Assembly: GCA_028687335.1 (NCBI GenBank)
Contig: JAQUAI010000008.1
Coordinates: 1-64,000 of the forward strand
Length of the DNA: 64,000 nucleotides
Reading direction: 5' to 3'
From: Gallionella sp.
GTDB taxonomy: Bacteria; Pseudomonadota; Gammaproteobacteria; Burkholderiales; Gallionellaceae
Positions within the stretch are counted from its first letter, which is position 1. Each line of letters begins with the position of its first letter. Under the pieces are notes generated by a model. The model was not told the DNA's origin. It worked only from the letters and a program-made list of their open reading frames with translations, and did no database searches. Below, piece after piece: positions 1 through 64,000 of the stretch. A program made the translations under genes and the position numbers.

Positions 1-2
1 AG

Positions 3-1118
3 ATTATGTTGCCGCTGGGTATTTCGTTCTTTACCTTTACTCAGATCGCTTTTCTGGTCGATACCTATCGCGGTGAGGTGAAGGAATATAACTTCATTCA
101 CTATGTCCTCTTCGTGACTTATTTCCCTCATTTGATCGCCGGGCCAGTCTTGCATCACAAGGAAATGATGCCGCAGTTCGCCAAGGCGACAACGTACCAA
201 GTCAACTGGGAACACGTTGCCACCGGCCTGATGTTGTTCACACTCGGCTTGTGTAAAAAGACGCTGTGGGCAGACCCACTTGCCGCTTATGCCGACGGCA
301 TATTTGGCGGTGTCGCCGCCGGCATGACACCCACAATCTATGAGGCATGGTGCGGCGCGCTAGCCTACACCCTACAAATCTATTTTGATTTTTCCGGCTA
401 TACCGACATGGCACTCGGCATTGCGCTGATGTTCGGTATCAAGCTCCCGATTAACTTCGACTCTCCCTACAAGGCGACCAGTATCATCGACTTCTGGCGG
501 CGCTGGCACATGACGCTGTCACGCTTTCTGCGCGATTATTTGTACATCCCGCTGGGCGGTAACCGTCACGGCAAGATGCGCCGTTATCTGAATCTTTTTG
601 TCACCATGCTACTCGGTGGTTTGTGGCACGGCGCGGGCTGGACATTCGTCGTATGGGGTGCGCTGCACGGTCTATATCTGGCTATTAACCATCTATGGCG
701 TGAATTTGTCGTTGAAAAAACGCCCCGCTTTTTACCTAGATGGCTCGCTGGATTTTTTGGTGGAACGCTGACCTTTATCTCAGTCGTCGTCGCTTGGGTC
801 GTATTCCGCGCAACAGACATGGCTCAAGCAAGCGCGATCATCAAAGCCATGGCTGGGATCGCATATTATCCAGTCACCTTCAGCGAAGTTCTCACCGGCA
901 AGCTATTACTCACTACGGACTTATCAGGCCGTGATTTAATCAAGCTACTACTGCCTGGATTATTGTGGGTTTGGCTGTTGCCCAACTCAACCAAGCTACG
1001 TTTTTACGGAAACAATTTCTTGCTCGCGCTTATTCAGGCATCTGCCACAGTATATTTTCTATATCTGGCAATCGACCAATTTGGCAATTACAGCCCGTTC
1101 CTTTATTTCCAGTTCTAA
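3..1118 (+). CDS. MBOAT family O-acyltransferase (AlgI-like), 5' end missing
   Basis: Multi-pass inner-membrane enzyme of the membrane-bound O-acyltransferase family, which moves acyl (usually acetyl) groups to the periplasmic side to decorate exopolysaccharides. The family signatures YFDFSGYTDMALG, RDYLYIPLGGNRHG and GGLWHGAGW are present; the His in WHGA is the expected catalytic residue. The reading frame is open to the left edge, and the first visible residues match an internal family segment (LPLGISFFTFTQ), so roughly 100 N-terminal residues lie outside the window and the ATG at 6 is not the true start. The next gene begins on the base after the stop, so the two are translationally linked. 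The polymer it acetylates is not known from this sequence. Confidence 0.93.
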   Translation: MMLPLGISFFTFTQIAFLVDTYRGEVKEYNFIHYVLFVTYFPHLIAGPVLHHKEMMPQFAKATTYQVNWEHVATGLMLFTLGLCKKTLWADPLAAYADGIFGGVAAGMTPTIYEAWCGALAYTLQIYFDFSGYTDMALGIALMFGIKLPINFDSPYKATSIIDFWRRWHMTLSRFLRDYLYIPLGGNRHGKMRRYLNLFVTMLLGGLWHGAGWTFVVWGALHGLYLAINHLWREFVVEKTPRFLPRWLAGFFGGTLTFISVVVAWVVFRATDMAQASAIIKAMAGIAYYPVTFSEVLTGKLLLTTDLSGRDLIKLLLPGLLWVWLLPNSTKLRFYGNNFLLALIQASATVYFLYLAIDQFGNYSPFLYFQF

Positions 1119-2120
1119 ATGATGAAAGCAGCCAAACTTTTTTCCATTCTCGTTTTTGTACTGATCGGCTCGTATGGCGCAATCGGACTGTACTTCCTGC
1201 CACTAGCGGGATTCGAAGGGGATCTCACGCGGGTGAGCAAGATGCCGGAATCTTTGTTTGGCTGGACCAAACCACAACCGGCCATTGCCCCCGGACTTCT
1301 GAAACCCGCCTCATGGCAGGATGCCGATGTGCTGGTCATCGGCGATAGTTTTTCCGAAACCCGCGTCTGGCAATCGGTACTGGTTAAAAATGGATTGAAA
1401 GTACGCACCGAACACTGGACCAGTATCCGCGAAGGAGTTTGTGAGGATTTTTATCCTTGGGTTAGAGCGCAAGGATTCAAAGGGAAATGGGTTATTTTCG
1501 AAGTGGTCGAACGCAATGTCGAGGCAGGCTTACCCAAATCGGTAACATGCAAGCATGTGGATTATCACCCCAGCGTGCATGCCGATGCATTACGCAACCC
1601 ACCCCTCACCACCCGCCCGGACACTGACCGCTCAGGCAGGCTCTCGGTGGGAATTGAGACTTATCAAAATATCATGGCCTATGAAAAGCTCGGTACCCAA
1701 GCCGACTTTAGCAGCTGGAATATGCCGGGCGGCGCAACCCTGCGCCGCATAGCAAATGGCTGTCAGTTATTTAGCCACGCGAAATGTCAGGATGCGCTGT
1801 TTTACTCATCTGACCGTCTAACCGACATTGGGGACTCAACACTGGACATCATTCAAACCCTTAACTCCCGCACTGGTGACTTAAAAACTCTTTGGGTCAT
1901 CATGCCGGATAAATCTTCTGTATTTATGCATCCAGAAAAACAATTTTGGAACAAAATGGAAACGAAGTTCAGTGCACCGAATATCTTGAGTGTGATGCAG
2001 CAAGCGCTTAATCTAAAAACAATTGATCTTTATCCGGCCAACAATTCCCATCTATCAACCGAAGGATATCTACTTTTAGGTGATGCCGTTTATAGCAGCA
2101 TGAAAGCGCGACCGAATTAG
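1119..2120 (+). CDS. SGNH/AlgX-like acetylation partner protein
   Basis: A 333-residue protein with one N-terminal membrane segment (about residues 7-29) and a periplasmic body. GDSFS at residues 75-79 is SGNH block I with the nucleophile Ser, and NNSHLSTEGY near residue 308 supplies the C-terminal His region. AlgX/AlgJ-type SGNH proteins work with MBOAT proteins to acetylate polysaccharides, and this gene starts immediately after the MBOAT stop codon, which supports that pairing. The usual D-x-x-H motif is replaced by N-N-S-H, so the catalytic acid is uncertain. The stop overlaps the stop of the convergent GT2 gene by 4 bp. The role is inferred from motif and neighbour. Confidence 0.75.
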   Translation: MMKAAKLFSILVFVLIGSYGAIGLYFLPLAGFEGDLTRVSKMPESLFGWTKPQPAIAPGLLKPASWQDADVLVIGDSFSETRVWQSVLVKNGLKVRTEHWTSIREGVCEDFYPWVRAQGFKGKWVIFEVVERNVEAGLPKSVTCKHVDYHPSVHADALRNPPLTTRPDTDRSGRLSVGIETYQNIMAYEKLGTQADFSSWNMPGGATLRRIANGCQLFSHAKCQDALFYSSDRLTDIGDSTLDIIQTLNSRTGDLKTLWVIMPDKSSVFMHPEKQFWNKMETKFSAPNILSVMQQALNLKTIDLYPANNSHLSTEGYLLLGDAVYSSMKARPN

Positions 2121-3034
2121 TCGTTACCCTTACGCCAGTCACACAGCCCCGGCATGGGATCCCATGCCTCGATATCTTCGAGCGGATATTTGTAACGCAA
2201 AGCATAACCAACGCGCCGCAGGCGCCCCAACCAAGAGGCTCGCACACAATTAAAGGGATTTTCGACAGTTTTTCCACCATCCGCCCGTCGTAATGAGGGT
2301 AAGTACAGGCGATGGAATTCAATTTGAGTCACACCCCATTTCATCACAAATATTCGACCACCCAAATTGTGCTTGATGCGACCAGTACTCTTGCAGCCAA
2401 AATGGTAGAAGCGGCTTGCCCCGACAATGCGGAAATTTCGACACCCAGCAACCCAGAACTTCATCAATAAATCATCATCACTGCTCATACCCGGCGAAAA
2501 TTCCAAGCTATAGCCGCCGACCATATTCCACCACTGGCGATGAAACAGGGTTGGCTGCGATGCAGCACCTTCGGTATCCCCGCTTGTGTCCTGCATAAAA
2601 CTTCTCAGAAAATTCGGCTCATCAAACTGATCGGGGGTGCCGCCAAAATTTTGCTTGATGATGATCTGATTCCCACCGTTCTCAGGCTGAATTAAGCGCC
2701 CAAAAAACAAGGCGAGATTCGTATCCACCGAATTAATCGCCCCAACAAATGCGCTATCCCAACCCGGTGCCGCAACCATATCGTCATTCATAAACAAAAC
2801 CCAATCGTGTTTTGCTTGTGCAACAAGGTGATTTACGGACAAACAAACGCCAACATTTTTTGAGCTTTGCGTGTACTTAATACCTTGTGACTGAACCCAC
2901 TCCAAAGAGCCTTCCGAACCATCATTTAGATGTACCAAAATTTCATGCTCAACACTCGAATGCTTACGCAGACTTTCCACGCACAACTTAAGATAGTTAA
3001 GGTTGTTCCAACTGGGGATGATGATGCTAAACAT
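2117..3034 (-). CDS. Family 2 glycosyltransferase (paralogue A)
   Basis: A cytoplasmic GT-A fold glycosyltransferase of 305 residues. It opens with the family start MFSIIIPSWNN, has the nucleotide-binding NDGS segment, the metal-binding MNDDM (DXD-like) and a late SSDDDLLMKF acidic motif. It is clearly related over its full length to the plus-strand gene at 5458 (shared SLEWV, NDDM, PGWD, FSPGMSSD and CKSTG segments), so the two are duplicates. It ends the block with the ligase and GT4 genes upstream on the same strand, 8 bp after the ligase stop. Donor and acceptor cannot be read from the sequence. Confidence 0.88.
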   Translation of the reverse strand: MFSIIIPSWNNLNYLKLCVESLRKHSSVEHEILVHLNDGSEGSLEWVQSQGIKYTQSSKNVGVCLSVNHLVAQAKHDWVLFMNDDMVAAPGWDSAFVGAINSVDTNLALFFGRLIQPENGGNQIIIKQNFGGTPDQFDEPNFLRSFMQDTSGDTEGAASQPTLFHRQWWNMVGGYSLEFSPGMSSDDDLLMKFWVAGCRNFRIVGASRFYHFGCKSTGRIKHNLGGRIFVMKWGVTQIEFHRLYLPSLRRADGGKTVENPFNCVRASWLGRLRRVGYALRYKYPLEDIEAWDPMPGLCDWRKGND

Positions 3035-3042
3035 GAGACTCC

Positions 3043-4332
3043 TTAATTTGGACGCACGATACCGTCATCGTGAAAGCGGTAGCTAGCTGCCAACAAAACT
3101 GCAACTGTAAAACTGTAAAAAGCCGTTGCCATAGCCAGATTAAGCAATTCGACTGTCAATCCAAACGTGATACATCCGCTAACGAATACCACCCCCATAA
3201 TCGCACTTCGCCTAGCCACTCCATCGGACGCTTGCGCCAAACGCCAAAACATTCTCAAGGGCACAATATAAATTGCGAGTATCGCCAACAATCCAAACAG
3301 CCCCATACCAGCCGCTTTTGCCAACAAATCGTTATGTACTTCGCCTCGCCCCTGTTCGGCTGCAAGCGGTGTTAGCTTCCCAGCTGCTTGCATCGCTTGC
3401 ATCTCACGCCCAAATCCCTCAGGGCCAACTCCTACCAGCGGATGCTGAAAAAAAACATCTTTGGCTGCAATATAGAGCTGCCAACGAACCCCAGTAGATG
3501 TATCTTTTTGCCCTTGTTCAAATTTCAGCAAGTCCCCTACCGTCTCATCAACGCGCTGATGAAAAGGTGGGCTAGCACTATAAATCAAGATCAGCGATAC
3601 CCCTGCGGCCAGCATACTCCCCGATACCTTCCGAAAAGAAAACGGGCGACTGTAAAAATAAGCCAGTAACAAGACAAACACTGGGAGCATTAGCCATCCA
3701 CCACGCGTACCTGACAATATCGAAGCTGCCAAACCGGCAAAAAAACCCGTCAACTTGAGCAATTTAAGGTACCACGTGTCTTGTGACCACCAATTGATGG
3801 CAAGCAATGACATCAACCCAAAAATTAATTCAAAATCTCCGAAATGAATAAGGTCTAGCGTACTAATCCCCCAACGCCCCGTCCCTTGATCCTGAATCAT
3901 AGATAAGCCAATAATCGCCGCCAAAGGAAACGCAAATTGCAGTACTTTGAAAATACGAATCGGCATCCGCACCAACAATAAAAAAATCGGCAACACAAGC
4001 CAGTACCGCGAAGCTGCATCATGCGGATGCCAATCCAATTGATCGTTGGCAACCTGACTTAACAAGATTGCCAACGGCAATCCAAACATTGCCGCCATAT
4101 ACAGCGACCAATCGTGTTGCCAGAAAACTTTGGGGAACTTGGCAGGCCTAAGAGTAAAAACACTAACCGCCAGAAAAAGGGTCCATATGAACACCGTATT
4201 CATGCCACCTTTCACTACCAACATCATAGTTGGATAGATAAACAGCAGCCCGGAAAGTACTACCTCCAGAAACAGCATCCCGCGCATTTGACTCATACCA
4301 AGCTCATTTTTTTGGAATAATTTGATAAACAT
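3043..4332 (-). CDS. O-antigen ligase / Wzy-family membrane protein
   Basis: An integral membrane protein of 429 residues with at least ten hydrophobic segments. RGGW in the middle and the HNDLLAKAAGMGLFG segment after a large periplasmic loop fit the Wzy_C family, which covers both O-antigen polymerases (Wzy) and ligases (WaaL). It could therefore either polymerise undecaprenyl-linked repeat units or transfer finished glycan to lipid A-core or protein. The first ATG (4332) lies inside the upstream GT4 gene (29-bp overlap); the alternative ATG at 4296 lies just past the GT4 stop and is also plausible. Being the only such protein seen, it is the natural partner of the Wzx gene at 40043. Confidence 0.82.
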   Translation of the reverse strand: MFIKLFQKNELGMSQMRGMLFLEVVLSGLLFIYPTMMLVVKGGMNTVFIWTLFLAVSVFTLRPAKFPKVFWQHDWSLYMAAMFGLPLAILLSQVANDQLDWHPHDAASRYWLVLPIFLLLVRMPIRIFKVLQFAFPLAAIIGLSMIQDQGTGRWGISTLDLIHFGDFELIFGLMSLLAINWWSQDTWYLKLLKLTGFFAGLAASILSGTRGGWLMLPVFVLLLAYFYSRPFSFRKVSGSMLAAGVSLILIYSASPPFHQRVDETVGDLLKFEQGQKDTSTGVRWQLYIAAKDVFFQHPLVGVGPEGFGREMQAMQAAGKLTPLAAEQGRGEVHNDLLAKAAGMGLFGLLAILAIYIVPLRMFWRLAQASDGVARRSAIMGVVFVSGCITFGLTVELLNLAMATAFYSFTVAVLLAASYRFHDDGIVRPN

Positions 4333-5347
4333 GCAAGCATTCCCGCATTACCGCATCCCATCCTCGCACAAATACAGGCACTTCATTTTCGCGATTTAAT
4401 TGACCTGAAACCTTATCGACCCACAGATGCAGAGGTGCGGTCAGTGTTACCACGCTACCTGCCAACTCGCCAACCTGATCGGCGGCCCCGCAAGCATCTG
4501 ATACCACCACCGGCACACATGCTGCCATCGCTTCGCTGATCACCATGCCATAAGGCTCCGCCTTGGCTGGGTGTAACAACACATCAAAGTCATAAAAATG
4601 TTCATTGTTGTCACACCACCCCATCAGCCGATATCCGCTCTGCCAATCAACAAACAAATGTCGCACTTCCTCCGCTGGAGGGCCAACCACCCATAACTCC
4701 AACTCCGGCCGTTCCTGTCGCAACTCGGCCACGATAGCAGCGGCCAATGGCAATCCTTTTCGCCGCCATTCTTTACCCACAAAACCGACAACACCGCCAG
4801 TTTTCGGAACATCACGATACGGACGAACAACACCGGGCAACACGCCCGGCACAACCGGTTGTGTTAGCTTGCCAGCATATTCAGGATAGTAATGAGCCAA
4901 CTGACGTGCAATGACAGATGAGTTTGGCACGATCACACGAGCTTGGTTTAATTCGCGCCGCTCCATATATAGCTGCATCGCAACTCGCAGGGAAGCGCGT
5001 TTCCACCACGGCTTATCTCGTGCTGTCGCAAAAGGCGGACCGTGAAAAGTGGTTACATCGTGCATACTAACTCGCTCGTGGCTATGAATCAGCCATCCCA
5101 ACTGGGGATTTTTTTTGAACCATTTTTCAACACGCCGCCCGAAACGCCAGTAATAAAACCAACGTGGACGATAAATCATGCGCCCGAGCTCATGCACTCG
5201 TACACCCTGCGGAATTTCGCCTACACTATATTCGCAAACAACCTGAACCTCATGTCCCGCACGAACAAGCTCCCGTGTTATTTCCCACACGTAACGCTCC
5301 ATTCCGCCGCCAGTACCATAGCGCCTGACAATATGAATTACCTTCAT
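4304..5347 (-). CDS. Family 4 glycosyltransferase
   Basis: A 347-residue GT-B fold retaining glycosyltransferase. The N-terminal acceptor domain starts MKVIHIVRRYGTGGGMERY, where the glycine loop and MER segment are typical, and the C-terminal donor domain holds EPYGMVISEA, the EX7E motif that binds the sugar nucleotide, followed by VVSDACGAADQV. The segment VGFVGKEWRRKG begins the donor domain. A GAGGCGGG stretch just upstream gives a fair ribosome site for the ATG at 5347. It is the first gene of a short minus-strand unit with the ligase and a GT2, facing away from the GT2 at 5458. Linkage and sugar are unknown. Confidence 0.9.
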   Translation of the reverse strand: MKVIHIVRRYGTGGGMERYVWEITRELVRAGHEVQVVCEYSVGEIPQGVRVHELGRMIYRPRWFYYWRFGRRVEKWFKKNPQLGWLIHSHERVSMHDVTTFHGPPFATARDKPWWKRASLRVAMQLYMERRELNQARVIVPNSSVIARQLAHYYPEYAGKLTQPVVPGVLPGVVRPYRDVPKTGGVVGFVGKEWRRKGLPLAAAIVAELRQERPELELWVVGPPAEEVRHLFVDWQSGYRLMGWCDNNEHFYDFDVLLHPAKAEPYGMVISEAMAACVPVVVSDACGAADQVGELAGSVVTLTAPLHLWVDKVSGQLNRENEVPVFVRGWDAVMRECLHVYQIIPKK

Positions 5348-5373
5348 CCCGCCTCTGAATTATCGGCGCATGT

Positions 5374-5379
5374 TATAGA
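5374..5379 (+). promoter_or_regulatory. Possible extended -10 element
   Basis: In the 110-bp divergent gap between the GT4 gene and the plus-strand GT2 gene, TGTTATAGA forms an extended -10 (TGnTATAnA) with no convincing -35 box. It is the only good plus-strand promoter-like sequence ahead of the GT2 gene, 79 bp upstream of its ATG. The GT2 itself has no clear Shine-Dalgarno sequence. Weak assignment made by eye. Confidence 0.3.
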
Positions 5380-5457
5380 ATGCCGCCATCATGAAAGGGC
5401 GCAGTATATCAAGCCCCCCACAAGCTTTACCTGAAAAGCGTTAACGGACCCCCCAAT

Positions 5458-6297
5458 ATGTTCTCTATCATCATTCCCACTTGGAACAATCTTGCGCTTT
5501 TGCAGCTTTGTATACGCAGCATTCGGGAAAACTCAGCTTATCCGCACCAGATTATCGTGCATGTTAATGACGGTAGTGACGGCTCACTGGAATGGGTGCG
5601 AACACAAAACATTACTCACACCGCTTCGCCGGAAAACATCGGCATTTGCCTCGCCGTGAACGAAGCTGCAATGCATGCCACACAGGACTACATCCTGTAT
5701 CTGAACGATGACATGTATTGCTGCCCAGGCTGGGATACCGCCCTAGTGAACAAACTCAAGCAACTGGATACCGATTTATTCATGCTCTCTGGCACCATGA
5801 TCGAACCGCGTGACACACAGAATCCCTGTGTCATTGTGGGCGACTATGGCAGTGATGCGCACACCTTTGACGAAGCCCGATTACTCGCGGATTTACCGCA
5901 AAAAAACAAAGCCGATTGGCTGGGTGCAACGTGGCCACCCACGCTGGTCAGCAAACGCTGGTGGTTTAAAGTGGGTGGGTATAGCAGTGAGTTTTCACCC
6001 GGCATGAGCAGCGACAACGATTTTTCGATGAAACTATGGCACGCCGGTTGTCGCATTTTTTTGGGCGTAGGCGATTCGCTGGTTTACCACTTCCAATGCA
6101 AGTCGACAGGAAAGGTTAAAAAGAACAACGGTGGAAAACAGTTCCTGCACAAGTGGGGGATGCGACAGTCTGTATTTGACCGCTACTTTTTGCGGCGCGG
6201 CGAGGTTGCTCACATGATGGCGTTAAGCGAGCCGGAGCAAACTCGTCAATTACGCTGGCAGTTACTGCGAAGTCGGATCAAGCGCGCATTCAGTTAA
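5458..6297 (+). CDS. Family 2 glycosyltransferase (paralogue B)
   Basis: A 279-residue GT-A glycosyltransferase with MFSIIIPTWNN at the N terminus, VNDGSDGSLEW, the LNDDMYCCPGWD metal-binding segment and SSDNDFSMKLW. It is a duplicate of the minus-strand GT2 at 2117 but lies on the opposite strand and on the other side of the ligase/GT4 pair. It is the only plus-strand glycan gene between 2.1 and 50 kb. Its stop is part of a TTAA that also encodes the stop of the convergent WaaE-like gene. Substrates are not predictable; because the two paralogues differ most in the middle of the catalytic domain, they may use different acceptors. Confidence 0.88.
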   Translation: MFSIIIPTWNNLALLQLCIRSIRENSAYPHQIIVHVNDGSDGSLEWVRTQNITHTASPENIGICLAVNEAAMHATQDYILYLNDDMYCCPGWDTALVNKLKQLDTDLFMLSGTMIEPRDTQNPCVIVGDYGSDAHTFDEARLLADLPQKNKADWLGATWPPTLVSKRWWFKVGGYSSEFSPGMSSDNDFSMKLWHAGCRIFLGVGDSLVYHFQCKSTGKVKKNNGGKQFLHKWGMRQSVFDRYFLRRGEVAHMMALSEPEQTRQLRWQLLRSRIKRAFS

Positions 6298-7040
6298 GTG
6301 GCGTCATACAACGCCGCCAGTTTTCGATACTTCAAATAAGTGGTGCGGGCATTCATGCAAGCAATACTCCAGCCAGCCGCGCCATCAAGAACACCCAGCC
6401 TGACAATGTAGGTTCGCACAAACGACCACCCTCCACTCAGCACTGCGCCCACCGAGGTGGATCGCTTGCCTCGCTCATACATCTGGCGTGCGGCCGCATC
6501 GGAATAATGCGTCACTTTACGTTCGACATCTGTTACATCAACGTAGCTGTAATGCAGTAACGGGTGACTCAGCTTCTCGGTGCGCCCGTCAACATCCACA
6601 CGCTCATGTACTAGCGCATCGGTAAATCGACCGCGCTCTCGCTTGAACAGCCTCAGCACATAATCTGGATACCACCCCGAATAGTGAATGAACTTGCCGC
6701 AAAATTGCGACAAGCGGGGACAGTAGTAACCCGCAGCTTGGCCTTCGCGCATGACGCTTTCCAATTCGGCACGCAGCTTATCTGTCACACGTTCGTCCGC
6801 ATCAATTGCAAAAACCCAGCTTTTCGTGGCATAGCTCAACGCTATATTTTTTTGAGGGCCGAAGCCGGGCCAGTCATGTTGATAAACCTGCGCGCCCATT
6901 TCTTTTGCAATACTTACCGTGTCATCTGTGCTACCCGAATCAACAACAATAATTTCATCCGCCCACGACACCGACTGCAGGCATTCCCGAATATTGGCGG
7001 CTTCGTTTTTGGTAATGAGAATAACCGACAGATCGTACAT
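6294..7040 (-). CDS. WaaE/KdtX-like family 2 glycosyltransferase
   Basis: A 248-residue GT2 protein whose sequence follows the LPS-core WaaE/KdtX subfamily: LSVILITKNEAANIRECL, ADEIIVVDSGSTDDT, DWPGFGPQKN and the IDADERV metal-binding motif. Members add a glucose or similar sugar to the inner core or to an early polysaccharide intermediate. I start it at the ATG at 7040, three bases after the pglF-like stop, rather than at the longer track start, which overlaps the neighbour and adds 12 non-conserved residues. It is the last gene of the long minus-strand run. The C-terminal YLKYRKLAALY tail is typical of the subfamily. Confidence 0.85.
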   Translation of the reverse strand: MYDLSVILITKNEAANIRECLQSVSWADEIIVVDSGSTDDTVSIAKEMGAQVYQHDWPGFGPQKNIALSYATKSWVFAIDADERVTDKLRAELESVMREGQAAGYYCPRLSQFCGKFIHYSGWYPDYVLRLFKRERGRFTDALVHERVDVDGRTEKLSHPLLHYSYVDVTDVERKVTHYSDAAARQMYERGKRSTSVGAVLSGGWSFVRTYIVRLGVLDGAAGWSIACMNARTTYLKYRKLAALYDAT

Positions 7041-7042
7041 GG

Positions 7043-8887
7043 TTAGTGTATGGCAGGGGCGTATTCCGGCACCCAAGCCTTCAACGCCGCACGCACATCC
7101 TCATCGTTCATCGTTGATGCATCTGTCCAAATCAGCAATCGCGACAGCCATTCCGCATCAGTCGTTCTAGCCTGAGCAATACGTAACTTGGGGTGCGGCG
7201 TAGGAAGGGTATTTTCGTCGTCAGCAAGTAATTCTTCATACAGCTTTTCGCCGGGGCGCAATCCGCTGAATTCGATTTTGATGTCGCTTTCACTCATACC
7301 GGAAAGACGAATCAGGTCGCGTGCCAAATCGACAATTTTTACTGGCTCACCCATATCCAATACAAAAATCTCACCGCCCTCACCCATCAACCCCGCCTGC
7401 AAAACCAGCTGAGCCGCTTCGGGTATCGACATGAAATAGCGCGTGATCTCGGGATGCGTCACCGTAATCGGGCCGCCCTTGGCAATTTGTTCGCGGAACT
7501 TGGGAATCACACTCCCCGAGGATCCCAGCACGTTGCCAAAACGCACCGAGACATAACGTGTTTGCCCTGAAGCTTGCAACGCTTGGCAAACCATCTCAGC
7601 CAAGCGCTTGGAGGCACCCATCACATTGGTCGGATTAACCGCCTTGTCGGTGGAAATCATCACGAATTTGTTCACGCCATACTGCTGAGCGGCGCGTGCA
7701 ATCGTCCACGTACCCAGCACATTGTTGCGTATTGCCTGCCACGCATTGCGCTGCTCCATCATCGGCACGTGTTTGTATGCAGCAGCATGGAACACAGCAC
7801 TGGGTTGGTAAATACCGAGCACCTCACCCACTCGTGCAGCATCACGCACATCCCCTACCAAACATACAAAATCAAGCTGGGGGAATGTCTGCCTGAGCTC
7901 CTGCTCAATGGTATACAACGCATATTCACTTAGCTCAAACAAAACCAGTTTTGCTGGCATAAAGCGGGCAATCTGTCGGCACATCTCCGACCCGATGGAG
8001 CCCCCCGCCCCAGTGACCATCACCACTTTACCAGTCAGCAAATCATGCAAGCCCTCCGCATCTAGTTGCACCGGATCACGCCCGAGCAAGTCGTCCAGCT
8101 CGATTTGGCGCAATTGAGAAACGCTCACCTTGCCGCTCATCAAATCTTCGAATGAAGGAACTGTCAGCGCTTGCACCTTAGCGGCGTTACACAATTGAAT
8201 CGCCCGCTTGCGCTGTTGATGCGAACTCGATGGCATCGCGATAATAGCCTGCTGTACTCCCAGCTTTTCAACCCAGCGCGACAATTCATCCAAACTACCC
8301 AGCACGCGCACACCATTTAATGTGCGGCCATGCCGCTCATTACTATCATCCAAAAATCCAACCAAACGCCACTCGCCACTTTTCGCCAACTCCTTGGCCA
8401 AGCTAACCGCCGCATCTCCAGCGCCCAGCACCAACACCGGTTCGCCACGCAAGTGAATATCGCCATAGAGCCCCTGCTCTTTCCACATGCGATAAACAAA
8501 ACGGCTACCGCCCATCATCAAAATCAACAGCAGCGGATTAATAATCAACACCGAGCGCGGCACAACCATCCCTAAGCGCAGCATCCAAAACATCAGTGGG
8601 ATAGCTGCCGCAGCCGTTATCACCGCCAGCACAATCCGACGCAAATCGGCCGTGCTGGCATATCGCCAAACACCGCGATACAAACCAAACTGAAGGAAAA
8701 TCAGCAATTGCAACGGCACGATCCAAATTAGGGTGTGGCGCAGTTCAGTGGCAAAATCATCAGGAAGGTCAAAGTTAAAACGAAGTAAATACGCCAACGT
8801 CCAAGCCATGCTGGCAGCGAAAACATCATGCAACACAGCTAATACAGTTCTTGGGCTAATTAACATAGAGTGATTATTTAAGTTCAT
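7043..8887 (-). CDS. pglF: Membrane-anchored UDP-GlcNAc 4,6-dehydratase (PglF/FlaA1/CapD type)
   Basis: A 614-residue protein with about four N-terminal membrane segments (residues 12-125), a first Rossmann-like domain with VLVLGAGDAAVSLAKEL and a second with VMVTGAGGSIGSEMCRQI, the NAD site of the catalytic domain. STDKAVNPTNVMGASK carries the active-site motif with a Met in place of the usual SDR Tyr, as in PglF/WbpM. It makes UDP-4-keto-6-deoxy-GlcNAc, the entry point to bacillosamine and QuiNAc/FucNAc-type sugars. The matching aminotransferase, acetyltransferase and PglC-like genes lie 25 kb away at 33-35.5 kb. It overlaps the WecA-type gene by 14 bp; a second ATG at 8866 would avoid the overlap. 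Confidence 0.93.
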   Translation of the reverse strand: MNLNNHSMLISPRTVLAVLHDVFAASMAWTLAYLLRFNFDLPDDFATELRHTLIWIVPLQLLIFLQFGLYRGVWRYASTADLRRIVLAVITAAAAIPLMFWMLRLGMVVPRSVLIINPLLLILMMGGSRFVYRMWKEQGLYGDIHLRGEPVLVLGAGDAAVSLAKELAKSGEWRLVGFLDDSNERHGRTLNGVRVLGSLDELSRWVEKLGVQQAIIAMPSSSHQQRKRAIQLCNAAKVQALTVPSFEDLMSGKVSVSQLRQIELDDLLGRDPVQLDAEGLHDLLTGKVVMVTGAGGSIGSEMCRQIARFMPAKLVLFELSEYALYTIEQELRQTFPQLDFVCLVGDVRDAARVGEVLGIYQPSAVFHAAAYKHVPMMEQRNAWQAIRNNVLGTWTIARAAQQYGVNKFVMISTDKAVNPTNVMGASKRLAEMVCQALQASGQTRYVSVRFGNVLGSSGSVIPKFREQIAKGGPITVTHPEITRYFMSIPEAAQLVLQAGLMGEGGEIFVLDMGEPVKIVDLARDLIRLSGMSESDIKIEFSGLRPGEKLYEELLADDENTLPTPHPKLRIAQARTTDAEWLSRLLIWTDASTMNDEDVRAALKAWVPEYAPAIH

Positions 8888-9872
8888 TGTCGACCGTCTG
8901 GCGTGATACGTGAATAGTCCAACATTTATCTAACCATATCATCATCACTATGTAGATAGTCGCCCAGCCCATTAAAACAAAAAGCAATAGCTCTTCTTTC
9001 CATAAGGCACATAAACTGCTGATACCAGCACCCAACATTAATACATACTCGATTAGAGCCAATTTACGATGCCCCCAACCCAACTGTATCGCACGTTGGT
9101 AGTAATGCTCACAATGTGCTTCGGTCACTCGAGCTCCACGCATCGCACGCTTTATCAAAGTAACGGTCGCATCCACAATAAACGGGGAAAATACCAGCAG
9201 TGGAAACCATGCCTGCCAGTAACTCATCTGCCAGCCCCATATGCCCATCGCTACGGCAAGGAACCCCAACGAAATAGAACCGGCATCCCCCATGAATATT
9301 TTGGCCGGAGCAAAGTTGTAAACCAAAAATCCTAGTGCTGCCGCACTAATCGAGAAATTCAAACCGGCAAATGCAACATCCCCGTCCTGCATGAGTGCCG
9401 CAAAACCGTACATGGCGAAACCAAACAGTGCCATACCGCCTGCAAGCCCGTCCGAACCATCCATGAAGTTGTAAAGATTAACCACCCAAACAGTGAGTAA
9501 CAATAGCAACAGCGCAACGACAGCACCCTGCTGAACAAACATATCAGAGCCCACCACCAAAATAGCTGCCGCAAGCAACTGCGCCAACAGGCGTACGCGC
9601 ACAGAGAGATCGCGCATATCATCCAGCAGCGAGACTAAGAATAGGATAACCAGCGGCAACAACAACCACCAAGTCAAAACGTTAATCGTCAAAACCCAAC
9701 CAGACACCGCGCCCGCAACCAGCCCAATACCTCCCATACGCGGGAGAGGATTGGTGTGCAATGAACGTTCGTTGGGAACATCTTGAATCTTGCCGTCAAA
9801 CTTGCCAGACAGCATAAACATGAGTGACAACAAGCTAACTAAAGCAGAAACGATGGGGGCTAGATATGTCAT
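8874..9872 (-). CDS. WecA/WbpL-type undecaprenyl-phosphate sugar-1-phosphate transferase
   Basis: A polytopic initiating transferase of 332 residues (about 10-11 hydrophobic segments) that puts a HexNAc-1-phosphate on undecaprenyl phosphate at the cytoplasmic face. Family motifs are intact: NERSLHTNPLPRMGG near the N terminus, DDMRDLSVRVRLLAQ, NLYNFMDGSDGLAGG, FMGDAGSISLGF, and a final HCEHYYQRAIQLGWGHRK. It resembles the WbpL/Fuc4NAc-transferase branch rather than MraY. The adjacent pglF suggests a QuiNAc/FucNAc/bacillosamine-type donor. The locus also has a PglC-like transferase at 34927, so two independent initiation enzymes are present. Confidence 0.92.
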   Translation of the reverse strand: MTYLAPIVSALVSLLSLMFMLSGKFDGKIQDVPNERSLHTNPLPRMGGIGLVAGAVSGWVLTINVLTWWLLLPLVILFLVSLLDDMRDLSVRVRLLAQLLAAAILVVGSDMFVQQGAVVALLLLLLTVWVVNLYNFMDGSDGLAGGMALFGFAMYGFAALMQDGDVAFAGLNFSISAAALGFLVYNFAPAKIFMGDAGSISLGFLAVAMGIWGWQMSYWQAWFPLLVFSPFIVDATVTLIKRAMRGARVTEAHCEHYYQRAIQLGWGHRKLALIEYVLMLGAGISSLCALWKEELLLFVLMGWATIYIVMMIWLDKCWTIHVSRQTVDNELK

Positions 9873-9929
9873 GTAGAGTGCGCGCTAACTTGCAAAAGCG
9901 GATTGATGGCGCAGATTTTATCATCATCG

Positions 9930-9958
9930 TTTACAGCGGCAGGCTCATCAACAGTCAA
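9930..9958 (-). promoter_or_regulatory. Candidate sigma70 promoter for the wecA-type/pglF/waaE-like unit
   Basis: On the minus strand TTGACT (-35) is followed after 17 bp by TGTAAA (-10), 58 bp upstream of the WecA-type ATG. This is in the 92-bp gap after the GT2 gene, one of the few gaps in the long run. A separate start here would let the three downstream genes be expressed without the rest of the cluster. Boxes read by eye; no terminator is seen in front of it. Confidence 0.4.
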
Positions 9959-9964
9959 CAGCCC

Positions 9965-10942
9965 TTATTTAAAGATGCTTTTGTCCAAAATACGCCAAAT
10001 TTCCCCAATGGAGACAGTGCGTTTATCTTGGATATCTTTACGCTTGCGCCACATCTTCGGCAATCCAATCAGTGCATCACGCTTCGCCCGCAGGATCACC
10101 CCACCTCTACCGCGCAATGCGAACCAAACAACAGTAACAAGATTCAACAGCAGATGCAGCGGCAACAGCAGCCAGAACAAAACTCCCGGCATATTCTTCA
10201 CGAAGGTCCAAACCAGATTGCGGTGCCCGTGATAGAGAGAGAAGTCACTGTGCTGCCCACCCGTCGTACCCGAGCCGACATGATGTGCCACAGACTGCGG
10301 CACATAAAGGCAGCGATGTCCGGCCAGCCTCAGGCGAAAGCCGAGATCGACATCCTCAACATAGCAAAAATAATCTTCATCGAAACCGCCCGCCTCAAGC
10401 AGCGCACTGCGGCGGTACATGGCCGCAGCAGCGCAAGGCGAAAACACTTCACGCTCGCAATCCTTGTCGTCAGCCAGCGGTATTCCATGCCCCGTGCGCC
10501 ACACCAAGCCGCTGACATGGCAAGCATCGCCCGCGCCATCCAACAACAACGGAGCGTTCGCATTAACGAGCTTGCTGCCGAATACATCGAATGCCGGATT
10601 GCGTTCTGCCGCCGCCAGCAGCTCCTTTAACCAGTCCAGTTTGACAAAGGCATCTGGGTTGAGCAGGACAACCCATTCCGAATCTAGGGATGCAGCTTTC
10701 AGCGCAAGATTGTTTCCGCGCGCAAAGCCAGTGTTCTCATCCAGCGCCATCAGACGCACCGATAGAAAGCGGCGCGCGATGGCAACTGAGCTATCGTTGC
10801 TTGCGTTATCAACCAAGATTATTTCGTGGGGCAATACGGTTTGTGCGGTAAGTGCGGCGAGACAACGTTCGAGAAAGCACTCGCCATTCCAATTGACGAT
10901 GATGATTGATACACGACTATTATGATTTACACTGAAATACAT
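9965..10942 (-). CDS. Rhamnosyltransferase-like family 2 glycosyltransferase
   Basis: A GT2 protein of about 325 residues in the WcaA/RfbN-like group: VSIIIVNWNGECFLERCL, ILVDNASNDSS, an LNPDAF metal-binding segment (N-P-D in place of D-x-D), and CYVEDVDLGFRLRLAGH with the catalytic acidic residues. After the catalytic domain there is a hydrophobic stretch (about residues 245-275) that may bind the membrane. I use the ATG at 10942; the track start is the GTG one codon earlier. The ATG overlaps the TGA that ends the galU remnant. Donor unknown; the subfamily commonly transfers deoxyhexoses. Confidence 0.86.
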   Translation of the reverse strand: MYFSVNHNSRVSIIIVNWNGECFLERCLAALTAQTVLPHEIILVDNASNDSSVAIARRFLSVRLMALDENTGFARGNNLALKAASLDSEWVVLLNPDAFVKLDWLKELLAAAERNPAFDVFGSKLVNANAPLLLDGAGDACHVSGLVWRTGHGIPLADDKDCEREVFSPCAAAAMYRRSALLEAGGFDEDYFCYVEDVDLGFRLRLAGHRCLYVPQSVAHHVGSGTTGGQHSDFSLYHGHRNLVWTFVKNMPGVLFWLLLPLHLLLNLVTVVWFALRGRGGVILRAKRDALIGLPKMWRKRKDIQDKRTVSIGEIWRILDKSIFK

Positions 10943-11185
10943 CACATGACCATTTGCAAATATACGACAAAATTTTCGAGTTCGTAAGTTTTGTCGAAAT
11001 GACCTTCGATGGCACGCTTATTGCCGACAGTGATAAATACCATATCAGTGATGACTGCTGCCACAGCGTAATGGCTCAACGGCTTGTCCACAACCAGCAA
11101 CATCCTTAGCGGTCGCCTTGGTGGCGGGCAGAAAGCGGCTGCCCATACCGGCTACGGGAAAAACAGCTTTGGTTATTTTCTTCAC
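10942..11185 (-). pseudogene. galU: galU (UTP-glucose-1-phosphate uridylyltransferase) remnant
   Basis: This 285-bp gap is not empty. Reading the minus strand from the GTG at 11185 gives [18 protein letters not shown], then LPATKAT: the GalU N terminus with its nucleotide-binding GMGSR loop. A one-base frameshift follows and a second frame continues [14 protein letters not shown], then [19 protein letters not shown] and KTYELE, again GalU. Compared with the family there is a small deletion between the last two blocks, and everything after about residue 75 of roughly 290 is gone. It is a decayed fragment and cannot encode an enzyme. No intact galU is in the window. Confidence 0.85.
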
Positions 11186-11230
11186 TTCAGCTCACCTTCT
11201 AAATTCAGATGGAAAAATGCCTCAGCACAG

Positions 11231-12064
11231 CTATTTGCTACCGCGCTCTTGCACATCAGGGTTGTAATAGCCAGAACATGCACGCAAGAGCACCTCGAAT
11301 ACGGAGAGGTTGCCTTTGAAGCTGCTGATCTTGGTCGGCACCTCGCCTTTCGGATAGCGACGGATAGTTGGCAACTCAACACATCGGTAGCCCAGTTTGG
11401 GAGCGCGATACGAAAGGTATGCCAGTAATTCGTAGGTCATGAACACATCGCGAAACAAACCTATCTGCGGATCAAGCAACATCTTGCGGCTATATGCCCG
11501 AAAACCCTGCGTCGTATCCGTCCAATGAAAGCCCGAAAACAAGCTCAACATAGGCGCATGAACAAAGCGGATGGCCAAATCTCGCGATTTGGGCGTATTT
11601 TCTGCAACCCCGCCTGAAATAAAGCGCGAGGCCTGCACAAAATCCACACCTTGTTTCAGCGCTTCAATGAATTGAGGTATCGCAGCAGGATCATCTTTAT
11701 CGTTACCGTCTATGGTCACGATTCCTTCGTAGCCCTGGTTCAGCGCAAACGCATATGCACAGCGCAGTTGGCTGCTCAATTTGCCGGGGCCTGTTTTCAG
11801 CAACAGGGCGCGTACCCCGTTCTTCTGAAGAAACTCCAAATCCAGTGAGCCATCCGTGCTGCCACCATCCACAAGGATGATGTCGGCAATACTGTCAATC
11901 CTGAGTACCGACATTCGTGCAAGCAAACTCCTGATTCGTTCGCCTTCGTTAATGACCGGTATCACAACACAACAGGGCCGTTGCCTGCCAAGCCACAGTT
12001 GCGTTTCAAATGCAGGCACCTGCCAACTGGCACGGAACTCTTGAGCAATATTTTGATTATTCAT
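11231..12064 (-). CDS. Dolichyl-phosphate-mannose-synthase-like family 2 glycosyltransferase
   Basis: A 277-residue GT2 of the DPM1 type, with CCVVIPVINEGERIRSLL, IILVDGGSTDGS, a TIDGNDKDDP metal-binding region and SRFISGG, DTTQGFRAYS further on. DPM1-like enzymes usually load a sugar onto a polyprenyl phosphate on the cytoplasmic side. No C-terminal membrane pair is evident, unlike the GtrB-like gene at 16848. It is followed upstream by a small EmrE-like transporter, a TIM-barrel isomerase, a dehydrogenase-like protein and a GT-C-like membrane protein, a set that fits making, flipping and transferring a lipid-linked sugar. Confidence 0.82.
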   Translation of the reverse strand: MNNQNIAQEFRASWQVPAFETQLWLGRQRPCCVVIPVINEGERIRSLLARMSVLRIDSIADIILVDGGSTDGSLDLEFLQKNGVRALLLKTGPGKLSSQLRCAYAFALNQGYEGIVTIDGNDKDDPAAIPQFIEALKQGVDFVQASRFISGGVAENTPKSRDLAIRFVHAPMLSLFSGFHWTDTTQGFRAYSRKMLLDPQIGLFRDVFMTYELLAYLSYRAPKLGYRCVELPTIRRYPKGEVPTKISSFKGNLSVFEVLLRACSGYYNPDVQERGSK

Positions 12065-12079
12065 TTTCTATTTTCTGTT

Positions 12080-12436
12080 CTAAGCAACACGCACTGTGAT
12101 CAACAATACGCCTGCAACAATCAGGAGGATGCCCGTAATAGTCATCCAGTGAAATGGCTCACGAAAGATCAACCAGGAACACAACGCCACAGCAGCGATG
12201 GCACCGGATGTCAGCACCGGATGAGCAACGTTCAGCGGCAAACGCGCCAATGCTGCCGCATAAAGCAGGAATGCCGCACCGTATAACCCCAACCCCAGCC
12301 AGAAGGGCCAGTTGCCAAGCGCCGCCATCGGATCGCTAAGCGATGGAAATTTGCGAGGCGGCATCATGGCAATTTTGACCAAGACGCTGGCAGAGGCATT
12401 GGACACAATGCCAAGAACAAGAATCAACCACTTCAT
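12080..12436 (-). CDS. Small EamA/EmrE-like membrane protein, candidate lipid-linked sugar flippase
   Basis: A 118-residue protein with four hydrophobic helices (MKWLILVLGIVSNASASVLV..., WPFWLGLGLYGAAFLLYAAAL, HPVLTSGAIAAVALCSWLIF, MTITGILLIVAGVLLI). This is the architecture of small multidrug-resistance type proteins and of ArnE/ArnF, which flip aminoarabinose-phospho-undecaprenol. Sitting next to a DPM1-like glycosyltransferase, it is a good candidate to flip the product across the inner membrane. Its start overlaps the stop of the isomerase gene by 4 bp (ATGA). The flippase role is inference from context. Confidence 0.72.
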   Translation of the reverse strand: MKWLILVLGIVSNASASVLVKIAMMPPRKFPSLSDPMAALGNWPFWLGLGLYGAAFLLYAAALARLPLNVAHPVLTSGAIAAVALCSWLIFREPFHWMTITGILLIVAGVLLITVRVA

Positions 12437-13269
12437 ATCCTGCCGCCCGTGCCTTCATTGCGGTAATGCTGAATCGCCACACCTAACGCCCGCTCTATCG
12501 ACACAGTGTGCGGCTCGTTCTTGGTGGCCAGCATTTCGATGGAAACAACATGGTTTGGCAGTTGCTTCTTTACGCACTCGGCCATCTTGGCATGCCCTGT
12601 GCGCCCATCGCCCAGCGGAACCAAGTCTGGTTCACTGGCATGGATATGCCCGATCAAGGGCGTGCAATCTTTTAACACGTCAGCAACATCTTCGCCGTTG
12701 ATTGCCAGCGCTCCGGTATCAAGCTGCATATGTATCGCTTGATGCGCAACCCTTCTGACCACTGCGGCAGTTTCCGCACTTGTAGTCATGTAATTTGCGC
12801 CATAGCAAGGAGGGGTGGGTTCCAGACAGATTGCGACACCGAAAGATTGTGCAATATCCCCAAGACGCCCGAAGAATGGCAATGCGATATCCAGTACTTG
12901 CTCATCGCTTAACCCGTTGCGATCCCTGTTCTTGGGTGAACCAAATACCAAGCGGGTGGCACCAAGACCTGCACCGATACGACACACTGCCGACAGATGA
13001 TGCAGTAACACTTCCCGAACTTCCGGTGTGCCGAACACATTCAATCCTGCTGTACCAAACAACAACGCCTGCATGCCAGTGATCTCAATACCATGCTCAG
13101 CCCACCAGCGTCTTACGCGAGCGACTTCTGCGTCTGTCGCATTCAACGGATCGGGAAAATATTTCCCAGGTGCAACATCTATCGCGTCAACCCCAAAGCG
13201 CTTAAGCAGCCCAGCAACATCTTCATCTTCCGATGGGTCCCACGCGATATTGGAAATGGCCAACCTCAT
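12433..13269 (-). CDS. Sugar phosphate isomerase/epimerase (AP-endonuclease-2-like TIM barrel)
   Basis: A 278-residue TIM-barrel protein of the xylose isomerase-like/AP_endonuc_2 superfamily. It has MRLAISNIAWDPSEDEDV at the start, ICLEPTPPCYGANYMTT (metal-ligand Glu on a central strand), MQLDTGALAINGED, IGHIHASEPDL and a terminal VSIEML, matching the order of metal ligands Glu, Asp, His, Glu in the family. The likely role is to isomerise or epimerise a sugar or sugar phosphate feeding this module. It is linked on both sides by 4-bp overlaps (EmrE-like protein downstream, dehydrogenase upstream). Substrate unknown. Confidence 0.8.
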   Translation of the reverse strand: MRLAISNIAWDPSEDEDVAGLLKRFGVDAIDVAPGKYFPDPLNATDAEVARVRRWWAEHGIEITGMQALLFGTAGLNVFGTPEVREVLLHHLSAVCRIGAGLGATRLVFGSPKNRDRNGLSDEQVLDIALPFFGRLGDIAQSFGVAICLEPTPPCYGANYMTTSAETAAVVRRVAHQAIHMQLDTGALAINGEDVADVLKDCTPLIGHIHASEPDLVPLGDGRTGHAKMAECVKKQLPNHVVSIEMLATKNEPHTVSIERALGVAIQHYRNEGTGGRI

Positions 13270-14057
13270 ACGCCCGCCCCCGTTGCCTTGAGCGTGCGAG
13301 GCTCAGATTGTGCATAAGCGCGGACGGCCTGAATCGTTTCGCGTCTGCTGTATTGGTATAGGCCCGATGTGCCAAAAAGTTTGGCATAACGCGTGCGCAT
13401 ATCGTAAACAGCAGGGCTGTTTGCCTGCGCCTGCTCAAACGGTTTGCCGAAGCCTTGAGCCGATACATCCGCCACACTGACAGGCTCTGCCGTAAGGTGT
13501 ACCAGCTTCAGCCCGGCATTAAGCGCTGTTTGAATGTCATACCAGAGGTTCACCATCGGATAGAACTGGAAGATGCCGCGACTGTCGATCGCGTGAAGAT
13601 TGTTGTCATTCAAGAAATCGAAAATGACATTTTTGCGTAAGCCGGGCCCCACCAAACCGGGTAAGCGCACAATTAGGTGGTTCGGAAAGTGGTTTTCCAC
13701 GAACTTCTCCAACAAGCGCCGATTCGAGCCGTAAGCATGAAGCCCGATTTCGTCAACCACAGTAGCCTCATCTACGCCCTGCGGATTCTTGAACACATCC
13801 ACGGTACTAATCAGGATGAAGGTCTTGCAGGTCATCGACTTCAGATGAGCAATCAACCCTTCAATCTTTTCCCGATCCGCTTCTGGGTCGCGGTTCGCAA
13901 TCCATTTTTGCGCGGGCGCTCCGGCACAAACAACTATGTCGAATGAATTGCCAGCGATCTCGCCAATGTTGGTTGAACGATATAGTGACGCGAACGAGGC
14001 TTGTTTTAGCAGCGTTGATCCGACGAAACCCGAAAATCCAATTAGCGTATTGCTCAT
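13266..14057 (-). CDS. NAD-dependent epimerase/dehydratase-like protein
   Basis: A 263-residue protein with an unusual Rossmann start, MSNTLIGFSGFVGSTLLKQ, where GFSGFVG stands in for the GxxGxxG loop, and with ILISTVDVFKNPQGVDE and an AYGSNRRLLEKFVENHF helix that places Tyr and Lys four residues apart less clearly than in standard SDRs (Y-G-S-N-R). The family assignment is by overall pattern; an NDP-sugar reductase or epimerase is likely but the missing YxxxK makes activity uncertain. It starts 9 bp after the GT-C-like gene and overlaps the isomerase by 4 bp. It belongs to the same candidate decoration module. Confidence 0.68.
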   Translation of the reverse strand: MSNTLIGFSGFVGSTLLKQASFASLYRSTNIGEIAGNSFDIVVCAGAPAQKWIANRDPEADREKIEGLIAHLKSMTCKTFILISTVDVFKNPQGVDEATVVDEIGLHAYGSNRRLLEKFVENHFPNHLIVRLPGLVGPGLRKNVIFDFLNDNNLHAIDSRGIFQFYPMVNLWYDIQTALNAGLKLVHLTAEPVSVADVSAQGFGKPFEQAQANSPAVYDMRTRYAKLFGTSGLYQYSRRETIQAVRAYAQSEPRTLKATGAGV

Positions 14058-14066
14058 ACGCCCTCC

Positions 14067-15743
14067 TTACACAACGTTAACTGTAAATATTGAATGTCTG
14101 GCATTCCACACTTGCATCAATAACCAGAGGAAACAAATCAGCCCTCCAACAAAACCGATAACAGCCAAACTTGGGTATCCCAAAACGGCAATTCGATCCA
14201 TTATTAGAGATGTCTGATCAAAGCAAAAGGAGGTGCCAGAAAAAACATAGTTTTTGTCGCTCCCTTTAGTCGAGCAGCCGGTGAACAATGTCAACTGTGC
14301 CCAGAGCACCGTTATCTGATAAAAAACAGCATACAACAGCAATGCAAACAATAGCAGAGCGGCACGACGATGCTGAATAATAGAAGATATTCCTATCCCA
14401 AGGGCAGGTGCTACCCACGGCATTAGTATATGCAAATACCAGCCGGGGGTTGCTCCATTACCGTTTAGGGCCACACCTACAAGCACATGCCAAATCAGTC
14501 CGAATGCAAAAAAACAAAATACCCAAACGGGCAACCATACCGAATCAGTTAGCCGATGTTGTTTTAGCTGCCTGATATAGGTGAAAACAACCCATATACC
14601 CAGCGCTAACAGCGGAAGGTGAAGAACGGCAGGTAGTCGTGTTAAAGACCATGTTCCGGCCCAAGAGTAAGATACCAGCGTGGCTATAACACCTCGCACA
14701 AAAGCATAAAGAGAAAAATTTTCTTTCAAGCCTGCAACCAGTCCTCCTTGAGAAGCCAGTTGAATTGCTTCATTGCTACCGGTAAGTTCGCCGAATATCA
14801 CCAGCTTATATATATACCAGCCACCACCAATCAATATTGCTGGCACAAAAATCAGCAAGAGACTCCAAAATCGCTTCAAACGCATGACGTTGTCGCGTTT
14901 ATCTAGCGATAGCCTCGTCAATAGAAATATCGCCAAGGCCGCAGTGATGGGCAAGAAAAAGGCCTTTGTTAACAATCCCATCCCTAAAACCACACCAATA
15001 GCTATTGATTTTCTCGAATTACATTCGTCTTTAAACCACGACGAAAGTAGATACACGACAAGTCCAACGAGAAAAATACACAGTGAATCATTGCCGATGC
15101 GCGTGAACTCGGGGAAAAACATTGGCAAGATAACCGGATACAGCATGAATCCAATCATGGCTGGATTGAGATATAAAGGCTTGTTTGGTTGATTAACCGC
15201 CAACAAGCCCAAAGCCACTCCAAACAAAGCAAGAACGAAAGAGGCCAGTCGCAGCAAATACAATTGCGTGGAAAATGAGAACTCATCTACCGCTTTTACT
15301 AACGGTGTCAGAAGTAAGTAGTAAAGAGGCGGATGCTGTGCCTGCCAGTTCAACTCTTGACTCGGGCGATACATAGTATTTGGAAATTGCTGACGATAAA
15401 TTTGCTGATATTGCTCGGCAAGTTCAGGCTGCTTAAAAAATTTCAAATAAACCATGCCCCGATCAAACGGCATCTTACCCGACCCATATGGAACAGGGCC
15501 TTGATAATCGATAACTTCTTGAGCCAAATAACTTGCTCCGTACAACGGGATTGTTCCTGTATCAGATATTTGACGCAGACTCGAATAATGCGCGGTTTCA
15601 TCAAATCCTTCAAAAAGAGGCAGAATGGAAAGGTAGCCAATACCAATGCATAAGAGTGAAAGCAGATACACGAATACAAATTTTCTTTGTCCGCCCATTC
15701 TGATGGTAGACGCGGATTCAAATATCATTGAACGGCTCTCCAT
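14067..15743 (-). CDS. GT-C-like polytopic membrane protein (DUF2142-like)
   Basis: A 558-residue protein with about 11-12 hydrophobic segments. Just after the first one it has LPLFEGFDETAHYSSLRQ, an acidic DE..H loop like the catalytic loop of GT-C glycosyltransferases and of the DUF2142 family, which use lipid-linked sugars in the periplasm. A large periplasmic loop follows (YRPSQELNWQAQHPPLYYL), also typical. It may take the sugar made and flipped by the four genes downstream. The track start (15743) overlaps the oxidoreductase by 26 bp; the ATG at 15728 shortens the overlap. No exact substrate can be given. Confidence 0.68.
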   Translation of the reverse strand: MESRSMIFESASTIRMGGQRKFVFVYLLSLLCIGIGYLSILPLFEGFDETAHYSSLRQISDTGTIPLYGASYLAQEVIDYQGPVPYGSGKMPFDRGMVYLKFFKQPELAEQYQQIYRQQFPNTMYRPSQELNWQAQHPPLYYLLLTPLVKAVDEFSFSTQLYLLRLASFVLALFGVALGLLAVNQPNKPLYLNPAMIGFMLYPVILPMFFPEFTRIGNDSLCIFLVGLVVYLLSSWFKDECNSRKSIAIGVVLGMGLLTKAFFLPITAALAIFLLTRLSLDKRDNVMRLKRFWSLLLIFVPAILIGGGWYIYKLVIFGELTGSNEAIQLASQGGLVAGLKENFSLYAFVRGVIATLVSYSWAGTWSLTRLPAVLHLPLLALGIWVVFTYIRQLKQHRLTDSVWLPVWVFCFFAFGLIWHVLVGVALNGNGATPGWYLHILMPWVAPALGIGISSIIQHRRAALLLFALLLYAVFYQITVLWAQLTLFTGCSTKGSDKNYVFSGTSFCFDQTSLIMDRIAVLGYPSLAVIGFVGGLICFLWLLMQVWNARHSIFTVNVV

Positions 15744-16851
15744 CCAACTTCTCTAAAACATCGTATATGTTGTCGATCTTCCCTCCCAAAATCGAATAAC
15801 ACCTCGGTAGCTCTGCGCACTTTTCAAACAAAATTGGCCGACCATCATCGCCTTCATTCTTTACCAAAACCGTTTTAACTTCAAACAGTGATTCAACGTA
15901 TTGGGCATCATGTACAGCGGGAAGATAACGTGCAACATCTCTAACCATGCGATCCACACGTGTAGCCCGCTCATAGTCATTCAATTTCTGATACGGATCG
16001 ATACCACGCTGATCATTCCAATGCATGTGCGGGGTATAGCGTACGTGGGATAGAGTGTGCAGCTCGCGGGCAGGAAAGGGCATCATCGAGAAAAATGGCC
16101 CATCCATTACAGTTATGCCTATTTGCTTGAGTATCGGTGGAACCTGCATCAATGCCATCTCGGTGATTTCTTGTTTGAGATGCGTGGCTGTACCGAGAAA
16201 GTCACCCCCAAACTGATTGAGTCCGCTATAAGTGCAATTGAAGACATAACGGCTGTCGACTTCTGTATCGCCGCCGTTTTTCTTTCGCGCTGCAACCCTC
16301 AACGACTGGACTCCTTTTGAAATCGCCGTCACTTGTGTCTCAAAGCGCACCTCTACGCCACAAGCATTTAATTCACTTTCCGCCCAGCTCGCCAACTTGC
16401 TCGAATCAAAGGCGTACTCTTCAACCAAGAATACCTCTTCGATCAGATGCGGCTCAAATAACTGGCGTAGCGACTGATCTGCCGGTTCGATCTTTGCGCC
16501 AATTTCTTTGCAGAAGCGCACAAATTGCTTGGCTGTTACTTTGGAATTGCGACGGGCAATTGCGTATAGCTTGGTGAAGTCCTGCTTCACAGCCTGCGGC
16601 CAATCGTGTACGAAACGAGGCAGATTGATACGGCTGCGATATGCCGTGGTAAAGCTGCGAGGGTAGTGGTAGCCGTTATGTACGCGCGCTTGATTATTGT
16701 AGGAGGCACGGGTCAGGAGTGACGATTCACGCTCTACTAGCACAACGCGTTTTAAACCGCGTTGTTTTGCCAGATAGATGGCAATTGCCGCACCATAGAA
16801 GCCTCCACCAATAACGACGGCGTCGATCTTTAAGTCCGCCGCATCCATCAA
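15718..16851 (-). CDS. FAD-dependent oxidoreductase (DAO family)
   Basis: A 377-residue flavoprotein with the dinucleotide-binding motif VVIGGGFYGAAIAIYLAKQRG near the N terminus, VVLVERE (ribose-binding Glu at the end of the second strand), and a C-terminal YSILGGKIDNIYDV segment closing the FAD site. The DAO superfamily oxidises amines, hydroxy acids or glycerol-phosphate-like substrates. Here it overlaps the GtrB-like GT2 by 4 bp and precedes the GT-C-like gene, so it may oxidise a sugar or lipid-linked intermediate. I do not recognise a characterised member. Such an enzyme is unusual inside an O-antigen locus. Confidence 0.78.
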   Translation of the reverse strand: MMDAADLKIDAVVIGGGFYGAAIAIYLAKQRGLKRVVLVERESSLLTRASYNNQARVHNGYHYPRSFTTAYRSRINLPRFVHDWPQAVKQDFTKLYAIARRNSKVTAKQFVRFCKEIGAKIEPADQSLRQLFEPHLIEEVFLVEEYAFDSSKLASWAESELNACGVEVRFETQVTAISKGVQSLRVAARKKNGGDTEVDSRYVFNCTYSGLNQFGGDFLGTATHLKQEITEMALMQVPPILKQIGITVMDGPFFSMMPFPARELHTLSHVRYTPHMHWNDQRGIDPYQKLNDYERATRVDRMVRDVARYLPAVHDAQYVESLFEVKTVLVKNEGDDGRPILFEKCAELPRCYSILGGKIDNIYDVLEKLDGEPFNDI

Positions 16852-17873
16852 GCGTCTCTCGCCTCTGTTGCTCGTGATTCTTTCCGTTGTGGCAGAGCAA
16901 CTTCAATATTCAACTTCTCACGTCGAGTCATGCGAGCGCTGGTGAACTCTTGTCCCACATGATAGAGCGGCCCCTCATTTTGCAGGCTCACCATATTTAG
17001 GATGTATTCACCCAGCACCAGCAAGACCAATGAGATTAGGAAGAACATTCCAGATTGCTGCAATGAAAGGCTGACCCAACCGGGCGCCACATCGACCTTC
17101 AGCAATGCAATTGCAACCACATATATCGAGTACACAAGATTGGCAACTGCACCAAATAACGACAGCGAGGTCACTAGTCGCATCGGCGCACGAGTGGTCG
17201 AGACCAGCAGTCGCATACCCCGGTCGATGCTGTCACCCAAACGTTTGGCTTTTGAAGCCAGAGGTGTCGCGCTATAGCTTAGGTTGACGCGCGCGAACCC
17301 CCCGGTGGCCGGAAGATGGCGATAGGTCATAGCTGGCTGCGGGTGTTGAAGAATAAAATTGACAACACGTTTACTCAACACGCGGTACTGGGGCGCCTCC
17401 TTGGCCAGATGGATGCCGTTGAACCACTTGTAAAGCTTATTAAAAATAGCATAGGCACCCTGATACGCAAGACTTTGAGCGGCTTTCTGTTCGTTGCTCG
17501 CAAACACAACGTCGGCACCGCAAATCGCCTTATCAAGCATTGTTGGTAGAAAACTGATGTCATCCATTATTGGATCAATAACAGCGACAAAGTCACCCAG
17601 TGCATTTTCTAGACCAACCCATGATGCTGTATCTGAATCAACCTCCTTTGTTAGCGCATAAACCTGCATGTTGGGCAATCCAGCGCTGCCTGTAAGTGCC
17701 TTCAAACGGATTAGTGAGTCATCATCCGAAGAGTTATCAACAATGACGATCTCATGATCTGACACAAGCTCACCCAACATCCGGCTGACTTCCATTAGCA
17801 GCGGCTGAAGCTCATCCGCACGATTGCGGGTGGTAATAACCAGGGAAAGAAATATTGGGAGTTGACTAGTCAT
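16848..17873 (-). CDS. GtrB-like polyprenyl-phosphate glycosyltransferase
   Basis: A 341-residue GT2 with a DPM1/GtrB layout: cytoplasmic catalytic domain (SLVITTRNRADELQPLL, EIVIVDNSSDDDS, FVAVIDPIMDDISFL) followed by two C-terminal membrane helices (about residues 235-260 and 270-300). Such proteins make undecaprenyl-phosphate-linked sugars. The next gene downstream in the operon is a 1066-residue membrane protein that could use the product. The stop overlaps the start of the DAO oxidoreductase (ATGA). The catalytic D-x-D equivalent is IDPIMDD, slightly divergent. Sugar unknown. Confidence 0.8.
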   Translation of the reverse strand: MTSQLPIFLSLVITTRNRADELQPLLMEVSRMLGELVSDHEIVIVDNSSDDDSLIRLKALTGSAGLPNMQVYALTKEVDSDTASWVGLENALGDFVAVIDPIMDDISFLPTMLDKAICGADVVFASNEQKAAQSLAYQGAYAIFNKLYKWFNGIHLAKEAPQYRVLSKRVVNFILQHPQPAMTYRHLPATGGFARVNLSYSATPLASKAKRLGDSIDRGMRLLVSTTRAPMRLVTSLSLFGAVANLVYSIYVVAIALLKVDVAPGWVSLSLQQSGMFFLISLVLLVLGEYILNMVSLQNEGPLYHVGQEFTSARMTRREKLNIEVALPQRKESRATEARDA

Positions 17874-17880
17874 AGGGCAT

Positions 17881-20800
17881 TCATTCCGAGAGGTTGATTC
17901 GTTGATTCAGGGTCGAATGTTTAACTGAAAATTGCTGACAAGCGCCCGGTGTTTCAAGATCAACGCGCAAACCATTTACCTGCCTCATCCCGAGCCAGCT
18001 CGGATATGTATCTAGAGGCACGATGACCGTACCATTCACAGCCGTAAAGAACAACGATTTCGACGGTACGGGACCGGCCATCTCGTCGCCCCACCAGAAT
18101 ATCTGCATACGCGGATTGCCCCCCCCGACACAGTTAACGTCAAACTTTAACAGCCCTGCGGATTGACCGGCGATTTTTTGCAGGCTGATATCTAGCCACA
18201 TATAGGGGGCAGCACCCGCGACATGAAAACCATGCACATCAAGACTAAGGTCATGCAGCACAGCTTGCGAAAAATCCAAATTAGCAACTTGTTTCATACT
18301 ACTAGCCAAAGAAGAAGATGATTGTCCCCAGGCTACGGGAACTTTGCGCAAGTCGGTAACTGCAAATACATGATCCATTAGCTGCGCCGAAAGTGCCTGC
18401 CTGCGACGCTCATCCAAAATCACTTGAACCTCGCGATGACTATCAGATGCGCTTGGCACAAAACGTACGCCATCGAACCAAATTGCATTCTCCTCTGACG
18501 AAATGCGGGTGATCTTGCGGGTCTTATTATCCGGCAGCAGAATGGCATCACCTACTCGCAGGTAATGCACGGCAAGCGTATCCCGAATGATGACAGCATT
18601 ATCCGCGCGGGCAACGCCATTTTCCCAGCCGGGATCAGTGAACGGCCTTATCGTAAAATCAATGCCGACTCGCGACAAATCGCTATCCTTGGCAATTCCA
18701 TACACGTAACCATCATGGAGCTCCGCTTCGTAGTTATTGATTACGAATCGATAAAGTACATGGGCACGCAATGAAGGATTAACTCCATCATGATTGATGT
18801 TATCGGCTTCTATCAATGCTACTCGCGGTATCGACTTGCTTAACCTGTTAACAATTCTTAATTGCTCTTGGATGTTGGCCAGATTGTAAGGAGCTGTCGT
18901 GGACATTGCGGGCGGACGATCAAAATACATGTAATCCGTATTATGGCCAGTTAAATCGAGATAGGTTTCGCGGGGTGTTAGATGGCCCGTTAGAAAACTG
19001 TTGACTCGAGCAAGTCGTTCGACATGTAGTGGCTCAACCAGACCATTCCCCATGTTCGCCATGCCATGTTCAGAGCCTGACCATAAGGCACTAATTTGAT
19101 TTTTCTCAAGAATAGAATGAAAACCCTCTTTATTGATGTTGGCAAGACCAATCGCGGCGCATACGAAAGCGATGCCTACAGCCAAAACAGCTCGCCCTCG
19201 TGCCTCCAGCAAAGGGGCAAGTAATAATGGCAACAGCGCCGCCCATGCAAAATTTGCCAATATACCCGGTCGCGACATAGCGTTCGGGTCAATGCGCCCC
19301 ATGGTGTAGGGAGTCAACAACGACGCAAATAGCAGAATTGGCAAGGCAACACCAATCGCATAGAACCTGTATTGCTGTTGTTTGACTAGCACTGCAATCA
19401 ACATGGCCGCTGCTAGCGGCACCCATATCCAGGACGTGCGCAGAATTTCAAGCTTGTTGACTGCATTTTCTCCCCAGCTCCATGACCAAGGCACTCCATA
19501 AGCGATCTGATTGACTTTACCATTTTCGATTACGTATCGAATTGCGCCGTACAGCATCGAAAGAATAGGCGTAAATAATGCCAGCGCTCCCACCGCCGCC
19601 ACAAAAAACGCAACACTCTTCCTGTTCCAGGAAAACAATCTTGCGCGATACAGATAGATGGCAACCAGCGGAGATGAAGCCGCGACAGCGACCAGCCCTT
19701 GTGGCGGCACCAGAAACACGAGCACAGCCGCAGAAACCGTCCACATCCACAGCCAGTTTTGTGGTTTTAAATTACTCGCCTTTAGCCAAAGACAATAGAA
19801 CGGAACGAGTATCATCCAATACAGTTTTCTGGAAACCGTTCCGAAAAGCAGTATCGAAATGTACGCCAAACCTATACTACCGGTGTAGGCGCGCAGCGCC
19901 ATAAATACCCCCAGCATAGTCAATGTGCCTGCAAGCCGATCCGCCTCGACAATCGTTGCAGCGGTGCCATCGTAAAAAATAAGCGATAGGAATCCGCTAA
20001 TCTCATCACCAAAAATCCCGTGCGGTGAGAAATAATCAATGTAAGGTATCTTCCCGAACTCCCACATACTCCACCATCCGAGCAAACTTTCCCCGAAGTG
20101 ATAGTCATCGGTAGGAATTTGCGGCGATACTGTAGCTCCATTTCTCAACAAGATGACGGTTGCAAATAGCGCAAGCGGTGAGAGAAGTTGTGTGAGATCA
20201 GTTTTATTGCCTAATGCAAAATTCTTGTACCGTATGATCACGTCAATAACTGCGGTCAAAACCAGCGCAAGACTCAACGCCCATAACCATCCGCCAGTAT
20301 GAATCACAGGCACTTTGGTGCCCGCCAGATACAGGTCCGGCAGTATCAGCAAATAGAATGGCGCGAGACCAAGCTGCGCAAATAACAGCAGCTTTGATAC
20401 ATAACAGGAAGTGACCGCCGGTGATTTCCAGCACTGGTAAAAAAAGTATAGCGCGCTCGTTATTGCTATGAACAAACCCACCCGGTGGGTAGCGTTAAAA
20501 CGCAATGCCTCGTGAAATACAGGCAGGCGATCTTGAATGGTCGCCAACCCGTATGGCAGCAGCCCGATCAAAATTACGGCAAGCACACCGATGCCCAGTT
20601 GCTGCGGCATCGCATCGCCGTTTCGCATATTCAGACGCACCGCTATTGCAGTCATGGCAAGACCGGTGCTCCCCACGGTCAGTGCCAACGAAGATACGCT
20701 TGGATAAATACTTAAAAAGCCGCCCAAACCAATGGCAACGGGCACCAGCCACCATGTCAGCGTTGTAACGAAATCCTGCTCGTACTCATTCGATTTACTA

Positions 20801-21081
20801 CTCGATAGCTGCAGGAACAAACGATACATTATCCAGCCGCCGCCTAAAAATCCCAATAGAAAAGCGGGATAACTTGCCAAATCTTGAAGTTTTGTAGTGG
20901 CATCCCAAGTGATCGCCCCCACGATGAAATCTGGGTAGCTCGGCGCACGAATCAATAAATGCTGTACCAGCAACAATGCCCCCAATGCCAGCGCGAGCGC
21001 AGCCAGCAGGGAAAAAAACACTGCGCCATCCGAGATTTTCAGGTATTGCCGCCCAGCATTAAGCATTAGCAGATTTTTCAT
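17881..21081 (-). CDS. Very large polytopic membrane protein with C-terminal soluble domain, unrecognised
   Basis: A 1066-residue protein. The first roughly 640 residues contain many hydrophobic helices (on the order of 14 or more); the remaining roughly 420 are mostly soluble and probably periplasmic. A loop TDDYHFGESLLGWWSMWEFG, followed shortly by DYFSPHGIFGDE, recalls the acidic loops of GT-C glycosyltransferases, but I do not recognise a named family. It starts 3 bp after the NAD-dependent reductase stop and ends 7 bp before the GtrB-like gene, so all are co-expressed. A periplasmic glycosyltransferase acting on lipid-linked donor is the best guess, at low certainty. Confidence 0.6.
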   Translation of the reverse strand: MKNLLMLNAGRQYLKISDGAVFFSLLAALALALGALLLVQHLLIRAPSYPDFIVGAITWDATTKLQDLASYPAFLLGFLGGGWIMYRLFLQLSSSKSNEYEQDFVTTLTWWLVPVAIGLGGFLSIYPSVSSLALTVGSTGLAMTAIAVRLNMRNGDAMPQQLGIGVLAVILIGLLPYGLATIQDRLPVFHEALRFNATHRVGLFIAITSALYFFYQCWKSPAVTSCYVSKLLLFAQLGLAPFYLLILPDLYLAGTKVPVIHTGGWLWALSLALVLTAVIDVIIRYKNFALGNKTDLTQLLSPLALFATVILLRNGATVSPQIPTDDYHFGESLLGWWSMWEFGKIPYIDYFSPHGIFGDEISGFLSLIFYDGTAATIVEADRLAGTLTMLGVFMALRAYTGSIGLAYISILLFGTVSRKLYWMILVPFYCLWLKASNLKPQNWLWMWTVSAAVLVFLVPPQGLVAVAASSPLVAIYLYRARLFSWNRKSVAFFVAAVGALALFTPILSMLYGAIRYVIENGKVNQIAYGVPWSWSWGENAVNKLEILRTSWIWVPLAAAMLIAVLVKQQQYRFYAIGVALPILLFASLLTPYTMGRIDPNAMSRPGILANFAWAALLPLLLAPLLEARGRAVLAVGIAFVCAAIGLANINKEGFHSILEKNQISALWSGSEHGMANMGNGLVEPLHVERLARVNSFLTGHLTPRETYLDLTGHNTDYMYFDRPPAMSTTAPYNLANIQEQLRIVNRLSKSIPRVALIEADNINHDGVNPSLRAHVLYRFVINNYEAELHDGYVYGIAKDSDLSRVGIDFTIRPFTDPGWENGVARADNAVIIRDTLAVHYLRVGDAILLPDNKTRKITRISSEENAIWFDGVRFVPSASDSHREVQVILDERRRQALSAQLMDHVFAVTDLRKVPVAWGQSSSSLASSMKQVANLDFSQAVLHDLSLDVHGFHVAGAAPYMWLDISLQKIAGQSAGLLKFDVNCVGGGNPRMQIFWWGDEMAGPVPSKSLFFTAVNGTVIVPLDTYPSWLGMRQVNGLRVDLETPGACQQFSVKHSTLNQRINLSE

Positions 21082-21084
21082 TTT

Positions 21085-21936
21085 TTAACTTGTTTTAGCT
21101 GAAATGACGGCTGACAGCTTTGTGATTCCCCAGAAAGCCATCGGCTCATAATTGGGATACGGGTAATAACCTCTGTTAAGCCGAATATCGCTCTTTTTTT
21201 CCAAGCATCGCTGTTGCACGAGATCAAGCACGGAAATCGGCTGTCCGCTGCAACAGTTGATCACACCCTCTACATTGGGATTCTCTAGGGCAAGCGCAAA
21301 GCTCTCTGCCACTTTTTGTATAGGCAAAAAATCACGTAATTGATCACCATGGGACATATTAAAGACAGCCAGCCCTTCGTCAATTGCTCGGTCTAGCTGT
21401 GCCAAAAGGCTATTAACATTTTGCCCTTCACCGTACATGTAAAACAGCCGCATCCATTGCAGCGTGAAGGGGTTTTCTTTCTGTAACAATTGCAGTGCTT
21501 TGCGCAAAGTATCTTTGGCAAAACCATATGGTGTCGTTGGATATGTTTCCATCTCCTCGTCCAACGGGCCATATTGCATGCCATACTCAAGACAAGTACC
21601 GGCAACAATTATTTGTGGTACGCCCGCTCCGACCGCCGTCGCTAAAAAAGCCAAGTCGGCTGGCAAGTTTTTCCCGATGTGAAAAAAATCGCGGTAATTT
21701 GGAAGCCCGGGCCACGCGAGATGAATAATCGCATCCGGCAATAATTCCGGTGTAAGCAGATGCTCAAAGCTTTCATGCAAATCGCACTGCACGAACTTTA
21801 CACGGTTAAACCATGGCATTTTTTGGGCGCGGCCAATGTCACGAGCGGTTGCGATCACCGAGTGTCCCCGTGCAAGTAGCTCGTTCACAACATGCCGCCC
21901 CACAAAACCAGTGGAGCCCGTGACCATCACCTTCAT
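21085..21936 (-). CDS. NDP-sugar 4-ketoreductase/epimerase (extended SDR)
   Basis: A 283-residue extended SDR: MKVMVTGSTGFVGRHVVNEL gives the GxxGxxG NAD(P) site and YGFAKDTLRKAL the catalytic YxxxK. I start it at the ATG at 21936, which overlaps the methyltransferase stop as ATGA; the 38 extra residues in the track version are non-conserved and lie inside the neighbour. As the last enzyme of the rfbF-rfbG-epimerase-methyltransferase set it would reduce the 4-keto group of the C-methylated CDP-hexose. Reductase activity is inferred from position; a simple epimerase is possible. Confidence 0.82.
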   Translation of the reverse strand: MKVMVTGSTGFVGRHVVNELLARGHSVIATARDIGRAQKMPWFNRVKFVQCDLHESFEHLLTPELLPDAIIHLAWPGLPNYRDFFHIGKNLPADLAFLATAVGAGVPQIIVAGTCLEYGMQYGPLDEEMETYPTTPYGFAKDTLRKALQLLQKENPFTLQWMRLFYMYGEGQNVNSLLAQLDRAIDEGLAVFNMSHGDQLRDFLPIQKVAESFALALENPNVEGVINCCSGQPISVLDLVQQRCLEKKSDIRLNRGYYPYPNYEPMAFWGITKLSAVISAKTS

Positions 21937-23159
21937 GCAAGTACCTTCAGCTCGGGGACGGCAATAACAAACTTGCCGCCCCATGCCAGCACTTGTTGTT
22001 GCTGCTGGATAACTTCCTCTGCGATATTCCATGGCAGGATGATTACCCAATCAGGCTTGCGTTTGGCAAGTTCGGCGGGGGCAAGAATCGGGATATGGCT
22101 TCCCGGCATATATTTGTTTTGTTTTGAAGGTGCTGCGTCACAAACAAAATCGATCAAATCATGTTTGATGCCTGCATAGTTCATCAAAGTGTTTCCTTTA
22201 GCTGCGGCACCATAGGCTCCGATCGACTTGCCCGCCCGCTTTTGCTCGATCAAGAATGCAAGGAAATCATTTTTGACTTTATCGGCTTTTTTCTGGAATC
22301 CTTCATATACCTTCAAGTCTTGCAGGCCAAATATTTTTTCTTTTTCCAGCATGGTAACTACAGAGGGCATCGTTGTTCTTGGGTCATTGCTATGACAGCC
22401 ATAGATGCGAAGACTGCCGCCATGCGTCGGCAATTCTTCCACATCAAACACTCTTAAATTTGCCTCAGCAAATATTCTTGAAACTGAGGTGAGAGAAAGA
22501 TAAGAGAAATGTTCATGGTATACAGTGTCGAACTGATTTTGTTCGATTAGTTTCATTAAGTGGGGAAATTCCAGATTGACGGTACCACTATCTTTTAATG
22601 CGATGCGAAGCCCATGCGTAAAATCGTTGATGTCTGGGACATGTGCATAGACGTTATTGCCGCAAATAAGATCGGCGCGCTTGCCTTCCTGAGCCAAACC
22701 AGTAGCAGTTTCCACGCCGAAAAATTTACGCAATACCGGCACGCCGATTTTTTCAGCCGCATCTGCCGTACTGTTTGTTGGTTCAACACCTAGGCAAGGA
22801 ATTTCCGCAGCCACGAAGTTTTTCAGCAAATAACCATCATTCGAAGCTATCTCGATCACAAAGCTATTCTTGGTTAAGCCCAGACGCTGGGTAATATTTT
22901 CGGTATAACGCGCCGCATGTTGCAACCAACCTTGCGAGGTGGAAGAAAAATAGGCGTAATCGCCGGAAAACAATTCGTCTGCTTCGCTGTAGTCCTCGGT
23001 TTGAACCAGCCAGCATTGATCGCAAACATATAGCTTCAACGGGAAAGTCGTCTCGGGTGCGCACAATGCGTCTTTGGACAAATAGGCGTTCGAAGGCGGC
23101 GCATAGCCAAGATCAAGAAAAACATGATTCAGCTCTGTATGACAGTGACGGCATTTCAT
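21933..23159 (-). CDS. Sugar C-methyltransferase (TylC3-like)
   Basis: A 408-residue SAM-dependent enzyme with the three-part layout of NDP-hexose C-methyltransferases: an N-terminal zinc-binding domain (MKCRHCH then CDQCWLVQ, two CxxC pairs), a central SAM-binding Rossmann domain (VIEIASNDGYLL) and a C-terminal putative sugar-binding domain (GAYGAAAKGNTLMNY). Family members add a methyl group to C-3 of 4-keto-6-deoxy sugars. The start at 23159 makes an ATGA overlap with the 3,5-epimerase gene; the track's 27-residue extension is not conserved. Its presence makes the predicted product a branched-chain sugar. Confidence 0.88.
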   Translation of the reverse strand: MKCRHCHTELNHVFLDLGYAPPSNAYLSKDALCAPETTFPLKLYVCDQCWLVQTEDYSEADELFSGDYAYFSSTSQGWLQHAARYTENITQRLGLTKNSFVIEIASNDGYLLKNFVAAEIPCLGVEPTNSTADAAEKIGVPVLRKFFGVETATGLAQEGKRADLICGNNVYAHVPDINDFTHGLRIALKDSGTVNLEFPHLMKLIEQNQFDTVYHEHFSYLSLTSVSRIFAEANLRVFDVEELPTHGGSLRIYGCHSNDPRTTMPSVVTMLEKEKIFGLQDLKVYEGFQKKADKVKNDFLAFLIEQKRAGKSIGAYGAAAKGNTLMNYAGIKHDLIDFVCDAAPSKQNKYMPGSHIPILAPAELAKRKPDWVIILPWNIAEEVIQQQQQVLAWGGKFVIAVPELKVLA

Positions 23160-23707
23160 AAAACTATTCCTTTGAAGTTTTCTTTTAACAGGGGATGACT
23201 TAGGTCTCTTGCCGAAAGGTCGGTCGGTGGCAGTGGCCAATCCACTGCCACCTTGGGGTCATCAAAACGCACAGCCCCCTCAACCTCAGGGGAATAAAAT
23301 TCTGTATGCAAGTACAGTAATTGACTATCCTCTTGTAGCACTTGAAAGCCGTGGGCACATCCCTCCGGTATTACATATGCAAGATTGTTTTCTGGTGATA
23401 GTTCAACTGCATGCCATTTTAAAAAAGTCGGTGATTCTTTGCGCAAATCAACGGCCACATCAAAAACACGGCCTTTGAGACAACGCACAATTTTCATTTC
23501 CGCATGAGGTGCATTTTGGTAATGCAGTCCTCTGACTGCGCCGACACTACGTGTCATTGATTGATTGATCTGGGCAATCGTTCTTGATCCAAGAATCGGT
23601 TGCAATTCACGCATGCAAAACAGTCTGGAAAATGCACCGCGATTATCTTGAAAAGTTGAACTTTCAATCACGAATGCACCGGAAATGCCGGCCTCAATAA
23701 CATTCAT
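23156..23707 (-). CDS. dTDP-4-dehydrorhamnose 3,5-epimerase-like protein (RmlC family)
   Basis: A full-length cupin epimerase of 183 residues. GAVRGLHYQNAPHAEMKIV contains the catalytic His of the RGLHYQ motif, VFDVAVDLRKESPTF follows, and IPEGCAHGFQVL supplies the second conserved His region. It sits between CDP-glucose dehydratase and a C-methyltransferase, so the real substrate is probably a CDP-4-keto-6-deoxyhexose rather than dTDP-4-keto-rhamnose. Start chosen at the ATG at 23707, an ATGA overlap with rfbG. It is not the parent of the broken rfbC at 30732, whose N-terminal sequence differs. Confidence 0.88.
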   Translation of the reverse strand: MNVIEAGISGAFVIESSTFQDNRGAFSRLFCMRELQPILGSRTIAQINQSMTRSVGAVRGLHYQNAPHAEMKIVRCLKGRVFDVAVDLRKESPTFLKWHAVELSPENNLAYVIPEGCAHGFQVLQEDSQLLYLHTEFYSPEVEGAVRFDDPKVAVDWPLPPTDLSARDLSHPLLKENFKGIVL

Positions 23708-24789
23708 CGGTGCGAGACTCCTGCCCATGAGAGACCGCGCTCCTCGGCCAGTTTTAAATAAGCATTCAGCTGCTTGATGCTAATAACTTCTTTGTGATCT
23801 AACCATGCTCTATACCATTCCGCCGTTGCAGCCACCCCCTCATCAAATGTCCATACCGGATGCCAAGATAGCTTTTCCCGCGCTTTGCCGCTATCAAGAT
23901 GCAACAATTGCGCTTCGTGTGGTTGGGGCACATCGCTGCAATTCCAGTCAACGTTAGGCCAGTTATTTTTCAACTCAGTCAGCACCTGTCTTACTTGCCG
24001 ATTTCCTTCTCGATCGGGGCCAAAGTTCCATGCTTCGGCAATGGCAGCATTGCCTTGCAACAATTGCTGTCCAAGTATGAGGTATCCTGATAGGCATTCC
24101 AGCACATGTTGCCAAGGCCTTGTTGCACTGGGTGATCTGATTTCCAGAGATTTATTGTTCTCAACTGCGCGCACCAAATCCGGAATTAAACGATCCTCAG
24201 ACCAATCGCCGCCACCGATGACATTACCAGCACGAGCTGTTGCCAAAAGCGGGCTGCTTGGCGTATTAAAAAATGAACTGCGATAACTGGCTGCGACTAA
24301 CTCACTGCCGCCCTTGGAGGCGCTATAAGGATCATGCCCGCCTAGCGGGTCGATTTCGCGATAGCCCCAAACCCATTCTTTGTTTTCGTAACATTTGTCG
24401 GTGGTCACCACAACAATTGCCACCAAACTTTTGACTTGTCTGCAAGCATCGAGGACGTTCGCTGTACCCATTACATTGGTAGCCCAAGTTTCCAGAGGCT
24501 GGCGATATGAACGACGCACTAACGGTTGTGCGGCCAAATGGAAGACGATTTCAGGATCGACCTCGATAATTTTTTTTCGGAGCCCGACTTCATCACGAAT
24601 GTCTAGATGGCAAGATTCAACATCAAGTCTAAGCAGGCTCCAATGATTTGGCGAGGTTTCCGGAGGCAACGAGATACCAGTTACTTTTGCCCCCATCATT
24701 TGCAACCAAAGAACCAACCAGCTCCCCTTGAAACCGGTGTGTCCTGTTACTAGGACCCGTTTATTTTTATAGATATTTCCGAACATCAT
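23704..24789 (-). CDS. rfbG: CDP-glucose 4,6-dehydratase
   Basis: An extended SDR of 361 residues: RVLVTGHTGFKGSWLVLWL is the NAD site with the HTGFKGSW signature that marks CDP-glucose 4,6-dehydratases, VVVTTDKCYENKEW holds the T-D-K catalytic segment and YSASKGGSELV the YxxxK. It makes CDP-4-keto-6-deoxyglucose from the product of the adjacent rfbF gene. Two adjacent ATGs (24789, 24786) overlap the rfbF stop; the track start at 24804 is less likely. No rfbH-type 3-dehydratase follows, so the route does not lead to classical 3,6-dideoxyhexoses. Confidence 0.94.
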   Translation of the reverse strand: MMFGNIYKNKRVLVTGHTGFKGSWLVLWLQMMGAKVTGISLPPETSPNHWSLLRLDVESCHLDIRDEVGLRKKIIEVDPEIVFHLAAQPLVRRSYRQPLETWATNVMGTANVLDACRQVKSLVAIVVVTTDKCYENKEWVWGYREIDPLGGHDPYSASKGGSELVAASYRSSFFNTPSSPLLATARAGNVIGGGDWSEDRLIPDLVRAVENNKSLEIRSPSATRPWQHVLECLSGYLILGQQLLQGNAAIAEAWNFGPDREGNRQVRQVLTELKNNWPNVDWNCSDVPQPHEAQLLHLDSGKAREKLSWHPVWTFDEGVAATAEWYRAWLDHKEVISIKQLNAYLKLAEERGLSWAGVSHR

Positions 24790-25556
24790 TACCAGCTCTT
24801 CCACGGTGCTTTACCTGAAGCCCACAGCTCTTCGAGTAGGTTTTTCTCTCGTAGTGTATCCATTGCCTGCCAGAACCCCTCGTGTTGATATGCCGAAAGC
24901 TGACCGTTAAGTGCCAACTGTTGCAAAGGTTGCTGCTCCCAAACTGTGCTGTCGCCATCGATATTCTTTAGAACGCAGGGTTCCAGTACAAAAAACCCCC
25001 CGTTTATCCAAGCTCCATCGCCAGCAGGCTTCTCCTGAAAGTTATGTACAGCACCGTTCTCTATGTTCAGCGCACCATAGCGACCCGGTGGCTGAATTGC
25101 CGTCACCGTAGCTTGCCGACCAGACGATTTGTGATAAGCAATCAATTTCGTAATATCAATATCTGATACGCCGTCACCATAGGTAAAACAAAAAGTCTCA
25201 TTTTCAATATATGGGGCGACTCGTTTGAGACGCCCGCCCGTCATCGTCTGCTCGCCTGTATCAACCAAGGTAATTTTCCATGGCTCCGCGAACTTTTGAT
25301 GAATTTCCATTGAGTTTTCACGCATGCAGAAAGTTACATCTGACATATGTAAAAAATAATTAGAAAAGTATTCTTTTATCACATAGCCTTTATAGCCAAG
25401 ACAAATGACAAAGTCGTTTATCCCGTGATGAGAATACATTTTCATGATGTGCCAAAGAATTGGTTTTCCGCCGATTTCAATCATAGGCTTGGGGCGCAGG
25501 TGAGATTCTTCACTAATGCGAGTACCTAATCCGCCGGCAAGAATTACAAGTTTCAT
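24789..25556 (-). CDS. rfbF: Glucose-1-phosphate cytidylyltransferase
   Basis: A 255-residue nucleotidyltransferase whose N terminus [18 protein letters not shown], then [20 protein letters not shown], matches RfbF closely; [10 protein letters not shown] carries the metal-binding Asp, and the C-terminal [14 protein letters not shown] is the family end signature. It couples CTP and glucose-1-phosphate to CDP-glucose, first step of the CDP-deoxysugar module. It is the first gene of that module, 50 bp after the large methyltransferase/GT fusion. Identification is firm. Confidence 0.95.
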
Positions 25557-25606
25557 ATTCAGATTTCCCTAATGCAAAATCATAGTGCGGTGATGTTTAG
25601 TTCAAA

Positions 25607-28552
25607 CTAAACGTGCGAAATAACGGGTGACTTTAACGGATCAAAACTAGGAACCGCTGTCCAATCGTGGCGCAATGCAAAAACTGGGGGGTGATTGTCA
25701 AAATAAACGCTGTAATAAGGATCATTCGTTAAAACATCCTTCCATTTCTGTTGAAACAGATTGATCTCATCTTGGGCTACAACAGCTTCTCTCGACACAC
25801 TTTCGTAGTGACATAACTGTGCGCCTGCCGCAAATACAATCCTGAAGCCTTCTTTGAATACTTTTAGACAGTAATCAATATCGTTGTAGTTGATTGCGAA
25901 ACGCTCATCAAAGCCGCCAACGGATTTAAATAGCTCTTGTTTTGTCATAAGCACAGCACCAGTAACGGCTAGATAATTCCGGTTTGCTACGGCGCTAAAC
26001 AAGTGTCCAGGATAATTTCCCGGATATGCACGATGTATGTGATCTGGCAATCCATTCCAGAAAGCGATGCCAACATGTTGCAATGATTCGTTTTCGTAAT
26101 GAAGTTTTGCGCCGACAGCACCAACCCCTTTGCGCTGGCATAATTGCAACATACATTCCATCCAGTCCGGCGTAATAACTTCGATATCATCATTCATAAA
26201 TAACAGATATTCGCCGCGAGCGACTTTGGCTCCCATATTCATTTTAGTGGCAATGTTGAACTTGCCCTCAAAATGAACAAATTGGCAGTTGTAAGGTTTG
26301 ATTGCTTCTATCGTTTCAATACGCAGGTCGTTATTATCTACAATTATTATTTCAAAATTCCGGTAGGTTGTTTTTTCATAAATTGAAATGATCACTTGGG
26401 ATAACAAGTCGACATCTTTGCCTCTGACATGTGCCATCCGCCCTGCGGATGGAATGACAATCGACACCAGTGGCGAGTCGCTGATTTTATAGCGAAGGTC
26501 AAAACTGCCGCTGTAGGCACCCAATCGGGTCTCCCCGCCGCCAGCCACGCGCTTTGCGCGTTCTGTCAAAGCACGCACGGCCGAATCAAGTACGTAGTCT
26601 TTTGCATCCATAGAGGCTGCTGTAGAGCCGGGGATGGCACGCCAATGGTAAAGCACCTTCGGTATGTGAGCTATCTTCGTTGCTCGCTCAGTGAAGCGTA
26701 AAACAAAATCGTAATCTTGGGCCCCATTAAATTCACTGCGAAACCCGCTGAGTTCCCTAACCAAACTCATTCGATAGCATGCAAAATGAGCCGTATACAT
26801 GCAGCCTTCTAGCGCTTCCGGCGACCAGTCCGGCTTGAAGAACGGTTCATAGCGGTTTCCCGCCATATCCAGCTTGTCTTCGTCGCTATAGATCATGTCG
26901 AGTGCGCTATCGCGATTAAGCAACGATGCGAATTCAAATAACGCGTGAGCGGCTATTTCATCATCATTGTCCATCAGGCAGACAAAATCTCCCGTAGCCA
27001 ATTCCAGCGCGGAATTAGTAGCGGCGGATATATGCCCGTTGGTTTCTCTGAATACAAGCTTTATGCGTTTATCTTTAGCGGCATAACTTTCCAGTAATGG
27101 CCTCACATGCGGCTCGATAGAGTGATCGTCGGCAATACACAATTCCCAATTTGCATAAATTTGAGCAAGAACCGATTCAATAAAAGCGGTTAACCATTGC
27201 GCATCAACGTTGTAGACAGGGACTGCAATAGAAAACTTTGGTTGGTAAGTAAAATTTTGAGCTATCTTGCCCATTGCCTTTAAATCATCAGCGCTGGGCT
27301 CCATGGTGGCGATATAATTTCCGTATGAGGATGCCGTAAGCTGGCTATTTTCAATGGGAGTGCCAGATCGTGCTTTCAAAATCAAAACTCTTTTTACCAG
27401 TCCGCTCCAGCCATCCCGTTTTAACACTTTCGCAACTTTAATAACGGCAGGGATGAGTCCCCCGCAAGAATCTATATACGACGGAAGTAATGAATTAACC
27501 AGTTGGATCCTTTTTCTGTTACGGATAAAGACCGATGCTATGTTACGTATAGGCGCAGTTATGCGCCAACTGGTCGAAGCTTTCATTTCTTGCAGCATAG
27601 AAATGCGATCCAGTGCGATCTGATCAAGGTTGCGAATATGAACATCCTTGTCATGTAGCATCAGATCTAGATTGTTAATATGTACATCCTTGTCAAATAT
27701 GATCTGATTGAGGTTGGCGATCCGACCATCGCGTGTTGCTACAGCTTGGTTGAGATGAAAAATTTGGCTGTCGAGATTGCCTATATGAACATCTTTGTTA
27801 TGAATGACTTGCTCAAGGTTTACAAGTTGCGGTTTGTATTGCCAAGATAAATCAAAGCGCTCTAACTGCCTGGCTCCCAAAGCCGCAAAAAAATTGACGA
27901 ATAATTTTTTTTCAGCTGCGGGGGAATTTAAACAGGCAAGCTTTTTTTCTGCGGGGGCATTATTTAGTTGAAGTACGCCAAGCCCGTTTGAATGCAGAAA
28001 TTCAATATTGCTGGGGTAGATTGCCTGCAACTCTTCCCAAAGCTTCCACACTCCAAAATCGCGCTCACGAACATTGGTGTCGTGAAACATAACGATAGCA
28101 CCCGGCGCAAGCTTGGGGAGCCATGTCTCGAAATCATGGCGGACTGCCTCGTAAGTATGTAAACCATCAATATGTAAAAGCTCTATTGATGCATCTGCAA
28201 AATGATTAACCGCATTATCAAACGTAGTGCGTAGCAGTCTTGAAAATCCGGCATACCGGTCTTCGTTATGCGAATTTACGGCTAAAAAAATTGAATCCTC
28301 ATATTGACCGGCGTGTTCATCACCTTGCCAGGTATCAACTGCATAGCACTTGCTCGACAAATTATTTTCGACAACAGACTGGCAAAATGCGAAATAGGAA
28401 TTTCCGCTGTGGGTGCCGAGCTCAACAAAGATTTTTGGAGCAACCTCGTTGATTAACCACGCAGCAAATGGCAAATGTCCAACCCAAGCATTGGGAACTT
28501 GAAGGGAGTTCGGCAAAAATGATGCCGCTGAGATTAAATTATTATGGTTCAT
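25607..28552 (-). CDS. Methyltransferase - coiled coil - double GT2 fusion protein
   Basis: A 981-residue multidomain protein. Residues about 30-200 are a class I SAM methyltransferase of the Methyltransf_24 type (IFVELGTHSGNSYFAF, HIDGLHTYEAVRHD, VMFHDTNV). Residues 245-322 are a repeat-built coiled coil. Residues about 439-660 form one GT2 domain (FSIAVPVYNV, LCIADDHS, LMDNDDE) and about 694-960 a second (VSIVIPSAGR, FEIIIVDNND, LFMNDDIEV). It lies beside Wzt, so it may extend and then cap a glycan exported by the ABC route, as chain-terminating methyltransferases do. That role is inference; the domain order is read directly. Confidence 0.88.
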   Translation of the reverse strand: MNHNNLISAASFLPNSLQVPNAWVGHLPFAAWLINEVAPKIFVELGTHSGNSYFAFCQSVVENNLSSKCYAVDTWQGDEHAGQYEDSIFLAVNSHNEDRYAGFSRLLRTTFDNAVNHFADASIELLHIDGLHTYEAVRHDFETWLPKLAPGAIVMFHDTNVRERDFGVWKLWEELQAIYPSNIEFLHSNGLGVLQLNNAPAEKKLACLNSPAAEKKLFVNFFAALGARQLERFDLSWQYKPQLVNLEQVIHNKDVHIGNLDSQIFHLNQAVATRDGRIANLNQIIFDKDVHINNLDLMLHDKDVHIRNLDQIALDRISMLQEMKASTSWRITAPIRNIASVFIRNRKRIQLVNSLLPSYIDSCGGLIPAVIKVAKVLKRDGWSGLVKRVLILKARSGTPIENSQLTASSYGNYIATMEPSADDLKAMGKIAQNFTYQPKFSIAVPVYNVDAQWLTAFIESVLAQIYANWELCIADDHSIEPHVRPLLESYAAKDKRIKLVFRETNGHISAATNSALELATGDFVCLMDNDDEIAAHALFEFASLLNRDSALDMIYSDEDKLDMAGNRYEPFFKPDWSPEALEGCMYTAHFACYRMSLVRELSGFRSEFNGAQDYDFVLRFTERATKIAHIPKVLYHWRAIPGSTAASMDAKDYVLDSAVRALTERAKRVAGGGETRLGAYSGSFDLRYKISDSPLVSIVIPSAGRMAHVRGKDVDLLSQVIISIYEKTTYRNFEIIIVDNNDLRIETIEAIKPYNCQFVHFEGKFNIATKMNMGAKVARGEYLLFMNDDIEVITPDWMECMLQLCQRKGVGAVGAKLHYENESLQHVGIAFWNGLPDHIHRAYPGNYPGHLFSAVANRNYLAVTGAVLMTKQELFKSVGGFDERFAINYNDIDYCLKVFKEGFRIVFAAGAQLCHYESVSREAVVAQDEINLFQQKWKDVLTNDPYYSVYFDNHPPVFALRHDWTAVPSFDPLKSPVISHV
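27587..27820 (-). repeat. 14-residue (42-bp) coiled-coil repeats in the fusion protein
   Basis: Residues 245-322 of the 981-residue protein repeat a two-heptad unit of the form NLxQxIxxKDVHIx (NLEQVIHNKDVHIG, NLNQIIFDKDVHIN, NLDLMLHDKDVHIR and weaker copies around them). At DNA level the shared core is a minus-strand AAGGATGTTCATAT-like segment. The spacing places hydrophobic residues in a coiled-coil pattern, suggesting a rod between the methyltransferase and the GT domains whose length could vary by unit gain or loss. Confidence 0.8.
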
Positions 28553-28557
28553 GTTGT

Positions 28558-29919
28558 TTACTTTAAGTTTTGTAGTTTGATTTCTTGCATTGGAATGCCC
28601 ATCAAACCAGTTGCGGCCATGCTCTTTTCTGATTTAAAGATCACCGCATCGTGTATCCAATGATGCTGTTCATGTTTTTCCGGAGTGCCATTGGCAATAG
28701 CAACTGTGATGCTGTAGTTGCCAGGAGGTAGCAATGGCATATAAAAAACAAAGTCGGCTTGAAGATGCTCCCCCTTTTTGCAATGTACGCAATCTTTATA
28801 AAAAGTGAGATAAGTGTTATCGCCAAACAGTTCTTGCCCTAAACGATTTTTTACGTAAAAACCAATTATAGGGGCATTAAGATCTTGAGCAGCTTGGATC
28901 ATTATTCTCAAAATAACCTTTTCGCCGCCAACAATCCAAGCAAGCGCATGTGCATTTTCATCTAAAAGGCGAACATCGATGATTTGTGCGCCGCCCTTGC
29001 CAAAGGATGCCGCGTCAGGATCGAATTTGAAAATTTGTAAGTCGTTACGTAATTCGCTGGTATTAATGAATTCTAGCCGCTGATCTTTAACATGTGTGTT
29101 TGCAGCGGGTTGTTGTTTGAGCTCTTTGAGCTTGGTTGTGCTGCTGCTACCTTGCTGCGCTTCGTAGAACGCCTCCAAATACAATTCGCATACATCTTTG
29201 GGTGTTCCTTCTTGGATCACCTGACCTTTTTCGAGCCACACCGCGTAAGTGCACATACTTTTTATGCTGGCAGTGTCATGGCTCACAAATAATACGGTTC
29301 CGGTTTTCATGAAGTCACGCAAAAAGCGCATGCATTTTTGGCTGAAAAAAGCATCTCCAACCGCCAGTGCCTCGTCAATAATTAAAATATCCGCATCCAC
29401 ATGCGCAATTACTGCAAAAGCCAGACGCACCATCATTCCACTGGAATATGTTTTGACTGGTTGCTCAATAAAATCGCCTATGTCGGCAAAGGCTGCAATA
29501 TTATCGAAGCGCGCATCAATTTGTTCGTTACTTAAGCCAAGTACCGACGCATTCATATATACGTTTTCACGCCCGGTGAATTCTGGATTGAAGCCTGACC
29601 CAAGCTCTAGCAATGCCGCAATGCGGCCATTGGTTTGAATGCTGCCGCCTGTGGGATGTAGTGTGCCGCAAATCATTTGCAGTAAGGTGGACTTGCCTGA
29701 GCCATTACGTCCAATGATGCCAACCGTTTCGCCTTTCTTAATTTCAAACGAAATATCTTTTAGCGCCCAGAATTCTCTAAAATATTGCTTAGATGTTTTT
29801 CCAACAATGCGTCGTAAGCGAGGGTAAACAGATTGTTTAAGCCGATCTTGCGGTTTGTCGTAGACGTGGTAGCACTTTGAAAGGTTGCTAACTTTGATCG
29901 CTATATCGTTAGAGCACAT
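28558..29919 (-). CDS. wzt: ABC transporter ATP-binding protein with C-terminal glycan-binding domain
   Basis: A cytoplasmic ATPase of about 453 residues. GIIGRNGSGKSTLLQMI is Walker A, VKTYSSGMMVRLAF the signature motif, DILIIDEALAVGD Walker B, and SHDTASI the switch His. After residue 250 an extra roughly 190-residue domain resembles the Wzt C-terminal domain, which recognises the modified end of a polysaccharide. I start at the ATG at 29919, which has AAGGG seven bases upstream; the track used a TTG two codons earlier. It overlaps wzm by 11 bp. It drives export of an undecaprenyl-linked polysaccharide. Confidence 0.93.
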   Translation of the reverse strand: MCSNDIAIKVSNLSKCYHVYDKPQDRLKQSVYPRLRRIVGKTSKQYFREFWALKDISFEIKKGETVGIIGRNGSGKSTLLQMICGTLHPTGGSIQTNGRIAALLELGSGFNPEFTGRENVYMNASVLGLSNEQIDARFDNIAAFADIGDFIEQPVKTYSSGMMVRLAFAVIAHVDADILIIDEALAVGDAFFSQKCMRFLRDFMKTGTVLFVSHDTASIKSMCTYAVWLEKGQVIQEGTPKDVCELYLEAFYEAQQGSSSTTKLKELKQQPAANTHVKDQRLEFINTSELRNDLQIFKFDPDAASFGKGGAQIIDVRLLDENAHALAWIVGGEKVILRIMIQAAQDLNAPIIGFYVKNRLGQELFGDNTYLTFYKDCVHCKKGEHLQADFVFYMPLLPPGNYSITVAIANGTPEKHEQHHWIHDAVIFKSEKSMAATGLMGIPMQEIKLQNLK

Positions 29920-30739
29920 CAGCAAACCCTTTTCTGGTTTTTTGAAACCACCAATAACCAGCCCATGCTACTGTCACGCTGACAACAGCGTAGATTCCTA
30001 AGCCTGTCCAATCGGGCATTTTGCCAAAAATCATAACTGCACGACTTTGCTCAATTACAAAAGTGAGAGGATTGAGCATGAGCCATATTTGAAATTTTTC
30101 TGGCAGCGAGGAGATGGGATAAAACACCGGCGAAACAAACATGAGGACGGTGGTAAAAATACCGATGGTTTGTCCGACATCGCGAACGAATACGCCGACA
30201 GAAGCTAAAAACCAAGCTACTCCGAGTGTTGCAAACAGCAGGGGTAGTATCACGAGTGGAAAGAGTATCGCGGTCCACGCCAAAGTGCCGTTGATAAGCA
30301 GAATGGCTGCCAACAACACGACTAAGCTAATAAGTGAGTGAAACAGCGCTGCTCCCATACCAATGACTGGCAAAATTTCGAGCGGGAAGATCACCTTTTT
30401 GACATAGTTAACATTTGACAAAATAAGTCCCGGCGCACGATTGGTCATTTCTGCGAATAAGCCATATACGATCATGCCAATGAATAAAACGATGGCGAAG
30501 TTGGTTTGACTTTCATCGCCAATTCCCCATTTCGCCTTGAATACCACGCTGAACACAAAGGTGTACACCACCAGCATCAGGATGGGGTTGAAGAATGACC
30601 ATGCCAAACCCATAACTGAACCGCGATACCGTCCAACGACTTCGCGTCGAGTCATTTGCTTAATCAGGTCGCGGTGTTGCCAAAGGCTTCTTGCTAATGA
30701 TTTAAGCGATGATGAATGGTTTGCGTGGGGATTAATCAT
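29909..30739 (-). CDS. wzm: ABC-2 type polysaccharide export permease
   Basis: An inner-membrane permease of 276 residues with six hydrophobic segments and the family's amphipathic N terminus (LIKQMTRREVVGRYRGSVMG, then LAWSFFNPILMLVVYTFVFS). It pairs with the Wzt gene that overlaps its 3' end. Together they would translocate a completed polysaccharide across the inner membrane. The start codon lies within the last codons of the broken rfbC, 10 bp downstream of a GAGG sequence, so it now depends on translation signals located in that remnant. Confidence 0.93.
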   Translation of the reverse strand: MINPHANHSSSLKSLARSLWQHRDLIKQMTRREVVGRYRGSVMGLAWSFFNPILMLVVYTFVFSVVFKAKWGIGDESQTNFAIVLFIGMIVYGLFAEMTNRAPGLILSNVNYVKKVIFPLEILPVIGMGAALFHSLISLVVLLAAILLINGTLAWTAILFPLVILPLLFATLGVAWFLASVGVFVRDVGQTIGIFTTVLMFVSPVFYPISSLPEKFQIWLMLNPLTFVIEQSRAVMIFGKMPDWTGLGIYAVVSVTVAWAGYWWFQKTRKGFADVL

Positions 30740-30998
30740 TCAATAGATGCCTCGTTGCAAATCTGCCTTGCACAGCACTCACTAACTTACCCTGCGCTTG
30801 TTTGATCTGGTAATGCAACCCGCACAGTACATGGCGGGCCGACTTGGAGCGGTTATCTTGAATGAAGTGGAAGGTGATACCGGTCAGTTCGGCAAATCGC
30901 TTGGCGTTAAAACTTTTGCAAAAGAAGCCACGTGTAGCACCAAACATTTTAGGTGCGACAACGGGGGAGGAGGGGATGTCGGTTGGGATAGTGTTCAT
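30732..30998 (-). pseudogene. rfbC: Truncated rfbC (dTDP-4-dehydrorhamnose 3,5-epimerase)
   Basis: Eighty-eight codons that follow the start of RfbC: MNTIPTDIPSSPVV, GATRGFFCKSFNAKRFAE, HFIQDNRSKSA and LHYQIKQAQGKLVSAVQG. The protein then leaves the family at VQGR, where VQGEVFDVAVD is expected, and stops after ten unrelated residues, so about half the enzyme (normal length about 180) is missing, including the second conserved His. The catalytic loop also has CGLHYQ for RGLHYQ. It begins 3 bp after the rfbA tail, the normal rml gene order, and its end runs into the wzm start. Confidence 0.85.
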
Positions 30999-31001
30999 TT
31001 C

Positions 31002-31073
31002 TTAGCTCTTTTCTTGTAGCAGGCGTTGCAGGTATTGGCAGTAGCCGTTTTTTGGCGATGGTGCGATGAACTA
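31002..31073 (-). pseudogene. rfbA: 3' tail of rfbA (glucose-1-phosphate thymidylyltransferase)
   Basis: Reading the minus strand into the TAA at 31002-31004 gives PSPKNGYCQYLQRLLQEKS, the C-terminal end of RfbA/RmlA (typically KNGYGQYLLRLL). A stop in frame (TAG, 31071-31073) precedes FIAPSPKNG, and no further RfbA sequence is recognisable upstream. It is too short to be on the ORF track. Its place directly in front of the rfbC fragment is what makes the assignment credible: the pair is the left-over junction of a former rml operon. Confidence 0.7.
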
Positions 31074-31209
31074 TTTGAGTTGGTCGGTGTTATGTAACGG
31101 TGTCCGATGACTTTTACATGGAGTCACCCCTCTACAAAGGCTGCGGATTCTACACAGGATGGCATTCGAAAAGAATAGACCGAAATGCATAGACCTACCG
31201 AGCAAATCT
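31074..31209. other. Non-coding junction beside the rfbA remnant
   Basis: About 135 bp between the rfbA tail and the stop of the reductase gene. I find no reading frame that continues RfbA and no clear terminator. The stretch TGTCCGATGACTTTTACATGG followed by GAGTCACCCC looks like neither flanking gene and could be the end of a lost mobile element, but no inverted partner or target duplication is visible. Confidence 0.3.
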
Positions 31210-32085
31210 TCAACTTGGTAAATCTGATACTGCAATTTTGAAATTGCTCGGCTCAAAGTGAAATTCCACCATAGCAGCGGTGTAATCAAAGACCATATCT
31301 GTCTGCATCCTTTCTGCCATTGCAAAAGAGAGTTTGCGAAAACGCGGCAAGATTCGGACACAAATAACTGCGCCATAAAACAATGGCGCAGGAATCTTGA
31401 CGAACCTTACCGACTTACCCAATGCATGAAACACACGCACAACCATTTCCCTATAGTTAAGCTGCTCCGCGCCAGAAAGGTTGTAGGCGCAGTTACTGAC
31501 CCGTTTAGTTGTTAATGCATTCACACACGCGGCAGCAACATCATTGACATGCACGGGCTGCCGCAATCCTTGAGCCTCCCCCAGCAGAGGAAAAAAACCA
31601 AAACGGCGAATAAATCTGGCTATCTCGCAAATATTGCGGTCTTTGCCATTTCCATAAATAAGGGTGGGACGAAGGATTACCCACTCAATTTCATGTTCTG
31701 TTGCCCATAAAATTAGGCTTTGCTCACCCTCAGCAAGTTTTTTCACCACCTCCTGCTCAAGGTCACTGGAAGAGTTTTGTTTGGTAAACACACTGGTCGA
31801 GCCAAGAACAACAATACGTTTTATCCCATGAGCTAACAGTAATGGGAAGTGTTGTTGCAATACCCATATTGGAGCCAGGCATATCCAGTTGGAAATTGGA
31901 TCGAGCGAACTCCTCACCGTTTCCGAATTCAACTGACGAAACTCAATGTTCTCTTTGTTTACTCGACTAAAACAAGACTGTCTTGTGTAGGCAAGCACAC
32001 GATAGCCCGCACCAGCAAGCAATGGCATAACGCTTTCTCCCACCATGCTTGTTGCACCCAATACGCCTACCGCTCTCTCAGCCAC
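31210..32085 (-). CDS. NAD-dependent epimerase/dehydratase family protein
   Basis: An SDR-type protein of about 291 residues with VGVLGATSMVGESVMPLL as the nucleotide-binding loop, IVVLGSTSVF and LRPTLIYGNGKDRNI further on; the YxxxK motif is not obvious, so it may be an atypical SDR of the nucleoside-diphosphate-sugar epimerase group. The track start at 32097 is a TTG; the GTG at 32085 has a GGGA ribosome site about six bases upstream and is preferred here. It overlaps the upstream GT2 slightly, showing co-translation. Substrate unknown; in such loci these proteins often reduce or epimerise a 4-keto sugar. Confidence 0.7.
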   Translation of the reverse strand: MAERAVGVLGATSMVGESVMPLLAGAGYRVLAYTRQSCFSRVNKENIEFRQLNSETVRSSLDPISNWICLAPIWVLQQHFPLLLAHGIKRIVVLGSTSVFTKQNSSSDLEQEVVKKLAEGEQSLILWATEHEIEWVILRPTLIYGNGKDRNICEIARFIRRFGFFPLLGEAQGLRQPVHVNDVAAACVNALTTKRVSNCAYNLSGAEQLNYREMVVRVFHALGKSVRFVKIPAPLFYGAVICVRILPRFRKLSFAMAERMQTDMVFDYTAAMVEFHFEPSNFKIAVSDLPS

Positions 32086-33049
32086 GGCGTATCCCAAACC
32101 ATCGCAAAACGTAATTTGTGGCGTAATAAACCACTACGGCTCCGAATCTCAGCCATACGCCAAGTGTAACCAACCACATCAATAAACCCGGATACTGGTG
32201 CCGAAAAAACTTTTTGTAAAAGCGCATCATGCCCTTGTGCTTGTGCCACTCAACAAAAAATGGACGCGATTTACTGCAATGCCCTTTGTGATGCTCCATG
32301 CGCGCACTGGGTACAAACAAAATAGACCAGCCGCTCTGACGAAATCGCATACACCAATCCAAGTCTTCGCAATGCATGAAATACGCTTCATCAAACAAAC
32401 CAACCTCTGTAAGTGCTTTGCGATGGGTCAACATGCACGCCCCAGAAATGGCCTCTACTTCAATGGGCTCTGCTGGCAAAGGCTGCTTATGGAGCGAGAA
32501 ATCCGAAAATAGCTTCGGATAGCGCGCGCTAAGCGCACCAAGCCGAAATGTTCGAACCAGTGAGCGCCAAGGTGTTGGGACGGCTCGCCGCGCCCCCACT
32601 TGTTCGCTACCATCGGGATTGACCAATAGCCCACCAACCATTCCCACATCGGCTCGCCCATGCATTGCTTGCAGCATAAGCGACAGGGCATCCGGCTCGA
32701 GCATACAGTCTGGATTCAAAAATAAAATGTGCTCGCCACTTGCCTGTCTCGCACCTTGATTACAAGCCTTACCAAAACCGAGATTAACTTGGTTTTTAAT
32801 CACTGTAATCAATGGATTGGCCTGTAATAAGGCGGCAATGCTGCCGTCATGCGAAGCGTTATCGACCACAATAACCTGCTCCGCTTGGGATGCCGCTCGC
32901 GCCACCGACTCCAACAAAATGTCGCCCGCATTGTAGTTAACCATCACAACTGAGACGTTATGCTTAACGCTCATTGCGCCGGAATGAGGCTCACTTATTT
33001 TCAATTTTTCCACTTCGCCTGGGCTACAGTTAGCTAGAATCTTTAACAT
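32078..33049 (-). CDS. Family 2 glycosyltransferase (rhamnosyltransferase-like)
   Basis: A GT2 protein of up to 323 residues: VSVVMVNYNAGDILLESV, VIVVDNASHDGS, LFLNPDCMLEPDAL (metal-binding segment) and CEDLDWCMRFRQSGW. A hydrophobic stretch near the C terminus (YPGLLMWLVTLGVWLRFGAV) may anchor it to the membrane. The first ATG is 3 bp after the PglE-like stop; the next ATG (32974) is only ten residues before the conserved core and is an equally possible start. It belongs to the WbbL/RfbN-like group that commonly adds rhamnose or other deoxysugars. Given the wrecked rml genes nearby its donor may have changed. Confidence 0.86.
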   Translation of the reverse strand: MLKILANCSPGEVEKLKISEPHSGAMSVKHNVSVVMVNYNAGDILLESVARAASQAEQVIVVDNASHDGSIAALLQANPLITVIKNQVNLGFGKACNQGARQASGEHILFLNPDCMLEPDALSLMLQAMHGRADVGMVGGLLVNPDGSEQVGARRAVPTPWRSLVRTFRLGALSARYPKLFSDFSLHKQPLPAEPIEVEAISGACMLTHRKALTEVGLFDEAYFMHCEDLDWCMRFRQSGWSILFVPSARMEHHKGHCSKSRPFFVEWHKHKGMMRFYKKFFRHQYPGLLMWLVTLGVWLRFGAVVVYYATNYVLRWFGIRRG

Positions 33050-33052
33050 GAT

Positions 33053-34264
33053 TTAAAGACGTACTCTTGCTATAACTTCGCTAACCGTTGCGACCGTTTG
33101 ATGTATTGCATTTTCCCCAAGCGTTGGATGGACCAGAAACATCAAGCTGGTTTCCCCCAGTTTTTTTGCCGCCATCAACCTTTTTTCTGGGCGAGAAACT
33201 GTGCCGTCGAAGGCCCTCTCCAAATATATCTCGCCGCATGAGCCGCTATAGCAAGGCACGCCCATCGCGTTAATTTCTTGCATGATGCGATCACGAGTCC
33301 AGTCGGGTTGAAGCTTTTCAGGTTCGATGAACACATAATATTTGTAATAGGCATGGCCAATTTCTACCGAGGGCTGAGTAACCCGCAGGCCGTCTATTTT
33401 GGCAAACCCTTCGGAAAGCAAGGCTGCATTACTGCGCCTACGTGATACCCACTCCGGTAGTTTTCGCAATTGAATGCGGCCTATCGCTGCCTGCATCTCC
33501 GTCATGCGCCAGTTCGTGCCAAAGGTCTCATGTATCCATCTAAAACCGTGGGGGTGCTGATGATGATAGATCGCGTCAAAACTTTTCCCATGATCTTTAT
33601 ACGCCCAAGCCTTTTCCCACAATGCATCATCATTTGTCACCAGCAGTCCGCCTTCGCCGCCAGTGGAAATAATCTTGTCCTGACAAAACGAAAAAGCTGC
33701 CGCATGACCAAATGAGCCAACCGGCTTACCGCGGTAAGTTGCTCCATGCGCTTGCGCGCAGTCCTCAATGACTTTAATTCCACGTTCGTCGGCAAAGGTC
33801 ATGATGGCATCCATATCACAGGGCCAGCCTGCCAAATGCACAGGAATGATTGCCTTGGTACGCGATGTCGTCAGCCGTTTAATTTCCTCGATAGTAATGT
33901 TTTGAGTTACAGGGTCAACATCCGCCATAACCGGCGTTGCACCGCGCATCACTGCTGCACTGGCAGAGGCAATAAAGGTTCGGCTGGTGGTAATGACTTC
34001 GTCGCCCGCCCCAATACCCAATGCATACAATGCCAACTCTAATGCTACTGTTCCATTGGCAAGGGCAATACCATGACGAACCCCAACATACGCAGCGTAT
34101 TCGGTTTCAAACAATCGCGCCTGCTCTCCCGTCCAATAGTTCACCTTACCGGAATGCAACACAGCGGCAACCGCAGCCACTTCATCCTCATCGTAATGAG
34201 GCCACATGGGAAACATTGCAGCCACCTCGGCGGCAGCCAGATTTAAGCTATTCATCTTTATCAT
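33053..34264 (-). CDS. pglE: PLP-dependent sugar aminotransferase (DegT/DnrJ/EryC1/StrS; PglE-like)
   Basis: A 403-residue aminotransferase. SRTFIASASAAVMRG, VIEDCAQAHGATY and AFSFCQDKIISTGGEGG are family motifs, the Lys in QDK forming the Schiff base with PLP. With the PglD-like acetyltransferase immediately upstream (ATGA overlap) and PglF at 7043, it should convert UDP-4-keto-6-deoxy-GlcNAc to the 4-amino sugar on the path to UDP-N,N'-diacetylbacillosamine. The 4-bp overlap fixes the start at 34264. A different 4-amino sugar product cannot be excluded without the stereochemistry. Confidence 0.87.
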   Translation of the reverse strand: MIKMNSLNLAAAEVAAMFPMWPHYDEDEVAAVAAVLHSGKVNYWTGEQARLFETEYAAYVGVRHGIALANGTVALELALYALGIGAGDEVITTSRTFIASASAAVMRGATPVMADVDPVTQNITIEEIKRLTTSRTKAIIPVHLAGWPCDMDAIMTFADERGIKVIEDCAQAHGATYRGKPVGSFGHAAAFSFCQDKIISTGGEGGLLVTNDDALWEKAWAYKDHGKSFDAIYHHQHPHGFRWIHETFGTNWRMTEMQAAIGRIQLRKLPEWVSRRRSNAALLSEGFAKIDGLRVTQPSVEIGHAYYKYYVFIEPEKLQPDWTRDRIMQEINAMGVPCYSGSCGEIYLERAFDGTVSRPEKRLMAAKKLGETSLMFLVHPTLGENAIHQTVATVSEVIARVRL

Positions 34265-34923
34265 CCAATAGGTTTTGCAGGTGTCCCTACCACGGTCATG
34301 CCGTCCGGCACATTAGTCAGCACCGTTGAGCCGGCTCCCACCATGACATTTTTTCCAATACTCAGGTTGGGACAGATCACTGAGCCTGCCCCAATCACAC
34401 ACTGATCACCAATATTTATTCCACCGCACAAAGTTACCCCCGGAGCCACATGAACGCTGTCGCCGATAATACAATCGTGATCAATCAAAGCGCCCGTATT
34501 GATAATGACGTTTTGACCAATGCAAGCATCCGAGTTAATTATCGCGCCCGCCATCACAACCGAGCCCGCGCCAATGACCGCACCACGTGCAATTTGCGCC
34601 GATGGATGAACCAATGCTTGGCAGAGTGTCGCCCCGCGTGCAGACAACCATGTTGCAACTTCAGCACGAATTCGATTATTACCTATCGCCACAACGACGG
34701 AGCGGCCGGAAAGTAACTCAGACGCGCCCAATAATGCCTCTCTACCTCCCAGAACGGGATAGCCATAAACGCAATTTCCCTGCAAGGCAGCATTATCATC
34801 CGCGACCCATTTAACCATGTGCGTACCGCCTTTTTCGACCAGATCGATGACGACCTTGGCATGCCCGCTCGCGCCGAATATCAGCAAAGGTTCTTTGGCC
34901 AAATGCCCGTTATCGGTTGTCAT
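34261..34923 (-). CDS. pglD: PglD/NeuD-like sugar O/N-acetyltransferase
   Basis: A 220-residue protein with an N-terminal Rossmann-like UDP-sugar-binding domain (LLIFGASGHAKVVIDLVE) and a C-terminal left-handed beta-helix of hexapeptide repeats (GAVIGAGSVV, CIGQNVIINTGALIDHDC, VIGAGSVICPN). The His in ALIDHDC matches the catalytic His of PglD. It would acetylate the 4-amino group produced by the overlapping aminotransferase, giving the diacetamido sugar. NeuD-type O-acetylation is the alternative, but the pglC-pglD-pglE order argues for the bacillosamine role. Confidence 0.88.
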   Translation of the reverse strand: MTTDNGHLAKEPLLIFGASGHAKVVIDLVEKGGTHMVKWVADDNAALQGNCVYGYPVLGGREALLGASELLSGRSVVVAIGNNRIRAEVATWLSARGATLCQALVHPSAQIARGAVIGAGSVVMAGAIINSDACIGQNVIINTGALIDHDCIIGDSVHVAPGVTLCGGINIGDQCVIGAGSVICPNLSIGKNVMVGAGSTVLTNVPDGMTVVGTPAKPIG

Positions 34924-34926
34924 CCG

Positions 34927-35529
34927 TTACTCCCCTTCTCCTCGGCATCCCTTGAATTTTTCCATTGTCACATGCCCCGTCTGGCTCACACCTTCGGAAC
35001 GCAGCACCTTCAATCCGGTCAACCATAGTATCTTCACATCCAGCCAAAACGAATAGTGATCCACATACCAGATGTCATATTTGAATTTGTCTTCCCAGCT
35101 AATGGCATTGCGACCATTCACTTGCGCCCATCCGGTAATACCGGGTTTAACATCGTGGCGCCGTGCCTGCGCGGCACTGTACAACGGCAAATATTCCATC
35201 AGCAAGGGGCGCGGCCCTACTAGGCTTAACTCGCCTTTCAATACGTTGAACAACTGTGGCAACTCATCCAGACTGAAACGCCGCATGAGTTTTCCGAAAC
35301 CAGTCAGTCGCTCAGCATCCGGCAACAATTCGCCGGCCGGATCGCGCCGGTCGGACATCGTTCTGAATTTGTAGATGCGAAAGGGACAACCGTGCAACCC
35401 CGGGCGGATTTGCGCAAAGACGATGGGGCTACCCATGTAGATCCGCACCAGCACAGCGATCCCGCCGATCAACGGCGAGAGCAGCAGCAGCAGAGACACT
35501 GCGACGATCAAATCGAGGAGACGTTTCAT
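34927..35529 (-). CDS. pglC: PglC-like phosphoglycosyl transferase (initiating sugar transferase)
   Basis: A small (200-residue) monotopic bacterial sugar transferase: [20 protein letters not shown] forms the re-entrant membrane helix, [12 protein letters not shown] and [11 protein letters not shown] precede the catalytic Asp-Glu dyad in [13 protein letters not shown], and LSLVGPRP and [13 protein letters not shown] complete the family motifs. It transfers a phospho-sugar, probably diNAcBac-1-P, to undecaprenyl phosphate. Start chosen at the ATG at 35529, which overlaps the GT4 stop (ATGA). The length fits PglC rather than the long WbaP type. Confidence 0.92.
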
Positions 35530-36671
35530 TGTATCTCTCGATAGAACGCCAACCACGCGCATGCAAGGGCGGGACTCGCAAAGTCCGACACAGCTCTAGC
35601 GCGTGCCTGCTGCCCCATCGTCGTGATCCGCTCAGGCGATGCCGTAAATGTCGACATGCAAGCGTGTATCGCGGCGATATCACCCGGGGGATGTAGTAAC
35701 CCAGTCTTTCCGTCATCTATCGCATCGCTGATGCCATATATCCGAGAACCGATTGCCGGCAATCCCGCCGCCGCCGCTTCGATGATCACGCTGCCGAAAC
35801 CTTCTCTATAACTCGGCAAACAAAAGACATCCGCCGCTGCCATATAGGCTTCAGGTCGGTCGGTATATCCAACAAAGCGAATTTTGTTGGCATGTTCGCC
35901 AGCCAACTCTTGCATAGCCAAAGCCATCTTTCCCTCATCTGGGCCAACAACCAGAAGGTACGCATTCGGGTAATCATATGCAACCAGCCGAAATGCAGCA
36001 GCAATATCAAGTACTCCTTTATCTAAATTAAGCCGGCCAAGAAACAAAAACACTATTGCTTCATGAGGAAGCCGTAAATCTCGTCTGACCTCCCCTCTCA
36101 CTTTGGCGTTTGGATAAAATCTATTAACATCAACCCCCGAAATCGAGCCACTAGCCAATACAGCAGACTTTTCTACTGACACTACGCGTTCCGCCAGTAA
36201 AAACTGTAGCTGGGAACGGCTATCCACCAAAATATGGGTCGCAGAATAGGCAATCACTCGATCCATTGACTTCAGTAACCATCGTCCCAATCCCCCACGA
36301 GTTACCCACACTTGCCCTGTAAACGTATGAATTCTGGTTTTCACTCCTGCCAGATAACTTGACAACATTGCCAGCAAACCAGCCTTCGGGGTAATGGAAT
36401 GAACAACATCAAACTTGTATCGTCTCATCATCCAGATGAGCTTCCAAAGCGCAATCAAGTCCCCTTGCAATGATATTGCGCGCCTTATTTCCACAGGCAG
36501 AACCGTCAGATACTGTCGTATTGGTAGAGCAATATCTTGCGCTGTTCCATTACACGCAACAAATATCTTGAAATCTTTTGCCAGCAGTTTTATCGGCTCC
36601 TGCAAGAAAGCATTAATTGTTATCGGAGCGGAGACAACGAAACAGAGAGTGGGGCGCATATCAGCCTGCAT
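35526..36671 (-). CDS. Family 4 glycosyltransferase (PglA-like)
   Basis: A 381-residue GT-B glycosyltransferase with [14 protein letters not shown] in the acceptor domain, [20 protein letters not shown] at the domain linker and [20 protein letters not shown], the EX7E donor-binding motif. In Campylobacter-type clusters PglA adds the second sugar to the diNAcBac made by the adjacent PglC-D-E enzymes, and this gene's 4-bp overlap with pglC fits that order. The ATG at 36671 directly follows the upstream stop; a second ATG at 36659 has an AGG eight bases upstream and could be used. Exact sugar unknown. Confidence 0.87.
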
Positions 36672-37493
36672 TTAACCCACTCTAAATAAATATCGCATCG
36701 AATATATCGCCAATCGCTTGAAATACTTAGCAACAGAAAATAGCACAATGGTTAACAGGATAAGCATACCAATTCGACCTCGCCTATAGTGCGTAAAGAA
36801 ATTATCCAATTCGGCCAACTCCATTCGCCATATGTTCGCACTCAATCCTCCCGCCCCATAAGCCGCCTTGTGTATAAAGGCCAACGACAGTTCTATACGA
36901 GCAATCTTTAACTTCTCAAACGCTATTAGCTGCCAAAGATAAACATCCTCTGCATAGCGCTTTCCATCAGGAAACCTAAAGGGTATATCTCTTTTCACCA
37001 CCACCGTCGGTGTCGAAAAAGCATTTCTAAAAAGCAATGATCTACTGCTGATCATTTTGGCGAAGACGCTATTTGGCAACATACCGAGTTCATCGTTCAC
37101 TCTGGCCAACGTGCATCGATGCCCGCATAAAGCCACCTCTGGATGACACTTTAGATAGTCGTATTGAATACAGAGTTTTTCTGGATGCCACGTATCATCT
37201 GCGTCTAAAAAGGCAACATATGGTTGAGAGGCTACAGCCCACCCCGCATTTCGGGCGGAAGCAGCCCCCATATTCTTATCGAGTAAAACGACTTTAATCA
37301 ACCTAGAATTTAAATTTTCGATTTCACGCAAAACCCCAAGCGTCTCGTCTCCACTAGCATCATCTACCAGTATTACCTCCATAGGTTTTACTGTCTGATA
37401 TAAAATTGAATCAATTGCGCGCGAGATGGTCTTGGAACAACGAAAACAGGGGATCACCACACTTACTGGCACGTAGTCACCATGCTTCGTCAT
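36672..37493 (-). CDS. Family 2 glycosyltransferase
   Basis: A 273-residue GT2: VSVVIPCFRCSKTISRAIDS, VILVDDASGDET, FLDADDTWHPEKL (metal-binding D-A-D) and a C-terminal hydrophobic segment (GMLILLTIVLFSVAKYF) that likely holds it at the membrane. It starts with an ATGA overlap from the next GT2 gene. From here to 41.3 kb the DNA is visibly richer in A and T than in the flanking genes, suggesting a different origin. Donor and acceptor are not predictable. Confidence 0.87.
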   Translation of the reverse strand: MTKHGDYVPVSVVIPCFRCSKTISRAIDSILYQTVKPMEVILVDDASGDETLGVLREIENLNSRLIKVVLLDKNMGAASARNAGWAVASQPYVAFLDADDTWHPEKLCIQYDYLKCHPEVALCGHRCTLARVNDELGMLPNSVFAKMISSRSLLFRNAFSTPTVVVKRDIPFRFPDGKRYAEDVYLWQLIAFEKLKIARIELSLAFIHKAAYGAGGLSANIWRMELAELDNFFTHYRRGRIGMLILLTIVLFSVAKYFKRLAIYSMRYLFRVG

Positions 37494-38341
37494 GACCTAG
37501 TCCAATATTTGGGTAATCCCACAATGCGTCGTGCAAAATCAAGTGCTTTTCTCGCTGATTTTTCCCCAAGCATGCGCCACAGAACCAAACGCAAGTACAC
37601 CTTAGACAGCGCCATCATCCATTTGAAGCTAGGCATACGCTGTCCATGCATTAGTTGAGCTCGCCTGAAATCGCGCAACATTTCGATAGAGTTTGCGGGG
37701 GTACTGCTGATTCCGCCTAGGCGCATACCGGCTACGACAATACTCGGAATGAATACAGCTTCAGCTGACTTAAGTTCGCGTAACAGGAATTCATAATCCC
37801 CTCCAACTCGGAATGACTCATCAAATATTCCATTCCGTTCAAACAGACTGCGCCGATGCATTGTGCCTTGATGTGGTATGCACATGACCTGCATGAATTT
37901 TCCCTTGATTATTTCCCATGGATTGCCTACTGGATACAGACTCTCCCCAGCCTCGTTGATTAACATGACCTGCCCGTAAGCTACGCTAATTTCGGCAGGA
38001 ACTTTCACTAATTCAGCCGTCATTCGCTCTAAAACAAGATCGTTCCAAAAATAATCGTCAGCTCCAAGAAAACATATCCACTCACCTTTTGCATGCATCA
38101 GCGCCTTATTCCAAGCGTTGTAAATGCCATGATCGGGCTCTGAAATCCAATAGTTGATACTGTCGTTATTTTTCTTCAACAAATCGACCGTCCCATCTTT
38201 CGAGCCTCCATCAATAATTATTAGCTCTTTATTTGGGTATGACTGTTGGATAACGCTGTCGATGCAATGCTGTAAGGTGGTGACTCCATTAAAAACGGCA
38301 ACGATCACAGTCACCAAAGGGGTTGGAGAGGTGTTTGTCAT
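37490..38341 (-). CDS. Family 2 glycosyltransferase (WfgS-like)
   Basis: A GT2 of about 283 residues with VTVIVAVFNGVTTLQHCIDS, LIIIDGGSKDGT, SEPDHGIYNAWNKAL (a strong signature of the WfgS/WfeV-like group) and FLGADDYF. The reading frame opens at a TTG (38437), with later ATGs at 38374 and 38341; no start has a clear ribosome site and I use the last, nearest to the conserved domain. A 29-base gap or longer separates it from the acetyltransferase upstream, one of the few non-overlapping joints in this stretch. Function beyond glycosyl transfer is unknown. Confidence 0.86.
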   Translation of the reverse strand: MTNTSPTPLVTVIVAVFNGVTTLQHCIDSVIQQSYPNKELIIIDGGSKDGTVDLLKKNNDSINYWISEPDHGIYNAWNKALMHAKGEWICFLGADDYFWNDLVLERMTAELVKVPAEISVAYGQVMLINEAGESLYPVGNPWEIIKGKFMQVMCIPHQGTMHRRSLFERNGIFDESFRVGGDYEFLLRELKSAEAVFIPSIVVAGMRLGGISSTPANSIEMLRDFRRAQLMHGQRMPSFKWMMALSKVYLRLVLWRMLGEKSARKALDFARRIVGLPKYWTRS

Positions 38342-38466
38342 ATCATCATTTATGTGGTAAGGCGATGCAGTCATTTTGACGCGATTGTTACTGGCGCTAC
38401 CCTTCAATATATTTCGAAGATATCGAGCATAGTCCAACTAATTGCTGTGGCAACCAAGATTCAAAT

Positions 38467-39135
38467 CTAGCTCAAGTGCTTAATTTTACTTATATCAAGC
38501 ATAAATTGACTATTGTCTCTGAGCCATTGAATATCCTCGTCCCACCATCGTAGCTGCTTCAAAAAATCAATTTCATCCAGCTCGAAACGATAACGAATAA
38601 CTTTTGCTGGCACGCCTCCCACTACAGCATATGCTGGTACATCTTTCGTTACTACAGCGCCCGCTCCAACGATGGCCCCGTCACCTATTGTGACCCCGTC
38701 AAGTATAATGGCCCGAGCACCGACCCACACATCATTGCCAATATTGATCTGCGCAAATTCCTCAAATATCGAATGATCTGAAAAGGTGATTTGTACTTGG
38801 CGTCGTGGAGAGTAAAAAATAGGATGCGATGATACAAAATCGCGAGTAGGGTGCGCACCTAGGCCTGCAATAACCTCGGGGCCAATGCACGAAAATTTAC
38901 CGATACGTACGTTTGCCAACTTTGTCGAATCCCCAACGTAACTGAAATCCCCAAGCACCACATTGGTCAATATTGCATAGTCATAAAGCGTGTTGTAGTT
39001 CCCGAATTCGCAATTCGCAACATAGGCAAGATATCCAAGCTTCAAACGCTTTCCTGAATACTTCCACTCTAAATACAACTTCACCAGAAGCCATCGCAAC
39101 CAAACAGTGATTGGATTCTTAAACAAACCCCTCAT
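38467..39135 (-). CDS. Hexapeptide-repeat O-acetyltransferase (XAT/CatB-like)
   Basis: A 222-residue left-handed beta-helix acetyltransferase. Irregular hexapeptide coils lead into [20 protein letters not shown], whose His is in the position of the catalytic His of xenobiotic acetyltransferases, then [20 protein letters not shown] and [12 protein letters not shown]. In a glycan cluster it most likely acetylates a sugar of the repeat unit. It overlaps the GNGPSL protein gene by 4 bp, tying it to the Wzx/Pse end of the operon. The acceptor sugar cannot be deduced. Confidence 0.87.
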
Positions 39136-40046
39136 GACATATTCCGATCCGCCTTTACAGAGCCAGCTAAATGTTTTTCATTAAAAACATCTTCAACTTT
39201 TATCCTTTTCAAGGCATCTATATATGTAATAGAACTGGCGTTATATATCTCAATGCCTAAGTAATCCGCGTATCGCCTAATTTCCCAATATCCCTCGAAC
39301 ATCCTAGCAAAAGCAATAAGTATTTGGGGTATCGTAAAGGTCTCATTTTCGCTTCCGTCCAAGTAAAATGGCGTAAGTTTGGGTGCGCCCCCATAAAAAT
39401 GCCTATCTCTATGGCAAACACGATTTGTGTCATCAAGCGTCAGAGTCTCATGCCATGAGTGATCTGCCCCCAGAAGTACAATTTCTTTATAACCCCTTCG
39501 AACTGCCAAAAATAATGCAGCGACCAACACATTTTGCACTGGTGGCAAACCAATATTCAGGCGATAGAACAGCCTGTTTAACACATCAAAACCCATCACT
39601 GGAACGTTGTTGTAAAACTCCACTTTAATGAATGAGTTATCAAAAAAATACTTTTTGAGGTGCTTTCTTGCATCAAATGGAGCGAGGATAATGAGCGGCC
39701 ATTCTGTTTTTTTTATGATTTCTGAAAATAATCGCTCCCGATTCAATCTGAAGTTTTCGGAGGAACTGTCTGACCAATAGTCTGGATCTGCAAGAACATA
39801 ATATGTTGGCCGCAACTTCTCATAAAGGTGTGTTTCCGCAAAATTATTTACACACCAAACATCCCCCAATGACTGATTCCCATCCCACAATTCCAAATCA
39901 TTCCGAAGTGATGGGCCATTTCCAAGCACAAAACATTGCTCAGAATGTGTAGATTGCTTTGAAGTTATTTTCACATACCGTGATCGGCGAATAACTCTTC
40001 CCAATGACAACAGACTAAGGCCCAATTTTTTTATGTACCCTTTCAT
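39132..40046 (-). CDS. GNGPSL-motif protein (DUF115/GT42-like), candidate nonulosonate transferase
   Basis: A 304-residue protein. [19 protein letters not shown] resembles the CMP-binding loop of GT42 sialyltransferases and of DUF115 (found in Maf flagellin glycosyltransferases), and [12 protein letters not shown] fits the later conserved acidic/His segment of that group. It overlaps wzx by 4 bp (ATGA; the longer track start adds 20 residues out of context) and lies near the pse genes. A transferase using CMP-pseudaminic acid is expected in this locus and no other gene fits that role as well. The assignment rests on short motifs, so it remains a hypothesis. Confidence 0.6.
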
Positions 40047-41308
40047 CGAGTATCTTTCCAAAAAGTCCACCAAGGCATTGGATATGCACGCAAAGCTATT
40101 CGCCACGTACCCAAAAACAACAGCGCTTGAGAAAGCATAAACCCCTGCCCGGCACCCACAATTCCATTTTTTTCAATCAAAAGGAATGTCAGCATCACAT
40201 TGATTACTCCTACAAAAAAAGTATTAATTGCCAATTTACCGGTATACCCAGCAAAAAATACATAGTTTGTGACCATAAAATACATACCGCCAAAGGCAAA
40301 TCCCAGCGCCACGTAAATAACGACTTCGGCCCCATCCTGAAATTGATTGCCAACCATAACGGACATAATTAGCGGTGCGCATATACCAATCAATAGCGCA
40401 ACAACCGTGACAGCCGCAAAATATAGATATGTATAGCGAACGATTCGGCAGTTTAATTGCTTATTTGTTTTTTTCAGTTGTTCATATAGCCATGGCGCGT
40501 AAGCTTGATTGAACGCCATTGTTGCAAGACTTACTATCATCCCTATTTGAAGTGCTACTGCGTAAATTCCAGCCGCATCAATTCCAATTAAGTTGGTTAG
40601 CAACACTCTATCTGTTAAAGATAGAAACATCCCTCCCAGAACATGCGGTATCAGAGGCATCCCAAATGCAAGAGCATTTTTTACATAATCAAAATTGATA
40701 TTTGTTGTCAGCCATCCTTCATTCCATAAACTTTTTAGAGCGAAAATCGATGTCATTGCTACCGCAACACTAATCGCCCCCAGCCTCCCCTCCCACGTCA
40801 ATCCAGCAACAACAACCATCATTAATGATAATCCTGCATTAATTGCGCCCTGTGCAATTTGCATAAATCCATATTTTTTGGGGTATCCGCTGACTTGCCA
40901 CAGAGAGAGTCGTATTGATATCAAAAATTGCATCGCTGTAATAAGCACACCGATCAAAAGCCAATCTCGGATCAAAGCTGTGTATCTTTCCAAATAGGAA
41001 CTAAAAATATACACACCACATAATGTCAACACGGTTGAGATAATTAGAATAAATATGCAACTGGAAACATACCTTTGCATATCGATTGTTTCCCGATCAA
41101 AATATCTGACCCCTATTGCACCCTGCACACTCAATCCAACAAACACACCAAGCACAGATTGCCAAAGGCCAAACATTGTGACCACTCCATAGTCTGCCGT
41201 ATCCAAATATCGGGTCAGAACCGGTAAGAGTAAAAATGGAATCGCGGACGCCACAAAACTTGTTAGCAAATAGATTGCGGATGAACCCAATAATGAGTGT
41301 TTTTTCAT
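40043..41308 (-). CDS. wzx: Wzx-type oligosaccharide flippase
   Basis: An integral membrane protein of 421 residues with about 12 hydrophobic segments. The N terminus SSAIYLLTSFVASAIPFLLLPVLTRYL and YGVVTMFGLWQSV match the polysaccharide_synt/MATE-like flippase family. It would flip undecaprenyl-diphosphate-linked repeat units to the periplasm for Wzy/ligase processing (candidate at 3043). It starts 18 bp after the pseI stop and overlaps the GNGPSL gene. Its A+T-rich coding sequence is typical of serotype-specific wzx genes. Confidence 0.88.
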   Translation of the reverse strand: MKKHSLLGSSAIYLLTSFVASAIPFLLLPVLTRYLDTADYGVVTMFGLWQSVLGVFVGLSVQGAIGVRYFDRETIDMQRYVSSCIFILIISTVLTLCGVYIFSSYLERYTALIRDWLLIGVLITAMQFLISIRLSLWQVSGYPKKYGFMQIAQGAINAGLSLMMVVVAGLTWEGRLGAISVAVAMTSIFALKSLWNEGWLTTNINFDYVKNALAFGMPLIPHVLGGMFLSLTDRVLLTNLIGIDAAGIYAVALQIGMIVSLATMAFNQAYAPWLYEQLKKTNKQLNCRIVRYTYLYFAAVTVVALLIGICAPLIMSVMVGNQFQDGAEVVIYVALGFAFGGMYFMVTNYVFFAGYTGKLAINTFFVGVINVMLTFLLIEKNGIVGAGQGFMLSQALLFLGTWRIALRAYPMPWWTFWKDTR

Positions 41309-41326
41309 GCGGTCACCGAGAAATGC

Positions 41327-42382
41327 TCAAACGAACATCTCCCATTGGACTGCAGTCCCCCTCATCACATCTTTCTTCAGTGTTTTACCAAGCACCACAT
41401 CCAAATATTTGGTCTGCAACCCTAGGCCTGGACGTATCGCACGCACATTGTCCTTGGTAAGAACATCGCCAGCCTTTAAGTCTTTTACAACATAAAGAGA
41501 ACGGCGGAATTGGAGTGATTTCTGCTCTACCGCCGTTGTGCCATAGCTTACCTTTCCCAGTGCCTGCCATGCCCTAACAGATTCAGCGATTAATTGTCCC
41601 ATCTCGCTGGGTTCCATCGAAAAAGTGCTATCTACTCCACCGTCCTTACGATTGAGGGTGAAGTGTTTCTCAATCACCGTTGCACCCAAGGCAATACTCG
41701 CCACCGAGACGCCCACGCCCATCGTATGATCAGACAATCCAACTTCGCAATCGAACAGTTCACGCAGGTGTGGGATAGTTAGGATATTGGTATTTTCTGC
41801 AGTAGCCGGATAGGTACTTGTGCATTTCAGCAGGATTAAATCCTTGCAGCCCGCCTCGCGCGCGGCGCGCACAGTCTCGTCGAGCTCGGCGACAGTCGCC
41901 ATGCCGGTGGAGATGATCAACGGCTTGCCGGTGGCTGCAACGCGCCTGATTAGCGGCAAGTCGGTATTTTCAAACGAGGCAATCTTGTAGCACGGCACAT
42001 CCAGGCTTTCCAAAAAATCTACGGACGTATCGTCGAACGGCGTGCTGAAAGCAATGATGCCCAGCTCGCGCGCTCTTTTAAAGATCGGCTCGTGCCATTC
42101 CCACGGCGTATAGGCCTCGCCATAGAGCTTGTAGAGCGAGGTGCCCGCCCATAAGCTCTTCGGATCGCTGATGTGAAATTCTCTTTCATCCAGATCCAGC
42201 GTCATCGTGTCCGGCGTGTAAGTCTGTATCTTCAGCGCATGTGCACCGGTCTTGGCCGCCGCTTCCACGATCTCCAGTGCCCGCTCAAGCGACTGGTTGT
42301 GATTGCCTGACATCTCGGCAATCACAAATGGTGGGTGGTCACGCCCAATCAACCGGTCTGCAATTTTTATTACGCTACTCAT
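41327..42382 (-). CDS. pseI: Pseudaminic acid synthase
   Basis: A 351-residue NeuB-family enzyme condensing 2,4-diacetamido-2,4,6-trideoxy-L-altrose with phosphoenolpyruvate. FVIAEMSGNHNQSLERAL, GAHALKIQTYTPDTMTLD and PWEWHEPIFKRARELG are the PseI version of the family motifs (NeuB and LegI differ there), followed by GLSDHTMGVGVSVASIALGA and a C-terminal antifreeze-like SAF domain (RSLYVVKDLKAGDVLT). It follows the pseG-pseH fusion by 3 bp. The rest of the pathway is encoded upstream in the same run. Confidence 0.96.
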   Translation of the reverse strand: MSSVIKIADRLIGRDHPPFVIAEMSGNHNQSLERALEIVEAAAKTGAHALKIQTYTPDTMTLDLDEREFHISDPKSLWAGTSLYKLYGEAYTPWEWHEPIFKRARELGIIAFSTPFDDTSVDFLESLDVPCYKIASFENTDLPLIRRVAATGKPLIISTGMATVAELDETVRAAREAGCKDLILLKCTSTYPATAENTNILTIPHLRELFDCEVGLSDHTMGVGVSVASIALGATVIEKHFTLNRKDGGVDSTFSMEPSEMGQLIAESVRAWQALGKVSYGTTAVEQKSLQFRRSLYVVKDLKAGDVLTKDNVRAIRPGLGLQTKYLDVVLGKTLKKDVMRGTAVQWEMFV

Positions 42383-42385
42383 TTC

Positions 42386-43891
42386 TCACAGCTCCTTCAA
42401 ATAATGCATCGATTCGAGTCGGTAATCTGCACCTATGAACAAACGTTGCGAAGCTGTATTCGCACCCAGCACTTCAGCTCGAATCGATTTAATGTCCGCA
42501 CGATGTGTCTTGAGCCATTCTTCCGCTCTTAGCAACAAGTTGCGGCCTTGTCCTTTGAAGCCGCCTTCCGGTACCAGATAGATCGACACCAGCGCAGTTT
42601 CGCCCTCTTGGTCAAAGCGCACCACTCCAACGGGTTCGTTATCGATCTCTCCGATCAACAGCATTCGGTTTTTGTCTGCCTGCACTTTGGCAAACCAGAC
42701 TTGATGATCGGCCCACGCAATCGGCGTAGAGTTCTTCGACACCGCCCTGATCGTTTGATGATTGCGCCATTCAAACAACTTTGGCGAGTCGCTCTCATTG
42801 GCTATTCTGATCTCAATATCGTTTGCACCCAAAGCGGTTGCAACACGGTTGACCCCAAGTCCGTCCACTTCCTGCATGGCCGTTCTTGAGATCAACTTTC
42901 GCAGCGGTTCATTTTCCAATATCGAACCGATGTGACGCCGGAGCGCACTGGTCAGGTCGCCGCCGCCAGATAGCGAATAGATCAAACCCTGTTCCGCCGC
43001 ATCCGCGATCTGCTGGCGCTGATTGTCCGCCACGCAGACACTCAATGCCGGCAAGCCCAGACAGCAGCGCTCCCACATTGCAGAACCGCCAGCCCCGATC
43101 GCCAGATCAGCGCGCACCATCAGTTCAGCCATACGTTTAGTTTGTACATGGCAATGATATCCATGCAACTTGCATAGCGCCTCGATCTGTTCCCGGCAAG
43201 GATGCTGCATACCGATGACAACATCCACCTGCCATGCCCCGGCTTCTTGCACGGCCAATGCTTCGATGGCGCGCCCCGTGTAGTTGTCGGCATCCATTCC
43301 GCCAAAGAACACCAGGATCCGTTTTACCGGCCCGCTACGCTGCCTTGCCTGTTTGCGCGATTCGCGGAACTCGTCGCGCAGCAGCGCATAGCGGGGGCCC
43401 AGCAGTTGGCGACACTGCGCTGGCACTTTTCCGGCATAGCGCGCCTGCATGTCTGCATAAAGATTCTGATCCAGCAGCACATCGCAATCATGATGCCGGT
43501 CGGCGATGTCATCTATGGCCATGATGCGCTCGGCAAACGGGCGCAAAGCGCTTTCCCAGCGCACATCCAGCGCATAATGGTCGACAACCAGCCAATCCCA
43601 TTTGCGGCCTGACAGCGCTTGTTTAGTCGCCTGCGCATCCTGTTCCTGGCTTGCGTTCAGCCAATGCGAATGGGCCAAGTCGCCTGCCGGATAAGGGGTG
43701 GCATCGCTTTCCAGTGACGCAAGTTCCATCCCTTTTGTTTTGAGCATGTCGCGCAAATATTTCGGCAGGTCGCGACTGACAAAACGTATTCTTACGCCGT
43801 GGTGCTGCAATGCTTCCGCCAACGTCATACAACGCATGAAGTGCCCCGTGCCGATCCGGCTTGTCGCATCGGTGCGGAAGGCCACGTTCAT
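42386..43891 (-). CDS. pseG-pseH: Bifunctional PseG hydrolase - PseH acetyltransferase fusion
   Basis: A 501-residue fusion. Residues 1 to about 340 are PseG, a GT-B fold UDP-sugar hydrolase releasing the trideoxy-altrose (MNVAFRTDATSRIGTGHFMR with the catalytic His, ILVFFGGMDADNYT, LAIGAGGSAMWERCCLGLP). Residues about 345-501 are a GNAT domain equivalent to PseH, the 4-N-acetyltransferase (IRIANESDSPKLFEWRN, LYLVPEGGFKGQGRNLLLRA-like coenzyme A loop). PseH acts before PseG, so the fusion joins consecutive steps. The track's 605-residue version runs into hisF; the ATG at 43891 overlapping the hisF stop is the true start. Confidence 0.92.
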   Translation of the reverse strand: MNVAFRTDATSRIGTGHFMRCMTLAEALQHHGVRIRFVSRDLPKYLRDMLKTKGMELASLESDATPYPAGDLAHSHWLNASQEQDAQATKQALSGRKWDWLVVDHYALDVRWESALRPFAERIMAIDDIADRHHDCDVLLDQNLYADMQARYAGKVPAQCRQLLGPRYALLRDEFRESRKQARQRSGPVKRILVFFGGMDADNYTGRAIEALAVQEAGAWQVDVVIGMQHPCREQIEALCKLHGYHCHVQTKRMAELMVRADLAIGAGGSAMWERCCLGLPALSVCVADNQRQQIADAAEQGLIYSLSGGGDLTSALRRHIGSILENEPLRKLISRTAMQEVDGLGVNRVATALGANDIEIRIANESDSPKLFEWRNHQTIRAVSKNSTPIAWADHQVWFAKVQADKNRMLLIGEIDNEPVGVVRFDQEGETALVSIYLVPEGGFKGQGRNLLLRAEEWLKTHRADIKSIRAEVLGANTASQRLFIGADYRLESMHYLKEL

Positions 43892-44670
43892 TTTGCAGCG
43901 CTGCTCACAAAATTCCGGCGCACGGGTATGCCGGCCTCTTGCATGGCATTTTTTGCTCCGGCGGGCGTTTGCTCGGTGAAGTGGAAGATGCTGGCAGCGG
44001 CGACCGCCGATGCTCCCGCGTTCTTTACCACGTCGATCATGTGCGCATAATTCCCGGCACCGCCCGAGGCGATAACCGGAATATCCACCGCCTTTGTGAC
44101 TTGCTCGACCAGTTCCAGATCGTAGCCCAGCATCGTGCCGTCCCGGTCTATCGAAGTCAGCAGTATCTCTCCCGCCCCGCGCCCCGCCATTTCCTTGGCC
44201 CACTCAACCGGCGTCTTGGCCGTGTCGACCGTAGCGGCGAGGCTGTAGCAACCATAGCTTCCGTCCGCATGTCTCTTCGCATCTATGCTGACGACCACGC
44301 ACTGCGCACCGAAACGCTTTGCCGCCGCCTCAACCAGATCAGGATTGGCATAAGCAGCGGTGTTGATGGCCACCTTGTCTGCGCCGGCATGCAGCAGGGA
44401 AACGATCTGCTGTAGATTCGTTATGCCGCCGCCGACGGTGAACGGAACCGAACATTCTTCGGAAAAATCACTGACCGAATCGTGGTCCGGCTGGTTATCT
44501 TCGATAGACGCTGTAATGTCGACCAGAAACAGCTCATCCACATCGCGCGAGTTATATACCTTGATAGCAGGAAGAACCGGCCCCACGCGGCGCCAACTAT
44601 CAAAGCCGACTCCTTTAACCAAACCAAAATCCTTCCAAAGTAAAGTTGGTATAACGCGAATTTTTAGCAT
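43888..44670 (-). CDS. hisF: HisF-like cyclase subunit for sugar amidation (WbuZ type)
   Basis: A 260-residue TIM-barrel protein related to imidazole glycerol phosphate synthase HisF: RVIPTLLWKDFGLVKGV, FLVDITASIEDNQPD, PFTVGGGITNL and VIASGGAGNYAHMIDVV. The first active-site segment reads LLWKDFGLVKG, where biosynthetic HisF has LD..G.VVKG, a change seen in the glycan-associated copies. It is encoded between a hisH-like gene (7-bp overlap) and pseG, with the amidotransferase further upstream, so it probably supplies or channels ammonia for acetamidino formation rather than making histidine. Confidence 0.88.
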   Translation of the reverse strand: MLKIRVIPTLLWKDFGLVKGVGFDSWRRVGPVLPAIKVYNSRDVDELFLVDITASIEDNQPDHDSVSDFSEECSVPFTVGGGITNLQQIVSLLHAGADKVAINTAAYANPDLVEAAAKRFGAQCVVVSIDAKRHADGSYGCYSLAATVDTAKTPVEWAKEMAGRGAGEILLTSIDRDGTMLGYDLELVEQVTKAVDIPVIASGGAGNYAHMIDVVKNAGASAVAAASIFHFTEQTPAGAKNAMQEAGIPVRRNFVSSAAK

Positions 44671-45287
44671 GGCACGTAATTCATAAAATTCCTAAGCAGT
44701 TGTCTTCCTGCCTTTGAGCTTTTCTCGGGATGACACTGACATCCGAAAACGTTGCCACTACGCACGACTGCCGTCACATCGCAGTCGTATGAAGTGGTAG
44801 CGATCAAGTGCTCCTGGCTTTCCGGAACAAACGCAAAGCTGTGCACAAAATAGAAATCCGAAAGATCCGGTATACCGTCAAACAACACATCGGCCTTGCG
44901 ATAACTCACGTCGTTCCAGCCGACGTGGGGGATGCGCAACTTGCAACCTATCGCATCCAGCCGCCGGACTTTGCCGGGAATGAAACCCAGCCCGTTGGTT
45001 TCGCCGCCTTCATGCCCGCTTGTTGCAAGCATTTGCATACCGAGACAGATACCGAGCAAGGGTTTGCCCTGCTGGATTACCACTTCGTGCAGCGCAGATG
45101 CCCAACCCGAGCCAGTCAGGCATTCCATTCCTTCGGTAAATGCTCCAACGCCGGGCAGGACGATCCGATTAGCATCGTATAGCGCCGCTGGATGGTTAGC
45201 GACGGTGACTTCGGCACCGATATCCTCGAATGCTCTGCGAACCGAGGCCAAGTTACCCATGCCATAGTTGACGACGGCTATCTTCAT
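44664..45287 (-). CDS. hisH: HisH-like glutamine amidotransferase subunit (WbuY type)
   Basis: A 207-residue class I glutamine amidotransferase. GICLGMQMLA holds the nucleophilic Cys and CQCHPEKSSKAG the catalytic His-x-Glu, completing the triad; IVLPGVGAFTEGM provides the oxyanion strand. It makes ammonia from glutamine and passes it to the HisF-like barrel. Both ends overlap neighbours (4 bp with the amidotransferase, 7 bp with hisF), so the three proteins are made together. This arrangement is the known sugar amidation cassette, not a histidine operon. Confidence 0.92.
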   Translation of the reverse strand: MKIAVVNYGMGNLASVRRAFEDIGAEVTVANHPAALYDANRIVLPGVGAFTEGMECLTGSGWASALHEVVIQQGKPLLGICLGMQMLATSGHEGGETNGLGFIPGKVRRLDAIGCKLRIPHVGWNDVSYRKADVLFDGIPDLSDFYFVHSFAFVPESQEHLIATTSYDCDVTAVVRSGNVFGCQCHPEKSSKAGRQLLRNFMNYVPC

Positions 45288-46432
45288 ACGTTGTCGTAGT
45301 TCAGCTTTTCCAGATTGCCGTGCTTGTCTTTGATCAGGTTGCCCGACGAATCACGCTTGAATATCTTCTTGTTGGTGAAGCGGTCACACACCTTGATGAA
45401 CTCATCCACTGACATATCAAGTGGAGCAAGGATGTCTTCCAACGGCTTGCCCAAATATGACCAAGGGAATTTTCCATCACGCGCTTTCACAACCTCCAAA
45501 GCGTCCTGCCGCGTGATTCGGTCTCGACGCACATGCAAGCAAGCAATGTCTGTTGTACGAGAAAAGCCGAATTTTAGGAACTTGAAATAATCGTGAATTC
45601 CAGTTTGGCAATTATCCAAATTCTCATAGTTAACCATCGACCCTTCAACAGGCTGGTCGTAAGTTACGAACCCGTTTGCTTGTGCAATTAGCGCATTCGA
45701 TAGACCATCCCAAGGCAGGTAGTGCCCGAGGAAAAGTCCCGTAACACCCACGCGCTGCAACTCTTCATCGCTTGGGTACTGATAAGGCAACAGATGCCTT
45801 GGCTCGATGCCATAGGTCTCGGAAAGATCGGAAACTCGCATACCAAGCAAGCCGCCAAATTCCTCCAACCAGCGACGGGTCAGAACGTTGTTGTCTGCCG
45901 CCGCCGCAGGTCCGCCATACTCATTTTGAGAGTTCTCACCCCACACAAGAAGCGGCACAGTGAACTGAACTGCAGCCCGGACAGGGATAGTGAATATTCC
46001 AACATGCTCAGGCCATGAGATGTCGCCTACTTCTGTCAATCCGATACGGTTCAGCTTCGCGCGAACAAGCGGATTGGGCGAAAATTCAACATGGTCAACA
46101 CCAAGCCGCTTCAGATTCTCAATATTCGTCCGCCCAATATCCGATAAATCACAAGTGTGCGAAGTCACGCATAAGGGATTCAGTCCAAGCTGCAACATAC
46201 GTATGACTTGGTACGTACTATCCTTGCCGCCACTTACCGGCACGATGCAATCCCAGTTGCTGCCATTTCTACGATGTTTAGCTAAGACATCAAGAAGTTC
46301 AGTTTTGCGCTGACCCCAGTCGATGTCTTTGCGCTTCTCAATTGATCGACATGCATTACAGACACCTTCATTGTCTATATGAAGGTCCGGCTTGGTGTGC
46401 GGCATCACACAACGTACGCAGTATTTCAGCAT
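45284..46432 (-). CDS. pseA: N-acetyl sugar amidotransferase (PseA/WbpG family)
   Basis: A 382-residue ATP-pyrophosphatase. The N terminus has zinc-binding cysteines (YCVRCVMPHTKPDLHIDNEG then VCNACRS) and CIVPVSGGKDSTYQVIRML is the PP-loop that adenylates the acetamido group. Members turn a sugar acetamido group into an acetamidino group using ammonia from HisH/HisF, as WbpG does and as PseA does for Pse5Ac7Am in Campylobacter. Lying among pse genes, its substrate is likely pseudaminic acid. The stop overlaps the hisH start (ATGA). Confidence 0.92.
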   Translation of the reverse strand: MLKYCVRCVMPHTKPDLHIDNEGVCNACRSIEKRKDIDWGQRKTELLDVLAKHRRNGSNWDCIVPVSGGKDSTYQVIRMLQLGLNPLCVTSHTCDLSDIGRTNIENLKRLGVDHVEFSPNPLVRAKLNRIGLTEVGDISWPEHVGIFTIPVRAAVQFTVPLLVWGENSQNEYGGPAAAADNNVLTRRWLEEFGGLLGMRVSDLSETYGIEPRHLLPYQYPSDEELQRVGVTGLFLGHYLPWDGLSNALIAQANGFVTYDQPVEGSMVNYENLDNCQTGIHDYFKFLKFGFSRTTDIACLHVRRDRITRQDALEVVKARDGKFPWSYLGKPLEDILAPLDMSVDEFIKVCDRFTNKKIFKRDSSGNLIKDKHGNLEKLNYDNV

Positions 46433-46433
46433 G

Positions 46434-47069
46434 TTACGACCTCTTTTCCATCAAAAACCAAGTGATATCGTCTTGCGGAAACGCCGGATCGCGGCGATAT
46501 GAGAAGCCATAGTCAATCAAACGCAAATCGGGATACTTTTCCAGCATCTCACCAGCAAAGTCACGCTTAAAAAGTCGATCTGTATGGCCTCGGTAGAGAA
46601 TAGCAACCGGCGAAGGGTCGTAATACTCGCACACAAGAATGAATCTCTTGGAAGCTTGGTATAACTTCTCGTATACAGTATTCAGCATCTCAGGATTGAT
46701 ATGAATCAAAACGCCCTTAATCAAGGAAAGCTCCACCTTGTCGGTTACCGGATAATCAAATATCGAACCGAGATACACATTCTTTTCACCAATAAGGCCA
46801 CCGAGCAATTTGGCTGCATCAGGATTAATTTCAGCAGCCCTTAATTCAACACCGGGGTACAGCAGCTGGAGCGCTTTTAAGTTCATGCCGATATTGGCAC
46901 CAAGCTCAAGACAAGAGGCAACTCTTCCTGCTTGGTTCAATGCTTTTGTGAAAAAGTTCAGGTTGGAAGCTAATAGTTGGTTGCTATCGTTTCGACCAAT
47001 ATATTCACTGCCGAATGCACCCGCCCAAAATGCTTCTTGAGGAGTCGCATAGTTATTGTCGGTTGCCAT
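46434..47069 (-). CDS. Pseudaminic acid biosynthesis-associated methylase
   Basis: A 211-residue class I SAM methyltransferase: ATPQEAFWAGAFGSEYIGRN is the distinctive N terminus of the pse-associated methylase family, SCLELGANIGMNLKAL the SAM-binding loop and LSLIKGVLIHINPEML the catalytic-face segment. It would methylate pseudaminic acid or a derivative. It overlaps pseF by 17 bp and ends one base before the pseA start, placing methylation in the same program as amidination. The modified position is unknown. Confidence 0.9.
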   Translation of the reverse strand: MATDNNYATPQEAFWAGAFGSEYIGRNDSNQLLASNLNFFTKALNQAGRVASCLELGANIGMNLKALQLLYPGVELRAAEINPDAAKLLGGLIGEKNVYLGSIFDYPVTDKVELSLIKGVLIHINPEMLNTVYEKLYQASKRFILVCEYYDPSPVAILYRGHTDRLFKRDFAGEMLEKYPDLRLIDYGFSYRRDPAFPQDDITWFLMEKRS

Positions 47070-47760
47070 TTTTTACATCTCCCAGTTGGTTAAATAGTAA
47101 TTCCGCTCTAATCCAGTCATCCCAATTGTCTATGTCCTGCACCCGCCATCTTGGAAGCTTTACTGGCGAAGAATGTCGCTCAAATATTTTCTTGCCTTCC
47201 GTCCAAGCCCTAGGGCGCCCCCAGTAAAACTGCCCTGCATCATGGAATGCAACCGGCAAGTCTTGTGAGCGCGTTGCAAAATGTTCTGGGAAGAACATTT
47301 CGATGCCGCCGTCTGCAGTTTGTTGGAATGCACGGAAGATCGGTGCGGCGAATTCCGTGACTGAAAATACATAGTCCCAACTGCCCGATTCCAGAACATT
47401 CAAGCCTTTTTTCAGATCTTCCACCTGTATAAATGGCGCCGTGGCGTAGATACAGCAAACCGCATCCGGCTTAAGGCCTTCATTCAGCGCCCATTGCGTC
47501 GCATGCGCAATCACTTCGGTCGTTCCTGCGAAATCGTTTGCAAGCTCCGGCGGTCGCACGAAAGGTGTCTCTGCGCCCCACATCCTTGCCACTTCGGCGA
47601 TTTCCACATCATCCGTCGATACAATAATTCGATCAAACAAGCCGCTCTCTCTAGCTGCCGTAATCGACCATGCAATCATAGGCCTGCCGCAAAATGGCTT
47701 GATGTTCTTACGCGGGATGCGCTTACTACCACCTCGCGCGGGAATGACTGCAATTTTCAT
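47053..47760 (-). CDS. pseF: Pseudaminic acid cytidylyltransferase
   Basis: A 235-residue CMP-nonulosonate synthetase. IAVIPARGGSKRIPRKNIKPF is the CTP-binding signature, DRIIVSTDDVEIAEVA and CCIYATAPFI follow as in PseF/NeuA. It activates pseudaminic acid as CMP-Pse, the donor for the transferase. The stop/start with pseC overlaps by 4 bp (ATGA). Assignment to PseF rather than NeuA rests on the pseB/C/G/I neighbours and on the family-specific KRIPRKNIKPFCGRPM segment. Confidence 0.95.
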   Translation of the reverse strand: MKIAVIPARGGSKRIPRKNIKPFCGRPMIAWSITAARESGLFDRIIVSTDDVEIAEVARMWGAETPFVRPPELANDFAGTTEVIAHATQWALNEGLKPDAVCCIYATAPFIQVEDLKKGLNVLESGSWDYVFSVTEFAAPIFRAFQQTADGGIEMFFPEHFATRSQDLPVAFHDAGQFYWGRPRAWTEGKKIFERHSSPVKLPRWRVQDIDNWDDWIRAELLFNQLGDVKNGNRQ

Positions 47761-48926
47761 TTCGATGTAGCCACTCGCAGTATTTTAATCACTCGATCTT
47801 GCTCTGCTACTGTGAGGTTTGGATACATCGGTAAGCTGATCGCTTCGGCGTAATACTGCTCGCCTTCTGGGCAGTGTCCCACCTCGAATCCCAAGCCTTC
47901 ATAGTACGGCTGAAGATGCACAGGAATGTAATGCAGATTCACGCCAATACCCGCCTCACGCAGAGCTTCAAATACTTGACGATGCGTCTTGCCAATCTGC
48001 TCAAGCTTCAATCGAACAACATAGAGATGCAAACCCGAATAGCCATCTGGATGTTGCCAAGGCGCGCTGACATTCAGTCCATCCAACAACTGGTCGTAAC
48101 GTTTTGCAATCACGTGTCGTTTGCTCACGAACTCATCCAGACGTTGCATCTGACTCAAGCCTAAGGCAGCTTGCAAGTCCGTCATGCGGTAGTTGTAGCC
48201 CAAGTCAATCTGCTGGTAGTACCAAGGACCATCTGGTACATGCGTCATTTCGTTCACATCACGCGTGATGCCGTGACTGCGCAATAATTGCATGCTCTTG
48301 GCCAATTGAGCATTCTTGGTCATCGCCATGCCGCCTTCGGCAGTGGTGATGATCTTGACCGGATGGAAGCTAAAGATGGTGATGTCGCTGTAGTGGCAGT
48401 TACCAATCGGCTCGTTACGATACTTGCCACCAATGGCATGTGATGCATCTTCGATGATCTTGAAGCCATATTGTTGGCCTAGCGCATGGATGGCGACCAT
48501 GTCGCAAGGCTGACCACACAAATGCACGGGAATAACGACTTTAGGCAATTTCCCATGCCGTTTTGCATAAGCTAATTTATCGCTCAATCGCTCAACACTC
48601 ATGTTGTATGTTTTTGGATCGATATCAACGAAGTCGATATCGGCACCGCAATACAAAGCGCAGTTTGCACTGGCCACAAAGGTGATCGGCGTAGTCCAAA
48701 CCATATCGCCTTCGCCCACCCCCAATGCCAAACATGCCACATGTAATGCGCTGGTCGCGCTGTTCATGGCAACCGCATGGGGCACACCGCAATAATCTGC
48801 GATGCTCTTTTCAAAAGCAGGGACAGCAGGGCCTTGCGTCAAATAATCTGAACGCAGCACATCCACAACCGCTTGAATGTCTGCCTCAGATATGTCCTGC
48901 CTTCCGTAAGGAATCATTGCACTCAT
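47757..48926 (-). CDS. pseC: UDP-4-amino-4,6-dideoxy-N-acetyl-beta-L-altrosamine transaminase
   Basis: A 389-residue PLP aminotransferase of the DegT/DnrJ group. It begins MIPYGRQDISEADIQAVVDVL, has TTPITFVASANCALYCGAD, ITIFSFHPVKIITTAEGG with the Schiff-base Lys in HPVK, and LGYNYRMTDLQAALG. It performs the second step of pseudaminic acid synthesis. The ATG at 48926 overlaps the pseB stop as ATGA; an internal ATG at 48917 gives the usual N terminus MIPYG and may be the functional one. Distinct in sequence from the PglE-like protein at 33053. Confidence 0.95.
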   Translation of the reverse strand: MSAMIPYGRQDISEADIQAVVDVLRSDYLTQGPAVPAFEKSIADYCGVPHAVAMNSATSALHVACLALGVGEGDMVWTTPITFVASANCALYCGADIDFVDIDPKTYNMSVERLSDKLAYAKRHGKLPKVVIPVHLCGQPCDMVAIHALGQQYGFKIIEDASHAIGGKYRNEPIGNCHYSDITIFSFHPVKIITTAEGGMAMTKNAQLAKSMQLLRSHGITRDVNEMTHVPDGPWYYQQIDLGYNYRMTDLQAALGLSQMQRLDEFVSKRHVIAKRYDQLLDGLNVSAPWQHPDGYSGLHLYVVRLKLEQIGKTHRQVFEALREAGIGVNLHYIPVHLQPYYEGLGFEVGHCPEGEQYYAEAISLPMYPNLTVAEQDRVIKILRVATSK

Positions 48927-49921
48927 ATCTTGCCAACTTTTTCACGGTTAGCGTCGATCCAAGCCTTCAATTGCTCGATGCTCATCCATTCTTTGTTGTT
49001 GTCTGAGCTGTAGTTGAAATCTTCCGCCACTTTCTTGCCATCCTTGATACGGAGTGGGTCACTACTCCAATGGTGGATAGCAGGAAGGATCTTGAAATGT
49101 TCTTGATATTCATAAGTGTGCAACGCATCCTCCGCGCCAATCATTTGTTCATGCAGCTTTTCACCAGGACGAATACCCACCACCTCTTGTTTCGCGCCGG
49201 GCACGGATGCAGATGCCACGTCAGTAATGACCATGGATGGGATCTTCTTCACATAGATCTCACCACCAACCATGTCTTCAAAGGCATGCCACACCAGTTC
49301 AACGCCTTCTTCTAGTGTGATCATGAAGCGAGTCATACGTGGATCGGTAATCGGCAACACTCCCTTATCCGCAATCGAAAGGAAGAACGGGATGACAGAG
49401 CCACGAGAACCCATGACATTGCCATAACGCACCACACCAAAACGCGTGTCATGCGATCCCGCATAGGAGTTGCCCGCCACGAAGAGTTTGTCTGATGCCA
49501 GCTTGGTCGCGCCATACAAGTTTGCTGGGCTGCTAGCTTTGTCAGTAGAAAGTGCGACGACACGTTTCACACCACGATCAATACAAGCATCGATCAGATT
49601 CATCGCTCCATTGATGTTGGTTTTTACACATTCAAATGGATTGTATTCGGCAGTAGGAACGATCTTCGTCGCAGCCGCATGAACTACAAAATCAATACCG
49701 TCCAGCGCTCTGGAGAGTCGTTCTTTATCGCGCACATCACCGATGAAAAAACGAACACGCGGATCATTGACGTATTGCTTTGCCATTTCCCATTGCTTCA
49801 TCTCATCACGCGAATAGATAACCAAGCGACGAGGATTGTATTTAGCCAAAGTCATTGGCACAAAGGTGTGGCCAAAAGACCCCGTTCCCCCAGTGATCAG
49901 TATTGATTGATTGGAAAGCAT
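48923..49921 (-). CDS. pseB: UDP-GlcNAc 4,6-dehydratase (inverting)
   Basis: A soluble 332-residue SDR lacking the membrane domain of PglF. ILITGGTGSFGHTFVPMTL is the cofactor site, VALSTDKASSPANLYGATK the active site with Lys pairs, and EIYVKKIPSMVITDVA the family C-terminal segment. It starts the pseudaminic acid pathway by inverting C-5 and forming UDP-2-acetamido-2,6-dideoxy-L-arabino-hexos-4-ulose. It is the first enzyme gene after the regulator, 13 bp downstream, so the regulator promoter probably also drives this pathway. Confidence 0.96.
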   Translation of the reverse strand: MLSNQSILITGGTGSFGHTFVPMTLAKYNPRRLVIYSRDEMKQWEMAKQYVNDPRVRFFIGDVRDKERLSRALDGIDFVVHAAATKIVPTAEYNPFECVKTNINGAMNLIDACIDRGVKRVVALSTDKASSPANLYGATKLASDKLFVAGNSYAGSHDTRFGVVRYGNVMGSRGSVIPFFLSIADKGVLPITDPRMTRFMITLEEGVELVWHAFEDMVGGEIYVKKIPSMVITDVASASVPGAKQEVVGIRPGEKLHEQMIGAEDALHTYEYQEHFKILPAIHHWSSDPLRIKDGKKVAEDFNYSSDNNKEWMSIEQLKAWIDANREKVGKI

Positions 49922-49934
49922 AGTTTACGAACCT

Positions 49935-50258
49935 TTAGTAATGTGTGGTTTCTTTGCGCAATTCTTCTATTTCAGCCTTCAAACGCTCATATTCCTGCAC
50001 TTTTCTCTGCAAGAACTCGACCGTAATACGTGCTTTTTCCTCAACACCTCTAGGCGTTAACAAGTAGGCATACGCCAACTTATTATCGCTGTTACGGAAA
50101 TTATTGATTTTGATGCTGCCTTTTTCGACCAGCGCATTCAGGCAAAAATTGACTTTACCAAGGCTCACGCCCAGTCGTTTCGCCAAATCTCGTTGGGAAA
50201 TACTGGGGTTTTCTTCCAGCGTTTTAAGCAGGCCGTAGTGGGTGGTTTCGTCTAACAT
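49935..50258 (-). CDS. MarR-like EPS-associated transcriptional regulator
   Basis: A 107-residue winged helix-turn-helix protein: [20 protein letters not shown] is the [21 protein letters not shown] the recognition helix and wing, and the C-terminal [18 protein letters not shown] a coiled coil for dimerisation. It matches the MarR family EPS-associated regulators that head polysaccharide operons. It is the promoter-proximal gene of the long minus-strand run, 13 bp before pseB. A perfect palindrome at the predicted transcription start suggests it represses or tunes its own operon. Ligand unknown. Confidence 0.88.
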
Positions 50259-50266
50259 TTAGAGTG

Positions 50267-50283
50267 TGTTCAACGATTGAACA
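50267..50283. promoter_or_regulatory. Perfect 17-bp palindrome, candidate operator of the EPS regulator
   Basis: TGTTCAACGATTGAACA: two 7-bp arms around a CGA centre, with no mismatch. It begins 9 bp upstream of the regulator ATG and covers the predicted transcription start of the promoter at 50290-50319, a classic position for autorepression by a dimeric winged-HTH protein. It also lies between the divergent waaC gene and the regulator, so it could influence both. Confidence 0.6.
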
Positions 50284-50289
50284 GCGCGC

Positions 50290-50319
50290 ATTACAACAGC
50301 CGCAGGCGGATGGTGTCAA
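50290..50319 (-). promoter_or_regulatory. Predicted sigma70 promoter of the regulator-pse operon
   Basis: On the minus strand TTGACA (50319-50314, perfect -35) is followed by an 18-bp spacer and TGTAAT (50295-50290, -10 with one mismatch). Transcription would begin near 50283, giving a leader of about 25 nt before the regulator ATG. It is the strongest promoter-like sequence I see in the glycan region and the likely start of the 40-kb run. Confidence 0.6.
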
Positions 50320-50381
50320 GCATGAAAAGCCGCTCGTGTATCATGGCGACCTTGTTCGTCGCCTCACTTTATTCCATGCAA

Positions 50382-51341
50382 ATGGCAACCCGCATCGTTT
50401 TGATTAAAACCTCGTCGCTGGGCGATGTGTTGCACAACCTCCCGGTTGTATCCGACATCCGCAGGCACCTGCCCGACGCGCATATCGACTGGGTGGTTGA
50501 AGAAAATTTTGCGGCGCTACCCGCCTTACACCCCGATGTCGAACACATCATCCCTGTCGCCATCCGGCGTTGGCGTAAATCCTGGTGGCCGGCACGTTCG
50601 GAAATTCGTGGCATCTACGCCCAACTTCGCAAGGCATCCTATGATGTCGCCCTTGATACACAAGGCTTGCTAAAAAGTGCAGTGATCGCCCGTTGCAGCA
50701 ATGCCCCGCGCTACGGTTACGCTTGGAACAGTGCACGCGAACCGCTGGCCAGCCTGTTTTACCAGCACACCTTCACCGTCGCCAAAACACAGCATGCCGT
50801 CGAGCGCAATCGCCAACTCGCTGCCGCCGCGCTTGGTTATACCCTGCACGGCGCTGCCGACTACGGCATCCGCGCACCGGAACTGACGCTTCCTTGGCTG
50901 CCCAGCTCACCTTATGTCACCCTACTGCATGCCACCAGCCGTGACGATAAATTGTGGGAAGAAAAAAACTGGACTGAACTGGGAAAGCGCCTGCACCAAG
51001 CTGGTTTGCGCAGCGTGTTACCGTGGGGCAGCGAAACAGAAAAGTCCCGTGCCGAACGCTTGCAAGCCATCATTCCCGATAGCATCCTCGCCCCGCGCCT
51101 TGACCTCAATCAGGCCGCCGCCTTGCTCGGTAAGTCGCAGGCCGTGATTGGCGTGGATACCGGATTGAGCCACCTCGCAGCTGCCTTGTCCGTGCCTACT
51201 ATCGGCATCTACACCGCAACCGACCCAGGACTTACCGGACTGTATGCCGGCGCGAATGCCGTCAATCTGGGCGGAAAACATACCTCGCCGTCGGTCGATG
51301 CTGTCGTCGCGACACTGACACAACTCGGTGTGTATGCCTAA
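50382..51341 (+). CDS. waaC: LPS heptosyltransferase I
   Basis: A 319-residue GT9 glycosyltransferase adding the first L-glycero-D-manno-heptose to Kdo2-lipid A on the cytoplasmic face. RIVLIKTSSLGDVLHNLPV is the N-terminal signature (with the catalytic Asp in LGD), VALDTQGLLKSAVIAR and VIGVDTGLSHLAAAL the ADP-heptose site. I start it at the ATG at 50382 (MATRIVLIK) because the extra 35 residues of the track version are not conserved; an ATG two codons earlier is possible. It overlaps waaA by 8 bp. It faces away from the pse operon. Confidence 0.93.
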   Translation: MATRIVLIKTSSLGDVLHNLPVVSDIRRHLPDAHIDWVVEENFAALPALHPDVEHIIPVAIRRWRKSWWPARSEIRGIYAQLRKASYDVALDTQGLLKSAVIARCSNAPRYGYAWNSAREPLASLFYQHTFTVAKTQHAVERNRQLAAAALGYTLHGAADYGIRAPELTLPWLPSSPYVTLLHATSRDDKLWEEKNWTELGKRLHQAGLRSVLPWGSETEKSRAERLQAIIPDSILAPRLDLNQAAALLGKSQAVIGVDTGLSHLAAALSVPTIGIYTATDPGLTGLYAGANAVNLGGKHTSPSVDAVVATLTQLGVYA

Positions 51342-52605
51342 GCCGCGCGTTTTCTACACACTGGGGCTATGGCTACTGCTGCCCTACATCGGCTTTCACC
51401 TTCTCTGGCGCGCACGCAAGCAGCCAGAATACTTGCGCCACATCGGCGAGCGTTTTGGCTTCTATGCAACACACAGTGCTAAACCTATCATTTGGTTACA
51501 CACCGTCTCTGTGGGTGAAACGCGTGCAGCCGCTTCGCTGGTGCAGCGTTTACGCGAGCAATATCCCGATCACCAGATTTTACTCACGCACACCACACCG
51601 ACCGGTCTCGCCGCCAGCGAGCAGCTTTATGGCGATAATGTGATGCGCGTCTATCTGCCTTATGACTACCCTTTCGCCATGCGCCACTTCTTGCGCCATT
51701 TCAAACCCAGCGTCGGCGTACTTCTGGAAACCGAAATCTGGTTCAACCTCATCCACGCCTGCCACACCACTGCCACACCGTTACTTCTCCTCAACGCGAG
51801 ACTTTCGAAAAAATCCGCCCTAGGTTATGCGCGCTTTCCCGCTTTAACACGCCATGCCCTTAGCGAATTCACTGCCATCGCCGCACAAACCGAAGCCGAC
51901 GCACAACGTCTAAACTCGCTGGGTGCAAATACGGTAAATGTAATGGGTAATCTCAAATTCGATATTGAGCCGCCCGCAGCGATGCTTGAACTAGCCCCCC
52001 AACTGCGAGCACAGTTCGGTACGCAACGGCCAGTATTTCTGGCTGCGAGCACACGCGAAGGCGAAGAGCCACTCATCCTTGATGCGCTGCAAACATTAAA
52101 TCTGCCCGACCTACTCACCGTCATCGTGCCGCGTCATCCGCAACGCTTCGACGCGGTTGCCAACCTTATCCAGCAACGCGGATTTCGACTGCAACGTCGT
52201 AGTGCCAATAACGCCATCGCGCCCACAACCCAAATCGTACTAGGCGACAGCATGGGCGAAATGTTCGCCTACTACGCCGCTTGCGATCTCACCTTCATCG
52301 GCGGCAGCTTGCTGCCCCTAGGCGGACAAAACCTGATCGAAGCCTGCGCGCTTGGCAAGCCCGTCCTGATCGGACCGCACACCTACAATTTCGCCCAAGC
52401 CACCGAGCTGGCGGTCGCCTGCGGTGCCGCCCTGCAAATTCAGCGCGCCGACGAATTAGGCAAAATTTTGGGAACGTTATTAACAGACGAGCCGCGAATG
52501 CGGCTCATGGGACAAGCGGGACTCATGTTCGTACAAGACAATCGCGGCGCAACTGAACGAGCCGTCGCGTTAATCGCTCAACAGATCAATACAAAGCCTG
52601 ATTGA
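51334..52605 (+). CDS. waaA: 3-deoxy-D-manno-octulosonic acid (Kdo) transferase
   Basis: A 423-residue GT30 enzyme that adds Kdo to lipid IVA. One N-terminal membrane helix (VFYTLGLWLLLPYIGFHLLW), IWLHTVSVGETRAA with the catalytic Glu, LLLNARLSKKSALGYARFP, and GGSLLPLGGQNLIEACALGKP for the CMP-Kdo site. The ATG at 51334 overlaps the waaC stop. Its last 20 bp overlap the 3' end of the convergent tolC gene. Together with waaC it makes the inner core to which the O-antigen built by this window could be attached. Confidence 0.95.
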   Translation: MPKPRVFYTLGLWLLLPYIGFHLLWRARKQPEYLRHIGERFGFYATHSAKPIIWLHTVSVGETRAAASLVQRLREQYPDHQILLTHTTPTGLAASEQLYGDNVMRVYLPYDYPFAMRHFLRHFKPSVGVLLETEIWFNLIHACHTTATPLLLLNARLSKKSALGYARFPALTRHALSEFTAIAAQTEADAQRLNSLGANTVNVMGNLKFDIEPPAAMLELAPQLRAQFGTQRPVFLAASTREGEEPLILDALQTLNLPDLLTVIVPRHPQRFDAVANLIQQRGFRLQRRSANNAIAPTTQIVLGDSMGEMFAYYAACDLTFIGGSLLPLGGQNLIEACALGKPVLIGPHTYNFAQATELAVACGAALQIQRADELGKILGTLLTDEPRMRLMGQAGLMFVQDNRGATERAVALIAQQINTKPD

Positions 52606-53911
52606 CCTTGTGCAAATCATCTTCGGTCAAATTGCCGACGGCTGATTTCAAGCGAAGTTGCGCAACTAGGTAGTTGTATTCGGCCTGATATAAATCGCGG
52701 CGTGTCGCGTATACCTGTTGCTGCGCATTCAATACGTCTAGGTTGGTACGCACACCGACTTCTTGCCCCAGCTTGCTGGCTTCCAGCACGCTCTCGCTGG
52801 AAACCAGCGCCTGCTGTAAAGCTTTGACCTGCGCAATACCACTCACCACACCGAGATAGGCTTGGCGTGTCTGGGTGGCAACGGTACGACGGGCATTTTC
52901 CAATTCTTCTTTGGCGCGGTCTTTATTCGCCTCGGCTTCGCGTAATTTGGATTGTGTTGCACCGCCTTGAAACAACGGCATACTGAATTGCACGCCAACA
53001 TTGTTGTTGGTGCTATCGCTACCCACACCGAAACTACTGCCGCTGGCGTAGTTTTTACCGTAGTTCGCCACCAAATCTACGGTTGGATAATGACCAGCAC
53101 GATTACGCGCGACTTCTTTTTGAGCGATTTCATAACCGGCCTGTGCAACAGCCAACTGCGGATTACCCAACTCCGCATCTGCGACCCACTTTTCCATATC
53201 GCTCGGCTGCGGCGACTCAAGGTTAAATTGTTTACCCAGCGCATTCAGCTCGCCCGGCATGACATTCAACAGTTGCTGTAAAGCGCGGCGTTTCATTTCC
53301 AGATTATTTTGCGCAACGATCTGCTGCGCACTGGTCAAATCGTAACGGGCTTGCGCTTCGTGGGTATCAGTAATGGTGGCACTACCCACTTCAAAATTGC
53401 GCTTAGCAGCTTCCAGTTGCTCGGTGATGGCGGTCTTCTGCGCTTCGGCCAGCTGCACACTATCTTGCGCGATCAGCACATCAAAGTAAGCCTGCGCAAC
53501 ACGCAAGATCAAATCCTGTTCGGCGATCTTGAGTTGCGCCTCGGCTTGGGCAACTTGCAGTTCAGCTTCGGTATAAGCGTTCCAGTTTTGCATGCGGAAC
53601 AACGGCTGCACCAGATTGACGTTATAGCCATGTGAGTTGTAACGGCTGTTACCGCCCGGCAAAAATGTCGGGCTGCGATACACCGTGCTGACATCATTAA
53701 ACGTACTGCTGGCACTCAGACTAACGCTCGGCAGCAACAAAGAACGCCCCTGCGGCAGTTTCTCCAACCCAGCCTGATGCGCCGCACGGGCCGCAGCAAA
53801 GACGGGGTCATTGGCTTGCGCGGTATGCAGCGTGTCCAGCAAATCTGCCGCATGAACACCCGTGCCCGATGCGAGCAACAGAGAGAGAACGAGTAGCGAG
53901 GGTTGTTTCAT
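52586..53911 (-). CDS. tolC: TolC-family outer-membrane efflux protein
   Basis: A 441-residue outer-membrane channel protein with a signal peptide (MKQPSLLVLSLLLASGTGVHA, cleavage near ADLL) and the internal duplication of two outer_membrane_efflux repeats; QPLFRMQNWNAYTEAE, then SMPLFQGGATQSKLREAE mark the beta-strand/alpha-barrel transitions of each half. The ATG at 53911 has AAGGA upstream, favouring it over the track start. It should complete a tripartite pump with the RND permease and adaptor upstream on the same strand. Its promoter carries two palindromes. Confidence 0.94.
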   Translation of the reverse strand: MKQPSLLVLSLLLASGTGVHAADLLDTLHTAQANDPVFAAARAAHQAGLEKLPQGRSLLLPSVSLSASSTFNDVSTVYRSPTFLPGGNSRYNSHGYNVNLVQPLFRMQNWNAYTEAELQVAQAEAQLKIAEQDLILRVAQAYFDVLIAQDSVQLAEAQKTAITEQLEAAKRNFEVGSATITDTHEAQARYDLTSAQQIVAQNNLEMKRRALQQLLNVMPGELNALGKQFNLESPQPSDMEKWVADAELGNPQLAVAQAGYEIAQKEVARNRAGHYPTVDLVANYGKNYASGSSFGVGSDSTNNNVGVQFSMPLFQGGATQSKLREAEANKDRAKEELENARRTVATQTRQAYLGVVSGIAQVKALQQALVSSESVLEASKLGQEVGVRTNLDVLNAQQQVYATRRDLYQAEYNYLVAQLRLKSAVGNLTEDDLHKVNQALY

Positions 53912-53930
53912 CGGTTCCTTACACAACAAA

Positions 53931-53948
53931 TATTAGATATTTCTAATA
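53931..53948. promoter_or_regulatory. Palindrome 1 in the tolC promoter
   Basis: TATTAGATATTTCTAATA: 7-bp perfect arms and a 4-bp centre. It lies just downstream of the predicted -10 box of tolC, where bound repressor would block initiation. It shares the TTAGnnnnnnCTAA frame with the second palindrome 35 bp away. Confidence 0.5.
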
Positions 53949-53975
53949 CTATAGGATAGGCACTACGTTAGGCAA
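53948..53975 (-). promoter_or_regulatory. tolC: Predicted tolC promoter
   Basis: On the minus strand TTGCCT (-35) and TATAGT (-10) are separated by 16 bp in the 76-bp gap between the PIMT gene stop and the tolC start. One palindrome overlaps the -35 and the other abuts the -10, so tolC can probably be controlled separately from the upstream pump genes. Confidence 0.45.
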
Positions 53976-53983
53976 TCCTAACG
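53966..53983. promoter_or_regulatory. Palindrome 2 in the tolC promoter
   Basis: CGTTAGGCAATCCTAACG: 7-bp perfect arms with a 4-bp centre, overlapping the predicted -35 box of tolC. Same TTAGnnnnnnCTAA pattern as palindrome 1. As RNA it could also fold, but there is no U-tract after it, so a terminator for the PIMT gene is less likely. Confidence 0.5.
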
Positions 53984-53987
53984 CGGG

Positions 53988-54638
53988 TTAAAACACAAAA
54001 CGTTCCGGCTGCAATGCGTTCTGCAACGGCACAACCACGGTTTCGAGTATGTTTTTGTTCTCGTAACGATCTTCAGCAACCCGCGTGATAATGCGCGCCG
54101 TCATTGCTGGCGCGTCGCCCACAATCGCGAACAAGCGACCGCCCACTTTCAGCGCCTGCTTAAACGCCTCCGGTAACACGGGGGTAGAGCCGGTCAGCAC
54201 GATGACATCGTAGCTGTCGCTGCCCCAACCCTGCGCTGCATCGCCCACGGCTAGCGTCACGTTATGAATCTGTCCGGTAGCCAAATGCTTCTGCGCCTGC
54301 GCGCTCAGTTCCGGCACGATCTCAACCGAAGTTACATGACCACCCACTGCCGCCAGCAAGGCTGTTAGGTAACCGCTACCGGTACCCACTTCCAAAACCT
54401 TGTCGCTGCGGCGCACGTGTAAATCCTGCACCACGCGCGCTTCCAGTTTCGGCTGCCACATTGCCACGCCGAAACCCAGCGGAATCTCTAGGTCGGCAAA
54501 AGCCAACGCTTTTTTATCTGCCTGCACGAAATTTTCGCGGCGCACTTGTTTGAGCAGATCAAGCACCGTCGTGTCCAACACTTCGCACGGACGAATCTGC
54601 TGCTCGATCATATTGAAGCGCACTTGTTCCAAATTCAT
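53988..54638 (-). CDS. Protein-L-isoaspartate O-methyltransferase family protein
   Basis: A 216-residue PCMT-family protein. VLEVGTGSGYLTALLAAVGG is the SAM-binding loop and VTSVEIVPELSAQAQKHL follows; YDVIVLTGSTPVLPEAF is the substrate-side segment. The ATG at 54638 has GGGAGAG just upstream; the track's longer form lacks support. This PIMT-like protein next to tolC is a recurring arrangement in betaproteobacteria, and such tolC-linked copies may not repair isoaspartate, since the usual motif preceding the SAM loop is changed. It ends 76 bp before tolC. Confidence 0.85.
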   Translation of the reverse strand: MNLEQVRFNMIEQQIRPCEVLDTTVLDLLKQVRRENFVQADKKALAFADLEIPLGFGVAMWQPKLEARVVQDLHVRRSDKVLEVGTGSGYLTALLAAVGGHVTSVEIVPELSAQAQKHLATGQIHNVTLAVGDAAQGWGSDSYDVIVLTGSTPVLPEAFKQALKVGGRLFAIVGDAPAMTARIITRVAEDRYENKNILETVVVPLQNALQPERFVF

Positions 54639-54721
54639 TTTCTCTCCCCGAAGCCCTGTTATGTGTTTTGAGCGGAGGCAGTATAACAACAGCCCCCGAA
54701 CTAGCTCAACAACTTACCCCT

Positions 54722-57700
54722 TTAATCTGCCTTGGCCGTCACTTCCGCCGTAGGCCGCCCAAGCTTGCGCTGCAACATCTGCACGAAATCATCCACATAA
54801 GTGAATAACACGGGGATCACCAGCAAGCTCAAAAAGGTCGAGGTAATCAGCCCGCCGATGACGACGATTGCCATTGGCGAACGGAAACTGCCGTCCCCCA
54901 TTCCCAGATCCAGCGCGACTGGCAGCATCCCCGCCCCCATCGCCATGGTTGTCATCACGATAGGACGTGCGCGCTTTTTACACGCATCCAACAAGGCTTC
55001 GGCGCGTGCCATGCCGCGATCCCTGCGCGACACGACGGCATACTCCACCAGTAGGATAGAGTTTTTGGTTGCGATGCCCATCAGCATGATGATGCCGATC
55101 ATAGACGGCATCGAAATCGCGGTATGCGTCAGAAACAAAGCCAGAAACGCGCCCGGAATAGACAACACCAGCGCCCCCAAGATCGTGGCCGGTTGCATGA
55201 AATCCTTGAACAGCAACACCAGCACAATATAGATGCACAGCACGCCAGTGAACATTGCCAAACTGAAGCTGGCAAACAACTCATTCATGGCCTCGGCATC
55301 GCCGATGGGTGCCATCTCAACACCGGGCGGCATATTTTTAATCGAGGTCAACGCGGTCACAGCAGCTTGCACTTTGCCCAAAGGTTGCCCTGCCAACTCG
55401 ACATCAAACGTGACGTTGCGCTGCCGGTCGTAGCGGTCGATTTGCGCTGGGCCGCTTTGCCAACTCAAGCTGGCAATGTTGCCCAACATCACCGGGCCTT
55501 TTGATCCGGGCACCACCAAGCGCGACAATAAATCCAAATCCTGTCGGGCATCGTCGCTCAGCTTTACGATGATGGGCAACTGGCGGTCAGGCAAATTAAG
55601 CTTGGCCAACGACTGGTCATAATCTCCGTTCGTCGCCACGCGCAAAGTTTCGGCGATGGCCGCCGAGGTCACGCCCATATCTGCCGCCTTGGCAAAATCG
55701 GGGCGCACGACAATCTCTGGTCGCAAGATGCTGGAATTGGACACCACATTGCCGATGCCGGAAATCGTGCGTAACTCCTGCCCAACTTTTAACGCGTGCT
55801 GGTTGAGCAACTCACCGTTTTCGCTGGTTAGCACTAACTGATACTTGTCTGCCGACGAACCCAAACCCACCTTGATACGCACGCCGGGCAGCGCGGTCAT
55901 CGCTTCGCGCAACTCGTCTTCGATTTGCTGCTTCACCACCCGCTCGTCGCGCGGCTTGAGCTGAATGGACAGCGTGGCTTTGCGCGCCTCCGGCACGCCG
56001 GTCGGCTCGAATGCGTTACCGCCCGTCGCCCCGCCGCCGATTGCGGTGTACACCAGCGTCACATTCGGATTTTTCATCGCGATGTGCCGCGCCTGCTCGG
56101 CCAGTGCATAGGTCTGCTCAAACTTGCTACCCGGCGGCAGCGTGATGGTTATCTGAGTTTGCGACTGATTATCCTTAGGCTGAAAAGCGGTAGGCAGCGT
56201 GCCCGCCAAACCGAAAGAGCCAAAGAAAAATACAGCAGTCAGCGCCAATGTGCTCTTACGGTTTGCCAAACACCATTGCGCCCACGTGAGATAAATTTCA
56301 ATCCATCTTGGTGTCGGATGCTCGACACGGGGACGTAAAAAATAGGCCGACATCATCGGTGTCAGCATGCGTGCCACCACCAGTGAAAACAGCACCGCTA
56401 CCGCCGCCGTCCAACCGAATTGAACAAAAAACTTGCCCGCGATACCGCTCATAAATGCGGTTGGTAAAAACACCGCCACCAGCGTAAACGTCGTCGCAAT
56501 CACCGCCATGCCGATCTCGTCCGCCGCCTCCATCGCCGCCTGATACGGCGTTTTGCCCATCTCCAGATGGCGCATGATGTTTTCGATCTCGACAATGGCA
56601 TCATCCACCAACACCCCCACCACCAGCGACATCGCCAGCAAGGTCACCACATTGATGGTGAAGCCAAACAAATACATCGCGGCAAAAGTAGGAATAACCG
56701 CCAGCGGCAACGCCGTCGCCGCCACAATGGTGGCGCGTGTGTTGCGCAGGAAAAAGATCACCACGATCACCGCGAGCAAGGCCCCCTCGAAGATCATCTC
56801 CATCGAGCCTTGGTAAGTTTCATAAACGGCATCCACCGTATTGAACACCCGCTCAACCGTCACATCAGGCTGCGTTTCTTTCAGGCTCGCAAGCGCGTGA
56901 GTCACCCCCTCGGCCACCGCCACATCGCCCGCGCCGATGGAGCGTACGATCTCAAAACCAACCACAGGCTTACCATCGTGCAAGGCGGCAGAACGTCGCT
57001 CAGCGGTGCCATCGCTGACATCTGCCACTTCGTTCAAACGCAAACGTCGCCCGTCGCGCAAAGCGATTTCCATCTGCCCCAACTGCTCCGCAGATTGCAC
57101 CGTGGCAACGGTACGCACCGCCTGCTCCGCGCCACCCAGATCGGTGCGTCCGCCCGGTGCTTCTTGCTGAATCTGGCGCAACTGGCTAGAGATTTCCGCC
57201 GCCGTCAAATTCAACGCCAGCAGCTTGACCGGATCAAGCTCAACGCGTACCTGCCGCGTTACACCACCAACGCGGTTGACCGCGCCGACCCCTTTCACGC
57301 CCAGCAACAGCTTGGTCATCTTGTTGTCCACAAACCAGGACAACTCCTCTTCACTCATCTTCGGCGCGGTAATCGTGTACGTCAAAATCGGCTTGCCGCT
57401 CAATTCCACCTTGTTGATGGTCGGGTCGAGCATCTCGCGCGGCAATTCACCACGAATGCGCGACACGGTGGAACGCACATCCTCCAACGCCAAACGCGAA
57501 TCCCGCTCCAAACGAAATTCGGCAGAAATAATCGCCGTGCCATCTTTAACTTGCGTGTACAGATGTTTCAAACCTTGCGTGCTGGCAAGCGCATTTTCGA
57601 TCTTGCGCGCCACCTCGGTCTCCATCTGATCGGGCGAAGCCCCCGGCATCGACGCAGTTACCGTCACCATCGGCAAATCAATGTCGGGGAACATCTGAAT

Positions 57701-57799
57701 CTTCATCGCCTTGAACGCCATCACGCCCATAAAGCTGAGCATGACAAAGGCCAACACTGCCGGAATCGGATTACGAATAGACCAAGCGGAAATATTCAT
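54722..57799 (-). CDS. RND multidrug efflux permease (HAE-1/AcrB-like)
   Basis: A 1025-residue inner-membrane transporter of standard length: MNISAWSIRNPIPAVLAFVM opens TM1, VGVLVDDAIVEIENIMRH in TM4 carries the proton-relay Asp pair, GIATKNSILLVEYA in TM11 matches the family, and two large periplasmic loops lie after TM1 and TM7. The start overlaps the adaptor stop by 4 bp. The porter-domain motifs resemble the drug-exporting (HAE-1) rather than metal-exporting branch. It would work with the adaptor and the TolC protein; substrates are unknown. Confidence 0.94.
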   Translation of the reverse strand: MNISAWSIRNPIPAVLAFVMLSFMGVMAFKAMKIQMFPDIDLPMVTVTASMPGASPDQMETEVARKIENALASTQGLKHLYTQVKDGTAIISAEFRLERDSRLALEDVRSTVSRIRGELPREMLDPTINKVELSGKPILTYTITAPKMSEEELSWFVDNKMTKLLLGVKGVGAVNRVGGVTRQVRVELDPVKLLALNLTAAEISSQLRQIQQEAPGGRTDLGGAEQAVRTVATVQSAEQLGQMEIALRDGRRLRLNEVADVSDGTAERRSAALHDGKPVVGFEIVRSIGAGDVAVAEGVTHALASLKETQPDVTVERVFNTVDAVYETYQGSMEMIFEGALLAVIVVIFFLRNTRATIVAATALPLAVIPTFAAMYLFGFTINVVTLLAMSLVVGVLVDDAIVEIENIMRHLEMGKTPYQAAMEAADEIGMAVIATTFTLVAVFLPTAFMSGIAGKFFVQFGWTAAVAVLFSLVVARMLTPMMSAYFLRPRVEHPTPRWIEIYLTWAQWCLANRKSTLALTAVFFFGSFGLAGTLPTAFQPKDNQSQTQITITLPPGSKFEQTYALAEQARHIAMKNPNVTLVYTAIGGGATGGNAFEPTGVPEARKATLSIQLKPRDERVVKQQIEDELREAMTALPGVRIKVGLGSSADKYQLVLTSENGELLNQHALKVGQELRTISGIGNVVSNSSILRPEIVVRPDFAKAADMGVTSAAIAETLRVATNGDYDQSLAKLNLPDRQLPIIVKLSDDARQDLDLLSRLVVPGSKGPVMLGNIASLSWQSGPAQIDRYDRQRNVTFDVELAGQPLGKVQAAVTALTSIKNMPPGVEMAPIGDAEAMNELFASFSLAMFTGVLCIYIVLVLLFKDFMQPATILGALVLSIPGAFLALFLTHTAISMPSMIGIIMLMGIATKNSILLVEYAVVSRRDRGMARAEALLDACKKRARPIVMTTMAMGAGMLPVALDLGMGDGSFRSPMAIVVIGGLITSTFLSLLVIPVLFTYVDDFVQMLQRKLGRPTAEVTAKAD

Positions 57800-58929
57800 T
57801 TGGCCGAGCCCGCTACACGCACAACATCACCTTCCACCAGAAACGCACCGCCCGATTCAACCACGCGCGCAGCTTGCTCCAAGCCCGAGACAATCTCGAT
57901 CTGCTCACCGTGGCGTTGGCCGATAAGCACCTTGCGCTCGTGTACCTGCGACTTGTCATCCACGATAAACACATACGCACCGCCGTCCCGCAACATCACG
58001 GCAGACTGCGGCAGCGACCACACCGACTTGGCTTGTTGATCCAGTTGTATCGTGCCGCGCGCAAACATCCCCGCCACCACGCCCGGCGCAGGCGGCAACG
58101 TCACCAGCACCTGACCGTAGCGCGTCTTCGGATCAACCGCAGGCGCGACGGCGCGCACCTTGCCCAGCACACGCTCGCCCTGCGGAGCAAGCAACTCCAC
58201 ACTCATACCCTCGCGCACCGCAGCCAACTCAGCGGCGGACAATTCGGCATGCCACTCCAACTTGCCCTGACGGATTAAACGGAACAACTCCATACCCGGC
58301 TGAGTCAGCGTTCCCACCGTCGCCGAGCGCGCAGAAATCACCCCCGCATCGGGAGCCAAAATGAGCGACTGATGCAACCGAACGGCACTGGCCTGATGAC
58401 GAGCCTGCTGCGCATCAACCCGAGCGCGGGCCGCTTTTTCATTGTTGATCGACTGATCCGCCATCTGCGCACTGACAAAACCGACATCGCGCAACTTGCG
58501 CATACGCTCGGCATTCGCCGCTGCCTCGGCCAGCATCGCCTCACTTTCTTTAAGCATCGCCTGAGCTTCCGCCTCGCTCGCCTGAGCCGAGTCCACCGCC
58601 AAGCTGGCTAACACCTGTCCTTTTTTAACCTGATCGCCGACATTCGCACGCACATCAACAATACGCACACCATTCGTCTCGGCACCGATGATCGCCTCTT
58701 GCCACGCCACCACACTCCCGTTCGCCGACAAACTCCGCGCCCATTCCGCAGCACGCATCGCGGTAAGCGTCACCGTCAGTGCGGGTTGCGCCACAACCGG
58801 CATCGGTTGCGTGGCGGACGGCGCATCACCGGACGACCTCATCCACACAACCACCCCCGCCACCACCATCAAAGCCGCGCCGCCTTTAATCCACCAGCCC
58901 CTGCGCGAATCGCCAAATTCCAATGCCAT
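57796..58929 (-). CDS. RND efflux periplasmic adaptor (membrane fusion protein)
   Basis: A 377-residue membrane fusion protein with an N-terminal membrane anchor (WWIKGGAALMVVAGVVVWM) rather than a lipobox, a lipoyl domain split by a coiled-coil hairpin (VGDQVKKGQVLASLAVDSAQ, then an Ala/Glu-rich helix), beta-barrel and membrane-proximal domains. GAGGGG upstream is 7 nt from the ATG at 58929, making it the best of three adjacent ATGs. It precedes the RND gene with an ATGA overlap and links permease to TolC. Confidence 0.92.
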   Translation of the reverse strand: MALEFGDSRRGWWIKGGAALMVVAGVVVWMRSSGDAPSATQPMPVVAQPALTVTLTAMRAAEWARSLSANGSVVAWQEAIIGAETNGVRIVDVRANVGDQVKKGQVLASLAVDSAQASEAEAQAMLKESEAMLAEAAANAERMRKLRDVGFVSAQMADQSINNEKAARARVDAQQARHQASAVRLHQSLILAPDAGVISARSATVGTLTQPGMELFRLIRQGKLEWHAELSAAELAAVREGMSVELLAPQGERVLGKVRAVAPAVDPKTRYGQVLVTLPPAPGVVAGMFARGTIQLDQQAKSVWSLPQSAVMLRDGGAYVFIVDDKSQVHERKVLIGQRHGEQIEIVSGLEQAARVVESGGAFLVEGDVVRVAGSAK

Positions 58930-59134
58930 CATCATTCCCCTCAAAAACAACCCTGCACTTATCCCGCAAGCGTCGATTATCCTAGAAACCGCCGTCGCGC
59001 GTGGCGGCGTGTGAGAGGGTTATTCGCGCACTATCGGAATTTAGATTTAGTGAATTTGTAGGTTGGGTGCCGCAGAAATTTCAGCAATTCCTGTATTGCT
59101 AGCTAGTTGGATAGATAAGTAGGCTTATCAAGCT
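58930..59134. other. Intergenic region upstream of the efflux operon
   Basis: About 200 bp between the HD-GYP stop and the adaptor start, both on the minus strand, so it should contain the efflux promoter. I see no confident -35/-10 pair. A short perfect stem GATAAGTAGGCTTATC (59114-59129) lies 5 bp after the HD-GYP stop but has no U-tract on the minus-strand transcript, so a terminator is doubtful. Confidence 0.3.
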
Positions 59135-60313
59135 TTAGTCGGCAAAACCCGATTGAATCTTCAGTATCTCAACCTTCGAATCTAACAGGGCGGCAACGCA
59201 ATCTGCATCCAGCTTGAAATGGCTCAAACGTACAAGCTCAGTGAATGCATCAGCGTTACTCCATGCGGCCTTATACGGACGCACTGAGGTAAGCGCATCA
59301 AACACATCTGCGACAGCCACAATACGCGCCTCTATTGGAATGCTTTTGCCCACCAGCCCCTCTGGATAGCCGCTCCCGTCTAGGCTTTCGTGATGGTAGG
59401 CGACGATATTGCGGATCATGTCGATGTCCTTGACGCACTTGATATTGAAGTTAAGCAGCATCGTATCGATGATCTCGCGCCCTCTTGTCGTGTGAGTTTT
59501 CATCTCGGCGAACTCCTCAACGGTCAGTGGGCCCGGCTTGAGGAGAATTCTGTCGGGGACAGTAATTTTGCCGACATCATGCAATGGAGCGTGCCGAAAA
59601 ATCCTATCCACAAACTCATCATCGATAGCGTGAGCATCGCCCAGCGTTAAGGCAATCAATCGTGAATAGCGTGCCATACGCTCCAAGTGCATTCCAGTTT
59701 CCGGGTCCCGATGATGAGTGAACTGAGTAGCGGTCCTCATGGCACCATAAAGCGTGGCGACCTGATTCAATTCCGTAGCCATCAGAATCGTCAACAAATG
59801 GGCAATCATGTCCAGATATGTCAGATTCGAATCATTAAACGCATCGCGTTGGTATGAGTTAAAAAAGAGCATGCCAATGAACAGCCCCTCGTTAAACAAC
59901 GGAATGGTATAGCTTGAAAGAAAACCTTTGCTGATGATTCGTTTCGAGTGAATCGTTTTACTGCTGGCCAATACCCTCATGTCATTGATGATGCGCGTCT
60001 CACGGTTTTTAACCAGCTTGAGCAGAGAGGGAACTTCGCTAAGTTTTACCTCATAAAGTGTGAGCGGGTTATCCCCTTTCCAACTCCCCACATAGGTACG
60101 CAGAGTGTCCGCACTCTGGTCATACTTTGAGATAGCGATACGATCAATATGCGGAAGATTGCGGCAGACAATGTTATGGATGTAGGTGATTTTTTCTGAC
60201 AGCGTCCGGTGACTATCCAGCTCACCAAGTTGTAATTGGTGCTCAATATCCCGCATTCTTGGACTCCTTGAGACATCATCAACGCGTACGGAAATAGGCT
60301 CGTGTAGCTGCAT
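59135..60313 (-). CDS. GAF - HD-GYP domain phosphodiesterase
   Basis: A 392-residue signalling protein. Residues about 40-200 look like a GAF domain, residues 210-380 an HD-GYP domain: FRHAPLHDVGKITVPDRIL has the HD pair, MKTHTTRGREIID the next His, AYHHESLDGSGYPEGL the HHE-GYP block and VAVADVFDALTSVRPY the final conserved Asp, so all metal ligands are intact and c-di-GMP hydrolysis is likely. AAGGGGG upstream of the ATG gives a good ribosome site. c-di-GMP commonly controls exopolysaccharide, which would connect it to the glycan locus, although this link is inference. Confidence 0.92.
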   Translation of the reverse strand: MQLHEPISVRVDDVSRSPRMRDIEHQLQLGELDSHRTLSEKITYIHNIVCRNLPHIDRIAISKYDQSADTLRTYVGSWKGDNPLTLYEVKLSEVPSLLKLVKNRETRIINDMRVLASSKTIHSKRIISKGFLSSYTIPLFNEGLFIGMLFFNSYQRDAFNDSNLTYLDMIAHLLTILMATELNQVATLYGAMRTATQFTHHRDPETGMHLERMARYSRLIALTLGDAHAIDDEFVDRIFRHAPLHDVGKITVPDRILLKPGPLTVEEFAEMKTHTTRGREIIDTMLLNFNIKCVKDIDMIRNIVAYHHESLDGSGYPEGLVGKSIPIEARIVAVADVFDALTSVRPYKAAWSNADAFTELVRLSHFKLDADCVAALLDSKVEILKIQSGFAD

Positions 60314-60424
60314 GGATTCCCCCTTCTTAATTGCACCCCATCCGAATGTTGACTACCTGTCTCTGTGTCAGACACACCAAATCCAGCCAACAACTGAACC
60401 GTTGAGACGTGCGTTATCTCAATA

Positions 60425-60844
60425 TCAATACTGCTCGTTTAGATACTTGATCAGATCTGTGCTGGTGACTATGCCAACAATATTGTCTTCGCTATCAACC
60501 ACTGGCAATGAATGAAAATGTCCATTGATAAGCAACTCTGCGGCGTGGCGTATGGTTTCCGTGTTTTTTATCGTCGTGAGCTGGCTCGACATGACATCCG
60601 TTATTTTGAATTGCTGATCGATAATCGCGCCGACACTACGTTCGTCGGCTCCATTGACTACCAAATTGATCTTCATCAAATCGGTAAAACTAACAAGCCC
60701 AACCAGCTTGGCTCCCTTAACAATGGGCACATGGTGGATACCTAAATCACACATAACTTTTCGAACTTCACTTAGTGCTTGCCCCTCCTGTATCACAGCG
60801 ATATTTGTAGACATAATCTTGGTGACTGAATCATTTTTTTTCAT
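60425..60844 (-). CDS. Two-CBS-domain regulatory protein
   Basis: A stand-alone 139-residue protein of two CBS domains: VTKIMSTNIAVIQEGQALSE with IHHVPIVKGAKLVGLVSFTD, then ITDVMSSQLTTIKNTETIRH with FHSLPVVDSEDNIVGIVTST. Such pairs bind adenosyl ligands (ATP/AMP/SAM) and modulate partners. AGGAGG sits 8 nt ahead of the ATG, the clearest ribosome site in this part. It lies upstream of the HD-GYP gene on the same strand and divergent from the hemerythrin-LuxR gene. No partner protein is evident. Confidence 0.9.
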   Translation of the reverse strand: MKKNDSVTKIMSTNIAVIQEGQALSEVRKVMCDLGIHHVPIVKGAKLVGLVSFTDLMKINLVVNGADERSVGAIIDQQFKITDVMSSQLTTIKNTETIRHAAELLINGHFHSLPVVDSEDNIVGIVTSTDLIKYLNEQY

Positions 60845-60963
60845 AGCAAATCCTCCTGTAGATAAGTAGCAAACTTGTAAGGGGGCACCAAATAATTCGC
60901 CAACAACGAAATTGTTTATACCTCCCTTGCTTACTCAACTTTAGAAGCAAGCCACTCCCTCGT

Positions 60964-60983
60964 CATCACCCCCTAAGGTGATG
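60964..60983 (+). promoter_or_regulatory. Inverted repeat covering the start codon of the hemerythrin-LuxR gene
   Basis: CATCACCCCCTAAGGTGATG: perfect 7-bp arms around a 6-base loop. The right arm contains the AAGG/GTG-ATG translation start, so in RNA it would pair the start codon; in DNA it could be an operator. No other ribosome site is obvious for this start. Confidence 0.4.
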
Positions 60984-61820
60984 CCAGTAAAAATAATTAA
61001 GCTTACAATGCAGTCACTTAGCAAAAAGTCACCGCCACTCGACAAGATGCCACTCAATCTCACTGGCCACGCAGAAATAGATCAACAGCACGAGCTGCTC
61101 AACAGCGCTGTTAGCCGACTGGCAACTTTCTGCTCTGAAGCAAAGCACAATCCAGCCGCCACTTGCGACGGATGCAATGCTTTCAAGCAAAGGCATTGCG
61201 GCACCTCACTCGCCTTGATCGCCAGCGAGTTGGCGGCTTTTCTCTCTGGCCATTCAGCCTACGAAGAAAAAATGATGGAACTGCTGCCTAACACACCCGT
61301 TTGCCAAGAGCATGTAAAAGCACACAAATCTGCCCATGAAGGAATTGCGAAACAACTGAAGAAATTCTCAGCACAGATTGTCGACGGGAGTCCGCGCGAT
61401 ATAAGTGAATTGATGACTCGCACAGTCGGCGATTGGCTGGGCGATCACAGTCGATTGTTTGACATCCGACTAGTCCGTCTCGGCAAGTTCGATGAAACCA
61501 AGGTCGATTTTGACACTGAGCTAGTCACGATGCTCGACCAATATGTCTTTCAAAATCGCCCCACAAAACTAAAATTGTCGCTAAACAGTAGCACTGCATT
61601 GCAAGAGAAAAAACTTGAGGTTCGTGGCCGATTTGAGACACTCTCACCCGCTCAACGCCGAGTCTTCTGGCTCGTTATTGGAGGGAACTCCAACCGTGAA
61701 ATCGGCAACACACTCAAAGTTTCGGTGAACACTATCAAGACCCACCGTGCTGCCATTTTTCAGAGGATGGATGTGAAGTCTGTTCTTGAGTTAGTCAAAA
61801 AAGCCGATGTCCTTCGCTAG
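60981..61820 (+). CDS. Hemerythrin domain - LuxR-type HTH fusion regulator
   Basis: About 279 residues. An N-terminal hemerythrin four-helix bundle keeps the expected diiron ligands: EIDQQHELL (first His), GHSAYEEKMM (His-x3-Glu), EHVKAHKSAHE (two His) and DWLGDHSRLFD (last His and Asp). A Cys-rich insertion (TCDGCNAFKQRHC) lies between the first helices. The C terminus (from about residue 215) is a LuxR HTH (LSPAQRRVFWLVIGGNSNRE, VSVNTIKTHRAAIF). It is probably a direct O2/redox/NO-responsive transcription factor. The next gene, a membrane PAS sensor, starts 33 bp later on the same strand. Confidence 0.88.
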   Translation: MPVKIIKLTMQSLSKKSPPLDKMPLNLTGHAEIDQQHELLNSAVSRLATFCSEAKHNPAATCDGCNAFKQRHCGTSLALIASELAAFLSGHSAYEEKMMELLPNTPVCQEHVKAHKSAHEGIAKQLKKFSAQIVDGSPRDISELMTRTVGDWLGDHSRLFDIRLVRLGKFDETKVDFDTELVTMLDQYVFQNRPTKLKLSLNSSTALQEKKLEVRGRFETLSPAQRRVFWLVIGGNSNREIGNTLKVSVNTIKTHRAAIFQRMDVKSVLELVKKADVLR

Positions 61821-61853
61821 ACAACATTTGAATCCAAATGGAGCTCGATCCAG

Positions 61854-64000
61854 ATGTCAGTATCTGACTTAAGTAGCAAGTTTAGATTGCACCCCAGCTA
61901 CCTTAATACCATTCGCCGAATCAGCGGCTTTCTAACATTACTCGCATTGATCCAGTTGATCGCTTGGCTACTCCCGCCGTTTTTTGACGTATCGGGAATA
62001 CCGAACTACCTCCCCCTGCATGTTTTGCTTGAGACAAGCTCTGTCGTAATAGCCATGATGGTTTTCTCTGTAGGTTGGAATAACCATAGCCCAAATCTAC
62101 CTGGCAATATTGTGTTGCTCGCCTGCCTGTTCCTTGGGATAGGGTTTCTGGATTTGTCACACACCATCTCATACCAAGGCATGCCAGCATTTTTTACAGA
62201 AAACAATGCGGACAAACAACTTAACTTTTGGCTTTCTGGACGTTTCCTAGCTGCGCTGGCACTACTCTTGGTAGCCATCAGACCTTGGCATCAAATAACC
62301 AGTACGAAAACACGCTACATCCTTCTGGCATCCATGATCAGCTTTGTGCTGTTGATTAATTGGCTGGTACTTTTTCACCAAGACGACTTGCCTCGCACCT
62401 TTATTCCTGGCGTAGGGTTAACGCCTTTGAAGAAAGGCATTGAATATCTCATCATCGCAATAAATATTCTCACTGCGTTGATCCTATGGCTAAAGATGCG
62501 TTCGCCTCAGCGCTTCAATGTTCCAATACTTTTTGGCGCAGTTTGTGTAATGGGAATGGGGGAATTCTTTTTTACACTCTATACAACGATGACCGGCGGT
62601 TACAACGTGCTGGGGCACATCTACAAAGTCATCTCATATCTTTTTATCTATAGAGCCATCGTCATTGAAACGATTGAACGTCCTTATGTCGATCTACGTG
62701 AGCGGAAAAAAGAGCTCGCAACGCTTTATTCTGTGTCTCAACTTTTCGCAGATACAAACAAGGCAACTGAAAAACTACTTCAGGCATCACTTAGTCACAT
62801 ACAAAGTGGCTGGCTATACCCAGAAATCACCTGTGCCAAATTGGTTGTTAATGATCAAGTATTTTCAACAAAAAACTACCACCCTACAAAGTGGGGCCTT
62901 GCTGCGGACATCGTTGTTTCAGGAAGATTGTCTGGTGTTCTCGAAGTCAACTATCTAGAGGAAAGGCCATTTGTGGATGAAGGCCCTTTCTTATTTGAAG
63001 AGCGCACCTTAATTAATAGTTTAGCCTCCAACCTAGGCGATATGCTGACCCGCAGACAAGCGGATCAATTGCTACATGACTCTCAAATCACAGCCAAGAT
63101 CGGTAGCTACATCATCCACTTTTCAAGTGAAGTGTTGGATTGTACCGATACGATTGATAGGATATTCGGAATTACCAAGGACTACCCCCACTCCTTTTCT
63201 GGTTGGCTGGCAACAGTCCATCCTGATTTCCGACAGCAGATGAGCGACTATATGCAAGTCGCCATACGAAATAAGAAAAGCATAAATATCCAATACAAAA
63301 TTGTTAGGCCAAGCGATTACGCACAACGTTGGATTCACACGATTGGACAACCCGTTTTTGATAGTGAGGGAAATGCCGTCAATATCACAGGAACGTCTCA
63401 AGACATCACCGATCAAAAAGAGGCTGAACTTCGGATCAAAGCAGATGAAGAACGTTTCCGTGCCTTTATTCAAGAATCCCCGATTCCCATGGCCGTCCGT
63501 GAAAGCTCGGGGAAAATTGTGTTGCTAAATGATGCATTCACTAGAGTATTCGGTTACAGCTTGGATGATTTACCGACGTTGAATGATTGGTGGAAGAGAG
63601 CCTATCCAAATTTATTGTATCGTCAGTGGGTAATGGATAGCTGGACTAACAGTCTTGAACATGCAGCTAAGTATGGTAAGTCCATGATGCCCATAGAGGT
63701 TGATATCCATTGCAGAGATGGATCAGTCAGGACCTGCCTTGTATCTGGGGTCAATATTTCCGAGAGTGGTGGTGGCGAATTATTAGCTGTCATGAATGAC
63801 ATCACCGAGATCAAGCGCGCTGAAAAAGAAATTAAAAAGAACGCAAAAAATTATCGGGATTTGGCGGATAACGGCCAAGTACTCATATGGACAGCAGACA
63901 CAGATAAGCTATGCAACTATTTCAACAAGATTTGGCTTGAATTCACCGGTCGAACAATAGAGCAAGAAATGGGTAATGGCTGGGCCGAAGTTATTCATCC
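61854..64000 (+). CDS. MASE3 - GAF - multi-PAS membrane sensor, 3' end outside window
   Basis: This gene is missing from the ORF track because no stop occurs before the window edge. From ATGTCAGTATCT at 61854 the frame stays open for over 700 codons. Residues about 20-265 have several membrane helices and the MASE3-type segments [20 protein letters not shown] and [18 protein letters not shown]; a GAF-like region follows (about 280-400), then at least three PAS/PAC units ([10 protein letters not shown]..., [31 protein letters not shown]..., [15 protein letters not shown], and [15 protein letters not shown]). The output domain (histidine kinase or GGDEF/EAL) lies beyond the edge. Confidence 0.9.

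Follow-up and report, generated by a model that had tools for sequence, protein, structure and literature searches.

Genes and promoter elements at the locus

The 64-kb stretch of Gallionella DNA analyzed here (the window) contains a short minus-strand gene (49935 to 50258) encoding a 107-amino-acid protein that is a clear member of the NCBIfam family TIGR04176, MarR_EPS (162.9 bits against a cutoff of 88, covering model positions 2 to 103 of 105), in agreement with its original description as an EPS-associated MarR-like gene. The family model covers the protein only. Downstream, the ORF list and family matches define a same-strand run of mostly glycan genes about 38.7 kb long (11231 to 49921, minus strand), so the 40-kb glycan run of the original prediction is real as a gene series. 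This run, the presumed target of the regulator, places pseudaminic acid genes and other glycan genes directly behind the MarR_EPS gene: it includes family matches to PseB (48923 to 49921), PseC (47757 to 48926), PseF (47053 to 47760), a Pse-associated methylase (46434 to 47069), WbuX (45284 to 46432), HisH (44664 to 45287), PseG/PseH (42386 to 44203), PseI (41327 to 42382), and an ABC exporter ATPase (28558 to 29925), all on the minus strand, along with transferases. It is almost gapless, the sole gap of more than about 100 bp being one of about 470 bp (30740 to 31209), and may be read as a single transcript. Within the PseG/PseH feature, PseG (105 to 397) and PseH (469 to 599) share one open frame, an apparent fusion whose real start probably lies further along than the listed GTG.

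On the other side of the regulator, genes encoding the heptosyltransferase I WaaC (50379 to 51341, plus strand; TIGR02193, 382.6 bits) and then WaaA (51328 to 52605, plus strand) are transcribed divergently. A terminator-like stem-loop on the plus strand lies just before waaC (50345 to 50363), and with a shuffle mean of 0.5 may be due to chance.

The sequence from 50267 to 50283 holds the palindrome TGTTCAACGATTGAACA with zero mismatches, and the only other matches in the window are three with three mismatches each. Read on the minus strand as TGTTCAATCGTTGAACA, this element is a predicted operator, based on the exact match and on its conservation upstream of orthologues, and it contains the conserved core GTTCA-N5-TGAAC (50268 to 50282). 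Above it on the same strand are a −35 box, TTGACA (50314 to 50319), also found above the operator in many orthologues, and, after an 18-bp spacer, a −10 box, TGTAAT (50290 to 50295), which is preceded by TGT in the manner of extended −10 promoters. The perfect 17-bp palindrome below a TTGACA-18-TGTAAT promoter that had been proposed is therefore present in the sequence as described. A promoter scan of the window did not include this promoter among its hits, because the scan demands an A at −10 position 2. The end of the −10 box is 7 bp from the GTTCA core, the commonest value among orthologues, and a 7- to 8-nucleotide spacing from the −10 box would put the transcription start at 50282 to 50283 (minus strand), at the upstream edge of the operator. 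The palindrome and the ATG of the MarR_EPS gene are separated by 8 bp.

Any perfect 7-3-7 palindrome is expected by chance about four times per 64 kb (64,000/4^7), and the palindrome by itself is therefore weak evidence and not significant. Its significance comes instead from its placement at a promoter and from its conservation. A chance origin, for which that expected number is the argument, is already refuted by conservation across dozens of families, and we assign it a negligible probability.

A short winged-helix regulator

Pfam matches of the window protein are to HTH_24 (50.6 bits) and MarR (26.3 bits), identifying it as a winged helix-turn-helix protein, and its closest named relatives are mostly from Gallionellaceae. 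The predicted structure (pLDDT of 89.4) consists of a winged helix followed by one 38-residue C-terminal helix (residues 68 to 105). The best fold matches of this model are MarR proteins, led in Foldseek by HcaR (3k0l; TM score of 0.68), and no close solved structure was found for the MarR_EPS protein. Typical MarR proteins have an N-terminal dimerization helix. The window protein is shorter than these, and its model has no helix ahead of the DNA-binding domain, beginning instead with the first helix of that domain. No separate sensor domain was seen in its 107 residues.

Conservation upstream of MarR_EPS genes

Alignment of regions upstream of orthologous genes was the first check named in the original prediction, and it returned a conserved motif in both collections of genes described here; the lack of conservation that would have spoken against the prediction was not seen. 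The first comprised 113 nonredundant orthologues drawn from whole genomes and a genome collection, and exact GTTCA-N5-TGAAC sites were present within 300 bp upstream of 101 of these, with the Gallionellaceae members sharing ancestry and thus not being independent. The remaining twelve comprise three loci with one-mismatch sites (L029, L051, and L059), one whose spacer is 4 bp (L010), four in which the site overlaps the called start or lies just past it (L057, L099, L107, and L108), and four whose site is exact but ends 287 to 668 bp upstream, separated from the gene by a long leader or by another gene (L055, L049, L033, and L122). As background, 452 kb of sequence from these loci contained six exact copies of the pattern, of which at least three are upstream operator sites.

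Across 72 diverse loci, each of the ten core positions carries 1.8 to 2.0 bits (nine are invariant, and the tenth is 97% G), and the spacer and outer flanks carry little information. One flanking base per side is biased toward Y or R, giving a conserved unit of YGTTCA-N5-TGAACR. The 7-bp arms of the original prediction thus exist in the window but do not hold as a conserved unit, since the innermost arm bases vary. Measured from the end of the −10 box, the site mostly lies 2 to 12 bp away, with a mode of 7, whereas its spacing from the start codon varies between −10 and 668 bp, which ties the element to the promoter. The site remains at the operon promoter where RfaH or another gene leads the operon.

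Control of waaC was considered as the main role of the operator and set aside, because waaC is rarely a neighbor where the operator is still kept: with flanks of 1.5 to 3 kb, just 17 of the 113 orthologue loci had a WaaC match upstream. It may be a second target at this locus, one that conservation does not support.

A second collection, fetched once the motif had been defined, took in more distantly related members, some in other classes and some on plasmids. Sites were found in 33 of the 34 members with usable upstream DNA, including Alphaproteobacteria and an Aliarcobacter plasmid. Of these sites, 29 were exact, 17 with a 5-bp spacer and 12 with a 4-bp spacer, and the script tally listed one-mismatch sites at five further loci (four with a 4-bp spacer and one with a 5-bp spacer). 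That tally covered 37 loci with three scored as "none"; leaving out L259 and L260, which are remote MarR-like hits without a site that were counted as negatives rather than as family members, it gives 34 of 35, and 33 of 34 is the conservative figure, allowing for one doubtful one-mismatch call. The remaining negative, L244, is a clear family member with no site upstream. Three members of this set (L235 to L237) seem to belong to species already represented by L099, L107, and L108 and are possible repeats. On the Aliarcobacter butzleri plasmid (L269), the annotated MarR_EPS gene neighbors a predicted tet(H) and is preceded, at a distance of 36 bp, by an operator with one mismatch.

The 4-bp spacer class was first recognized on this later set and so was not predicted beforehand; it occurs in Alphaproteobacteria and in one genome of the window's own order (L010). 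On a tree of the regulators, this class needs only 2 changes, versus 15.7 when the labels are shuffled (0 of 500). The L010 regulator groups with alphaproteobacterial ones, with modest SH-aLRT values of 80 to 86 at the relevant forks of this short-protein tree, and joint transfer of a regulator with its site may have occurred.

Genome-wide copies of the motif

A scan for further copies, also named in the original prediction, indicated essentially a single target. In the window's genome, which is 88.5% complete, the pattern occurs twice, once as the operator and once inside a coding sequence that we read as an RpoH-like sigma factor. Genomes carrying the family have 36 extra copies, of which 28 fall within coding sequence and the others score no higher than 14.0 on a promoter scale where most operator loci score 14 to 17. 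In genomes lacking the family, 24 copies were examined, and most of them are also in coding sequence; one (L218) scores 15.1, with no gene start within 150 bp. Genome-wide motif counts did not tell family-bearing genomes from the others, and only promoter placement did so. Tandem GTTCA-N5-TGAAC arrays, apparently unrelated to MarR_EPS, were seen at L149 (186 to 289, four copies) and L148 (1802 to 1904, three copies).

Sister regulators and PAPS synthase fusions

The site is also found with two other regulator architectures. A sister family of about 210 amino acids matches TIGR04176 below the cutoff over its first 90 residues, and its C-terminal domain has no Pfam match. The operator was present at 29 of 29 sister loci, with the −10 box abutting the site at 21. 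In most sister genes the ATG falls within the operator (GTTCANNNATGAAC), immediately below the −10 box, and leaderless mRNAs are therefore predicted for them. Among sister loci L136 to L167, the −10 box directly above this embedded start codon is TATAGT. Four sister-type loci outside the window's class (L255, L256, L258, and L271) have two operators 27 to 28 bp apart upstream of the regulator, with a TTGAC −35-like box immediately preceding the second.

These placements bear on whether the inverted repeat could instead act at the RNA level, folding into a hairpin within the 5′ leader. In favor of this, most of the repeat would be transcribed in the window, yet the predicted leader fold lacks the palindrome hairpin (z = −1.31), and where the −10 box abuts the site in the 21 sister loci, one arm should stay untranscribed. 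On these two grounds the hairpin, which we regard as very improbable, was rejected.

The third architecture joins a winged helix to a bifunctional sulfate adenylyltransferase/APS kinase. Such fusions occur in seven genomes from a single family (f229) and in G149, three detected by profile and the others read from sequence, and the operator lies upstream with a 4-bp spacer in f229 and a 5-bp spacer in G149. The MarR_EPS-like/PAPS synthase fusions are at L147 (4498 to 6658) and, in f229, at L247 to L252 and L254, each with an operator upstream. They suggest a tie to sulfate activation.

The association with three architectures, stand-alone MarR_EPS, the sister family of about 210 amino acids, and the bifunctional ATP sulfurylase/APS kinase fusion, is relevant to whether the palindrome could be the site of a different, unlinked regulator controlling the same operons. 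Many regulators use short inverted repeats, and the tie between this palindrome and MarR_EPS is drawn from sequence comparisons. However, no copy placed at a promoter was found outside the loci of MarR_EPS, the sisters, or the fusions, the site goes with all three architectures, and its spacer follows the regulator clade, all of which make an unlinked regulator quite improbable. Somewhat more broadly, it seems reasonably probable that the GTTCA half-site defines a phylum-wide module for control of surface-polysaccharide operons, with three regulator architectures, a spacer that covaries with clade, leaderless sister mRNAs, and first codons (Met-Asn) set by the operator.

A proposed autorepressor of glycan synthesis

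Among the related regulator genes examined across Proteobacteria, the motif is near universal at the promoter, and the palindrome is very probably bound by its own regulator. We consider it highly likely that it is the operator of the MarR_EPS protein encoded directly downstream, acting as a local autorepressor of its own gene and of the glycan operon. A conserved inverted repeat is anchored on the regulator's own promoter, as in autoregulatory operators; its sequence, promoter anchoring, conservation, near-uniqueness in the genome, and a geometry that follows the regulator clade are established here. We infer binding by MarR_EPS, dimerization, repression over activation, and read-through into the long run. 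A MarR_EPS dimer would bind the two 5-bp half-sites, GTTCA and TGAAC, at the transcription start; the half-site centers are 10 bp apart, or one helical turn, as expected for a dimer on one face of the DNA. The bound dimer would block initiation by RNA polymerase, repressing both the regulator gene and the downstream glycan operon until some signal relieved repression. An annotated family member in Acidithiobacillus caldus is induced by salt (PMC10599003), a report that says nothing on the site, and no other expression reports on the family were found in the literature searched.

The closest parallels include MarR-family repressors with autoregulatory operators, for instance YvmB/PchR of Bacillus subtilis, which has a 14-bp palindrome (PMC4992311). 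Both systems place a palindrome on the promoter of a winged-helix regulator, with autorepression proposed here, but the half-sites and spacing differ, and YvmB has several targets whereas MarR_EPS here has essentially one. The literature searched held nothing direct on TIGR04176 function or on the motif as an operator, consistent with the original view that binding sites of this regulator family are poorly described. The predicted operator is new, for an uncharacterized family, and autoregulation is a kind of regulation already known. The original prediction was right but understated, as the predicted operator is conserved across the family and beyond. An uncharacterized, widely annotated regulator family thereby gains a precise predicted DNA target of 17 bp, and target prediction becomes possible in any genome carrying MarR_EPS.

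Relation to RfaH and elongation control

Some MarR-type proteins activate transcription, and MarR_EPS might bind the site as an activator or serve only as an elongation roadblock. YvmB activates yisI (PMC4992311), and RfaH ops elements in some orthologue operons indicate that elongation control exists there. Against both roles, nearly every locus has the site at the −10 box or immediately below it, a position where a bound protein would be expected to block initiation, and we consider them unlikely. Autorepression, as proposed above, could operate alongside RfaH in some lineages, linking promoter control to elongation control of polysaccharide operons. One RfaH cluster has been associated with an HTH regulator (Wang et al., PMC7593976). 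The window itself differs from RfaH/ops systems, having no exact match to the ops-like sequence GGCGGTAGCGT, and only one NusG-domain gene was found in its genome (88.5% complete). Elsewhere the resemblance is closer: the ops-like sequence occurs in 12 of 113 MarR_EPS leaders, compared with 8 copies across 1.01 Mb of other sequence. It is also present at 21 of 29 sister loci, counted per locus rather than by position relative to the gene. In several loci where the RfaH gene comes first, the operator lies upstream of RfaH.
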